From Methanosarcinales archaeon (GTDB taxonomy: Archaea; Halobacteriota; Syntropharchaeia; Alkanophagales; Methanospirareceae), in the NCBI GenBank assembly GCA_030611585.1, contig JAUWPM010000003.1, positions 1-51,236 on the forward strand: a stretch of DNA of 51,236 bases, given 5' to 3'. The notes under the pieces were generated by a model, which was not told where the DNA came from, ran no database searches, and saw only the letters and a list, made by a program, of their open reading frames with translations. Both the position numbers and the translations under genes were made by a program. Shown here one piece after another: positions 1 through 51,236 of this stretch (within the stretch, counting starts at the first letter, position 1; every line of letters starts with the position of its first letter).

Positions 1-549
1 TCCATCCGGAACGTGCCTTATCGCCTCTGGTTCTATAATGTACAAGCCGGTATTCGCAAGGTTGGAGAAACACTCATCCGGAGCGGGCTTCTCTTTGAAG
101 TTTATTATCCTACCCGTGGATTCTATCTCCGCGATCCCATATAAAGACGGATTAGGCACGGGTAGAAGTGCAATGGTCACTGAACCTTCATGCGCTTTGT
201 GAAACGTCATCAGCTTCCCTATGTCTATCTCCGTAATGTTATCGCCCTGTATAATTACCATTGTATCGGCTATTCCAGCGTTTTTTACCGACCCCGCGGT
301 TCCTAATGGCGAAGGCTCCTCAGGATATGAAAGCTTCAAATTCTTTCTGCTGCTGAGATAATTCATCGTTTGCTCTCTCAGGTAGTTCGTGGTGATAACA
401 ATCTCTTTCAAGCCATAACCAGCCAGATAATCCAATATATAATCTATTACCGGTCTATTCACCAGCGGAATCATAGCCTTCGGCGTGCTAAGCGTAAGCG
501 GTCTGAGCCGTGTTCCATAGCCGCCCGCAAGAATCACTGCTTTTGCCAT
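1..549 (-). CDS. Sugar-phosphate nucleotidyltransferase (NTP_transferase family), truncated at the window start
   Basis: Reverse strand reads MAKAVILAGGYGTRLRPLTLSTPKAMIPLVNRPVIDYILDYL...GTAGSVKNAG...IIQGDNITEIDIG, the classic nucleotidyltransferase signature. Missing from the ORF track because it runs off the edge. Confidence 0.93.
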   Translation of the reverse strand, partial: MAKAVILAGGYGTRLRPLTLSTPKAMIPLVNRPVIDYILDYLAGYGLKEIVITTNYLREQTMNYLSSRKNLKLSYPEEPSPLGTAGSVKNAGIADTMVIIQGDNITEIDIGKLMTFHKAHEGSVTIALLPVPNPSLYGIAEIESTGRIINFKEKPAPDECFSNLANTGLYIIEPEAIRHVPDG

Positions 550-614
550 CTTTAACGTTACTTTCTTTTAAAAAGGAAGCTTTATAAAACCGTAGATAGG
601 GATAGAAACATATA

Positions 615-1493
615 ATGAATAAAAAGTTTGTAAATGCCTATTCACCTTCGCATATAACTGGCTTCTTCGAGATATGCGATAATAAAAATCCACTGTATAA
701 AGGCTCTCGTGGCTGCGGCATCGTGTTAGAAGCAGGCTGTGTAACTGAAGTTTCTATCGGGCATGATCTTCCGGTAAATGCGCAAATAGAAATAAACGGC
801 AGAGCGGAAGAGGCGAATACCACTAAGTACGTTGTTGAGCATCTGGCAGGTGCATCTGAAGTTGCAGTCATGGTCGTGGTATCAACGAACTTCGAAGTGC
901 CGGTCGGCTGTGGGTTTGGTGCAAGCGGCGCCGGTGCGCTCAGTACTGCCCACGCCTTAAACGAACTTTTGTCGCTCAATATGACGGTAAACGAGGTAGC
1001 GCAAATCGCACACTGCGCCGAAGTGGAAAACAGCACGGGCTTAGGTGACGTAATCGCGGAGACGTGCGGTGGTATAGTGATAAGAAAGAAGCCAGGGCCT
1101 CCAGGAATAGGCGTAATTGATCGGATACCACATAGAAACGAGCGAATAAGTTACGTGGCGCTTGGTAAAAAATCGACAAAATCGGTGTTAACGGAAGGCG
1201 GTGACGAGCTGAAACGGCGAATAAACGAAGCGGGTAGGGCAGCGATGAAAGCGTTGATGCGGAAGCCCACGGTGGAAACATTCATGCGTGCGTCACGTGA
1301 ATTCTCGTTACGAATCGAACTGATAAGCGATACCTGCAAGGATGCGATAGAGGCGGTGGATGCCGAAGGGAAAGTCGCCAGTGTGGCAATGTTAGGAGAA
1401 ACGGTTTTTGTCATCGGCGATAGTGAAGCATTGAGCGAGTTCGGAGAAGTAAAAGAAAGTAGAATCTCTAATGCGGGAGTGAGAGTTATTTGA
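615..1493 (+). CDS. Pantoate kinase (archaeal CoA pathway, GHMP family)
   Basis: N-terminus NAYSPSHITGFFEI and GHMP motif VPVGCGFGASGAGALSTAHALNE. Confidence 0.88.
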   Translation: MNKKFVNAYSPSHITGFFEICDNKNPLYKGSRGCGIVLEAGCVTEVSIGHDLPVNAQIEINGRAEEANTTKYVVEHLAGASEVAVMVVVSTNFEVPVGCGFGASGAGALSTAHALNELLSLNMTVNEVAQIAHCAEVENSTGLGDVIAETCGGIVIRKKPGPPGIGVIDRIPHRNERISYVALGKKSTKSVLTEGGDELKRRINEAGRAAMKALMRKPTVETFMRASREFSLRIELISDTCKDAIEAVDAEGKVASVAMLGETVFVIGDSEALSEFGEVKESRISNAGVRVI

Positions 1494-1783
1494 AGACGTT
1501 TGTGCTAAGATTTCTCTGTTTCTGTAACCACGAGATTACACAGATTTTCACAAGAAAACAGAAAATAAGTTATAGACACAGATTAACGCTCGTGGGCTCC
1601 GCCCACGTTCCCGAAAACCCTGAAAGGGTTTAATTAACACAGATGATAAGAATCAACAAACACGGTTAAACGAAAATAAATCTGCGTAAATCAGTGTAAA
1701 TCTGTGTCTTAAATAGAAGGAAGCTATGCTTTATATACAACGAGAAACTGTGTGGATACGTCTTGTGGAATCTCGTGGTTCTT

Positions 1784-2008
1784 TTACTTTTCCTTCTTCA
1801 CGTCCAGGACTCTTCCCTTATCATCCAACACGAATTCCAGTAGAATCCGGTCTGTTTTGTATGCTTTTGGGTTCCAAGTCCGTCCACACGACCCGCATTC
1901 AACGTCACTGCCTAATTCCACGATGTACCAGCTTGCATCCGCGTATGACGTTCCACAATAAGGGCAAATGCTAACTGCGACATCCAAAAAGGCTTTCTTT
2001 TGCTCCAT
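1784..2008 (-). CDS. Small zinc-ribbon protein
   Basis: CPYCGTSY...ECGSCGRTW, two CxxC pairs in a 74 aa ORF. Confidence 0.6.
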   Translation of the reverse strand: MEQKKAFLDVAVSICPYCGTSYADASWYIVELGSDVECGSCGRTWNPKAYKTDRILLEFVLDDKGRVLDVKKEK

Positions 2009-2124
2009 GTGTTAAAATATTTGATTTCTGACTTTAAATATTTCGTACTTTTAGGTTTGCCAAAAATTTGTTCTTCTTTTAATCTTGTGGACATCTGTGT
2101 AATCTTGTGGTTTGCTAAACTATT

Positions 2125-2709
2125 TCACGACGCCAGAATCAAATCCAGCAGAGCTTTCCTATCCACTTCCGCTCGCGTCCGCCAGCCGATATACAATACC
2201 TTATCCGCTTCACCCACATAGCCCTGCTTGATGTACCGATCGAGAGCGAAGAATATTCGCTGTTTGGGGAATTTCGCACTTAAAAACGTCTCGACCGCTT
2301 TCCGCGTCGCTTTGCCCTGCTTCGAGATGATATAAGCCAACGTAGCGGAGAGCATGGCAACGTTGTCTATCCGTTCACCCGAAGCCTTCTCAATCACCGG
2401 GCTTTTGAGCACAATCATAAACCGGTCGCGCTCTGCTCTCTTATCTCCTTTTCCTTTGTCTTCCCCTTCCCCTTCTCCTCCTTCTCCCGCTTCGCTTATT
2501 CGTTTGACTTCCATGCCAAGCTTATCGAGCGCGGAATTTAAAACCCCGATTACTTCCATATAGTCATCGCCCAATGCCTTTTTAAGCTCCCAACCTTTAA
2601 CGCCCGGGATTCTATGCTGCCTGAAGAATAATAACTGAGCTGCCTTCTTCACCTTCCGTTCGGTTCTTGCCCTTAATTCCTCTTCTGTTTCCCCTTCCAT
2701 CTTAACCAA
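2125..2709 (-). CDS. Tandem winged-helix protein, possible KITE (ScpB/Nse3-MAGE-like) subunit
   Basis: LSATLAYIISKQGKATRKAVETFL...RQ..YVGEADKVLYIGWRTRAEVD resembles a MAGE/KITE winged-helix pair; overlaps the neighbouring kleisin-like ORF. Confidence 0.5.
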   Translation of the reverse strand: MVKMEGETEEELRARTERKVKKAAQLLFFRQHRIPGVKGWELKKALGDDYMEVIGVLNSALDKLGMEVKRISEAGEGGEGEGEDKGKGDKRAERDRFMIVLKSPVIEKASGERIDNVAMLSATLAYIISKQGKATRKAVETFLSAKFPKQRIFFALDRYIKQGYVGEADKVLYIGWRTRAEVDRKALLDLILAS

Positions 2710-3542
2710 TCCTCATAGCTTAACGAAACCGGAATAGACCTGCCCTGAGTGTGATCTGCTTTGGCATTGACGTTGGTGTTACTCGGAGAAATAAACACTT
2801 CTTCTTCTAAGGGATTTATATCGAGTTCCGCTTTGCCTTCGTTTACTAGATAACTCGTCAGATACGCTTTTTTTATACTCGTTTCGAACGCATCGCCATA
2901 AATAAAATCATGATATTCGATTCTGCCACGCGCCTCAAGGTCGTTTAAAACCGCTTTTATCGAGTAGTCGAATTCCGTTTTAGATAAGATATTCAACTCA
3001 ATTAAATCCTCAATGCCGAATGTCGATTCGATCGCAGACGGAAATGGAAACTCGTCATTCCGCGCACCGAGAGGTAGGAGAGCGTTCCAATAAGCCAGTC
3101 CCTCTTTCAACCTCTGTGGAGTAATTCGATCCATCGCTATGATTGGATGCCAGGAGTTAAAGAATGCCGTTGCTAACTGCTGGGGCTCCAGCATTTTGAG
3201 TTTGAGTTCCAGTAACACTGGATCTATATAGAACGACGAGGAGCGGTCTTTTATCCATTTACCCTGCAATTCGATTATCTTTGCCAATTCGGCGATCGCC
3301 TCTGCGTCTAAAAGCAGGTCGTCTAACGATTTCCACTTCTTAGTTTTATGATACCGCTTCAGCGTTTCCAGAAACTTCTTGACGTCCAGGTCGAACGGGT
3401 CAGTCCCTTCCGTTTGTATCGTTTTACAAAAATTTAGCAGTCGGAATAGCTCGTCGAATTTCATTTGCTTACCTGGATTTTTGTAATTCCCCATCGTTGT
3501 TAACGTCCACCTCTCGCAGATATAATTTAATTTCAACTTCAT
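2673..3542 (-). CDS. Possible kleisin-like (ScpA-like) protein
   Basis: MKFDELFRLLNFCK...DPFDLDVKKFLETLKRY...AEAIAELAKIIELQGKW and a C-terminal winged-helix-like AYLTSYLVNEGKAELDINPLEEEVFI. Likely start is the internal Met at MKFDEL or MGNYKN. Confidence 0.45.
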   Translation of the reverse strand: MKLKLNYICERWTLTTMGNYKNPGKQMKFDELFRLLNFCKTIQTEGTDPFDLDVKKFLETLKRYHKTKKWKSLDDLLLDAEAIAELAKIIELQGKWIKDRSSSFYIDPVLLELKLKMLEPQQLATAFFNSWHPIIAMDRITPQRLKEGLAYWNALLPLGARNDEFPFPSAIESTFGIEDLIELNILSKTEFDYSIKAVLNDLEARGRIEYHDFIYGDAFETSIKKAYLTSYLVNEGKAELDINPLEEEVFISPSNTNVNAKADHTQGRSIPVSLSYEDWLRWKGKQKRN

Positions 3543-3656
3543 CCTTAAATAAATCTAAAAATCATCCCTTTCCATCGCCCATATTGAAGTAGGACTGAAA
3601 ATTGGACTATTGACCGGAAGTTTTAAATACTAACCACTCCTAACCAAAAGTAGGGG

Positions 3657-6600
3657 ATGAAAATGTTTGTAGATATGAAGAATAATAATAAAGGGGAGGG
3701 TATTGGAGGTGTTCGTATAAAAAATAAGAAGTTGATTGTGATGGCAGTTGCTGTTCTGACCCTGTTAGTGGTGTTTATAGGTATGGCACTACAGCCTGCG
3801 GCAGCGCAAACGTGGCCTACCTCGTGGACGTGGATAGATTCCGATCCAAATGAGAATGGTTGGCAAGATGATTTCCGGGATGTGAAAAATGCTTACTATA
3901 ATTATGACGAAGAATATCTCTATCTTCGAATGTGTTGTTATGCTAATGCGACATTAACATCCCCTAACCAAGAAGGCCGATTTAAATGGTTCATAGATTT
4001 AGATCACAATGCTCATAAACAAGGTGGAAATATAATAGAGGGGGAATATCTTCTTTTTGTTGAAGATGCAAATAACAATGGCACTGGTGAGGTCTATCTT
4101 TTGAATGATACTGACGGTGATGGTTATTTCGATGATGACTGGGGCCAATCTACAGGCGGCCTATATAAAAACGAAACTATTACTAATGTTAGTATAGCAG
4201 ACTATAGAATAACTGGCAAGTGTGTCGATTTATATGTGCGTCTGGCCAACATAACTAATCCCTCTAATTTATCCCTCATCTGGGTAACAGATCAAGAGAA
4301 TCCTAACCTCGATCAAGCACCCACTACTGATCACCCTGACTCAACGCCAATAGGTCCCTTATGCATACATTGTGCACCCGTTTTTAGTTTAGCGAAGTAT
4401 GATTGGCCGGATCCCGTTAAAGCTGGCGAGAATCTTACGTATACCATTATCTATGAGAATACAGGCAACATGAACGCCACGAATGTTACCGTAACGGAGG
4501 TATTTGACAACAATGTAACCTTTCTCAATGCAACGCCTGCACCTGATACTGGAACAAATGACACATGGACAATCCCAAATCTCCCCGTTGATGGTAAACA
4601 TTATATCAACATCACGGTCAGGGTGAATGGCACGGTCGCCAATGGTACCATCCTAACGAATTATGTGAATATTACATGCGATCAGGGCGTCGAAAATAAT
4701 CATACTGTATATACAGAAGTGGTAGGCGAGCCCGTATTGAGTATTACCAAGTACGCTTGGCCTGACCCTGTTGCGCCATGTGGAAATCTTACTTATACCA
4801 TTCTATTCGGAAATACCGGCGATGTTAATGCTGCCAACACAACACTGAATGATACGCTTCCATCACAGGTAACCTTTATTTCTGCTTCGCCTGAGCCCAC
4901 CAATACGTCTAACGATAACCACACGTTATCTTGGGATATTGGTAATCTTCCACGAAATGACACTCGTACTATCACGATCAACGTGACGGTTAATTGTCCA
5001 CTTCCCTGTGGATCTAACCTTACGAATTTTGTCAATCTCTCCGCTGATAATGCAGAGACGGTGAATCATACTGAGGTGACAATAGTACGCTCTGTTCCAA
5101 GGCTGGAAATAGTAAAATTTGATAGCCCAGATCCGGTAGAAGCAGGAGCACAGCTAACCTATACAATTTATGTCAACAATACCGGATGTGCAAATGCTAC
5201 CAATGTGACGGTTACTGAACTATATGATGCCAACGTCACCTTTGTAAATGCAACGCCATATCCTGATTCTGGAAACAATATATGGAATCTTTCGACTCTC
5301 AATGTCAGCGAAAGTAAAACAATCACAATCACCGTGAATGTCACATCTCCGCTTCCAAATGGCACAATTTTGGTGAACTTTGCGAATGTAACCTGTGACC
5401 AGGGTGTGAAAGATCAAATCTATCAGGATACCACAGTAATATCTGCACCCTATTGTAGTTTAGCAAAATATGACTTCCCAGATCCCGTTAAAGCCGGCGC
5501 GAATCTTACGTATACCATTATCTGTGAGAATACGGGCAACATGAACGCCACGAATGGTGTCATAACGGAGGAATACGATGCCAATGTCACCTTTCTCAAT
5601 GCAACGCCTGCACCTGATACTGGAACAAATAACACCACATGGACAATCCTCAATGCTCCACCAGGCGTTAAGCATTATATCAACATCACGGTCAGGGTGA
5701 ATGAGACGGTCGCCAATGGTACCATCCTCACTAATTATGTAAACGTCACATCCGACCAGGACTTTGAACATAATCATACTATTTATACTGAAGTTGTGGG
5801 TGCGCCCGCATTGAGTATTACCAAGTACGCTTGGCCAAACCCTGTTTCACCACGTGGCAATCTTACCTACACCCTTTATTACGCAAATTTCGGCGGGGAT
5901 AATGCTACCAACACAACACTGAATGATACGCTTCCACCACAGGTAACCTTTATTTCTGCCTCTCCTGTGCCCACCAACACGTCTAACGATAACCACACGT
6001 TATTCTGGGATATTGGTGATCTTCCACGAAATGACACTCGTACTATCACTATCAATGTGTCAGTTAATTGTCCACTTCCCGATGGAACTATCCTTGTAAA
6101 TAACGTCAGTCTCTCCGCTGATGAGGTAGAGACGGTTAATGATACTGCGAAAACAACAGTAGACTCTACTCCAAGGCTGGAGATAGTAAAACTTGATAGT
6201 CCCGATCCTGTACAAGTAGGAGGACAGCTAAACTATACGATATATGTCAATAATACGGGCTGCGCAAATGCGACAAATGTAACGGTTACTGATGTAGTAG
6301 CTATGGCTAATGTCACTTTTGTAAATTCTGATCCTTCCCCAAATATTTCGGGGAACAATACATGGACATGGACGAATTCAAGCATTGCACCGGGAGAAAG
6401 CTGGCAGATAACACTAACGGTTCAGGTTGATACTCTTCCGCTTGATGGGATTTTATTTGACTTTGTGAATGTAACCTGCGATCAGAATGTGAAAGCTGAC
6501 AAATGGGTGCTTACAAACGTGACATCCCCCAACATTGTCGATCCGAAAATTGCTGTCGATCAAAACGGTCCTCCGTTAGAGCCTGGGGACATCATCTGTT

Positions 6601-7097
6601 ATACCGCATGGGTAAACAACACGGGAAACGCAAATTCAACCGATAATCCAGGTAACGAATTCGAGGATCCCATACCAGAGAACACTACCTACAATAATGG
6701 TTCTTTGCAGATAAACGATGTAAATGAGACCGATGATATTGGTGATGGTATTGGCTACGACGCGGACAATAATACGATTATTTGGAATGGCAATATTACT
6801 GCTGGTGGCTCAATCAAAATTGGGTTTTGCGTTACTGTGGATACAAACGTGACTACAGGGATGGTGATTTCGAATCAAGGAATTGTTTATTACGATAGAA
6901 ATGGAAATGGGACAAACGATGCAGAAGAACCGACCGATGATCCGGGAACTGAAGTAGTAAATGACCCCACCGATTTAGTACTCGATTTTGCTCCGTCACT
7001 GCCGGTTCCAACCATGACACCAGTTGGGATGATAGCACTTGTAGGATTGCTTTCCGCGGTCGCTGCACTGAGTATAGGAATAAGGAAGAAAGGATAA
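3657..7097 (+). CDS. Secreted/surface protein with about seven DUF11 (TIGR01451-like) repeats and a C-terminal TM anchor or sorting signal
   Basis: N-terminal signal/TM (KKLIVMAVAVLTLLVVFIGMALQPAAAQ), repeated KYDWPDPVKAGENLTYTI..NTGNMNATNVTVTE..D.NVTF units, many NxT/S sites, C-term VPTMTPVGMIALVGLLSAVAALSIGIRKKG. Confidence 0.9.
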   Translation: MKMFVDMKNNNKGEGIGGVRIKNKKLIVMAVAVLTLLVVFIGMALQPAAAQTWPTSWTWIDSDPNENGWQDDFRDVKNAYYNYDEEYLYLRMCCYANATLTSPNQEGRFKWFIDLDHNAHKQGGNIIEGEYLLFVEDANNNGTGEVYLLNDTDGDGYFDDDWGQSTGGLYKNETITNVSIADYRITGKCVDLYVRLANITNPSNLSLIWVTDQENPNLDQAPTTDHPDSTPIGPLCIHCAPVFSLAKYDWPDPVKAGENLTYTIIYENTGNMNATNVTVTEVFDNNVTFLNATPAPDTGTNDTWTIPNLPVDGKHYINITVRVNGTVANGTILTNYVNITCDQGVENNHTVYTEVVGEPVLSITKYAWPDPVAPCGNLTYTILFGNTGDVNAANTTLNDTLPSQVTFISASPEPTNTSNDNHTLSWDIGNLPRNDTRTITINVTVNCPLPCGSNLTNFVNLSADNAETVNHTEVTIVRSVPRLEIVKFDSPDPVEAGAQLTYTIYVNNTGCANATNVTVTELYDANVTFVNATPYPDSGNNIWNLSTLNVSESKTITITVNVTSPLPNGTILVNFANVTCDQGVKDQIYQDTTVISAPYCSLAKYDFPDPVKAGANLTYTIICENTGNMNATNGVITEEYDANVTFLNATPAPDTGTNNTTWTILNAPPGVKHYINITVRVNETVANGTILTNYVNVTSDQDFEHNHTIYTEVVGAPALSITKYAWPNPVSPRGNLTYTLYYANFGGDNATNTTLNDTLPPQVTFISASPVPTNTSNDNHTLFWDIGDLPRNDTRTITINVSVNCPLPDGTILVNNVSLSADEVETVNDTAKTTVDSTPRLEIVKLDSPDPVQVGGQLNYTIYVNNTGCANATNVTVTDVVAMANVTFVNSDPSPNISGNNTWTWTNSSIAPGESWQITLTVQVDTLPLDGILFDFVNVTCDQNVKADKWVLTNVTSPNIVDPKIAVDQNGPPLEPGDIICYTAWVNNTGNANSTDNPGNEFEDPIPENTTYNNGSLQINDVNETDDIGDGIGYDADNNTIIWNGNITAGGSIKIGFCVTVDTNVTTGMVISNQGIVYYDRNGNGTNDAEEPTDDPGTEVVNDPTDLVLDFAPSLPVPTMTPVGMIALVGLLSAVAALSIGIRKKG
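4384..6530 (+). repeat. Two tandem copies of a ~1.07 kb super-repeat, each with three DUF11 domains
   Basis: agtttagcgaagtatga (4386) vs agtttagcaaaatatga (5457); gtattaccaagtacgcttgg (4741) vs (5815); ccaaggctggaaatagtaaa (5097) vs (6171). Offsets are 1071, 1074 and 1074 bp. Confidence 0.88.
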
Positions 7098-7870
7098 ACT
7101 ATTTCAGCCCCTTTTTTCTTTTTTTCAACAGGTACACCGTTAGGTTTTGAAAGAGATGCAGTAATCTCAACGGTGAAAATTGAGAAAAGAGGGGATTTCT
7201 ATTTCACCTCGCGCTGATATGCGCTACGCCGATTGCTTTTTTGCCCTTTACTACTGGTTATGGGACAATCTCCAGTGGAAATGGTCCCGAAAGGCTTATA
7301 TGCTCATGCTGCTCGTATGTAGAGATAACGGATCCCCACTCGAAGACCGTGGGTCTTTAAAAATGATGCAGGTGAATAATCGAACTGACGGAGAGGACGC
7401 AGCACTAAAAATACCCTATTGCGCTTTAACACTAAAGGAAGCGTTATACTTGCTTACCAATTATTACGAGGGCTACTTCGATGCGGGTAAACAGTCGGTG
7501 GTATTAACCGGGTAGAAGGATTAGAAGGGCTGGAATAAGCGAATACGAAAAGCTGCTTCTCAACAATCACTCGCATAAAAGGGAGTGCTTTTTGATTTAT
7601 TATAGAAAAGCTTATAGATTACCAATATCTTCTTTAAAAATGATACAATGCGAGAAATGAGAGCTTTGACATGGCTAAGCAAAATTTCAGCTTTTGGGGT
7701 TAAAATGAGTCTTTGGTTGTTAGGGCAGGAAGACATGGCGAACAGGAGCTGGGTGCCCTGGAGCATATTTGTAAAGGATTGAGTTTTCAGGGGATTAAAA
7801 TGCACCAGGATACCTCAAGCGGCGCTAAAAGGGATGAGGATAGTAGTATTGGATTGGAGGCATTGATACG

Positions 7871-8116
7871 ATGAATATAGTAAAGTGGGCTGGTGTTGCG
7901 GTATTTCTCATTGGACTGCTGGTTATGGTGGCTTATAGCATGTACCCGCTTTTTTACCAACAGGCGGAGGAATCTACGATACTGTTTGGAATGAAAGTAA
8001 GCATGGTGCTGATGGGTATCGGTTCAGCTATTTTAATAATAACAATGAGCATTGAACGATACAAAGACTGGAAAAAGATGAAAGAGGAGATAGATGAGAA
8101 GGAGTTGAGACCATGA
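7871..8116 (+). CDS. Small two-TM membrane protein
   Basis: WAGVAVFLIGLLVMVAYSMYPLF ... VSMVLMGIGSAILIITMSIERY; overlaps the next start by 4 bp. Confidence 0.65.
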   Translation: MNIVKWAGVAVFLIGLLVMVAYSMYPLFYQQAEESTILFGMKVSMVLMGIGSAILIITMSIERYKDWKKMKEEIDEKELRP

Positions 8117-8433
8117 GCGTAATGGTGGTAAATACTGATTTCGTCCCGGGTAAGGAGATAGTAGAGGTTTTAGGTCTGGCGAAAGGGAATGTGATTCAGG
8201 CGAAACATCTCGGAAAGGATATAGCGGCGGGTTTTCGAACGATTGTCGGTGGTGAGATAAAAGAGTACACGGAGATGATGAGCGAGGCGCGCGAGATCGC
8301 ATTGAAAAGAATGGTGGAGAAGGCCGAGGAGATGGGCGCTGATGCGGTCGTGAATCTTCGGTTTATGACCTCTATGGTGATGAGTGGCGCAGCGGAGATA
8401 CTTGCGTACGGCACTGCGGTGAAGTTGAAGTGA
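8113..8433 (+). CDS. YbjQ/UPF0145 (heavy-metal-binding domain) family protein
   Basis: TDFVPGKEIVEVLGLAKGNVIQAKHLGKDIAAGFRTIVGGEIKEYTEMMSEAREIALKRMVEKAEEMGADAVVNLRF. Confidence 0.9.
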   Translation: MSVMVVNTDFVPGKEIVEVLGLAKGNVIQAKHLGKDIAAGFRTIVGGEIKEYTEMMSEAREIALKRMVEKAEEMGADAVVNLRFMTSMVMSGAAEILAYGTAVKLK

Positions 8434-8528
8434 ATTCGCCTTATGCAACTGCTTTTGGTTGGGAGTGCGTATAGTAAATAAAGACGGAAGAGAACGAAAT
8501 AGGAGATCTCTGAGGCGGCTTTGAGACC

Positions 8529-8915
8529 ATGAGCATAATAGTGGTAAATACGGATTTCGTCCCGGGTAAGGAGATAGCGGCGGTTTTAGGGCTTGTGAAA
8601 GTTTTTTATAAGTATCGCATGGCTGTCACTGACTGTGGTAGGCTTATAGTAGATCTTTTAGGACCCGTGGAAGTAGAGGTCATTCAGGCGAAAGAGTACG
8701 ATGAGAATATGACGGCGGGATTTCAGCAAATTGCCAGCGATGAGATGCACCCGGACGCGATATTCGAAGGTAAGATAATCGCACTGGGAAGGCTGAAAAA
8801 AAAGGCTGAGGAACTGGGTGCTGATGCAATCATAAATGCGCGATTTATGACCGCTAGGATAACGAGCGGAATCTCAGAGATGCTCGCATACGGCACCGCG
8901 GTGAAGTTAAAGTGA
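8529..8915 (+). CDS. YbjQ/UPF0145 paralogue with an internal insertion
   Basis: Same family as 8113..8433, with extra segment VFYKYRMAVTDCGRLIVDLLGPVEVE. Confidence 0.85.
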   Translation: MSIIVVNTDFVPGKEIAAVLGLVKVFYKYRMAVTDCGRLIVDLLGPVEVEVIQAKEYDENMTAGFQQIASDEMHPDAIFEGKIIALGRLKKKAEELGADAIINARFMTARITSGISEMLAYGTAVKLK

Positions 8916-8937
8916 AATCAGACAAAAAATAAAAGAA

Positions 8938-8962
8938 GGGGGATATTTAATTAAAATCCCCC
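8938..8962. terminator. Hairpin between convergent genes
   Basis: gggggat atttaatta aaatccccc inverted repeat beside A/T runs, at the 3' ends of YbjQ-2 (+) and the Yip1-like gene (-). Confidence 0.5.
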
Positions 8963-9577
8963 GAATCCTGGTCCCATACTCGGTCCTGGGAACATCTGTC
9001 CCGGCATCATTGCAATAAACGCAGCAACTAGTATCCCGATAATGATTGCAGGTATGACTATTGCAATAATCACCGCGAGAGCTGCTTTCCCGGTAGTGAG
9101 GTCGTGAAGTTGTCTCACACCGATGATTTCCACGATAAGCGCCCATATCCCTGCAATGAAACCTACGATTGGAATCCACCCCAAGATAAGGCTCGGTGTC
9201 ATTCCGTAAATCACTGCTTTTATCGTCTGCCCCATGCCGTTTCTACCGCCAACGAGATATACCCAGATGTGAAGCCAGACTCCACCAATGAAGATACCGA
9301 TTATTCCACCAATGAGTGCAGCGATAAAAACGCCTACTGCGGCCAAAGGTCCCGCTACTGCTCCAAATGGCATCTGTGGTACACCAAACATCCCAAACAT
9401 TCCCGCGATCATCGAAAACGCCACGGCGGCTATGATTGCAGAAAGCACAGCATATATCGCCAGAATGACGACGAAATACTTGAACGCATCGCCAAGCGAG
9501 TCTTCCCTGGAGGCGTCGAAGGTATCCGAAGGACTGAACAGGAACCCCTTTATTCTTTCCACTATGCTCAAGACCAT
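8951..9577 (-). CDS. Yip1-domain membrane protein
   Basis: IKGFLFSPSDTFDASREDSLGDAFKYFVVILAIYAVLSAIIAAVAF with several TM segments. Confidence 0.8.
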   Translation of the reverse strand: MVLSIVERIKGFLFSPSDTFDASREDSLGDAFKYFVVILAIYAVLSAIIAAVAFSMIAGMFGMFGVPQMPFGAVAGPLAAVGVFIAALIGGIIGIFIGGVWLHIWVYLVGGRNGMGQTIKAVIYGMTPSLILGWIPIVGFIAGIWALIVEIIGVRQLHDLTTGKAALAVIIAIVIPAIIIGILVAAFIAMMPGQMFPGPSMGPGFGGF

Positions 9578-9657
9578 TTTGCGTCACTGCAACCAAATAG
9601 GGATTTAGCCCTATAAAAACTTTTCCATAAAGTGGGCATTATTTGTGGACTCTTGCC

Positions 9658-10749
9658 TCACAGCTTCATCCTTCCTATATCCACGTATCTAATTATATAA
9701 CTCTCTTCCCCTACTTTCTCCGTAAACGAAAATATCATTCGCTTCTTCACGCCGTGCGCCAACCGTACCGCCCGTGCTAACTCGGGCATCGAAAACACAT
9801 GCTCTTCGGGCAGCGCATGAATCAAATTCAGGGAATGTCTCTGGTTTGTTGCCTTGTACACTCTGAAATGCGAACCGAATTTAAAACCGGTTTTTAGTAT
9901 CAGCCCCTTTTCCCTTAGATCCTCGTAAACCGCGTATTTAGCCATGAACTCGCTTTCTATGTGGGCGGCATGCTCGATGAACTGCTCGAAACTCAAACTC
10001 AGTTCCAGCAGCCCTTTCTTTAACAAATATGCCGCTTCAACCAGCGAAAGCAGCAACCTATTCTCATTCGTTAACTTGCCATAAAAATCGTTTTCGTAGA
10101 GGTTCACAGCTAAATCCGTATCCCATAAAGTTACCCTGTCCCCCAGCAAAGATGCTTTACCCTTTCCGCTCACTTCACTCTTCCTTTTTCTATCTTCTCG
10201 CTCCTCTCGCTTCTCAATCACGTCGTCAAACTTTGCTTCCTTGACGTCGTAGTACGTGACGTCGCTTTCATCATCCACGACTGCAATAACGGGCTCCTTT
10301 CTCATGTTATGAGCTAAAACAAGGATAGCCTCCATGTCCTTCACCGATAAAAATTCTCGCTCTGATAATATGCGGATGAAGTACCGAGCAGTCTTCGCTC
10401 CCGGCTTGGTTCCACGCGGATAGAGCCAAAAATCAACTTTACCGGGCTGCACCACATAGCCGCGCTCCTTCAAATCTTTGTACACGATGTATCTCGCCCC
10501 GAAGTTCGGATAGATGCCCAACGCATGCTTAAAGAAATCTTCAAGTGTCAACTCCGATCCTTTTCCCTTTGTTATTACTATCTTCCCAGCCTCAAGCAAA
10601 AAAGCAGCCTCTTCCAGTGATAGCTCTAATTTGTACTCCCGTTCCCCTTTTACACCTTTACCCTTTTTCCTTCCGTAACCCCGAAACTCAAAAGTATCTG
10701 CTTCTGACCCTGCTACTATGACATTTTCGCCTGACAGTACTCCGTGCAT
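9658..10749 (-). CDS. endA: tRNA-splicing endonuclease (two-repeat archaeal type)
   Basis: GARYIVYKDLKERGYVVQPG..FWLYPRG and FMAKYAVYEDLREKGLILKTGFKFGSHFRVYK repeats. Start moved to the internal ATG (MHGVLSGENVIVAGSE) to avoid overlapping alaS. Confidence 0.88.
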   Translation of the reverse strand: MHGVLSGENVIVAGSEADTFEFRGYGRKKGKGVKGEREYKLELSLEEAAFLLEAGKIVITKGKGSELTLEDFFKHALGIYPNFGARYIVYKDLKERGYVVQPGKVDFWLYPRGTKPGAKTARYFIRILSEREFLSVKDMEAILVLAHNMRKEPVIAVVDDESDVTYYDVKEAKFDDVIEKREEREDRKRKSEVSGKGKASLLGDRVTLWDTDLAVNLYENDFYGKLTNENRLLLSLVEAAYLLKKGLLELSLSFEQFIEHAAHIESEFMAKYAVYEDLREKGLILKTGFKFGSHFRVYKATNQRHSLNLIHALPEEHVFSMPELARAVRLAHGVKKRMIFSFTEKVGEESYIIRYVDIGRMKL

Positions 10750-10836
10750 CTTTATTGTGATAAACGATTTCTCAATAAGAAAGAAAACAATAAGCTTTTT
10801 AAGTCTCTCTTCTCCATGTGCATAGAATAAAATAAA

Positions 10837-13632
10837 ATGAATAATGGGGAGTACGACATAGAATACTTCAAGGAAAATGGATTCGTAAGGAAGCAATGCG
10901 AGAAGTGTGGCACGTACTTCTGGACTCGTGATAAAGATATAAAGACATGCGGGGACGCCCCGTGTGAGATTTATTCGTTTATCGGCTCGCCCATCTTCAA
11001 AGAGCGAAGTCCCGATGAGGTGAGGGAATCATTCCTGTCTTTCTTTGAAGATCGTTCGCACACGAGACTGGGAAGGTATCCGGTCGTGGCACGATGGCGA
11101 GATGACATATACCTCACAATCGCATCTATTGCGGATTTTCAACCTTTTGTAACGTCAGGCAAAGTCCCTCCACCTGCGAATCCGCTCGTCATTTCGCAAC
11201 CCTGCATACGGCTTGAAGACCTCGAATCCATAGGGAAAAGCGGTCGTCATTTAACCATTTTCGAGATGATGGGTCATCATGCCTTCAATAAACGAGGCGA
11301 GGAGGAGATATACTGGAAGAATGATACCGTGAGGTATTGCGATGATTTTCTGCGACAACTTGGTGTGGACATGGAGAGTGTAACATATAAGGAAGCTCCG
11401 TGGGTAGGCGGCGGAAATGCGGGACCGTGCCTCGAAGTAATCACCGGCGGGTTAGAGCTTGCTACACTCGTTTTCATGGACCTCGAACTATCTCCTCGTG
11501 GTGACATAAACATGGAGGGGCGGCGATATCGGAAAATGGACACGTACGTCGTGGACACGGGATACGGCTTGGAACGTTTTGTATGGGCTTCTAAGGGTAC
11601 TCCAACGGTGTATGACGCGATGTTCCCCGCCGTAATAAAGGAATTGGTAAACGCCGCGGGAATTGAACATCCGATAGAGACGCATCCAGAGATAATTATG
11701 AAGCATGCAAGTTTGTCCGGCTCTCTGAAAAGGGTAGAAATAGCGAAAAGATTGGGTATTTCGCTGGAAACTCTCACAAGCATATTGGAGCCGATAGAAA
11801 CCATCTATGCGGTTGCAGACCATACAAAATGCCTGGCGTTTATGCTCGCGGATGGTATCGTACCTTCAAATGCAAAAGAGGGCTATCTGGCAAGATTGGT
11901 CTTGAGAAGAGCTTTTAGGATGTTGAAATCCTTAGGAATAGAAACACCGTTAGAGGAATTAGTGCTCATGCAGATAAAAACGCTCAGAAATTCTTTCCCA
12001 GAACTGCAGAAATCTGTGGATAGAATCGTTGAAATCGTCTCGCTCGAGAAGCGGAGATACGATGAGACGCTTTTAAAAGGCGAACGAATAATACGGCAGC
12101 TTGCAAAGGAATATGAAGGTAAAGCTGAGCAAAAAGTGCCGCCCGATCTACTCATTAATTTATACGATACTCACGGGCTACCACCGGAATTTGTGAAAGA
12201 CGTGGTATCTAACATGACAGACATGAAAGCAGGCAGTGAAGTGAAAGTAGAGGTTCCGGAGAACTTTTATACGTTAGTTGCACGTATGCACAGCGAGGAG
12301 CGAAAGGAAGAGGTGGAACCTTTCGTAGAGAGCATGAGAGAGAAGACGAAGTCAATTCCGGCGACGATAAAGTCGTATTACGAAGAGCCATCTGCGGTAG
12401 AGTTCGAAGCCACCGTTTTGGATGGAGTTGATGATTTTGTCATATTAGATAAGACGCTCTTTTTCCCGGAAGGCGGTGGTCAACCTGCGGATACCGGCTT
12501 CTTGACTTTCGTGCGGAACGGTGAGACGGGTGCAAAGAGCGTAAAGGTAGTGAACGTGCAGGAAGTTGACGGTGTTATTCTTCATAAAATAGAGAACGGG
12601 GAGATAAGTATAAGCAAGGGTGCAGCGGTATCTGGTCACATAGATCCAAAGCGGCGAATCGCGCACACAAAGCACCACACCGCAACGCATATAGTGGTCT
12701 GTGCAGCGCGGAAAGTACTGGGCGACCACGTCTGGCAGGCAGGAGCGCAGAAAGGAGAAAAGAGAGCGAGAATTGACATCGCACATTTTAAACGAATTTC
12801 TAACGCTGAACGAAGGGAGATAGAAATGCTTGCAAACCAGATGGTCATGGAGAACCTGGAGATAAGGACGAGCTTTGTGGATCGGAATGAGGCGGAGCAG
12901 AAATACGGTTCCCGTATTTATCAGGGTGGCGTGCCCATCGGTAAGGAGATAAGAATAGTGCGAATCGGCGAGGATCTGGATGTGCAGGCATGTGCCGGAA
13001 CGCATCTCTCAAGGACTGGTGAGTGCGGTCCGATAAAAATATTGCGCACTGAGCGGATACAAGATGGTATCGAGCGATTAGAGTACGCAGCAGGCGAAGC
13101 TGCGGTCGAAGCGATCCAAGCGCAGGAGGAACTGATAAGGAAATCGGCGGCCGTAGTAAAAGTACCATCCGAGAAGCTTCCTACGGTGGTTGAACGATTC
13201 TTTGAGGAGTGGAAACAGTTGAGGAAGGAGAACGAGCGATTACGCGGTGAGATCGCGGAACAGGAACTCGAGCGTTTGAGGGGGCAAGCACAAGATATAA
13301 GCGGTGTAAAGGTTATTGCGGCGGTATTGCCCGATGCGGATACGAAAGCGATGCTGAAAATCGCATCGCTGCTCTCGAATGAGAACTTCGTAACGATATT
13401 AATAGGACGGGAAGAAAAAAGTGCATCTGCCGTTGCATCCATACCAGCTTATCTCACGGATGAGATACATGCTGGCATAGTAATCAAGCGTGTTTGTGAA
13501 GTGCTCGGAGGAAGTGGGGGCGGTAAAGCTGAACTGGCACAGGGCGGTGGTAATAGGAGAGATAAAGTGCATGAAGCCCGTGATGTGGCTTTGAAATATA
13601 TAGAAGTGGCATTACTACAAAGGAAAAAATAG
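10837..13632 (+). CDS. alaS: Alanyl-tRNA synthetase (archaeal type)
   Basis: NGFVRKQCEKCGTYFWTRDKDIKTCGDAPC, FFPEGGGQPADTG, HTKHHTATHIV, CAGTHLSRTGE. Confidence 0.97.
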   Translation: MNNGEYDIEYFKENGFVRKQCEKCGTYFWTRDKDIKTCGDAPCEIYSFIGSPIFKERSPDEVRESFLSFFEDRSHTRLGRYPVVARWRDDIYLTIASIADFQPFVTSGKVPPPANPLVISQPCIRLEDLESIGKSGRHLTIFEMMGHHAFNKRGEEEIYWKNDTVRYCDDFLRQLGVDMESVTYKEAPWVGGGNAGPCLEVITGGLELATLVFMDLELSPRGDINMEGRRYRKMDTYVVDTGYGLERFVWASKGTPTVYDAMFPAVIKELVNAAGIEHPIETHPEIIMKHASLSGSLKRVEIAKRLGISLETLTSILEPIETIYAVADHTKCLAFMLADGIVPSNAKEGYLARLVLRRAFRMLKSLGIETPLEELVLMQIKTLRNSFPELQKSVDRIVEIVSLEKRRYDETLLKGERIIRQLAKEYEGKAEQKVPPDLLINLYDTHGLPPEFVKDVVSNMTDMKAGSEVKVEVPENFYTLVARMHSEERKEEVEPFVESMREKTKSIPATIKSYYEEPSAVEFEATVLDGVDDFVILDKTLFFPEGGGQPADTGFLTFVRNGETGAKSVKVVNVQEVDGVILHKIENGEISISKGAAVSGHIDPKRRIAHTKHHTATHIVVCAARKVLGDHVWQAGAQKGEKRARIDIAHFKRISNAERREIEMLANQMVMENLEIRTSFVDRNEAEQKYGSRIYQGGVPIGKEIRIVRIGEDLDVQACAGTHLSRTGECGPIKILRTERIQDGIERLEYAAGEAAVEAIQAQEELIRKSAAVVKVPSEKLPTVVERFFEEWKQLRKENERLRGEIAEQELERLRGQAQDISGVKVIAAVLPDADTKAMLKIASLLSNENFVTILIGREEKSASAVASIPAYLTDEIHAGIVIKRVCEVLGGSGGGKAELAQGGGNRRDKVHEARDVALKYIEVALLQRKK

Positions 13633-13692
13633 AATTATAACTGATATTATAATACAAAAGAGAACATTAAGCGAAAGAGGTGCTATATCTGC

Positions 13693-14355
13693 GTGTATCT
13701 GATAATAGTGGGGTTGGGCGGAATAGGAAGAAATCTGGTGAATATCGCGGCAAAGGACAAGAATGACGTGGTAGTCATAGATGAGAATGAGAAGCGATGC
13801 AAAGAGATAGCAGAACAATACGACGTCTTAACGATCGTCGGAGACGCAACGCAGAAATCAATCTTAGAGGAAGCGAATGCACAGAGAGCAAATGTGCTCA
13901 TCGCTACCACTTCTGACGACGGGGATAATTTGATGATGGCACTAACGGCAAAGGAGTTAGGTACGAAAAATACCATTGCCATCGTGAATCAGGAAGAACA
14001 CGTGGAGATGTTCAAGAACGCGAATGTATTTATGCTTGAGAATCCCGACATGACCGTTGCACGGCATCTCTATCTCACGGCGAAACGACCGAAGATAAAA
14101 GATTTTATTACGATTGGTAAAGGAAAAGCGGAGATATTTGAGTTGATCGTCTCTGATAATTCGCGTGCCGCTGGGAAAGAGCTGTCGCAATTGAATATAA
14201 AAAAGGGGGTAGTGGTGGCGATAGAGCGGAATAGTGATATAATTATGCCAACAGGCGATGCAGTCATTAAAGCAGGCGATCTCGTAACGATATTCGCGAA
14301 GACGAAGGAAGTGGATGCGATAAGCTCCATTTTCACACGTGAGAAGGTTTTTTGA
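13693..14355 (+). CDS. trkA: TrkA potassium-uptake regulatory protein (TrkA-N/TrkA-C), GTG start
   Basis: MYLIIVGLGGIGRNLVNIAAKDKNDVVVIDENEKRCKEIAEQYDVLTIVGDATQ. Confidence 0.92.
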   Translation: MYLIIVGLGGIGRNLVNIAAKDKNDVVVIDENEKRCKEIAEQYDVLTIVGDATQKSILEEANAQRANVLIATTSDDGDNLMMALTAKELGTKNTIAIVNQEEHVEMFKNANVFMLENPDMTVARHLYLTAKRPKIKDFITIGKGKAEIFELIVSDNSRAAGKELSQLNIKKGVVVAIERNSDIIMPTGDAVIKAGDLVTIFAKTKEVDAISSIFTREKVF

Positions 14356-14448
14356 TTGCTGGATTAAAGGTAATAGAGATTTGAATAAGATTAAAAGTCC
14401 TTGTGATTTCAGATTTGACATTGAAGGAATTGGAGGGGGCACCACCGA

Positions 14449-14604
14449 ATGTCAGGAACTTGGTTGAGGAAAGATAAAAAATTTGATGCTGTGAGGATGA
14501 TGAGAGAAATCAGGGACAAATTGAGCGAGATATACACCAAAGACCCAGAGGCTGAGAAAAGAGACTTGGAAGCTATAAGGAAAAAATATGGGATAAAGGG
14601 CTAA
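14449..14604 (+). CDS. Small 51-aa protein, antitoxin-like or orphan
   Basis: Clean ORF MSGTWLRKDKKFDAVRMMREIRDKLSEIYTKDPEAEKRDLEAIRKKYGIKG*, below the 60 aa cutoff of the track. Confidence 0.5.
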   Translation: MSGTWLRKDKKFDAVRMMREIRDKLSEIYTKDPEAEKRDLEAIRKKYGIKG

Positions 14605-14727
14605 AAATGAGAAAGCGCACTTCCGATACGTTCAGAACGTTAGACAAAACCTCGCTTTTGATGCCTATGGCATAGGATATACACAGTAAAGAGATTGATA
14701 AGATGCTTTCTCAACCTATGCACCGCT

Positions 14728-16182
14728 TCACCCCTTCCAAAACGCGGGCGTCAACAGAACTAAAACGGTAAAGAGTTCTAACCTTCCTATCCACATACAA
14801 AGAGACAATATGATTTTGCCTATGATAGGAACGGATGCGTAATCTATTGCTACAAGACCAAAGCCTGGACCAACATTCCCCAGTGTCGCAGCCACGGAAG
14901 AGGTAGCACTAAGTATATCAAACCCTAACGCAGTCATTGCAATCGAACACACGGCAAATATCAAAAAATAAGAGAAAATAAATGCGGTAATCCCCTGTAT
15001 AATGTCGTCAGAAATGGGCGTTTTTCCACTCTTCAGCACAAAAACGGCATGGGGATACAGGATTTTGCGAATTCGTAGTCCAATGTATTTTAGCAGGAGG
15101 TATATCCTGATGACTTTTATGCTGCCTCCCGTAGAGCCACCGCATCCGCCAATGAACATCAGGCTCAGCAATATGATCTGGGATAAATGAGGCCAGGCAT
15201 CAAAATTCGCGGTTGTGAACCCCGTAGTGGTCATGATAGAAACAGCTTGAAACCCCCCGTAGCGGAATGCTTCCTGTATGGATGCGAATTTATGAACGTA
15301 TAAATCGGCGGTTATTATAAGAGCAGCCGTTAAGAGAAGTAAGCAGTAGACCTGAAATTCCTTGTTTGCTAATATCTTCTGGGGTTTCCTTAGCAACGAA
15401 TAATGCAAGACGAAGTTCATCCCTGCGAGGAACATGAATACCGCTATGATTAACTCTGCTATTGGATTATGGTATCCCGCGATGTTCTCAGGATGCGGTG
15501 AAAAGCCTCCGGTAGGCATCGTGCTGAACGTGTTGCAAAGAGCGTCAAACGGAGCCATTTTCGCCACGTAAAAGAGTGCCAGAACTTCTGCAACCGTCAA
15601 AACAAGGTACATTGACCACAGCATTCTCGCGGTCATCTGGACTCGTGGTCTAATCCGTTCAGCCATCGGTCCCGGGAACTCGCGGTCAAATAACTGGCTG
15701 CCCGCAATGCCGAACGTGGGAAGAATAGCAATGAAAAGCAGAATGACGCCCATACCTCCAATCCACTGCGTGAAACACCGCCATAAAAGTATGCTGCGAT
15801 CAACATCCTGCAAATTCAGCATCACCGTGGAACCCGTGGTGGTGAAGCCGGACATAGACTCGAAGAAGGCATCAATTGGACTTAACGTCGCTGAGAATAC
15901 GTACGGCAGAGCACCGAAAAACGCAACCGCGAGCCAGCCTAAGGCAACAATGGCAAAACCTTCTCGCCTCTTTATTATTCCCGGCGTACCTATCTTCCGT
16001 TCTAAAATCACGCCGAAGAGGACGGTTATCGCAAGCGGGATCAGCCAGGTTTTTATAATGAATGGGGTAAGGTGTACTGGTCTCTCGCCGTACCAAATCG
16101 CCACTCCTAACGGAACGATCATTAGAATACCAAGATACTTTACGATGCTTCCGATGCTACCGCAAACGATCTTTTGATCCAT
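14728..16182 (-). CDS. trkH: TrkH/KtrB-type potassium transporter membrane subunit
   Basis: FFESMSGFTTTGSTV, LWRCFTQWIGGMGVILL, FSTMPTGGFSPH, IMTTTGFTTANFDAW, GGCGGSTGGSIKVIRI, ATLGNVGPGFG. Confidence 0.95.
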   Translation of the reverse strand: MDQKIVCGSIGSIVKYLGILMIVPLGVAIWYGERPVHLTPFIIKTWLIPLAITVLFGVILERKIGTPGIIKRREGFAIVALGWLAVAFFGALPYVFSATLSPIDAFFESMSGFTTTGSTVMLNLQDVDRSILLWRCFTQWIGGMGVILLFIAILPTFGIAGSQLFDREFPGPMAERIRPRVQMTARMLWSMYLVLTVAEVLALFYVAKMAPFDALCNTFSTMPTGGFSPHPENIAGYHNPIAELIIAVFMFLAGMNFVLHYSLLRKPQKILANKEFQVYCLLLLTAALIITADLYVHKFASIQEAFRYGGFQAVSIMTTTGFTTANFDAWPHLSQIILLSLMFIGGCGGSTGGSIKVIRIYLLLKYIGLRIRKILYPHAVFVLKSGKTPISDDIIQGITAFIFSYFLIFAVCSIAMTALGFDILSATSSVAATLGNVGPGFGLVAIDYASVPIIGKIILSLCMWIGRLELFTVLVLLTPAFWKG

Positions 16183-16266
16183 ACACTTTTTCCCTTTTTA
16201 CAAAAAAGAAAACCTGTACTAAAACTAAACCCTTTTAGAAATTATAGCGCTTTCGGGAAAAAAGAC

Positions 16267-16298
16267 TTTCTTTGGTCACGCTTTCTTTACCAAAGAAA
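16267..16298 (-). terminator. Hairpin downstream of the SRP RNA
   Basis: Perfect 10-bp inverted repeat tttctttggt ... accaaagaaa just past the SRP RNA 3' end. Confidence 0.45.
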
Positions 16299-16303
16299 AG
16301 GTT

Positions 16304-16620
16304 TGTGCGGGCACGCTCTCGGTCGGCGCCTTCGCCGTCAACCAGGCCCTCAAGGTCTTTCTCCGCATCGCTATCCTCCGAGCGCCAGCGTTCACAGTGA
16401 GTCTGCTCCCTTCCGGGCCTAAACCGGTATCTGTGACAAAGGCATGGCAACAGGCCCTCCAGCCAGCCACCATACCACCGTCAACCCCGCAGGGCGATGC
16501 TTCTTCGTCCAACCTTGAGCTGAAATTGACAGCTATGACGTCTTCCTCAAGCTTCGCCTCTCGCATATCGGCGATTTCGAGTTACAAAGGACGCCTAACC
16601 CTCCAGGCTAGCCCGCACAG
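16304..16620 (-). ncRNA. Archaeal signal recognition particle RNA (7S)
   Basis: Reverse strand: TGTGCGGGCTAGCCTGGAGGGTTAGGCGTCCTTTGTAACTCGAAATCGCCGATATGC... (Alu domain); ...GCATGCCTTTGTCACAGATACCGGTTTAGGCCCGGAAGGGAGCAGACTCACTGTGAAC... (helix 8/SRP54 site). The ends pair perfectly (TGTGCGGGC / GCCCGCACA). Confidence 0.95.
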
Positions 16621-16632
16621 ATGAATATAAGT

Positions 16633-16650
16633 GTTGGATATAAATAAAAC
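16633..16650 (-). promoter_or_regulatory. TATA-box region for the SRP RNA
   Basis: Reverse strand TTTTATTTATATCC, roughly 20-25 nt upstream of the RNA 5' end. Confidence 0.55.
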
Positions 16651-16756
16651 CTTTGTTCATAACCCCCGGATTACACAGTTTTTAACGAGAAGATAAAGAT
16701 ACAAGATGCAAGTCAAACCTGTATCTTGCATCCTGCATCCTGTATCGGCAGTTATA

Positions 16757-18031
16757 TCACGAATACAAATATTTCCACATCTCACCTTTATCTGTTTCTA
16801 TCCTTATGTTAATATCCTTCCATCGCGCCGGCATAGCAGTAGGAACCCGAAATGAAGCTAAGATCTTTGTATAAACATCGATAGTAGCCTTTGAAATTTT
16901 ATCCCCGTTTAATGAACGAACTTTTTGGAACCCTTTTTCTACCATTTCCTCGAGTTCAACTCTTCGTTTATCATCGTCTTCGACAAAAAGAATTTTTATA
17001 ATGCCTTCTGCAAGACTTTCAGAGTTGTTAGGCGGCACTTTTACGCCTTCACCAGCGCTTATGAGTTCAGAAAGCCCGCCAACATCTGATGCTACCACCG
17101 GAGTTTTAGCCGCCATCGCCTCTAAAACGACGATTCCAAATGGCTCATATAAGGAGGGCACAACAACCACATCTACTGCTTTTAATAAACTTCTGACGGT
17201 GTAATCATCTAAATATCCAGTAAAAACAACGTGGCTTGACACACCGAGATAAGCAGCATCTTTCTTCAATTGCTCCCTCATCGATCCTTCTCCTACAATC
17301 ACGAGTTTTACATCACATTTTACACTTGAACATGAGGTCACAATTCCTGGCATTGCTCCTATCAAAACGTTCACACCTTTTTGATAAACGAGTCTCCCGA
17401 GAAATAATATCATCTTTGAACTTTTCGAACCACAAATTTTTTCTTTTATTGCCGCTCTATCAACAGGGAAATCGAATTTCGATGCATCTACCCCGTTTGG
17501 GATTACAGAAATTTTTCCTGTAACACCAAACAAGCCTTGTATCTCTCTCTTCATGCTCTCGCTGCACACAATCACATGGTCTGACAATCCTATAAGCCGT
17601 TCCTCCAACTCATGGATTCTCATCTGATATTCCCCCTTTATTCCTTGTGACCTTCCGAATTCAGTGCTGTGTATCGTTGAGACTAAGGGCTTTCTGTATC
17701 TAAATGCCAGGTCTATTGCAGCATTACCGACCATCCAGTCATGCGCGTGTATTATCTCTATAGAAGCGTCATGGGATTCGATGATCATAGCTCCGATTTT
17801 CTTCATCTCATCATTCATGCGAACTATAAAATCGGGCTTAGAGGCATCAACTGCAACCCGATGTACATAAACACCCTCGTTTTCCTTGTAAGGAAAAGAC
17901 CCTAAAGTAACCACGTGCACCTCCTGTCCTTTTCTCCTCAATGCCTTTGACAGCTCATAGACGTGCTCTGCAATTCCCCCTATCTTATATGGGGGATATT
18001 CCCATGAGAGCGTCAATATCCGATTTTGCAC
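16757..18031 (-). CDS. GT4-type glycosyltransferase / glycogen synthase-like
   Basis: LSWEYPPYKIGGIAEHVYELSKAL, HAHDWMVGNAAI, GRLVYQKGVNVLIGAMP, PSLYEPFGIVVLEAMAAKTPVVASDVGGL. Confidence 0.92.
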   Translation of the reverse strand: MQNRILTLSWEYPPYKIGGIAEHVYELSKALRRKGQEVHVVTLGSFPYKENEGVYVHRVAVDASKPDFIVRMNDEMKKIGAMIIESHDASIEIIHAHDWMVGNAAIDLAFRYRKPLVSTIHSTEFGRSQGIKGEYQMRIHELEERLIGLSDHVIVCSESMKREIQGLFGVTGKISVIPNGVDASKFDFPVDRAAIKEKICGSKSSKMILFLGRLVYQKGVNVLIGAMPGIVTSCSSVKCDVKLVIVGEGSMREQLKKDAAYLGVSSHVVFTGYLDDYTVRSLLKAVDVVVVPSLYEPFGIVVLEAMAAKTPVVASDVGGLSELISAGEGVKVPPNNSESLAEGIIKILFVEDDDKRRVELEEMVEKGFQKVRSLNGDKISKATIDVYTKILASFRVPTAMPARWKDINIRIETDKGEMWKYLYS

Positions 18032-18051
18032 TTGCTATTTCTCCGGTTCTC

Positions 18052-18261
18052 TCACTTTAATCTAACGAAAACACCCCTGCTCTTTTTTACAAACTCCAGC
18101 TTATCCTCCTTTGCAAGCCATCCAAGACCCATGTACGCGGTGCTTTGCGAGGCTTTTATCTCTGAGACCACCCCGGATATGCTTAACTCACCTCTTTCTT
18201 TCAACAAATGCCATATCTCCCCTGCAACGTTTCCTATTTCTTCTATCATGTCCATAACCAA
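18052..18261 (-). CDS. Small winged-helix protein (DUF2582-like)
   Basis: GEIWHLLKERGELSISGVVSEIKASQSTAYMGLGWLAKEDKLEF. Confidence 0.7.
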   Translation of the reverse strand: MVMDMIEEIGNVAGEIWHLLKERGELSISGVVSEIKASQSTAYMGLGWLAKEDKLEFVKKSRGVFVRLK

Positions 18262-18317
18262 TCACCTTCTTCTTTTTCCATCTCTAAAAAAATATCCCCC
18301 TCATATTTATGATTCTT

Positions 18318-19136
18318 TCACATTGGTCGAGTTCTTTTAAAAGGTAAGCGAAGCTCTTTCCCCGTGCCATATCGAAAATCGCGGAACCAGAAAATCCCGG
18401 AGGCGAAGCTGGTCATTGATTGTTGCTTCCTCCAGTAAGTAGTGTGCCTGAATTTCCTCAAGATATCTTCTAATCTCTTTCTTTGCTCTACTATTGAAAT
18501 TCCCTTCTTGCCTTCGCCTTTAACCTCACCTTCAACCTCGTGATAGAACTGTCCCATTCTCTCAAATATATCTTTTAGCTCCTTATCGTCTACGTAATAA
18601 CTCACGAGTTCACTCAATTCATCATACACTTCTTTCAGTCTTCCTTTGTAGCGCTCTGCGTCTTTTCTCGCTAAGAATATTTCGCACTCGCTAAAATACC
18701 TCTCAAGCCTGTCAAGCGTCCAACCACTTGCTAAAATACGCATCCTTGGATAGAATCTTCTTACATACTCTGGCTTCCGTGTCAATATGTTTCTAACACT
18801 TACAATACCGATGGGCACGCCGTTTTCAACCACTGGCAGCCTTTTTATTCGCTTCTTTGCTGCGAGCTCACATGCTTCATCTATCGATGTTTCTGGCTCC
18901 ATAGACACCAGAGGGAAAGACATTATCTCTTTTGCTTTTACCTCGCTTGCCCTTTTGTTCTTCAATAAAACTTTCAATGCTATATCTCGCTCAGTAATAA
19001 TTCCCGCTGGTTTGCCTTCTGAGGTTATAACTACACTGCCTATTTCCAGATCTGCCATATCTTTCACTATTTTTGTGGCTAAAGTGTCTTCATCTTCAGT
19101 AATGATTGGACGGCTCATTATCTCACGGACTTTCAT
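18318..19136 (-). CDS. Tandem CBS-domain protein with an extra C-terminal helical region
   Basis: VREIMSRPIITEDEDTLATKIVKDMADLEIGSVVIT..GKPAGIITERDIALKVL and a second CBS GIVSVRNIL. Confidence 0.88.
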   Translation of the reverse strand: MKVREIMSRPIITEDEDTLATKIVKDMADLEIGSVVITSEGKPAGIITERDIALKVLLKNKRASEVKAKEIMSFPLVSMEPETSIDEACELAAKKRIKRLPVVENGVPIGIVSVRNILTRKPEYVRRFYPRMRILASGWTLDRLERYFSECEIFLARKDAERYKGRLKEVYDELSELVSYYVDDKELKDIFERMGQFYHEVEGEVKGEGKKGISIVEQRKRLEDILRKFRHTTYWRKQQSMTSFASGIFWFRDFRYGTGKELRLPFKRTRPM

Positions 19137-19164
19137 CTCTCTCTTTTCACCATGCCTGATGGTT

Positions 19165-19204
19165 AAAAAATAAAAAAGGGGAAAATAAAAAGCAATCCCC
19201 TTTT
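19165..19204 (-). terminator. Intrinsic-type terminator hairpin
   Basis: aaaagggga / tcccctttt inverted repeat (arms ~19174-19182 and 19196-19204) with an A-rich tract (T-run on the minus strand), downstream of the 19203..19448 gene. Confidence 0.55.
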
Positions 19205-19448
19205 ACATCTCTCTTGCAAGCGCAACCCAAGTTTCGGTTGTTGAGACCTCCCTGCTTTGGTGAAGGAAATCTTCAATCACTTTTGCGTCTTCAGCCTCAT
19301 AAATCCATATCGCATCATACCTGCCCAGCGTATGATACACTTGCAAGAACTTGACGCCTTTAGGTGGCTCCCGAAGTATCTTGTCACCGAATTTTCTCGC
19401 TTCCTCCACCATACCCGGATTGACTCGCACGCACGTTATGAACAACAT
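19203..19448 (-). CDS. Small GYD/dimeric alpha-beta barrel-like protein
   Basis: MLFITCVRVNPGMVEEARKFGDKIL...KFLQVYHTLGRYDAIWIYEAEDAKVIEDFL. Confidence 0.65.
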   Translation of the reverse strand: MLFITCVRVNPGMVEEARKFGDKILREPPKGVKFLQVYHTLGRYDAIWIYEAEDAKVIEDFLHQSREVSTTETWVALAREM

Positions 19449-19550
19449 CTTTTTCTATCACCTCTTTCTCTTTAACGATTTGGTTAATAAATAACTTTTG
19501 ATTTTGCTGGATGAGTTACCGTATAGATTTTCAGTCGTGCTTGTGGGCGC

Positions 19551-19925
19551 TCAAAATAGATATTTCTTCACATGCACTGACTCGGCAAATACAGCTCCTA
19601 AATCCACTGTTCCGACCACGTCCACAACGCCTAAAGCAGCGATAACTTCTCCTTTACTGTTCCGAATAGGAGCAACAACAACCGGTAATCGTGCATATTT
19701 ACCAGTAGTAGGTATTGTCTGAATCACGCGATTCTCCTTCAGCACCTGTTCTAATATCGGACCGGTGTATTCAAAATCAACAATTCCGCCTTTTTCCACA
19801 CTAACGCCCTTTTTATTCTTGCCCCGCATTGTCACTGGTATTACAAGCAAATCATTCACTGCTTTTGCTATCGGTGCGATTTCTTCTGCCGTTGAATCCT
19901 CACTTATTACTATATTCTCTTCCAT
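19551..19925 (-). CDS. DUF2111 family protein (methanogen-associated)
   Basis: ISEDSTAEEIAPIAKAVNDLLVIPVTMRGKNKKGVSVEKGGIVDFEYTGP...GEVIAALGVVDVVGTVDLG. Confidence 0.8.
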   Translation of the reverse strand: MEENIVISEDSTAEEIAPIAKAVNDLLVIPVTMRGKNKKGVSVEKGGIVDFEYTGPILEQVLKENRVIQTIPTTGKYARLPVVVAPIRNSKGEVIAALGVVDVVGTVDLGAVFAESVHVKKYLF

Positions 19926-20008
19926 TTTTTATACCCCCTACTCTTCTTTAAATAGCAATAGATATAAATTTTTTGGTTTGCAATCAGGTAAAATTCATTC
20001 TCTTCTTA

Positions 20009-21310
20009 CTACAGAGACCATGTTGCAGGAAGAGCCTTCCTTTCCTCATACCTAGCTACTGGACTGCCTATAAAACTGCTCACCTCGCGCCTCCTTAACA
20101 CTTCTATCCCCGGCAGACTCTTACCTGATAGATATCTCAATAACGCGCCTCCTGACAGGCTTACATAACCATTTGCATTCAAGGTCTCCCGCCTGTCAAT
20201 GCCTTTCATATCCATTACAGTGGATGTATGACCGCCACCGATGAGAGAAAAAGCCTTGGAGAACGAAACAGCCTTCAGAAGTTCTGTTGTCCCTTTTATG
20301 AATATTTCTTTCTCACATATTCCCGCAGGTCCCTTCATTATCACCGTGCCAGCATTCCTTATTATCTCTCTATACTTTCTACACGTTCCCTCACCTATAT
20401 CGCATATTTGCTGTCCGGGCTTTACGAAGTCCGCATCAATTTCCTTTCTCATCCCCCCTTCTTCCACCGCCACATCCTCAGGGTACTTTATTCTATCACC
20501 TCTCATTTCCATGATTTTCTTCGCTCTCTTTACACTTCCCATGAGGTCTTTATCCCTCTTCTCCTCCTTACTCATTGCAGTCACACCACTTGCATACAGG
20601 ACGATATTTCCAATGACGCCTGTGGTGAGTATAACATCCGCCGTTCCTGCACTCAATGCGAATTCCATCACGTCAAGCGCATCCTTTGGTTTTGAACCAC
20701 CAAGCACATAGACACGAGGTCTTTCAGCATGGAGAGTGGACATTTCCAATGCCATCAATTCCTTCTCCATCAGACTACCCATGCCTGATTTCAACGCCTT
20801 CGCAAAACCCACTATGGATGCATGCGATCTGTGAGCCACCGAGAACGCATCATTTATGAAGTAGTCAACCAGAGGGGAAAGTTTCCTCACGAACGGCGAC
20901 CTCGAATGCTTCTCCGGTGTCCCTTTAAGCGTCTCCTCCGGAATCATCCTCACATTCTCAAGTAATAGTGCTTCACCGTCCTCCAGGTTTTTTATTGCTC
21001 CTATCGCAACTTCCCCCATTACATCTTTCACATACTCGATGGTAACAAAGCGTCTTAGCAATCTCGCATGCTGTTCCAAAGGGAGGAAATCGGGTTTCCC
21101 CACACGACCCTGATGAGCGAGGGCAACAACTCTCGCCTTTCTATCTAAAAGTTCCTCTATTGTTCCTGCGTGCCCCTCTATTCTCCCATTCATCACCACT
21201 TTTCCATTAATAACTGCTGAATTCACATCTATCCTCAAAAGTACCGTCTTACCTTCAATATCAAAATCGTCTATTGTAAAGAAATCCTTCAGCTCATATC
21301 CCTTTTTCAC
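20009..21310 (-). CDS. pgk: Phosphoglycerate kinase
   Basis: KTVLLRIDVNSAV, RVVALAHQGRVGKPDF, LLLENVRMIPEE, FINDAFSVAHRSHASIVGF, VLGGSKPKDA. Confidence 0.95.
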   Translation of the reverse strand: MKKGYELKDFFTIDDFDIEGKTVLLRIDVNSAVINGKVVMNGRIEGHAGTIEELLDRKARVVALAHQGRVGKPDFLPLEQHARLLRRFVTIEYVKDVMGEVAIGAIKNLEDGEALLLENVRMIPEETLKGTPEKHSRSPFVRKLSPLVDYFINDAFSVAHRSHASIVGFAKALKSGMGSLMEKELMALEMSTLHAERPRVYVLGGSKPKDALDVMEFALSAGTADVILTTGVIGNIVLYASGVTAMSKEEKRDKDLMGSVKRAKKIMEMRGDRIKYPEDVAVEEGGMRKEIDADFVKPGQQICDIGEGTCRKYREIIRNAGTVIMKGPAGICEKEIFIKGTTELLKAVSFSKAFSLIGGGHTSTVMDMKGIDRRETLNANGYVSLSGGALLRYLSGKSLPGIEVLRRREVSSFIGSPVARYEERKALPATWSL

Positions 21311-22476
21311 ACCCCCTTCACCCCCAATATCTCCTCATACACACCCATCGTCATTCTTGCGATATTATCCCACGAAAATCCTTCTGCGGTCTTCCTTCCG
21401 TTTGAGCCCATCCACTTTGCCTTCTCGAAATTGCTAAACAGGCTCTTTATTCCCCATGCGATTGAATTCGGGTTGTCATACACCTTCAGCCCATTTACAT
21501 CATGCCATACAAAATCGAAACCGTTGTGCGTTACTATGATTGGCTTTTCAGCAGCCCACGCTTCCAGTGCAACTATTCCAAAAGGCTCATTCCTCGAAGG
21601 TATGCATACCAGATCGCATGCCTTGTAAAAATTCACGAGGTCGCCATCCGGGACATAGCCCAAAAAGTGGCAGGCGTGCTGAACGCCGAGTTCCCAGGCT
21701 CTATGCTCTAAACCGCTTCTCATATAACCGTCACCGACGAAAAAGAACTTCGCATTAGAAAACTCGTCCAAAACCGAAGGAATTGCCTCTAATAGCAAAT
21801 CCGCGCCCTTTTGGACGACCACCCGCCCCACAAACAAACAGATGGGGTCCCAAACGCCAACGTCATGCGGCTTCTTCACGCTCCACGGGTCAACAAACCC
21901 GCTAAACTTCTGTACCGAAACTCCATTCGGTATCATCGCTATTTTCCAGTCTTCGAAGTTGTATATCCACTTAGCTTCCTTTTTTATCGTTTCTGATGCG
22001 GCTATTAGTTTATCAGCGACAAATCCGCCGTACCATTCTAAGTTTCTTATGTCTTTTGATTTCCCATCGTGAAAAACATTCCCGCATCTCCCGTATTCGG
22101 TTGAGTGAAGCGTAAAAACGGTTTTCTTCGCTCTTGCATTCTTTATCTCCGCGAGTGCATTTGCAGTCATCCAATCATGCCCATGAACGATATCAAAATT
22201 ACCTGATACGTTCTCAGTCTGGAAGAAATGGTAAACGAAAGAATGGCACATATTGTTCATCTCAACTATAAAATCGGGATTCGAGTCGAATGGGCAGCGA
22301 TGATAATGCACCCTGTCTATCACCTCGTAGTCTCGCGGTCCATTTCCCATCCTTGTGAACACGTGCACTTCATTCCCTGCTCTTTGAAGAGCAGCAGCGA
22401 GTTCTGTAACGTGTGGTGCAACACCCCCAACCGCAATCGAATGCAAGGATTCCCAACTGAAGAATGCTATTCTCAT
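21307..22476 (-). CDS. GT4-type glycosyltransferase
   Basis: MRIAFFSWESLHSIAVGGVAPHVTELAAAL, HGHDWMTANAL, VGRVVVQKGADLLLEAIP, PSRNEPFGIVALEAWAAEKPIIVT; 4-bp overlap with pgk. Confidence 0.92.
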   Translation of the reverse strand: MRIAFFSWESLHSIAVGGVAPHVTELAAALQRAGNEVHVFTRMGNGPRDYEVIDRVHYHRCPFDSNPDFIVEMNNMCHSFVYHFFQTENVSGNFDIVHGHDWMTANALAEIKNARAKKTVFTLHSTEYGRCGNVFHDGKSKDIRNLEWYGGFVADKLIAASETIKKEAKWIYNFEDWKIAMIPNGVSVQKFSGFVDPWSVKKPHDVGVWDPICLFVGRVVVQKGADLLLEAIPSVLDEFSNAKFFFVGDGYMRSGLEHRAWELGVQHACHFLGYVPDGDLVNFYKACDLVCIPSRNEPFGIVALEAWAAEKPIIVTHNGFDFVWHDVNGLKVYDNPNSIAWGIKSLFSNFEKAKWMGSNGRKTAEGFSWDNIARMTMGVYEEILGVKGV

Positions 22477-22490
22477 TTTCTCTCCTCCTC

Positions 22491-22844
22491 CTATTTCCTT
22501 CCACTGAAAAGCTCTTGCAATTCTTCATGTCGCTCGATGATGATCTCCTTGAATTCATCCGGTGTTTCTCTAATTCTCGCAGCAGTTTCTTTGTCACCGA
22601 GATATTCTATCCATGATGCAAGCCAGGGAGCCTCCTCCTCGTTGAACACATCAAGGTTGTCTCTCAACGCTGACAAGTTCGTTATCGCAATAGTCATGTC
22701 ACCGCCGCTGCCTCTATTCAGGTAATATGGATTCTTTCCAACGGGGTCGAATAAAGAAGTTGCGAGTCTGGACAGTTTCGTCTTCTTCCTTGTTATTTTT
22801 GCTATAGTCTGCTTTCTCTTCTTTTCTTCTCCGTTCACTGACAT
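22491..22844 (-). CDS. Uncharacterised 117-aa basic protein within the glycan operon
   Basis: ORF fits tightly between the nucleotidyltransferase (10-bp overlap) and the GT (14-bp gap). Confidence 0.7.
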   Translation of the reverse strand: MSVNGEEKKRKQTIAKITRKKTKLSRLATSLFDPVGKNPYYLNRGSGGDMTIAITNLSALRDNLDVFNEEEAPWLASWIEYLGDKETAARIRETPDEFKEIIIERHEELQELFSGRK

Positions 22845-24265
22845 AAAGCATCCACCTTCACTCCCGATTTCAATTCACTTATGCACTCCTGTATCGTGTC
22901 ACTCAATCTGCTCGACTCCCACCACTGTATGCCTGCAACTTCGGATGCAAGTTCCTCGTCCCTGATCACATCTCGTATCCATGCAGCGAAATCGTTGTAG
23001 CCATCCCTGAGATGAAATTCTACCGACCTCCTGTCCACGTTCTTCAACATACCAACAAACATTTCCAGGCTGCGTGCGACTAAGCCGGTATGAACGATTT
23101 TCCCTCCCTTGCGCATGTTAAAGTAAAACGCTTCTTCATCCGAAACGGTGCGTAATAAATTCCCGTTCTCATCTCTCTTCCTTTCTTTTCCAGTCCCGTC
23201 TCCACAGGCATCGAATTTAACGAATCTTTTTATGTCGCTATCCACGGTTGAGCGGTGTGGAATGTAAACGCAGGGCCATATATTCCCTTTAAGAACTTCA
23301 ACGTCATTTCCAAGTTCACAGTTAGCACCGATGATTGACTCCCTTATGCAGGCATTCTCTCCTGTTATGGTGTGTTCACCAACGAAACACTGCTTGAGGT
23401 TAGAGTTCTTACCGATGTAAACATCGTCAAATAAAACGGAATTATGTCCTATCGAACAATTCTCTTCCAAGACTACACTATCGCCTATCACTGCAGGTCC
23501 TGTTATTCCGGAACTGTTAATCTCCACATTTTCTCCTATAACCACATCTCTCTTCGCCTTCTTCAACATCCATTCCATCGCTTTCATATACCCCTCAGGC
23601 TGACCCACATCCGCCCAGAAACTGGCGGCATCTATCTCGTATCCGAACATCTTGCCTTTCGCCTTCACATGAAGCAGGTGAAAGAGGTCCTTTGCAAAGT
23701 CGAAATACGCACCTTCGGGCACAAATTTTAGCACCTTTTGGTCTATCACGTATATCCCGGTGCTTGCCAGATTGCTGAAGCATTTCTCCTTATCAGGTTT
23801 CTCGTGGAATCTACCAATGCACCCATCGCCTTCAAGTTGCGCAATACCATAGTTCCACGGGTCTTCGACATGCGTTAAAGCGATTGTTACCAATCCCCCG
23901 GCTTCGTAGTGAAAATCTATTAATCCACGCAGGTCCATATCTGTGATGTTATCGCACTGTATCACCACGAAAGGTTCCTCTTCCAGGTCTAACCCCGCAT
24001 TTTTTACCGATCCAGCAGTTCCGAGCGGGTATGGCTCTGTTGGATATGTCAGGCGCACATCTTCTCTGTACCCGAAGTGCTCCATAATCATCTCCCGAAG
24101 GAACGTCGTAGTTACTACGATGTCGTTCAATCCGTACGAGACCAGATAGTCAATCACATGCTCCATTACCGGTTTGTTCACCAGCGGGATCATCGGCTTC
24201 GGCTTCGTGAACGTTAGCGGACGAAGCCTTGTTCCAAACCCACCAGCCAGAATTATCGCTTTCAT
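22835..24265 (-). CDS. Sugar-phosphate nucleotidyltransferase with left-handed beta-helix and C-terminal extension
   Basis: MKAIILAGGFGTRLRPLTFTKPKPMIPLVNKPVMEHVIDYL, GTAGSVKNAGLD, hexapeptide-like VVIGENVEINSSGITGPAVIGDSVVLEENCSIG. Confidence 0.93.
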   Translation of the reverse strand: MKAIILAGGFGTRLRPLTFTKPKPMIPLVNKPVMEHVIDYLVSYGLNDIVVTTTFLREMIMEHFGYREDVRLTYPTEPYPLGTAGSVKNAGLDLEEEPFVVIQCDNITDMDLRGLIDFHYEAGGLVTIALTHVEDPWNYGIAQLEGDGCIGRFHEKPDKEKCFSNLASTGIYVIDQKVLKFVPEGAYFDFAKDLFHLLHVKAKGKMFGYEIDAASFWADVGQPEGYMKAMEWMLKKAKRDVVIGENVEINSSGITGPAVIGDSVVLEENCSIGHNSVLFDDVYIGKNSNLKQCFVGEHTITGENACIRESIIGANCELGNDVEVLKGNIWPCVYIPHRSTVDSDIKRFVKFDACGDGTGKERKRDENGNLLRTVSDEEAFYFNMRKGGKIVHTGLVARSLEMFVGMLKNVDRRSVEFHLRDGYNDFAAWIRDVIRDEELASEVAGIQWWESSRLSDTIQECISELKSGVKVDALCQ

Positions 24266-24400
24266 TTAATTTTCTTCACCTCCTCTTTTTACTTCGGTTC
24301 TACTTTTTGGATAGAGGTAGGTCATAGCACGCATAAAAAGGGATTTGAGAGCCTTTGTGAATAATTCGAGTTTTTTTGGTACTCAGTAGGAAAAAATGCC

Positions 24401-24429
24401 AAATTATATACATTTATGACCACCTAGGT
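24401..24429 (+). promoter_or_regulatory. TATA-like element followed by the perfect palindrome ACCTAGGT upstream of the RHH-like regulator
   Basis: aaattatata (24401-24410) and acctaggt (24422-24429), 12 bp before the ATG at 24441. Confidence 0.45.
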
Positions 24430-24440
24430 ATGTGTGAGAT

Positions 24441-25154
24441 ATGATGATACGAAAGAACATCTCGTTGTATGAGGAAGATATGAAGAAAATAGAGAGATTA
24501 ATGGAGAAACACGAAGGCAATCTCAGCGCAGCGATGCGAGAAATCATTGATTTCGTTGATTTCATGTTGCGGAAGTTCGGTAGTCTTGAGGAGGCGAAGA
24601 AAATAGAACGGAGAACAAAAGGCGTGTGTCTCCCATGTGGGATGCTGAACTGGTTTCTTACTTATACAAACGAAAGCCTTCCGGATGAAGATGTGGCTGG
24701 GAGTATAGAGGAAATTTGTGCCATCAAATCAGTATCTGACCTTTCAGAGGTTGCAGATATGGGGCTCCCGGTGGACATCGAAGTAGATGCCGATGATGAC
24801 CGAAATCCTTCGGCGGTAACGATTCGTTTAACCGGTGAAAGAACGCATAGGGAGTTCGTAGCGAAAATTTGCGCTTGTTTCCTCGCAGAAAACAAGGGAT
24901 TGGCAGTGGATGATGTTTTCCGGCATACTGCTTTCACCACCGTGAAACTGAAGCGAGAAGGGGAAGGCGAAAGGGGAAGCGAGGGCGAAGGTGATTATAA
25001 AAAGGTGCGCGATAGTTTGATAAAACACTTCGGCGAGCGGCATGTAATGATGCAGGAGATATTGGATAAACCAAAATTCTGGAATGAAATGATAAATGCC
25101 ACGGCTGAGTGGAGTGATGTACAGAGGTATAAGTATCCGAGGATTTACAGGTAA
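24441..25154 (+). CDS. Possible ribbon-helix-helix regulator with a C-terminal ligand-binding-like domain
   Basis: N-terminus IRKNISLYEEDMKKIERLMEKHEGNLSAAMREIIDFVDFML resembles RHH; C-terminal region is alpha/beta-like. Confidence 0.55.
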   Translation: MMIRKNISLYEEDMKKIERLMEKHEGNLSAAMREIIDFVDFMLRKFGSLEEAKKIERRTKGVCLPCGMLNWFLTYTNESLPDEDVAGSIEEICAIKSVSDLSEVADMGLPVDIEVDADDDRNPSAVTIRLTGERTHREFVAKICACFLAENKGLAVDDVFRHTAFTTVKLKREGEGERGSEGEGDYKKVRDSLIKHFGERHVMMQEILDKPKFWNEMINATAEWSDVQRYKYPRIYR

Positions 25155-25299
25155 AATTGTGAAGATGCAAGATACAGGATGCAAGACGCATCCACAAACT
25201 TGCATCCTGCATCATGAATCATAGCATCATTTTCTTGTGAAATCTCGTGGTTTTTCATGTGGTCAATTTGCACTCTGCATTTTGCAATTAATCAGTTAG

Positions 25300-25659
25300 T
25301 CATACCATGCTCCTGATAGCAGCCTTTACCTTCTCTCTCTGTGGCTTAAGTAATTCAAAATCAACGCCTTTATCCACAGCCACGAGGAATATAAGCTCTC
25401 CACTTTTCTCCGTTAATACCACACCACCGTCAGCCTTCGCTATTAGCTCTTCTATCTCGCCCTTTTTAAGCAGTCGCGTGCATTTCTCCGCCGTTCTTGT
25501 CATCATCGCTACCACTGTTGAGAATGGTGATACCATCTCTGGAATATGCTTGTTACAAAATGCTACCATTACCCCCTCTCTTGTGACCACCGCCGAGGCA
25601 TTCACGCCTTCTGTTTCTACCAAATCCTTTAGCGCAAGCTCAAGTTCTGACCCGTTCAC
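25300..25659 (-). CDS. Roadblock/LC7-like protein
   Basis: LELALKDLVETEGVNASAVVTREGVMVAF...STVVAMMTRTAEKCTRLLKKGEIEELIAKADGGVVLTEKSGELIFLVAVDKGVDF. Confidence 0.75.
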   Translation of the reverse strand: MNGSELELALKDLVETEGVNASAVVTREGVMVAFCNKHIPEMVSPFSTVVAMMTRTAEKCTRLLKKGEIEELIAKADGGVVLTEKSGELIFLVAVDKGVDFELLKPQREKVKAAIRSMV

Positions 25660-25973
25660 TTGTCTCCTTTTTCATCCCATAATTTTACCGCAGCTACTGC
25701 CAATACGTATATTCCAATCACTAATGTGACCTTACTAATCACAAAAAACACCCCATCCTTGGGAACGCGCTCTTCATATAACCCCGCGTATGTGCAATAT
25801 GCCCGGCACAAAGAGCCAATGGCCATAAATGCACCCGAAGCTGCTATTATATCCCATCCTAATTTGAATATGGCGAAACGGAATTTCCTTTGCGCGTAGA
25901 TTGCCACTGCTAATATGAGAATACCTGCGACAAAATTGACCAATTCCACTACGGTTGCGCTGTCTATCATCAT
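25656..25973 (-). CDS. Small membrane protein, co-oriented with the Roadblock gene
   Basis: TM segments VVELVNFVAGILILAVAIYAQRKF and FFVISKVTLVIGIYVLAVAAV; 4-bp overlap with 25300..25659. Start trimmed to MMIDS to avoid overlapping TFB. Confidence 0.65.
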   Translation of the reverse strand: MMIDSATVVELVNFVAGILILAVAIYAQRKFRFAIFKLGWDIIAASGAFMAIGSLCRAYCTYAGLYEERVPKDGVFFVISKVTLVIGIYVLAVAAVKLWDEKGDK

Positions 25974-26040
25974 CTCATGAACCAAATTTATTTTTTCCTT
26001 TTTAAAGAAAGATTTTATGCAATAAGAACTACATATAATT

Positions 26041-26961
26041 ATGGACGAGAGAATACGAAAATGTCCGGAATGCGGGTCCAAAAACATAATAACGGATCCT
26101 AAGCACGCAGAGCTTTACTGCGCCGATTGTGGTGTAGTAATAGCAGAGAGTATCGTGGACCTCGGACCCGAATGGCGTGCGTATGACGCAGAACAAGCAT
26201 CTAAAAAAGTGAGAACAGGTCCACCGATGAGCTACAGAATCCATAATAAAGGGCTGAGTACTCCTATGCCAAAATTGCCTATGCGAACGAAAAGATTGCG
26301 AGGGATAATAAGTATGGATAGTAGTGAAAAGACCCTTGCCCTCGCACTTGGTGAGATAGATAGGATGGCATCTGCACTCAAGCTGCCGAATGACATCAGG
26401 GAGGCGACTTCGGTGTTATACCGAAAAGCGGTGAAGCAGAATTTGATTAAAGGGCGGAGTATAGAAGAATTGGTCTCGGCGATGCTGTACGTTACTTGCA
26501 GGCAGTTTGGAGTGCCACGAACACTGAAAGAGATTGCAAAAGTATCAAGAATGCCTTTGAAGAAAATAAGGAGAGCATATCTTTTTCTCTTAAAGAAGTT
26601 GGAGATAAAGCTTGCACCCGCAGACCCTGCGCTTTACGTACCTCGGTTTTGCTCCGAGCTGGGATTGAGTGATGCAATAAGGGAAAGAGCGATAGAGATA
26701 ATACATAAGGATAAGGGAACGGGAGCAGCGAAGGGGTGGTCACCGACGGGAACAGCCGCTGCGGCAATCTACATTGTTGCGAATTTAAGTGGCACTGGTG
26801 AGTATCGGGATGAGAAGGAAATAGCCAAAGTCGCAGGTACAACTCCGATTACACTTCGGAACAGGTATAAGGAATTGGAGAAGAGGTTAAAGTTAAATAC
26901 TGTCCCCCCATATCCTTGTCAAGAAAAAAGGAAGAAATCTTTTGTAATGGCGATTATTTAA
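26041..26961 (+). CDS. tfb: Transcription initiation factor B (TFIIB homologue)
   Basis: CPECGSKNIITDPKHAELYCADCGVVIAE..VDLGPEWRAYD, two cyclin-like repeats. Confidence 0.96.
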   Translation: MDERIRKCPECGSKNIITDPKHAELYCADCGVVIAESIVDLGPEWRAYDAEQASKKVRTGPPMSYRIHNKGLSTPMPKLPMRTKRLRGIISMDSSEKTLALALGEIDRMASALKLPNDIREATSVLYRKAVKQNLIKGRSIEELVSAMLYVTCRQFGVPRTLKEIAKVSRMPLKKIRRAYLFLLKKLEIKLAPADPALYVPRFCSELGLSDAIRERAIEIIHKDKGTGAAKGWSPTGTAAAAIYIVANLSGTGEYRDEKEIAKVAGTTPITLRNRYKELEKRLKLNTVPPYPCQEKRKKSFVMAII

Positions 26962-26967
26962 AGGCAA

Positions 26968-28464
26968 TCACTTACAAACGCACTCATATAACCTATCCCG
27001 TAACACATCCGCATCGTATTTCTGCTTCTCCAGGCTCAACCTTAAATTCCCTACTTCTTCCGCAATCTCTTCTTCTCCCACGCTCTCTCTTATCCATCGC
27101 TCAAAATCGCCTCTTCCTATGTATTCCTTTATAGCCTCTTCTGCTTCCTCTTCCGGCATTCTCTTTATATAGTTACACAATCCCTTCAAACTCCGTACCT
27201 TTTCCTCATTCCGAAATACGAAAGGGTAATCTGCTTCTTTTATCTTCGCTCTTAAGCGGACATCGAAATCGTGAATGACGGATAAGAAGGTGACAAAAGC
27301 ATCGTAAGGCTTTTCAAAATGGGAGAAGTAACTATGTACGTCACCCGATGCGCCGCCTACCGTGAACATATAATAAAGATGATCACTTATGCCAAGGTAT
27401 CGCCATATTTTTAGCAGTTCTTCATTCTCTGACTCCTTTACATAAGGTTCAAGCCATCTCAGATAGTCATAACATGCCCACTGCATTGTGTTACCGATGA
27501 AGCACGAAGTGTCTTTCTCTATATCAGCCCACGATGTCGTCTCTAAATTCCTCACGTCTATCACTCCTATCGGCTCATACTTCTCTATTATCTCCGAAGG
27601 GGTTGAAAATTCCATCTCGCAGTTCAATACCTGCTGAGGAAGGTCACGGAGAAACTCAAATATCCCGGTATCTTCCCAGTGATGCTCCCCAAACGTTTCA
27701 TAATCCAAAAAGAGGTTTATACATTGTCCCGGTGTTGCATTGAGCCATGAAGCATATTTAGAAGCACTCAAAGGATACTCTTTCCAGCTCTTTAGAGAAA
27801 ATCTAAATCCTACATCATCTGTTAGCGGATAATCTCTGAGAAGCACTTTCAGATTCTTGCAGCCCACCGGCATATAAACGTAGTTTGGTGACTTCCCGTT
27901 CAATACCCTCTCCACGCCTTCGGCTAAAATCCCTCGATAGCCCATCTCCTCTGCGAGTCTCGCTATTCGGTTGTTATACAGCAGTTCGGTATTTTCAAAA
28001 AAGACAGGTTCGTATCCGATTAAATCACGCATTAATTCTCGATGCATTCTGACCTGCTCGATAAATTCGCCTTCTTCCTCATAGAGACCCACCAGCGAAT
28101 GATAATATGTCTGGTCTATGAACTCCACTTTTCTACTCGACGCAAGCTGTCTGAAATCATCCAGTATATCCTTACCATAACCATATCTCTCGCATTGCTC
28201 CACAAACACGCCGGAGACGCTGTATGCGACTTTAAAATCGCGGTATTCGTCTATCAGCCTTAAAATCATTTCATTCGTGGGGCGATAGCATTTTCTCGCA
28301 ACCTTTTCAAATACTTCCCGGTCTTTATCCGCGAAGAAGTAATAATCGAAAAGGTCTTCTACCTTCGCGCTCCTCTTGAACATTTGCTTATTCCAGAAGA
28401 AGTCTTTTCTCAGCCTGAACGGTTGATGAACCTCAAAAGCAAGGCAGATACTCTTCTTTGTCAT
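26968..28464 (-). CDS. GH57-type glycoside hydrolase / alpha-amylase
   Basis: ICLAFEVHQPFRLRKDFFWN, FFENTELLYNN, LFLDYETFGEHHW. Confidence 0.88.
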   Translation of the reverse strand: MTKKSICLAFEVHQPFRLRKDFFWNKQMFKRSAKVEDLFDYYFFADKDREVFEKVARKCYRPTNEMILRLIDEYRDFKVAYSVSGVFVEQCERYGYGKDILDDFRQLASSRKVEFIDQTYYHSLVGLYEEEGEFIEQVRMHRELMRDLIGYEPVFFENTELLYNNRIARLAEEMGYRGILAEGVERVLNGKSPNYVYMPVGCKNLKVLLRDYPLTDDVGFRFSLKSWKEYPLSASKYASWLNATPGQCINLFLDYETFGEHHWEDTGIFEFLRDLPQQVLNCEMEFSTPSEIIEKYEPIGVIDVRNLETTSWADIEKDTSCFIGNTMQWACYDYLRWLEPYVKESENEELLKIWRYLGISDHLYYMFTVGGASGDVHSYFSHFEKPYDAFVTFLSVIHDFDVRLRAKIKEADYPFVFRNEEKVRSLKGLCNYIKRMPEEEAEEAIKEYIGRGDFERWIRESVGEEEIAEEVGNLRLSLEKQKYDADVLRDRLYECVCK

Positions 28465-28584
28465 TTGCTTTACGCCTTCTATTTATTTATTTACTTACTT
28501 ACATGATATAGTAAATAAAATTTCAGCTCAGCCACAGCGTTGAGTTTTTTGAAGATCTCAGAAGGCGTTAGAAATGCTGCAGAC

Positions 28585-29847
28585 TCATTCCTTCCTGTTC
28601 CCCACTTCCCTTATCACTTCCTCGTATATTCCAATTGTGTATTCCGCGATTTTATCCCAGGTGAAATACTTTTTCACACGTCTTCTACCTCTTTTTCCCA
28701 TTTCTCTTGCGGCGTCCATATCCCCCAGCAGAGAATTTATCCCCCATGCTATATCCGCGGAATTGTTGCCATCAACGTGAACGCCTGTCTGATCATGTCC
28801 TAAAGGAATAACAAAATCGCGGAATCCACTGATGCCTCCGGCGCCAACCACAGCAGGCTTCTCCATTGCCATCGCTTCCAGTGCAATAATGCCAAAAGGC
28901 TCGTACACGGAAGGGGCGACAAATATATCGCAGGCACTATAATGCAATATCCTTTCCTCTTCAGATACGAACTCAAATCTTGTCTTCACTTTATCCCCCA
29001 TGCCCAATCTATTTATCAGGTCGGAAACCGTTCGCTCTAACTCTCCTTTTCCAAGAATCACCAGTTTAGCCTCAGGATGCTTGCTTATAATAGTAGGCAT
29101 TGCTTTCACCAGATTTATTACGCCTTTTACACCTGTTAATCTGCCCACGAACAGAATCATCTTCTCTTCCGGTCCTATCCCATACTCATCGCGCAATTCT
29201 TGCACCTCCTCTCGATTTAGTCTGTTCTGGTCATACTTATCCAGATAGACGCCATTCCAACAGACTCTTATCTTCGCGGTGTCGAAGCCATGCCTTATCA
29301 GGTCCTCTTCCATCGGATAACTTACCGTTATTATCCTGTCTGCGGCATTGGCTGCGGTTTCCTCAATATGTGTCACCGTCTTTGAACCGCCATCGAGTGA
29401 ACGACCCCATTCGGTGGAATGGAGATGAAAAACAAAGGGCAAACCTGTCTCCTGCTTTACCATTATCCCCGCCATCGCACTCAGCCAGTCATGTGCACAG
29501 ATTATATCGAAGTTATAGCCTTCCTTCTTTATGAGTTCGTTCACGAGCTTCGCAGCACTCAGCACATTGTAAACAAGTATATCATTGAAGAATTTTATTC
29601 CTGTGCTCCATCTTTTCAGGTCTTCCGTCAGGAACAACGGAAGTATATTGCTGCCGTCTACGAGCATCGGTCTATTAACGTCAATGCCTTTTGATCTCTC
29701 TCTCGTTTTTAGCGTTCCGTCGTTCATCGTAAATACAGATATGTCATGCCCTAATTCCTGTATCGCCGGGCAAATATTCTCTGCGTAAGTTCCCAAGCCG
29801 CCGATTATTCTCGGGGGATATTCCCAAACGAAATAACCTATTCTCAT
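28585..29847 (-). CDS. GT4/GT5-type glycosyltransferase (glycogen synthase-like)
   Basis: MRIGYFVWEYPPRIIGGLGTYAENICPAI, CAHDWLSAMAGI, VGRLTGVKGVINLVKAMP, PSVYEPFGIIALEAMAMEKPAVV. Confidence 0.92.
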   Translation of the reverse strand: MRIGYFVWEYPPRIIGGLGTYAENICPAIQELGHDISVFTMNDGTLKTRERSKGIDVNRPMLVDGSNILPLFLTEDLKRWSTGIKFFNDILVYNVLSAAKLVNELIKKEGYNFDIICAHDWLSAMAGIMVKQETGLPFVFHLHSTEWGRSLDGGSKTVTHIEETAANAADRIITVSYPMEEDLIRHGFDTAKIRVCWNGVYLDKYDQNRLNREEVQELRDEYGIGPEEKMILFVGRLTGVKGVINLVKAMPTIISKHPEAKLVILGKGELERTVSDLINRLGMGDKVKTRFEFVSEEERILHYSACDIFVAPSVYEPFGIIALEAMAMEKPAVVGAGGISGFRDFVIPLGHDQTGVHVDGNNSADIAWGINSLLGDMDAAREMGKRGRRRVKKYFTWDKIAEYTIGIYEEVIREVGNRKE

Positions 29848-29945
29848 GTTTATCAGTTTTGCCTTTTGGATATATATATATACGTTTTATCTTGCCTCGC
29901 ATCCACAGAATGATTTATATTCCAATCATTAAAAGAGAAAGCAAA

Positions 29946-30974
29946 ATGAAATACGAAATAACAGAACTCGACAAGCTCGTTGAGCAACTTTCAAGCGATG
30001 TCAGGGAGTTGTTCAAACGCTTTTATTCGTTTGATATTTCCACAGGCACTTTGAAGGTTCCGGAAGAGATGGAGGACTGGGTGAAAAAGCGGTTTGGCTC
30101 TGTTGAGCGAGTCGAAAATCAGCGAATAGTGTCTATAAAGAACAAGTTTACCGGTGAACACAGCCTATTTAACAAGTTAAGGCTTGATAGACCAGTGGAC
30201 GCGAAATCAGCGATTGCGTTGGAAGAGCTGAAAGGGAAGGGGGAATGTCTTTTTTGCAATCCCGAAAAGCAAACACCCACAGACGTTTTTGGCAGAGTGA
30301 AGGGAAAGAATTGTATCACGGCAAGCAATATAGCAAAGTATGATTCTTTCCACAGCTTGATAATTTTCAATGAACATAACCCTTTGACGATAAAGGGTGA
30401 ATGGATAGAGGATTACTTAAGAACCGCCGAGCGCTGGTTTGAAGAGGTATGCAAATCAGAGGAGAAGGAACTGCAGAAGTTTTTCATGTGGAACTGTCTC
30501 TGGAGGAGTGGAGCTTCGATTATTCACGGTCATATACAATTGACTGCTTCGCGGATGAGGTATGGTAAATTGGAAGTTTTAGAAAAAGCTATGGCGGAGT
30601 ATGAAAAAGAATTCAAATCTGATTATATTGATGATTTATATAATGTTCATAAGACTTTGGGGCTTGCAAAAGAGAATAAAGGAGAACGAATATTGTTTTA
30701 TTTGACGCCGATAAAAGAGAAAGAGATTATTGTTGTCAGCAAGGCGAGAAGAAGCGATGGAATGGCGGATACGATTTATGAATTATTGAAGAGTTATCTC
30801 GATATGGGTGTGCAGTCTTTCAATCTCGCTATCTTTCAGTTGGGGAATTATCATATCGCCAGGCTTGTGGATAGAGGTTCTTTAACTGATAAAAATTCAG
30901 ATATAGGAGCCATGGAACTTTATGCAGCTTCTGTTATCTCTTCGGATCCTTTCAAGTTAGCACAGGCTATTTAA
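29946..30974 (+). CDS. HIT-superfamily galactose-1-phosphate uridylyltransferase-like protein
   Basis: GECLFCNPEKQTPTDVFGRV, SFHSLIIFNEHNPL, SGASIIHGHIQLTASRM (HIT-like HxHxQ). Confidence 0.78.
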   Translation: MKYEITELDKLVEQLSSDVRELFKRFYSFDISTGTLKVPEEMEDWVKKRFGSVERVENQRIVSIKNKFTGEHSLFNKLRLDRPVDAKSAIALEELKGKGECLFCNPEKQTPTDVFGRVKGKNCITASNIAKYDSFHSLIIFNEHNPLTIKGEWIEDYLRTAERWFEEVCKSEEKELQKFFMWNCLWRSGASIIHGHIQLTASRMRYGKLEVLEKAMAEYEKEFKSDYIDDLYNVHKTLGLAKENKGERILFYLTPIKEKEIIVVSKARRSDGMADTIYELLKSYLDMGVQSFNLAIFQLGNYHIARLVDRGSLTDKNSDIGAMELYAASVISSDPFKLAQAI

Positions 30975-30983
30975 TCGAACTTT

Positions 30984-31241
30984 TCAAGGTGAACGCCCAA
31001 CGCCCGCATTGCAGAAAACCATTATTTTATACCTGTCTATATGGTCTCTAATCCATTCTACTGCTTCTTTCATCTGTTCTGAAGGTATGGGTTGCATATC
31101 AACGATGGGAACTTTTTGATAAAGGCGGTTTGTTTCAATATCCTTCTCCTTCGCCACATTTAATAGCGCTGTGATCTCAGAAGGTGGTTTTAACGCATCT
31201 TCATGACTACCAATAGCCAGGTTGTGTAGGATGAATTTCAT
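30984..31241 (-). CDS. Truncated dual-specificity/cyclin-type phosphatase-like protein
   Basis: MKFILHNLAIGSHEDAL...MVFCNAGVGRSP*. The Cx5R P-loop is present, then a stop directly follows. Confidence 0.6.
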   Translation of the reverse strand: MKFILHNLAIGSHEDALKPPSEITALLNVAKEKDIETNRLYQKVPIVDMQPIPSEQMKEAVEWIRDHIDRYKIMVFCNAGVGRSP

Positions 31242-33319
31242 ATTCCTGCCTCCAAAAAAGGGTCCACCCACTGCGACCAGAACTGAACCGGGTTCTTAAC
31301 CGGCGTCATTTCTCCATTATCCGGGCTGAACAGCTCGCTATTGTAAAACACAAAGCCTTCGTTCATTTGATGCTCTAAATTACTCCTCAGTAACCCTTCC
31401 ACCGTTTCTTTTTCAATTTCTCCCGCGGCTCGCAGAATTCTTATCAGATAAGGCGTATCTCTCGGCCAGACCACCGCCTCATGGTATTCCTCATCGCCGT
31501 AATATATCCTTTTCGGGGACTTCTTTACCAATATCCCAAATGGTAAGCCATTCTTTTCCACCAGCAAATTCTTCTTCACTCCTTTGATGAAATCCTTCAA
31601 CTCGTGGTGAGAAAAGACATTTTCATCCAGCAGCAAAGAGAATGCGATTACAGCGGGTGAACCGAGCGTCTTATCCTTTTTACCATCCATCGTTACGATA
31701 TTGTATAAAATATTCTCTTCAGCATCCCAGAATACTTTTTTGAAGTTTCTAATCGCTTTTTCTAATAATGTGGAGAACCCCTCCTCCTTGTTCTTCTTTT
31801 CAGGGTTAAAAGAAGACATGTTTACACATGACCTCAGCATTTTTATCCACTGCGCATTTATCTCAGGCAAGAAATACTTCGGCTTGTTCAGCTCGTCTTC
31901 GTCTCGTGCATCACACCAGGAATCAGGGATTCTTACCGAAACTTTCACTTTTTTCCCTTTTGTTTCCACGTCTCGCTTCGTATCGGTCCACGAATGCCAG
32001 GGAACAACCGATAACAAACCGTTTTCGCGCAGAACCGGCGCGCCATTTATTTTATTCAAATCATTTCTCAAAAAACGAGAGATGGTGAACTCAGCCCTTT
32101 CTAAAATCGCGTCTGTAAAACCTTCGTCCTTTTTACGCTTGAAAAACTCACCCGCGGCGATAAATGCCAGCATGGTTGCATCTGCATTGTTATAATCTAA
32201 TTCCTCGCCCTTCCTCTCCGGGAATCTATTTGGTATCCTTCCGTACTCATCCTGAAAATCGAAGGAGCGTAGTATTATTTCCTGTATCCTTTCGGCATGC
32301 CCAATGCGAAGTAAAGTCTCGATGTTGTTTATAATCCCTTCAAACATGTCTCTGAACCAGGGTGTTCGAAACCAGAAATCTCCGGCTTCATAGAAGAATT
32401 TTTTGTCAACATACATTCCAAATTTGGAAAGCCCGAGTGCTCTGAACGCAATTTCTTGTTTAGTCCCCCGAATTAATTCGGGGGTCTCAATTCCGAGCGA
32501 TTTCACTATTTCTTCCGCTCTCTTTTCTTCTTCACTCTCATCTTTCAACCAATTTTTCCCTTTTTCATTCAGCCACTCGAGTTGTGCTTCTGAATTGCCG
32601 CACGATATCACGAGCAGAGCTGTTGATGTATTCTCCATGGGAATCTCCAGCTCACCTACCGATACGGGATTCCTCATTTCTCCTTTGAAAACCACACCGC
32701 TCTCTGTTTCTTCTCTGAATCCCAAGCCGAGTTTATACCACCATTCAATTTTCTTCTTCTGTGTTCTAACATCGCATTCGTTTACCGTTCTAATCGAGAT
32801 GCATTTCTCATCTCTCCAGATAAGCATACCATCGTTTAGAGTCTTGCAAGAGTGTCTTTTAGGGGCGGACCCTTCGTACATGTGCCTTATATCAACTATC
32901 GGCTCGATTACAACTGAAGATGCGTTACTTTCAAGCGAAACGCAAGCAGTGATGCCGTTTTGCATTGCTCCACTATTCATCAAATAGTAACTGGTCGTGA
33001 GTTTTAAGCGCTCTGCTTCATTTTCGTAATAGTAATTCATCCTCCATGGCGAAACGTTTACGTTCTTTGCAGAAAGCTCAACATATTCTCCCTCCTTCTT
33101 AACGCCCACTGCTATCCCGTCAAGGAAATGGAAATTCTCTCCTTCTATCAACACGGATAAACCTTCATAGGGGTAATCTCGGTTAGGTATAATTTTGTTT
33201 CCAAGAGGAACAGAGAAAACCGACTGAGACCACGAAGCCCGGGGTCTTTTTATAATGGCATGCCGAGTTCGTGCAGGATTTTGGCTCTCTACCGGAAGGA
33301 GATCAATGCTTAAGTTCAT
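31238..33319 (-). CDS. Amylo-alpha-1,6-glucosidase / glycogen debranching enzyme-like
   Basis: Length, position and motifs such as FWFRTPWFRDMFEGI, PNRFPERKGEELDYNNADATMLAFIAAGEF, WPRDTPYLIRIL. Confidence 0.8.
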   Translation of the reverse strand: MNLSIDLLPVESQNPARTRHAIIKRPRASWSQSVFSVPLGNKIIPNRDYPYEGLSVLIEGENFHFLDGIAVGVKKEGEYVELSAKNVNVSPWRMNYYYENEAERLKLTTSYYLMNSGAMQNGITACVSLESNASSVVIEPIVDIRHMYEGSAPKRHSCKTLNDGMLIWRDEKCISIRTVNECDVRTQKKKIEWWYKLGLGFREETESGVVFKGEMRNPVSVGELEIPMENTSTALLVISCGNSEAQLEWLNEKGKNWLKDESEEEKRAEEIVKSLGIETPELIRGTKQEIAFRALGLSKFGMYVDKKFFYEAGDFWFRTPWFRDMFEGIINNIETLLRIGHAERIQEIILRSFDFQDEYGRIPNRFPERKGEELDYNNADATMLAFIAAGEFFKRKKDEGFTDAILERAEFTISRFLRNDLNKINGAPVLRENGLLSVVPWHSWTDTKRDVETKGKKVKVSVRIPDSWCDARDEDELNKPKYFLPEINAQWIKMLRSCVNMSSFNPEKKNKEEGFSTLLEKAIRNFKKVFWDAEENILYNIVTMDGKKDKTLGSPAVIAFSLLLDENVFSHHELKDFIKGVKKNLLVEKNGLPFGILVKKSPKRIYYGDEEYHEAVVWPRDTPYLIRILRAAGEIEKETVEGLLRSNLEHQMNEGFVFYNSELFSPDNGEMTPVKNPVQFWSQWVDPFLEAGI

Positions 33320-34427
33320 GCTTTACAAAAAGCTTTCCTTTTTCTAAATAATAGTTCGAGATAGCATACATAGCATGAGCCCAAACGAGCGGACAAACGG
33401 ATTTTTGCAACTCGTTTTCAAATATCTGCTCAGGAATGTACGGGCTCTCTAGTCGGTTCAAAACCCATTCGTGGTATCTCCCTGCCTTTTCCTGTTCCCC
33501 TCTCATTGAGTAATAAATAGCCATCCAGAAATTTAGCAGAGGCCATGCACCCGCCCCCTTGCGTCTCAACTTGCCATCTTGCGTCCACCCGTCATAAAAA
33601 TCTTTCTCGTATCGACGAACACCACCATATTCTACTATCTTCTTTTCCATTGCGTTTACCGTATTCACCATTCGCTGCTCGTCTGATTTGCATACTTCAA
33701 ACGGATATACCAACCCAAGTAAGGAAGCATCAACAGTATAGTCACTTATCTTACCAAATGTCCTCAAGAAATACCCTCTTTTCGTATCATAACCTTTAAT
33801 AATCATCGCTTCCATTTCTTTTGCACATCTCAGCCATCTCTTATTTTCGCTCCGGTTTTTTATTTCTACCATCGCGTCTGCGCATCTAAGCCCTCTCACA
33901 CAAGCAGCCAGGGAATATAGATGATTATCTTCAAGGTCGGGAAACGTGCATCGCTCTTCCCAAAGGTCGTATGTTTGCACGGCAAAATGATCCCTATGCC
34001 AAAATTTACAGATTCCATCCGCAGCTTTCACTATTAATTCTTTGAACTCAATAGCATCCTCTATTCTTTGTTGATAGGAGTAGTGGTGCCAGACAGCCCA
34101 TAATAATGTTCCCGTTTGGTCTGGCTGGAATTGTACGCCAGCTTTCGCTCCGTTTGTATGATACCTCTGATAGAAAACACCATCCCGGTCAAACCCTTCA
34201 GCCCTTGCCAAACACCACTGGAAAAAACTAGTCTGGATTTTAATGTCCAGGATGTCAGCCGCTACACAGGCAAATGAGGCATCTCTCACCCAGACGTAGC
34301 GATAAGGCGAAACATCTTTAGGATAATATCTCTTATCTGTATTAGCAGCAACTATCGTGCCGTTTTCCACCGCAGCATCTTTAATTATTCTTTTCGTGCT
34401 TTCTATTAAGTCTTCTTTTTTGATCAT
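33303..34427 (-). CDS. GH15-type glucoamylase-like protein
   Basis: PYRYVWVRDASFACVAADIL, FQPDQTGTLLWAVWHHY, DLWEERCTFPDLEDNHLYSLAACVRGL, DASLLGLVYPF. Confidence 0.88.
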   Translation of the reverse strand: MIKKEDLIESTKRIIKDAAVENGTIVAANTDKRYYPKDVSPYRYVWVRDASFACVAADILDIKIQTSFFQWCLARAEGFDRDGVFYQRYHTNGAKAGVQFQPDQTGTLLWAVWHHYSYQQRIEDAIEFKELIVKAADGICKFWHRDHFAVQTYDLWEERCTFPDLEDNHLYSLAACVRGLRCADAMVEIKNRSENKRWLRCAKEMEAMIIKGYDTKRGYFLRTFGKISDYTVDASLLGLVYPFEVCKSDEQRMVNTVNAMEKKIVEYGGVRRYEKDFYDGWTQDGKLRRKGAGAWPLLNFWMAIYYSMRGEQEKAGRYHEWVLNRLESPYIPEQIFENELQKSVCPLVWAHAMYAISNYYLEKGKLFVKHELKH

Positions 34428-34593
34428 TTTCGCTTGATGGGACTAAAACGTGAATTGAAAACATTTTAGAATAACCTCCTCTGTTCAGCAATGAGCGGGT
34501 TTTTTTCATCAGACCAAATATCCCTCAGATTTGGTGTATGCCCATAATAGTCATAATATTTCATAATATCATCTGCTGATCTAAAATGATTTT

Positions 34594-35784
34594 TCACCCA
34601 TTGTTGTTACCTTTATTTTCTTTAATATTAATCCTTTTCATTAACCTCTTAGCTTCTTTCGTATCCTCATACACTCTACGAACCCAAGAGTCTCCCCAGA
34701 AGAAGTTACAACTAGTTTCCGCTCTCAATATTCGCTCCTCTATGTTATCCTGCAAATCTTCTCCCAGCTTCCGAGATTTTTTCAACTCATGGAATCTTTT
34801 GCTGACACTCCAAATCTCTTCTAAACCTTTCTTTTGTGTCTCTGAGCCCTGCCATTGGCTGAAATCATATCCACTCGTGTTGGCTACGTTCCATGCACCA
34901 GTTTGAACATGGACACAGCTTTCCGGCGGATTTTCTTTTATATACTCGCTTATCGTAATGGGCTTTATGTCAGTCGTACCACTTCTCACTTTCTCCATGT
35001 AAGGAGCGAAGAAATACCCCCAGAAACCTGATTCCTCATGCATCTGCCTGAACCACCCGCCATTCTCGCCGTCAGACCATGTTGTAACAAGGCAATTTCC
35101 TTCGCATTTCTCTGTTTTATGCATGACCTCTTTCTCAAACCATTCGGGATTAAATCCACTCTCCTGGGCGTTACTGATGTCCCTGTCCCGGGGAATTACG
35201 ATTATCTCTGAGCCTTCATATGCCGCTATATGGGGTTTGTAGGTTATCTCCTCTCTCTTCAAATCACCTTTAAGTGGTTTGACGTGAACGCTGTCAACAA
35301 CCACGTAATCGAAACCTGTCTTCTGAAGCACAGGAATCATCTCCATAGAAAAGCCCATCTCCGGGGGCCAGAAGCCTTTCGCATGAAATCCGAGTTTTTT
35401 CGCTTGCTGCTTCCATCTTTTTATCTGTGGCTCCCAATCTTCCATAGGAATCAAAGGGAAAAGAGGATGATAGTAGCCCATTCCAAGGAATTCTATTCCT
35501 TTCACCCCTGGATATTCAAACAACATCCTTCTCAGGTCAATCGTCTTGGAAAACGCTTTTACGAGGTTTTCATTCATAAGCTGATCCAGTAATATCCCGG
35601 AAAATCCGAGATGCACCTTTGCAATACCCTCATACCGTTTCACATACCTCAACGGACGTTCATAGCATAACATGATCTGCTTCGCTTCCCATTCGTTTTC
35701 CCTGAGCAGTGATTCAATATTCCCTGGAGGCTGGTGCATGTGCAAGCCTAAGGCATGATATATATTTGCGTGCATAATCATCAT
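34594..35784 (-). CDS. GH57 family glycoside hydrolase
   Basis: YHALGLHMHQPPGNIESLL, MGYYHPLFPLIPMEDWEPQI, GFWPPEMGFSMEMIPVL, WSDGENGGWF. Confidence 0.9.
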   Translation of the reverse strand: MMIMHANIYHALGLHMHQPPGNIESLLRENEWEAKQIMLCYERPLRYVKRYEGIAKVHLGFSGILLDQLMNENLVKAFSKTIDLRRMLFEYPGVKGIEFLGMGYYHPLFPLIPMEDWEPQIKRWKQQAKKLGFHAKGFWPPEMGFSMEMIPVLQKTGFDYVVVDSVHVKPLKGDLKREEITYKPHIAAYEGSEIIVIPRDRDISNAQESGFNPEWFEKEVMHKTEKCEGNCLVTTWSDGENGGWFRQMHEESGFWGYFFAPYMEKVRSGTTDIKPITISEYIKENPPESCVHVQTGAWNVANTSGYDFSQWQGSETQKKGLEEIWSVSKRFHELKKSRKLGEDLQDNIEERILRAETSCNFFWGDSWVRRVYEDTKEAKRLMKRINIKENKGNNNG

Positions 35785-36218
35785 ATGTACAATAGAATCG
35801 AATTAAGTTTTTTTTGCTGCGGACTCATACCCAGGAGCAGTAGCCATGACTGCCCCATTTTATCATCCATTATCGCCATTTCTCATCGTCACCTCGCTTT
35901 TATAACCTAAGAATAGTTGTACGTGCTGCAATAAAAGCTTTTCGGTTTTATTTCGTTTGGAATCGAAACTCATAAATTTTTAGGATGTGTTTTCACAATT
36001 CGTGCTAGATATGGCTATAAAGTGCTGAAGTGGTGAGAAGAAGAATTGCTTTTTATATCTGTGCACGAAATATTATCTGTCGCTGGGTAATGGTTGGACA
36101 GCCTCTTGACAAAGGAAAATGCTGCTGGAAGCAAAAGATGCCGAAGAGTTGGCGAGAAGGGGTGCGAGGGTGTGGTAATGAGATGAGGATAAAAAAAATT
36201 GGAGCTATCCCTCCTTTT

Positions 36219-36690
36219 TTACCATTGAAAATAGATTTCTTTTAATCTGTCAAACAAAGGCTTACCCTCAATTCCGCCTTCAAACTTTCAATATCTGACT
36301 TCGTTTGATCTGCTCGGTTTTATCCAGAATACGCTCGTCTTCGCCTATCGTTCTGTGAATCTCATTTATCCTGCTTTGGATTCGTTCTTTCAAATGCAAA
36401 TGCTTTTCAAGTTTCTTCTATAGTAAGAAATTATGAACATAGACGGTATCGGCTAAAGCGCCTATTCTGTCCAATCGTCCAATTCGCTGGATCAATCGCA
36501 CGGGATTCCAGTGCAGATCGTAATTGATAACGATAAAAGCATCTTGAAGATTTCCAACAGTTCTTCTAAAGGCAAAAATACTACTTTCAAGCCTTTTAAA
36601 GACTGAAACTTTCATCAAGCCCGCAAATTTTTGCCTATCTGTGCTAACTCATTGTACGGCTTTTTGCTCTTAAAGTCATCATTAATTTAT
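36219..36690 (-). pseudogene. Remnant of an SNF2-type helicase C-terminal region
   Basis: Reverse strand, in different frames: [13 protein letters not shown] / [55 protein letters not shown] / KKLEKHLHLKERIQSRINEIHRTIGEDERILDKTEQ / SDIESLKAELR / GKPLFDRLKEIYFQW*. Several frameshifts and an apparent internal deletion. Confidence 0.85.
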
Positions 36691-36695
36691 CCCCC

Positions 36696-36724
36696 TGACG
36701 ATAATCTGACGATAATCTGACGAT
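36696..36724. repeat. Short tandem direct repeat (11-bp unit tgacgataatc, about 2.6 copies)
   Basis: tgacgataatc tgacgataatc tgacgat. Confidence 0.9.
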
Positions 36725-36732
36725 TCGTTACT

Positions 36733-37770
36733 TTACGAGAGTTCATAATATATCGCCCGCCCCTTACCTATCCTTTTCACCAATGTATTTTCCAACAGTG
36801 GTTTGAGATCGCGGTTTGCCGTGTCTCTACTAATATCGAACATTTTCTGTATCTCGCCGATAGTAATTCTTGGATTGGTCTGAAGATACTTGAGAATCTT
36901 CATCTGCCTATCGTTCAGGTATATTTGTCCTCTTTGCTCTTTGATACGGCGATCTACACTCAGGTCTAAGATAGCTTGTTTAACCCGTCCCATACTTACT
37001 GCAACGCCTTCGGTAAAGTACTCCAGCCATTGTGTGATATTTATTGTTTGCGGGTCAACGGTTTGCAGCGCTGCGTAGTATCTGCCGCGGTCTTCATTAT
37101 AATAATCGTCCAACGCGAAGAAGCGTTTCGTGTCAAAACCTCTAAGGTATAGAATCAAGGTTGCCAGTGCCCGTGCAGTTCTCCCGTTACCATCTACAAA
37201 GGGATGTATCCGAACGAATTCGTAGTGCGCAATCCCGCTTGCTAAAGCGGGATATGATTCTTTTGCTTCTTTACCGTTTAGCCATGCAAAAAAGCCATTC
37301 ATTAATGAAGGAACTTGCGATGCGTCTGGAGGTTGAAAGGTAACCCTTCCCAGACCGTTAACCACAGCAACCTGCACGGTTCGATAGTGCCCGGCTTCAG
37401 AATCCGGAAGAATCCCGTGGGTATTGAGCCGGTGTATTTCGAGGATTATTTCCTCAGTAATCTTATCAACACCTTTTTCTCCTAAGTTATCTATGTATTC
37501 CAGAACCTTCACGTAGCCGAGGACTTCTTTTTTGTCTTTCTCCCATGCCGCTATATCTTCGCCCTTAAGCAGTCTATTAACCTCGTCCATTGTGAGCTTA
37601 TTTCCTTCGATACTCGTGGAATGGTGAGCCATCTTGAGAATTGCTTCTTTTCTCAATTTTACTTCCCACTTAGGGAGAAGCGGCGCGTTAAGTATGACCT
37701 CACGAGAAGCGGAGATCTCTGCTATGTGATTGATGATTCTGTTCGTAATGGTAAAATTTGGACGGTACAT
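36733..37770 (-). CDS. Fic/DOC family protein with N-terminal inhibitory motif and C-terminal winged helix
   Basis: HPFVDGNGRTAR Fic motif, STSIEGN inhibitory helix, C-terminal HTH RQMKILKYLQTNPRITIGEIQKMFDISRDTANRDLKPLL. Confidence 0.95.
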   Translation of the reverse strand: MYRPNFTITNRIINHIAEISASREVILNAPLLPKWEVKLRKEAILKMAHHSTSIEGNKLTMDEVNRLLKGEDIAAWEKDKKEVLGYVKVLEYIDNLGEKGVDKITEEIILEIHRLNTHGILPDSEAGHYRTVQVAVVNGLGRVTFQPPDASQVPSLMNGFFAWLNGKEAKESYPALASGIAHYEFVRIHPFVDGNGRTARALATLILYLRGFDTKRFFALDDYYNEDRGRYYAALQTVDPQTINITQWLEYFTEGVAVSMGRVKQAILDLSVDRRIKEQRGQIYLNDRQMKILKYLQTNPRITIGEIQKMFDISRDTANRDLKPLLENTLVKRIGKGRAIYYELS

Positions 37771-37771
37771 G

Positions 37772-37949
37772 TTAGATACTCCTTGCTTTTTCTAAACTAT
37801 CCATAAAGCGACTATACTCAAATAACATTGTGTTTTTTCCCTTTCCCCGAGCCTTCTATCTCAATAGCTAAAAGACACTCTGGATTATTGTAAACTACAC
37901 CAAATCTCAACCAATCTTCATTTTTCCCATTTCTCAGTCCATTATACAT
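37772..37949 (-). pseudogene. Short coding fragment, apparently frameshifted
   Basis: MYNGLRNGKNEDWLRFGVVYNNPECLLAIEIEGSGKGK then, after an A6 run, the adjacent frame reads NTMLFEYSRFMDSLEKARSI*. Confidence 0.4.
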
Positions 37950-38023
37950 TATACATTATGCCTCTCGTCCAGTCCTCATCCTCTTTTTCATCTCACACCA
38001 CTACCCAAATCAACGACTAAAAA

Positions 38024-38767
38024 CTACGACACTTGAGGCGAAACGGAACGTTTCCGATTGATAATGCTCGCCGCGATTATACCTACCTCATAGAAGATCA
38101 CCAGCGGAAACCCGACAACGATCTGGCTCACGACGTCCGGCGGTGTAACGATCGCCGCGAGGGCGAACATTATCACGATTATGTATCGCCGGTACTCCTT
38201 CAGAGCGCTTATTTGGACGATTCCCGATTGAACGGCAAGAACGATAAAGATAGGAACTTCAAACGCAACCCCCAGTATGAGCGTTAGTATTATGACGAAC
38301 GATATAAATTCGTATATGGAGTACGTGGCGGAAACTCCCACTTCTAATGACATACTGTAGAGATATTTCAGGACAAAAGGCAGCATGAGGAAGTAAGAGT
38401 AGCACATACCGAGGACGAATAGAGAAACCGCGGAACCCAGCAATAGAATGAGGTGTGATTTCTTCAGGGGATTCGTTATTCCAAACCGTACCTTCAAGGT
38501 CTTATACACATAATGGCATACAAGCGGGAGCGCAAGTATTACGCCTATGACCATAGCTAACTTTACTTTTAGCATGATCACCTCCACAGGCGAGAGATAG
38601 ATGAGCGTTGCACCTTCGGGGAGAAGGTCCTGTTTTATCCTAGATAACACGGGATCTAAAAGTTGAAATGAAACCAAAAAACCAGCAAGTATAATCACGA
38701 TAATGGGTATGAGCTTTTTCTTTAGCGCCTCCGTTATATATCCCAACTCCTCGAAAATAGCCGCCAT
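38024..38767 (-). CDS. tatC: Sec-independent translocase TatC (copy 1)
   Basis: YLSPVEVIMLKVKLAMVIGVILALPLVCHYVYKTLK, multi-TM, FALAAIVTPPDVVSQIVVGFPLVIFYEVGI. Confidence 0.92.
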   Translation of the reverse strand: MAAIFEELGYITEALKKKLIPIIVIILAGFLVSFQLLDPVLSRIKQDLLPEGATLIYLSPVEVIMLKVKLAMVIGVILALPLVCHYVYKTLKVRFGITNPLKKSHLILLLGSAVSLFVLGMCYSYFLMLPFVLKYLYSMSLEVGVSATYSIYEFISFVIILTLILGVAFEVPIFIVLAVQSGIVQISALKEYRRYIIVIMFALAAIVTPPDVVSQIVVGFPLVIFYEVGIIAASIINRKRSVSPQVS

Positions 38768-38791
38768 CTTCAATTACCACTAAAATTATTT

Positions 38792-39610
38792 ATGAATATA
38801 GAGGAGATAAAAGCTAAAGTTGAAACTGAAGTGAACGAGAAAGCAAACGAGAAAATGCCGAGAACGGACGATGCAGCCCTGAGCGTAGATGGCCCGATAA
38901 GGGATGAAGAGATTCCGATATTAGAGCATCTTGTTGAACTCCGGAAGAGGGCTATCGTTGTCTTAATCCCGTTCGGTATTGCCGCGCTGGCAATGTTCCC
39001 TTTTTCAAACATTTTCCTTCGCTACTTATTATTCCATAATCTCTTCCCTGAAGAAATGGCTATGTTTGTTTATAATCCGCTGGAATGGATGAGTGTGAGG
39101 CTTTTATTCTGCTTCGTATTCGCTCTTTCTGTTACGATACCATTAATAATATATGAGACTTTCGCTTTCATACGACCCGGGTTGTACCCCTCAGAGCGCA
39201 AATTTTTCCTGATGGTTGTCATACCTTCGATCTGCTGCTATGGCGTCGGTACGGTCTTCGCCTATTACTTCGTCCTTCCTATGATCTTCCGTTATCTCAT
39301 CGGCTATTCCGGAGAGGTAGCACAGGTTGCACTTTCTGCAAAACGGATCTTTTCTATCATCCTTTACACCGGTGTTGGATTCGGGCTGATTTTTCAAATC
39401 CCCTTCGTAATGACCTTAGCGGTGAAGCTGAAAATAGTCACGCATTCGTGGCTCAGGGATAAGAGAGTGATAATCTACGGGCTGATAATAGGCATTGCTT
39501 TCTTCGTCATCGCGGACCCCACGGGCATTTCAATGATCATGGCGTTGATGGCAATAGCACTATTCGAACTTGGACTGTTGCTAACGCGATATATCGGGCG
39601 TAAACGATAA
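38792..39610 (+). CDS. tatC: Sec-independent translocase TatC (copy 2)
   Basis: EEIPILEHLVELRKRAIVVLIPFGI, PLEWMSVRLLFCFVFALSVTIPLIIYETFAFIRPGLYPSERKFF. Confidence 0.93.
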   Translation: MNIEEIKAKVETEVNEKANEKMPRTDDAALSVDGPIRDEEIPILEHLVELRKRAIVVLIPFGIAALAMFPFSNIFLRYLLFHNLFPEEMAMFVYNPLEWMSVRLLFCFVFALSVTIPLIIYETFAFIRPGLYPSERKFFLMVVIPSICCYGVGTVFAYYFVLPMIFRYLIGYSGEVAQVALSAKRIFSIILYTGVGFGLIFQIPFVMTLAVKLKIVTHSWLRDKRVIIYGLIIGIAFFVIADPTGISMIMALMAIALFELGLLLTRYIGRKR

Positions 39611-39624
39611 TCTTTATATATACC
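39611..39624 (+). promoter_or_regulatory. TATA-like element upstream of tatA
   Basis: ctttatatataccc roughly 35-45 nt before the ATG. Confidence 0.45.
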
Positions 39625-39656
39625 CGCGCTTATTTTATAGATAGGAGAAGAAAGAG

Positions 39657-40022
39657 ATGTTTTTTGGAATGATGTTTTTTGGAATGCCCGGCGGAGGCGA
39701 ATTGATAGTAATAGGGATATTGATAATAGTCCTGTTATTCGGCGCAGCGAAGGTGCCACAGCTTGCAAGGTCATTTGGGCAGGCAATGGGGGAGTTCAAA
39801 AAGGCGAAACGCGAATCGGAACTGAACCTCAAAAATCTTGAGGATTCCATAACGGGCGACGAGAAAGGAGCGATACCGAAGACGACGGCAAGCGTGGAGA
39901 CGAAGACCGAAAACGTCAACATAAAAGAAGTAGCCGCGTATATGGGCATAGATACCGCGGGGAAGACCGAAGAGGAGTTAAAAGCGGAAGTGCAGGCAAA
40001 GATGAAATCCTCTACTAAGTAG
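39657..40022 (+). CDS. tatA: Twin-arginine translocase TatA/TatB-type protein
   Basis: ELIVIGILIIVLLFGAAKVPQLARSFGQAMGEFKKAKRESE. Confidence 0.93.
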   Translation: MFFGMMFFGMPGGGELIVIGILIIVLLFGAAKVPQLARSFGQAMGEFKKAKRESELNLKNLEDSITGDEKGAIPKTTASVETKTENVNIKEVAAYMGIDTAGKTEEELKAEVQAKMKSSTK

Positions 40023-40550
40023 GAAAAGGAATTGATTGATCAAATTCCCTGGATTTATCTATTACCGCCGAGAGCGCAGAGACAACAGGGTTTTTAGACG
40101 GTTTTAATCATTGGTACGTGTTTATAACCACAAGATTACACGGATTTTCACACAACTTTTTTACCTTCGGTAAAAACCGTGACTAAAAACATTCTCCTTT
40201 TTTCTTTTAGCACTGTGGGGCTCTGCCCCACGACCCCGAAAACCCTGTAAGGGTTTAGTTTTCTTTTTGTGAAAAAGAAAAAGTGTTGTGATGCTTCTGC
40301 GTGCTCCGCGTACTCTGCGGTAAAACTGTGGTAACTATCTGAAAATTTAGTGATTCCGCCGGGAAATTAGACCGTGCCACGGTATTCAGTGAATCAGCCG
40401 CTTATTTCACGATACTTTTAAAAATATTCCAAAAGGTTTATATATGTGCAAAGAGCACCCTTTTAGAGGATGGGAAATAGCGGGTTAAGTAAGAGAAGAG
40501 AAAGAATCGTATGTGTGAGTCAAGGTTAAAGATAAGGAGATAATGAAAGA

Positions 40551-41537
40551 ATGACTACCGGTGGTGGAATTGGAAGGGTCGTTGTTGCACCTGCGCACTT
40601 ACACGCGGGTAACATGGACTTAACCGGAGACCTTGGACGGCTCTACGGCACTGCGGGTTTCACTATTGATTACCCCCGAACGGTTATAGAAGCAGTTAAA
40701 TCGGACAAGATCACTGTTAGGGGAGAAGACAGAGAGAACGCAGAGAGATATGCGAGTGCGTTCATGGAGCGATTCAAGGTCGGGGGTGGGATCGAGATAA
40801 ACGTCAAGGAAACCATTCCGGAGCATCTCGGCATGGGATCTCAGACCGCACTCGCGTTATCTATCGGCAGTGCGATTTCAGAACTTTATAACCGCTCTAT
40901 TGCTGTGGAAGAGATGGCTATTGCGCTTGGAAGGTCAGACATCGTTGCGCTTGGTTTTAACTCGTTCCAAACCGGAGGGTTCATCGTTGACGGCGGATAC
41001 AAAATAGAAGACAAATGCAGGCGGGTTCCACCCTGCATATTCAGGTATCCGATACCGGAGGACTGGCTATTCGTCGTTTGCATACCGAAAAAGCCGATAC
41101 CAGCGATACTGAAGATAAAAGAGCACGAGGAAGAGATACTTAACAATCTGAAGCCAATGCCGGAGCAGACGTCCGACCGTCTCTCAAGAATAATGCTCAT
41201 GCAGGTTATGCCCTCTATTATGGAGCACGACATAAAGACCTTCGGTAAATACATAACGGCGTTCAACAGCCGCCTTGGCGGTTTCTGGGAAGAGTTCCAG
41301 GAAGGCAACACTTACTGCGACCCCATCGTGGAGGCGGGAGTGAAAATACTGTTAGAGAACGGAGCTTATGGCGCGTGCCAAACCTGCTGGGGTCCAACGT
41401 TCTACGGGCTCGTGGACGACGGGGACACCGCGCGAAAGCTCGTTGCGAAACTTGAGGATCTTTTAGATAGCGAAGGCGGAGGGGAAGTATTTTATACCCC
41501 AGGCAACAATCAAGGAGCGAGAATAATAAAATGGTAA
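40551..41537 (+). CDS. Beta-ribofuranosylaminobenzene 5'-phosphate synthase (methanopterin biosynthesis)
   Basis: GHMP-type IPEHLGMGSQTALALSIGSAI, GRSDIVALGFNSFQTGGFIVDGG, ACQTCWGPTFYGLV. Confidence 0.9.
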   Translation: MTTGGGIGRVVVAPAHLHAGNMDLTGDLGRLYGTAGFTIDYPRTVIEAVKSDKITVRGEDRENAERYASAFMERFKVGGGIEINVKETIPEHLGMGSQTALALSIGSAISELYNRSIAVEEMAIALGRSDIVALGFNSFQTGGFIVDGGYKIEDKCRRVPPCIFRYPIPEDWLFVVCIPKKPIPAILKIKEHEEEILNNLKPMPEQTSDRLSRIMLMQVMPSIMEHDIKTFGKYITAFNSRLGGFWEEFQEGNTYCDPIVEAGVKILLENGAYGACQTCWGPTFYGLVDDGDTARKLVAKLEDLLDSEGGGEVFYTPGNNQGARIIKW

Positions 41538-42682
41538 CCGCAATAGGAATAGACCCCGGAACGAAGAGCATGGACGTTTTCGGCTTTGATGACGAGACCG
41601 AGGAGGTGATTATGGACCTCGCAATACCCCGGATTGAGGTAACGAAGAATCCTGCGATCGTGCTGGATGCGATACGTGAATTAGGCATGGAGATAGACGT
41701 AATCGTCGGTCCAAGCGGCTACGGGCTGCCAATGGTAAAAGCTTCGGAAGCTGCGGATGCAGAGATCAATGCGGCAACGTTCATAACGAAAGCCGACATT
41801 GCGAGAAGGCTGAACATCGTCGGGTTACGGGAGTTGATGTTCCTAATGAAGAAGTCGAACCTAAACGTCTGGTTTCCGCCTGGAGTCATCCATCTACCGA
41901 CCGTTCCAGAATACCGGAAGATAAACAAAATAGACCTGGGGACCGCAGACAAGGTCTTCACCGCAGTTTCCGGGATAAAGGATCAAGCGGAGAAATACGG
42001 GATCGAGTACTCAGGAACGTCGTTCATCGTGCTTGAGATTGGCTTCGGCTACACGGCTGCGATGGGAATAGAAAATGGTAAGATAGTTGACGGCGTCGGC
42101 GGAACCATGGGCGGAGTCGGGTACATGGGCATGGGTGCGGTAGACGGAGAACTCGCATACGCCCTGGCGAATACTGTAACGGACTTTTCAAAGATGATGC
42201 TCTTCGATGGCGGTGCAGCCGCTATTTCACAGATAAACCCACAGAAGACTTCTATTGAGGAATTCGTTAGCCGTGCACGGCGGCAAGACTCAGAGCAGCA
42301 TGTGAAGCTTGCTTATTTCGCTATGCTGGAATCAATAATCAAGGATACGTATCTGATGCTTTCTTCCGTCAGGAAGCCAAAGGAGATATTGCTTAGCGGT
42401 CGGTTCACGAGGATCGAGCCCTTCGTTCAGGACGTAACCGCAGTACTGCGGGATCATCTCCAGGGGCTCGGAATCCAAGCAGGAATAAGAACCCTGACAA
42501 GGACTGGCGGTGAGGTAAAAGAAGCTGCGGAGGGTGCGGCACTCATTGCAAATGGGATAGCAGGCGGGAAATACGAGAACCTGATCGAAACTATGGAGCT
42601 GCGGAAAAGCTCAGGCGGGGTGTTCAGCCACGTCTACATGAATAAGGAAGTACGGGGACGAATGGAGGAGACCTTTAGCTGA
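41531..42682 (+). CDS. DUF1464 family protein (predicted ASKHA-fold kinase-like), copy 1
   Basis: AIGIDPGTKSMDVFGFDD, VGPSGYGLPM, WFPPGVIHLPTVPEYRKINKIDLGTADKVF. Confidence 0.88.
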   Translation: MVTAIGIDPGTKSMDVFGFDDETEEVIMDLAIPRIEVTKNPAIVLDAIRELGMEIDVIVGPSGYGLPMVKASEAADAEINAATFITKADIARRLNIVGLRELMFLMKKSNLNVWFPPGVIHLPTVPEYRKINKIDLGTADKVFTAVSGIKDQAEKYGIEYSGTSFIVLEIGFGYTAAMGIENGKIVDGVGGTMGGVGYMGMGAVDGELAYALANTVTDFSKMMLFDGGAAAISQINPQKTSIEEFVSRARRQDSEQHVKLAYFAMLESIIKDTYLMLSSVRKPKEILLSGRFTRIEPFVQDVTAVLRDHLQGLGIQAGIRTLTRTGGEVKEAAEGAALIANGIAGGKYENLIETMELRKSSGGVFSHVYMNKEVRGRMEETFS

Positions 42683-42702
42683 TAAAGGGGTATTCAAAAA
42701 TT

Positions 42703-43839
42703 ATGACACGAGCGGCAGGTGTTGATCCGGGCACGAAGAGCATGGACATCTGTGCGATTGAAGATGGCAAGGTGTACTATGAGAATCCACTTGATAATAT
42801 CGAATTAGCAAAAGAGCCGGAAAGGATAAACGATGCGTTACGAGAAGCGTTACCCGTGGATCTCATTACCGGACCTTCGGGTTATGGCGTGGAGCCAACG
42901 CGAATAGAGGAGATTCCGGAACGCATCTTCGAGGATTGGTATTACAATTATATCTTGCTGACAACGAAGGCGGAGATACAGAAAGGGATCGCGGACGGCG
43001 TATTTGGCGCGATACTGTACAAGAACATGACGGATTTCTCGGTCTGGATGAGACGGGAGAAGTTCCCGGTTACGTTCATCCCCGGAGTGATCGAACTGCC
43101 GACCGTGCCGTACTACCGGAAGATAAACAAGCTGGATATGGGTACTGCGGACAAGTTAGCCGTGACTGCTCTTGGGGTTCACGACCAGGCGAGACGGTTA
43201 GGGATTCCGTATTCGGACGTGTCATTCATACTCGTGGAAGTTGGCTTTGGCTACAATGCGGTTATGGGCGTAGAAGGCGGCAGAATCGTGGACGGCATTG
43301 GGGGTACGAACTTCCCGGGTATCGGGTTTTTAACCGCTTCGGCGTTGGATGGCGAATTGGTGCAGCTCGTCCGTAACTGGGAGCGAAAGGACGTATTCGA
43401 GGGTGGCGTGGTGTCCGTTACCGGCGAAATGGATCCGGAGGCGTTTGTAAACCGGAAAGACGCTAAAAACGAGATTGCATTTGACGCAATGATGGATGGC
43501 ATAAAGAAAGCGGTTGCGTCAATGAAGGTATCGGTAAATAATCCACGCGAAATTCTACTCTCTGGTAGGTGGGCGAAGCAGAACGAGATAAAGAAGGAGC
43601 TGATAACGCGGCTTTCACATCACGCGGACGTGCGTGCAGTAGGGTTCTTAGAGGGTGCGGCAAAGACGAAGGAGACTGCGCAGGGCTATGCCGTCATCGC
43701 GGACGGGTTGGCTGGCGGCGAATTCAAGCAGTTGATCGAGTGGATGAAGATAAACGAAGCTCAGGGGACTGCTCTGGATTATGTTTATCATCCAAAGTTT
43801 GAGGGCGTGCCGGAGAGGTTTGTGGGGTTTAAAGGGTAA
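42703..43839 (+). CDS. DUF1464 family protein, copy 2
   Basis: AAGVDPGTKSMDICAIEDG, TGPSGYGVEP, FIPGVIELPTVPYYRKINKLDMGTADKLA. Confidence 0.88.
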   Translation: MTRAAGVDPGTKSMDICAIEDGKVYYENPLDNIELAKEPERINDALREALPVDLITGPSGYGVEPTRIEEIPERIFEDWYYNYILLTTKAEIQKGIADGVFGAILYKNMTDFSVWMRREKFPVTFIPGVIELPTVPYYRKINKLDMGTADKLAVTALGVHDQARRLGIPYSDVSFILVEVGFGYNAVMGVEGGRIVDGIGGTNFPGIGFLTASALDGELVQLVRNWERKDVFEGGVVSVTGEMDPEAFVNRKDAKNEIAFDAMMDGIKKAVASMKVSVNNPREILLSGRWAKQNEIKKELITRLSHHADVRAVGFLEGAAKTKETAQGYAVIADGLAGGEFKQLIEWMKINEAQGTALDYVYHPKFEGVPERFVGFKG

Positions 43840-43960
43840 AGTAAGGGTGGAGTGTCGTGGTATCTTAAAAAAGCGGAGCACGGTAGTTGGTTTGGTGGAG
43901 TGGGAAGAGGCGCATCAGAGCAATTTCAAATGATTTCTTTTTGTCCCAAAGCTCTCAAAA

Positions 43961-43978
43961 GCGATAAACTTATATAGT
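43961..43978 (+). promoter_or_regulatory. TATA-box region of the type III-A operon
   Basis: gcgataaacttatatagt, well placed for a leaderless start near 44000-44010. Confidence 0.6.
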
Positions 43979-44009
43979 AGGAATGATCTTATGTAATGCT
44001 ACATTCCAA

Positions 44010-46442
44010 ATGGATGAGAAGATAATCCAACTTTCCGCTTTGTTACATGATATAGGTAAGTTCTGGCAGGGTGTGGGTGAAAAAGGGAAACACTCAGAAT
44101 TAAGTAGCATGTTTATTCAGGAGTACGTGCCAGAGCAGTGGCACGGGGCTGCTGGGATCGTCGCGAAGCATCATGATCCAGAAGCACGCAAGTCCGGGGA
44201 GTATAAACCTTTAAAGACGATTGTATGTGCAGATTGGCTCTCATCGGGTGAGCGGCGAGGGTTAGTAGAGGATGAAGATAAAGGCGAGCGGAAAGCGACA
44301 CCGCTGATGTCTATTTTTTCGGAGATTAACATTGGTAAAGGCACGCCTGGTCCCGCGCAGTATTATCCCATACATAAGTTGGAATTGGATAAGGAAGTTA
44401 TATTTCCCAAACCGTTAGAAGGTAAGAAAGGAGAAGATCGTTTAAAGGGGGATTATACCGGATTATGGACGGATTTCGTGAAAGAAGTGGAAAGCATAAA
44501 GGTGATAACAGATTTTGATGCGTATTTCAATACGCTTTACTATCTATTGCAGAAATATACGTGGTGTGTGCCTTCTGCGGTCTGGAAAGATGTTCCGGAT
44601 GTTTCCTTGTTTGATCATTTGAAGACGACATGTGCGATTGCAGCGTGTTTGTGCAATGCCGAGGAGCATTACCTCAACAACGTGATAAGTGGTATAGAAA
44701 AAAGTTGGAGAAAAGAAGATTTAAATGAGGAAGAGGAAAGCGCCTTAAATGATGGTAAATTCCTGCTTATAGGTGGGGATATTTCTGGCGTCCAGAATTT
44801 TATTTATGCCGTAACCTCAAAAGGAGCCGCGAAAGGTTTACGTGGCAGGTCGTTTTACCTTGAGTTGCTTACAGAAAGCACTGCCAAGTATATCTTACGT
44901 GAATTGAATTTGCCAATTGCAAATCTACTCTATTGCGGTGGTGGACATTTTTACATCCTCGCACCCAGCGTTGTAGAGAGCGATTTAGAAGGTTTAAGGA
45001 AAAGAATTGCTGAAGATTTGTTAGAGGTTCACAGTGTAGAACTATATTTAGTGCTTGATTGGCTTCTGTTATCTGCTAATGTATTTCAAAAGAGGCAGTT
45101 TGGCGATGCATGGACGGGTATAGGCAAGAAAATAGCGAAAATGAAGAAGAGGAAATTTGCAGAGATTCTGGAGAGGCATGATAGAATTTTTGGACCCATG
45201 GGCGAAGGGGGAACAAAAGAGACTTGTGATATCTGCGGTAGTGAGGAAGAAGTAATTGAGGAAGAAGATGGAAGGAGAATATGTACCTTTTGTAAAAGTT
45301 TAGAGAGTCTTGCGAAAGAGATTGGAAAGGCAAGTTATTGGATTGAAACATGGAAAACTGATATAAAAATAAGTGAAAAAGAAAAAGGTAGTTGGAAAGA
45401 AGCTATTTCTAAATTTGGTGTTGAATATGCGTTTGTGGAAAAGATGGATAATGATTTGAAGACAAGAGAAGCTGACCACATATCAGTGTATAAGCTAAAT
45501 GATACCCATTTCTCGAATGTTATTCCAGGCTATAAGGATGCGAAATCGCCAATTTCATTTGGATTTAAGTTCTTGACGAAGAATACCCCATATAAAGAAA
45601 TAAAAGATATGGAAGGAAAAGCCCACCCCACAGAGGATATAAAAGATTTTCGCGATTTAGCGAGAGATTCTGAAGGAATAAATACTTGGGCTGTATTAAG
45701 AGCTGACGTAGATAATCTTGGTAAGATATTTGCAGATGGTTTAGGTGAGGATAGAACGATTTCAAGAGTATCAAATCTGAGCGCCATGCTTTCGCTCTTC
45801 TTTATGGGCTGGATGGAGAAGATATGTGAAGATGATAAATATAGGGAGAAAGTGTATGCGATTTACTCTGGAGGGGATGACCTTTTCGTAGTTGGTGCAT
45901 GGGATAGAATGCCAGAAATAGGGAAGAATATTTATGACGATTTCGGGACTTTCACGTGCATGAATCCAAATATAACCTTATCCGTAGGTATAACGATAGC
46001 GCCGTCAGAGAAATATCCGTTGTATCAAGCTGCGGATTTGGCAGGAAAAGCATTGGATAAATCAAAGGATTTGAAAGGAAAAAATGGTGTCACGTTCTTG
46101 AATATGCCAATGAAGTGGGATATATTCAGCGGAGATATTACAGAACTCAAAGAAGATTTGAAGAAGCTTCTTAATGCCAGCGTTTCTCGTGGCTTTTTAC
46201 AAAAGTTGAATGCGATATATGGCGAATATGAAAAACAGAAGGTGGAACATGGAGAAGCTTCAGCAAAGTATGACGACCGATATGGTAGATGGCGATGGTT
46301 ATTGGCGTACGTGATAGCGAGAACAAAAGTTTCAAAAGAGGATAAGCAATTATTGAAAAAAACGGAAGTGCTCATTCGTAAAAATATTGAGTATTTACCT
46401 ATCGCAGTGCGATGGGTAGAATATTTAACGAGAAAGGAATAG
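44010..46442 (+). CDS. cas10: Type III-A CRISPR Cas10/Csm1 with HD and GGDD palm domains
   Basis: HD motif LLHDIGKFW, zinc motif CDICGSEEEVIEEEDGRRICTFC, palm motif YAIYSGGDDLFVVG. The ORF track start is 43983; MDEKIIQLSALLHDIGKF at 44010 is preferred. Confidence 0.95.
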   Translation: MDEKIIQLSALLHDIGKFWQGVGEKGKHSELSSMFIQEYVPEQWHGAAGIVAKHHDPEARKSGEYKPLKTIVCADWLSSGERRGLVEDEDKGERKATPLMSIFSEINIGKGTPGPAQYYPIHKLELDKEVIFPKPLEGKKGEDRLKGDYTGLWTDFVKEVESIKVITDFDAYFNTLYYLLQKYTWCVPSAVWKDVPDVSLFDHLKTTCAIAACLCNAEEHYLNNVISGIEKSWRKEDLNEEEESALNDGKFLLIGGDISGVQNFIYAVTSKGAAKGLRGRSFYLELLTESTAKYILRELNLPIANLLYCGGGHFYILAPSVVESDLEGLRKRIAEDLLEVHSVELYLVLDWLLLSANVFQKRQFGDAWTGIGKKIAKMKKRKFAEILERHDRIFGPMGEGGTKETCDICGSEEEVIEEEDGRRICTFCKSLESLAKEIGKASYWIETWKTDIKISEKEKGSWKEAISKFGVEYAFVEKMDNDLKTREADHISVYKLNDTHFSNVIPGYKDAKSPISFGFKFLTKNTPYKEIKDMEGKAHPTEDIKDFRDLARDSEGINTWAVLRADVDNLGKIFADGLGEDRTISRVSNLSAMLSLFFMGWMEKICEDDKYREKVYAIYSGGDDLFVVGAWDRMPEIGKNIYDDFGTFTCMNPNITLSVGITIAPSEKYPLYQAADLAGKALDKSKDLKGKNGVTFLNMPMKWDIFSGDITELKEDLKKLLNASVSRGFLQKLNAIYGEYEKQKVEHGEASAKYDDRYGRWRWLLAYVIARTKVSKEDKQLLKKTEVLIRKNIEYLPIAVRWVEYLTRKE

Positions 46443-46452
46443 GGTGAGAAAA

Positions 46453-46827
46453 ATGGGTGATGGAATCGTAGAGGAAATAAAAGGGGAATTGCTTTCCATA
46501 CTGGATGGCGATTCCGAAAAATTGGTGAATAACGCGAAGAAATTGGGCAGGCATTTGAGTGGAAGACTCACTACATCTCAGATAAGACGCATTTTCAGTG
46601 AAGTGAAGCAGATGGAAAACTATGACAAGAATAGGTTAAACCTGCTACGACCGAAAATGGCTTATACTGCTGCCCGACACAAGAAGACAGTGCGAGAGAT
46701 AGTAGATTTACAGGAAGTTTTGGATGAGTGTATAAAAAACACGAACAGCGAAGAGCGGTTCAAGAATTTCGGGGATTTTTTCGAGGCAATATTGGCATAT
46801 CACCGTTATTATGGGGGAAAAGAATAG
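46453..46827 (+). CDS. csm2: Csm2 small subunit
   Basis: KLGRHLSGRLTTSQIRRIFSEVKQME...LNLLRPKMAYTAARHK; position between cas10 and csm3. Confidence 0.92.
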   Translation: MGDGIVEEIKGELLSILDGDSEKLVNNAKKLGRHLSGRLTTSQIRRIFSEVKQMENYDKNRLNLLRPKMAYTAARHKKTVREIVDLQEVLDECIKNTNSEERFKNFGDFFEAILAYHRYYGGKE

Positions 46828-46836
46828 GAGGTAAAA

Positions 46837-47664
46837 ATGGTAGAAATAAGTCTGGAAGGAAAGATTGTGATTACAGGAAATATAAGAACAGAAACGGGTT
46901 TAAGTATTGGCGGCGCGACCGTTGGATTAGATATAGGTGGAGTGGATAATCCCGTGATAAAGAATGCAGAAGGTAAACCGTATATACCAGGGTCATCGCT
47001 AAAAGGTAAAATGCGCTCGCTTTTGGAAAAAGCAAATGGATTAGCCACAGATGATAAGCGAATATGGGTAGTGCCAAATGAAATAAGCATACACATGTGT
47101 AATGAGCCGGAGTGCGTGGTCTGCAATATATTTGGAAGGACAACAAGAAAGGAACCTTATTCATCTCCAGGTGGAGGTGCGATAAAAATAGAGAAAGAAA
47201 ACGTTACACCCACTCGTTTAATAGTGAGAGATGCTGTGCTTTCGGAAGATAGCGTAAAAAAGCTGAGGGGGCTGAAGACCGACTTAGAATTTACAGAAGT
47301 GAAGTGGGAGAATGTAATAGATAGAATAACCTCGGCAGCGACTCCAAGACAGATGGAACGGGTTCCAGAAGGAGCAGAATTCAAGTTCGGGATGATATAC
47401 AATGTCTTTACGGAATCAGACAAAAGCAACTTGAGAGAAGTATTCAAAGCACTGGAGCTTCTTGAGCACGATTATCTCGGAGGAAGCGGCTCGAGGGGAT
47501 ATGGCAAGGTGAAATTTGAAGACGTGAACGTATATTGGAATTCAAAGGCTGATTATGAGAACGGAGATGTAGACACCGAGACGAAAACATCAATAAATGG
47601 CGAATACAAAACGCCTGCGAGCATAGTAAAGAATTTTGAAGCGATAAAGGAAAAAATCAAGTAG
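46837..47664 (+). CDS. csm3: Csm3 RAMP (Cas7-type) backbone subunit
   Basis: GKIVITGNIRTETGLSIGG...IGGVDNPVIKNAEGKPYIPGSSLKGKMRSLLE. Confidence 0.95.
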   Translation: MVEISLEGKIVITGNIRTETGLSIGGATVGLDIGGVDNPVIKNAEGKPYIPGSSLKGKMRSLLEKANGLATDDKRIWVVPNEISIHMCNEPECVVCNIFGRTTRKEPYSSPGGGAIKIEKENVTPTRLIVRDAVLSEDSVKKLRGLKTDLEFTEVKWENVIDRITSAATPRQMERVPEGAEFKFGMIYNVFTESDKSNLREVFKALELLEHDYLGGSGSRGYGKVKFEDVNVYWNSKADYENGDVDTETKTSINGEYKTPASIVKNFEAIKEKIK

Positions 47665-47665
47665 C

Positions 47666-48739
47666 ATGAGAGTATGCAAACTGAAGCCAAAGGCGCATTT
47701 TCATCTTGGCGAGAAGGAGACGATTTTGGAGAAGACATCTGATTACATACATTCTGATACCTTATTCAGCGCTATTTGTAACGCATACAGATTGCTTTAC
47801 GGTAACGAAGAACTTGAGACTATGTTAGAAGGATTTATGCGGCATGAGCCACCATTTTTATTCTCTTCTGCTTTTGTGTACGCAGACGATATATTAGTGC
47901 TCCCTTTACCATTATCCGTAGACTGGGATAAATATATGGATAGAGAAGTAATAGAAGGACTAAATGCAGAGAGAAAAGAGACGGATAAGATAGACAGATT
48001 TGACCTTCTAAAAAGGTTAAAGCGGGTGAAATTTGTTTCCGAGCGTATTTTCCGGGACTTGACAAAGGATGAGCGTAGGATAAAGGAATATATTAACGAT
48101 AGGAACATCATCCAAGGCATCCTTTTTACTGATGAAGAAGTAGAAGGATTAAGAAAGCAATTTGATGTGCGAGAAAATAAGGATATAAAAATTTGGAGAG
48201 AACGAGAAGTCCCAAGGGTTGCAATAGATAGAAAAACAAATTCATCACATATTTATCATTTTGGTGAAGTATCATTTGCAACGGATTGTGGACTTTATTT
48301 CCTGATGGATTCGCGGCTGAAAGAATACGAGAAAAGAGTAGAGGCAACCATAAGAGTGCTTGGAGACGAAGGAATCGGCGGAGACCGAACTTACGGTAAA
48401 GGATTGTTTAAACCGGAATTTGACGAGATAGAAGTGAATATGGAACCAAAGAATCACTTTGTTACGCTTTCGTTATTTTATCCGCAGGAAGAGGAACTAT
48501 CCAAGCTAAAAGGCAGATACTACGAGTTGATAACCAGAGGAGGCTGGATTTACTCGATGGATGCGAAGAATCTGAGGCGTAGAACAGTGAGGATGTTCTC
48601 AGAGGGCTCGGTGTTTAGCACAGAGTCTAACTCGGGATTGTATGGCGGTTTAGCTGACGTTAAGCCTGAGGAATTTGCAGAACATGAGGTTTATAGATAT
48701 GGATATGCGTTTGCAGTACCGATGGAGGTGAGCGAATGA
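47666..48739 (+). CDS. csm4: Csm4 RAMP (Cas5-type) subunit
   Basis: CKLKPKAHFHLGEKE..ILEKTSDYIHSDTLFSAICNAYRLLYG, GDEGIGGDRTYGKGLF. Confidence 0.93.
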   Translation: MRVCKLKPKAHFHLGEKETILEKTSDYIHSDTLFSAICNAYRLLYGNEELETMLEGFMRHEPPFLFSSAFVYADDILVLPLPLSVDWDKYMDREVIEGLNAERKETDKIDRFDLLKRLKRVKFVSERIFRDLTKDERRIKEYINDRNIIQGILFTDEEVEGLRKQFDVRENKDIKIWREREVPRVAIDRKTNSSHIYHFGEVSFATDCGLYFLMDSRLKEYEKRVEATIRVLGDEGIGGDRTYGKGLFKPEFDEIEVNMEPKNHFVTLSLFYPQEEELSKLKGRYYELITRGGWIYSMDAKNLRRRTVRMFSEGSVFSTESNSGLYGGLADVKPEEFAEHEVYRYGYAFAVPMEVSE

Positions 48740-50010
48740 GATATGAGTTAGAGGTGATCTCTCCGGTTCACGTAGGTAGTGGCAGGACAATAAGCCCGAT
48801 TGAGTACGTTGTAGAGGACAATTTTTATCGTGTAGATATGGACATGCTTTTTGAGGATGATAGATTTGATGCAGAGGGATTTATCGAAGATGCAAAGGGA
48901 GGAGCATTTTATCTTGGAAGATTCGCACCAGAGCTTGCGATGGAGCATGTTAGATATAGTTTAGATATTTCGAATTCTGTGAAAAATAATCTTTGTAAAT
49001 CGGTTTATCATCCAAGTGGAGAGATAAGAGAATTCATTAAGACCAAAGATTTGCCATATATTCCCGGTAGTTCAATGAAAGGTGCATTAAGAACTGCAAT
49101 GTTATGGAAAGCATTAAAAGATCCGCAAATATTCCAAGAAGCAAAAGATATCATAAGAGAACAGGGTAAAGTAAATCCAAAAAATGCGGGTGAAGGAATA
49201 GAAAAGCTTGTTTTTGGTAGAAATCCAAACTATGATTTACTAAGAGCATTACAAGTTTCTGATAGCCAAATAACAACGATGAATAACCTTGAATTATCAA
49301 AAGTAGTAATATTAAGCGATACAAGAGAGGGATATGGATGGAAGACGTTCCGAGGAAGAAGGTCATTTATAAATACCAATTATGAAGATGCCACACCTAT
49401 TTTTATCGAAGCATTGAAGCCAAGGAGTACATTGACAGGGACATTAAAGATAGATAATTGGCTTTTACGCGAAGAGGAAGAAGAGATAGCAAAAGAGCTG
49501 GAATTTAATGGCAAGCAATACTTGGTAGAAGATATTGCAAAGAATTGTAAAGAATTCGCTAAGGATTTTATTGCGGGAGAATTAGCGTTTTTGGAGCGAT
49601 ATAGAAGTGGTACGTTAAGGAAAGTGGTAGAATTCTATATGACGCTTCGAGAGGAGTTAAATAAGTTATCAGAAAATGAATTATTGCTCCCTATTTCATG
49701 GGGCTCGGGTTGGCATGGCATGACCATTGGGAACTTATTTGATGTAGAAAAGCTACGCAGAAATTTTGATTTGGGAAAGAATATCAAAAGAAGCGTTTGC
49801 AAAAAGTGCAATTCGGAATTAGTAAAAGAGAGGCCAAGTGATAGATTCTATGACTATTGCCCAAACTGCAGAAAGCACATAAGAAGAAATGAACAATATC
49901 AAAAAATAGTGAAAATGATCTGGCCGTTCCCGAAAACACGCCGATTAGTATTTGAAAATGGCAAACCGACATATCCTCTTGGGTGGGTAAAACTAAGCAT
50001 TGGAGATTGA
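48736..50010 (+). CDS. csm5: Csm5 RAMP subunit, with a C-terminal Cys4 zinc-ribbon-like segment
   Basis: YELEVISPVHVGSGRTISPIEYVVED, YIPGSSMKGALRTAML; CKKCNSELVKERPSDRFYDYCPNCRKH; 4-bp overlap with csm4. Confidence 0.93.
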   Translation: MRYELEVISPVHVGSGRTISPIEYVVEDNFYRVDMDMLFEDDRFDAEGFIEDAKGGAFYLGRFAPELAMEHVRYSLDISNSVKNNLCKSVYHPSGEIREFIKTKDLPYIPGSSMKGALRTAMLWKALKDPQIFQEAKDIIREQGKVNPKNAGEGIEKLVFGRNPNYDLLRALQVSDSQITTMNNLELSKVVILSDTREGYGWKTFRGRRSFINTNYEDATPIFIEALKPRSTLTGTLKIDNWLLREEEEEIAKELEFNGKQYLVEDIAKNCKEFAKDFIAGELAFLERYRSGTLRKVVEFYMTLREELNKLSENELLLPISWGSGWHGMTIGNLFDVEKLRRNFDLGKNIKRSVCKKCNSELVKERPSDRFYDYCPNCRKHIRRNEQYQKIVKMIWPFPKTRRLVFENGKPTYPLGWVKLSIGD

Positions 50011-50011
50011 G

Positions 50012-51236
50012 ATGAAAAAAGCAATGATTATCTCTGTTGGTGGAACGCCAGAACCAATAATAAAAAGCATTAATACTTACTCCCCGGATATAGCTTATTT
50101 TATGCCATCACAATCGTCTATAACACAGATAGGCGAAATTACAGCGAAAACAAGTATCTCACCATCACAGATCAAAACAAAAATTTTGGACGATCATCAA
50201 AGTCTTGTCAGTGCATTTAAAACTGCATCGGAGATAATAAAAGAGCTAAAGGAAGACTATGAGATCTGGATAGATTACACAGGCGGGACAAAGAGCATGT
50301 CTGCGGGTTTGGTAATTGCAGGGCTTAACGAAGGCTGTAAATTTGTTTATGTCGGTGCGGTTAATGATAGGGGTAGGAATAAAGAAGGATTGGGCATTGT
50401 TAAAGATGGTTTTGAAGACGTTCTACCACAGGCGAATCCGTATGAACTATTTGCGAAACCTGAGATCGGTAGGGCAATTGATTTCTTTAACAGCTATCAG
50501 TTTGCTGCTGCTTTGAGCAATTTCGATTCCGCGCTTGAGAAAATCCAGGATGAGGGAGAAAAGGAAAGATTACGAATATTGCGTGAATTAACCGATGCCT
50601 ACTCGTCATGGGATAAGTTTAAGGTTCTTAAAAGCAAAAAGGCGAGCCTCATTAACATTCTTGATAAGAACATGTCTGACCTGAGAAAAATATACAAAAT
50701 ATCAGGAGAGAAAGAGCCAGATTTTGTCAAACAAATAGAGAAAAACATAGCATTTTTGAAATTGCGATTTGGAGATGTAAGATACGCCATAGTAGACCTC
50801 TTAAACAACGCATCGCGCCGAATAGAAGAGGGGAAATATGACGATGCGGTAGCAAGGCTTTATCGAGCAATTGAACTGATTTCGCAGATTAAATTAGCAG
50901 AAGAAGGCTTGAATGATTTATCCGAGAAGAAATTTACGATGGATGACCTGAAAGGTAGAAAGGTGGATATAAGTAGATATGAAAAATATGCAGATGATAA
51001 AGGGAGATTAAAGCTTGGCTTGGAGAACAAATTTAAATTATTGAAAGATCTGGGCTGGAAAGAAGCAGATACAGTGTATTTGGAGAATAACGAATTAAAA
51101 AACCTTCTCCGGAAGCGTAACAACTCGATCTTAGCACATGGTTTGGAGCCGGTGGACAAGGCTACTGCTGAAGATTTATTTGAGAAGGTGCGGGAGTATG
51201 CTACAATTGTTCTTCCAGAGCTGGACGATCTGATGG
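50012..51236 (+). CDS. CARF-domain CRISPR ancillary protein of the Cas02710/Csm6-like type, truncated by the window end
   Basis: MKKAMIISVGGTPEPIIKSINTYSPD...IWIDYTGGTKSMSAGLVIAGL; C-terminal RNNSILAHG. Absent from the ORF track because it has no stop in the window. Confidence 0.85.
   Translation, partial: MKKAMIISVGGTPEPIIKSINTYSPDIAYFMPSQSSITQIGEITAKTSISPSQIKTKILDDHQSLVSAFKTASEIIKELKEDYEIWIDYTGGTKSMSAGLVIAGLNEGCKFVYVGAVNDRGRNKEGLGIVKDGFEDVLPQANPYELFAKPEIGRAIDFFNSYQFAAALSNFDSALEKIQDEGEKERLRILRELTDAYSSWDKFKVLKSKKASLINILDKNMSDLRKIYKISGEKEPDFVKQIEKNIAFLKLRFGDVRYAIVDLLNNASRRIEEGKYDDAVARLYRAIELISQIKLAEEGLNDLSEKKFTMDDLKGRKVDISRYEKYADDKGRLKLGLENKFKLLKDLGWKEADTVYLENNELKNLLRKRNNSILAHGLEPVDKATAEDLFEKVREYATIVLPELDDLM

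Follow-up and report, generated by a model that had tools for sequence, protein, structure and literature searches.

An overlapping kleisin-KITE gene pair of ANME-1 archaea and a proposed minimal complex with an SMC ATPase of the Smc5/6 clade

Introduction

Which SMC complex do a kleisin and a KITE protein serve when their genes stand on a contig without an smc gene? The question arises from two overlapping genes in a stretch of 51,236 nucleotides (here called the window), which is contig C59 of a draft archaeal genome of 1.71 Mb in 136 contigs. A sequence-only reading of the window had proposed a ScpA/Nse4-type kleisin with a winged-helix KITE partner and, as one option, an Smc5/6-related module that acts with an unlinked ATPase. 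The origin of Smc5/6, a DNA-repair complex of eukaryotes, is open, and the kleisin and KITE partners of archaeal ATPases bear on it.

Results

The longest open reading frames of the pair, both on the minus strand, span positions 2125-2709 and 2673-3542. Alignment of the orthologues gave no support to the upstream kleisin start at 3542 and indicated ATG 3464 as the likely one; the KITE gene likely starts at ATG 2700 and not at TTG 2709. Since the starts were set to these two ATG codons, the overlap is 28 nt (Table 1). The overlap was kept in the 29 pairs that we examined, with a length of 16-67 nt, mainly 28 or 40 nt. Two overlapping minus-strand frames had been noticed from the window alone, and their overlap proved to be a conserved feature. 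Translation of the kleisin and the KITE is likely coupled.

Table 1. Features of the kleisin-KITE gene pair in the window
Feature	Position	Strand	Remark
Kleisin gene	2673..3464	-	263 aa; Nse4-like C-terminus and ScpA-like N-terminal motif
KITE gene	2125..2700	-	191 aa; tandem winged helix
Kleisin N-terminal motif DPFDLDVKKFLETL	3360..3401	-	Matches ScpA DPWxIDxxxxxDKFLxxL
Kleisin C-terminal winged-helix domain (Nse4_C)	2778..2987	-	
KITE winged-helix domain 1, including variable low-complexity loop	2407..2685	-	
KITE winged-helix domain 2	2188..2400	-	
Overlap of kleisin 3' end and KITE 5' end	2673..2700	-	Conserved

Other features of the window were recorded as well. Just 3' of the KITE gene (1784-2008) lies a zinc-ribbon-like ORF of 74 aa with a double CxxC, found at the same place in at least five other family genomes, not in all. 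At 43983-50010 the plus strand encodes type III CRISPR effectors, namely Cas10/Csm1 together with a RAMP protein. A tRNA intron endonuclease at 9661-10896 has its N-terminal and catalytic domains each matched twice, so it probably arose by internal duplication.

The kleisin is present in 36 of the 58 genomes of the class, all of which belong to the family of the window (f1; 36/51). It is single-copy in most of them, and its named relatives are mostly ANME-1 or Methanophagales drafts. The orthologues are 55-91% identical and span 11 genera, which excludes chance ORFs. Exactly the same 36 genomes contain the KITE, which adjoins the kleisin wherever both genes could be read. Beyond f1 we found no copy of the kleisin among 397 Halobacteriota genomes, and a search at E up to 10 found none in 13 genomes lacking it, including G054 (another family). 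Searches of plasmids and of IMG/VR viral contigs were also empty, so a plasmid or viral origin is unsupported.

The Pfam model Nse4_C matched 20 of the 21 kleisin orthologues (best E 4.9e-9). When the 397 Halobacteriota genomes were searched in six frames at E <= 0.01, 32 of the 34 matches were the kleisin locus and the remaining two were weak. Twenty genomes exceeded the curated Pfam cut-off, which we took as the criterion for Nse4, with 38.9 bits as the highest score; the copy of the window stayed slightly below it (25.1 vs 26 bits). When the PDB was searched with a profile built from the orthologues, yeast Nse4 came first (E 0.003) and human EID3, an Nse4 relative, appeared further down. 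The AlphaFold2 (AF2) model of the kleisin was weak overall (pLDDT 56), with residues 160-229 forming a winged helix at a pLDDT of about 70-90 and the N-terminal helices predicted at low confidence. Its top Foldseek match was Nse4 of the yeast holocomplex, although this match was not significant (E 0.04). Foldseek matches also included the C-terminal domains of ScpA and Scc1 bound to SMC heads, with probabilities of 0.95-0.99 and E-values of 0.4-0.8. Single-sequence PDB searches returned only noise for both proteins, and NCBIfam gave nothing useful for either.

The N-terminal part of the kleisin resembles a different family. Its residues 22-35 correspond to the ScpA motif of neighbouring families given in Table 1. 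The pattern DP[WF]..D..KFL occurred in 30 of 1490 distinct open frames, namely in 22 kleisins of this type, seven ScpA and one other frame, which lies at a canonical-SMC locus and is probably ScpA. Since the pattern was picked after viewing both groups, this count is supportive and not blind. With an N-terminal helical domain of the SMC-neck type, judged from the motif, and a C-terminal winged helix, the longer protein qualifies as a kleisin whose C-terminal end is of the Nse4 type, much as the sequence-only reading had it. Its binding to an SMC or to the KITE is inferred.

For the KITE, the AF2 model was also weak (mean pLDDT 66) and contained two winged-helix units. All four significant Foldseek matches were to chains in structures of MAGE-G1/NSE1 and of Nse1-Nse3-Nse4 (best 1.1e-4), followed by MAGEA4 and Pyrococcus ScpB. 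One orthologue weakly matched the SMC_Nse1 model (E 0.027), and HHalign gave no significant link to the ScpB proteins of the class. The tandem winged-helix fold and the position of the gene beside the kleisin place the shorter protein in the KITE superfamily, so the proposed winged-helix partner is a KITE. The further proposal that it stands closer to MAGE/Nse3 than to ScpB is favoured by the top Foldseek matches but rests only on a low-confidence fold model, and we do not claim membership in Nse1, Nse3 or ScpB.

No SMC_N match was found on the window contig. The best one in the genome was an ORF of 647 aa on another contig of 2.7 kb, most of which it takes up (G000:C93:413-2353). The protein has a Walker A motif GPNGAGKS, a signature QSGGER and a Walker B motif FRAVDEF. 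Its best PDB match as a single sequence was Smc5 (E 7e-25). The only other long SMC-type frame in the genome, on contig C86, carries a CPLC hook and is Rad50. Between the two head halves of the short SMC there are about 290 residues, 40% of them charged and with one proline. In this arm region we found neither a cysteine pair nor a match to the hinge model, and such a length leaves hardly any room for a normally sized globular hinge. The whole protein holds a single cysteine and thus lacks the CxxC zinc hook of Rad50. The relative of the short SMC from G054 has an even shorter arm region, by about 50 residues.

In a PDB search with a profile of the short SMC, the top match was Pyrococcus SMC (122 bits), slightly above Smc5 (116 and 98) and Smc6 (111 and 103), with Smc2 (87), Smc3 (78), Smc1 (75), Smc4 (64) and Rad50 (36 bits) lower. 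For the distant G054 protein, the C-terminal head ranked the five Smc5 entries first; for the N-terminal head of another copy, Smc2 and Smc3 stood slightly above Smc6 and Smc5. A tree of the head domains (380 columns) was built with eight short SMCs, eight canonical archaeal SMCs and Pyrococcus SMC, and with Smc5, Smc6, Smc2, Smc3 and Rad50; its eukaryotic sample is small. The sequences were taken from the PDB search output, and human SMC6 and the human SMC2 C-terminal head served only as probes.

The short SMCs, Smc5 and Smc6 came out together as a single clade (support 99/99). This grouping remained when Smc6 (100/99), Smc5 (97/94) or Rad50 (100/99) was left out and with the N-terminal head alone (96/98), and was weak with the C-terminal head alone (77/79). 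Forcing the short SMCs together with the canonical archaeal SMCs was rejected by the AU test (p-AU 0.00015). Joining them with Rad50 was not rejected (p 0.22), which is a sign of long branches, and the AU test did not resolve whether they stand nearer to Smc5 or outside Smc5 and Smc6. In the head alignment the short SMCs share FRxxDEF/I..MD..N and L-I-TP with Smc5/6, while canonical archaeal SMCs instead carry FYxxDE.D..LD..N and VVSLR. Judged by its head sequences, the short SMC is a member of the Smc5/6 clade. Hence the suggested Smc5/6-related module with an unlinked ATPase has found its candidate elsewhere in the genome.

The absence of smc beside the pair, pointed out in the sequence-only reading, holds for contig C59 but not for some relatives. 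G025 and G052 have the order smc-kleisin-KITE with each gene overlapping the next, and in G022 the smc gene lies upstream and ends at a distance of 0.4 kb from the kleisin. The same order is kept in G018, interrupted by a gene for a surface protein. Such linked and split arrangements in relatives indicate that the window pair probably became unlinked from its ATPase only secondarily. Among the 51 family genomes, 33 have both SMC and kleisin, two only the SMC, three only the kleisin and 13 neither (Fisher p 1e-7, uncorrected for relatedness).

Beside the kleisin, the window carries a gene for a surface protein of 1146 aa with repeated DUF11 domains (3657-7097), and the gene that splits the G018 operon resembles it in length and N-terminus. 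Upstream of the short smc and divergent from it is a gene of about 236 aa (L125:3263-3970, L124:8673-9368) that has no match in Pfam. It occurs in ANME-1 and in the distant G054, with 39% identity, and its product is a possible functional partner of the short SMC.

The models for ScpA (PF02616), the SMC hinge (PF06470) and ScpB (PF04079) matched none of the 51 family genomes. They matched 6, 5 and 6, respectively, of the seven other genomes of the class, and most control genomes. Absence from all 51 is not explained by the incompleteness of single drafts. G054 has the canonical set together with its short-SMC relative (40-47% identity) and no recognisable kleisin of the Nse4-like type.

One could still see in the pair the ScpA and ScpB of a canonical condensin, evolved so fast that they are no longer recognised, with its likeness to Nse4 arising from winged-helix convergence. 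The ScpA-type motif of the kleisin would fit this, as would ScpB among the fold matches of the KITE and an overlap laid out like that of scpA-scpB in neighbouring families. However, the ScpA and ScpB models are silent throughout the family, while Nse4_C matches instead and does so specifically. HHalign found no significant link between the kleisin and the ScpA proteins of the class, even though the alignment fell on the correct C-terminal domain, or between the KITE and their ScpB. Moreover, the sole SMC partner falls within the Smc5/6 clade. We therefore consider a disguised ScpA-ScpB unlikely.

The complex is not universal in the family, since 13 of the 51 genomes have neither the short SMC nor the kleisin. 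Among these 13 is G007, assembled into only five contigs and 92% complete; like the 12 others it has no canonical hinge, ScpA or ScpB either. Its only long SMC-type frame is Rad50 (935 aa, CPLC hook). G007 possibly represents a lineage without any SMC complex.

Discussion

Our results suggest, with a probability of roughly 80%, that the pair encodes the kleisin and the KITE of an SMC5/6-class complex together with the short SMC ATPase of contig C93, and that in ANME-1 this complex stands in the place of SMC-ScpAB. The identity of the genes, their placement in families, their conservation, the operon of the relatives and the absence of SMC-ScpAB were observed; assembly, stoichiometry, clamping of DNA and the cellular role are inferred.

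A different function has to be weighed here. Eukaryotic Smc5/6 restricts viral DNA, and the archaeal SMC is short, hingeless and missing from part of the family. The trio might thus be a defence system against foreign DNA and not a housekeeping complex. It would be of the Wadjet or Lamassu kind; in Wadjet, too, a divergent SMC is combined with a kleisin and a KITE (PMC10586767). However, PADLOC matched neither the kleisin nor the KITE and gave the SMC a score of only 31.5 bits with JetC and 67.8 bits with LmuB, so the JetA, JetB and JetC matches by which we would recognise Wadjet (JetABCD) are missing. There is no nuclease gene overlapping the operon in the relatives examined, most genomes have a single copy, plasmids and viral contigs have none, and Rad50 is the only further SMC of the family. 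A defence system is thus very improbable.

The complex of kleisin, KITE and short SMC is probably a minimal, homodimeric one of the SMC5/6 class, although its formation and function are inferred. With one SMC gene and one KITE gene, a complex built on homodimers is to be expected, as in SMC-ScpAB. In known complexes the C-terminal winged helix of the kleisin caps an SMC head. By analogy with such SMC-kleisin complexes, ATP would be sandwiched between the heads of two identical short SMC subunits. The kleisin would contact one SMC neck with its N-terminal helical domain and cap the other head with its C-terminal winged helix, giving one asymmetric bridge, and a KITE dimer would sit on its middle or linker. 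Head engagement driven by ATP would then clamp DNA. Since this would be the sole SMC complex besides Rad50, chromosome work is presumed in these cells, and the complex may organise, segregate or repair the chromosome in place of SMC-ScpAB.

A broader statement remains tentative, and we give it slightly less than even odds. It says that ANME-1 chromosomes depend on a complex of the SMC5/6 class which is minimal, hingeless and homodimeric and replaces SMC-ScpAB, with an Nse4-type kleisin that keeps an ScpA-type N-terminus. This complex would be a prokaryotic relative of the whole Smc5/6 core, whose SMC, kleisin and KITE would have diverged together before eukaryotes.

The ANME-1 family, a group of methane-oxidising archaea, gives us a lineage in which SMC-ScpAB was lost. 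Its three-gene operon, which encodes an ATPase of the Smc5/6 clade, a kleisin of the Nse4 type and a single KITE, offers a small and direct test system, and the hingeless SMC probes to what extent the ring architecture is required.

Archaeal SMC5/6-related SMC proteins have been reviewed (PMC10003631), and SMCs of this name were placed in a clade with Smc5/6 by Yoshinaga and Inagaki 2021, as cited in PMC9389158. As far as these accounts go, these proteins are alike in being archaeal SMCs within the Smc5/6 clade and unlike in that the ATPase alone is treated. Our literature search found no report of an archaeal Nse4 or of kleisin and KITE partners; subscription papers and preprints were outside its scope, and priority is therefore not established. 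The archaea-specific SMC-related proteins (ASRP) coalescin and Sph are also short SMC-like ATPases. However, their model NF045487 gave the short SMC only 45 bits, where its cut-off is 300, and the defining paper (PMC9389158) mentions no kleisin.

SMC-ScpAB is similar in its combination of kleisin, KITE and SMC, its overlapping kleisin-KITE genes and the N-terminal kleisin motif, whereas the ANME-1 set has no matches to the ScpA, ScpB or SMC hinge models. From eukaryotic Smc5/6 the archaeal set differs in having one SMC gene and not the two of a heterodimer, an SMC of 647 aa vs about 1100 that has no recognised hinge, and one KITE without a RING in the operon vs two KITEs, one of them with a RING (Nse1). 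What it shares with eukaryotic Smc5/6 are SMC heads in the Smc5/Smc6 clade with the motifs SGGER, FRxxDEF/I..MD..N and L-I-TP, an Nse4-type C-terminal domain of the kleisin, and a KITE partner.
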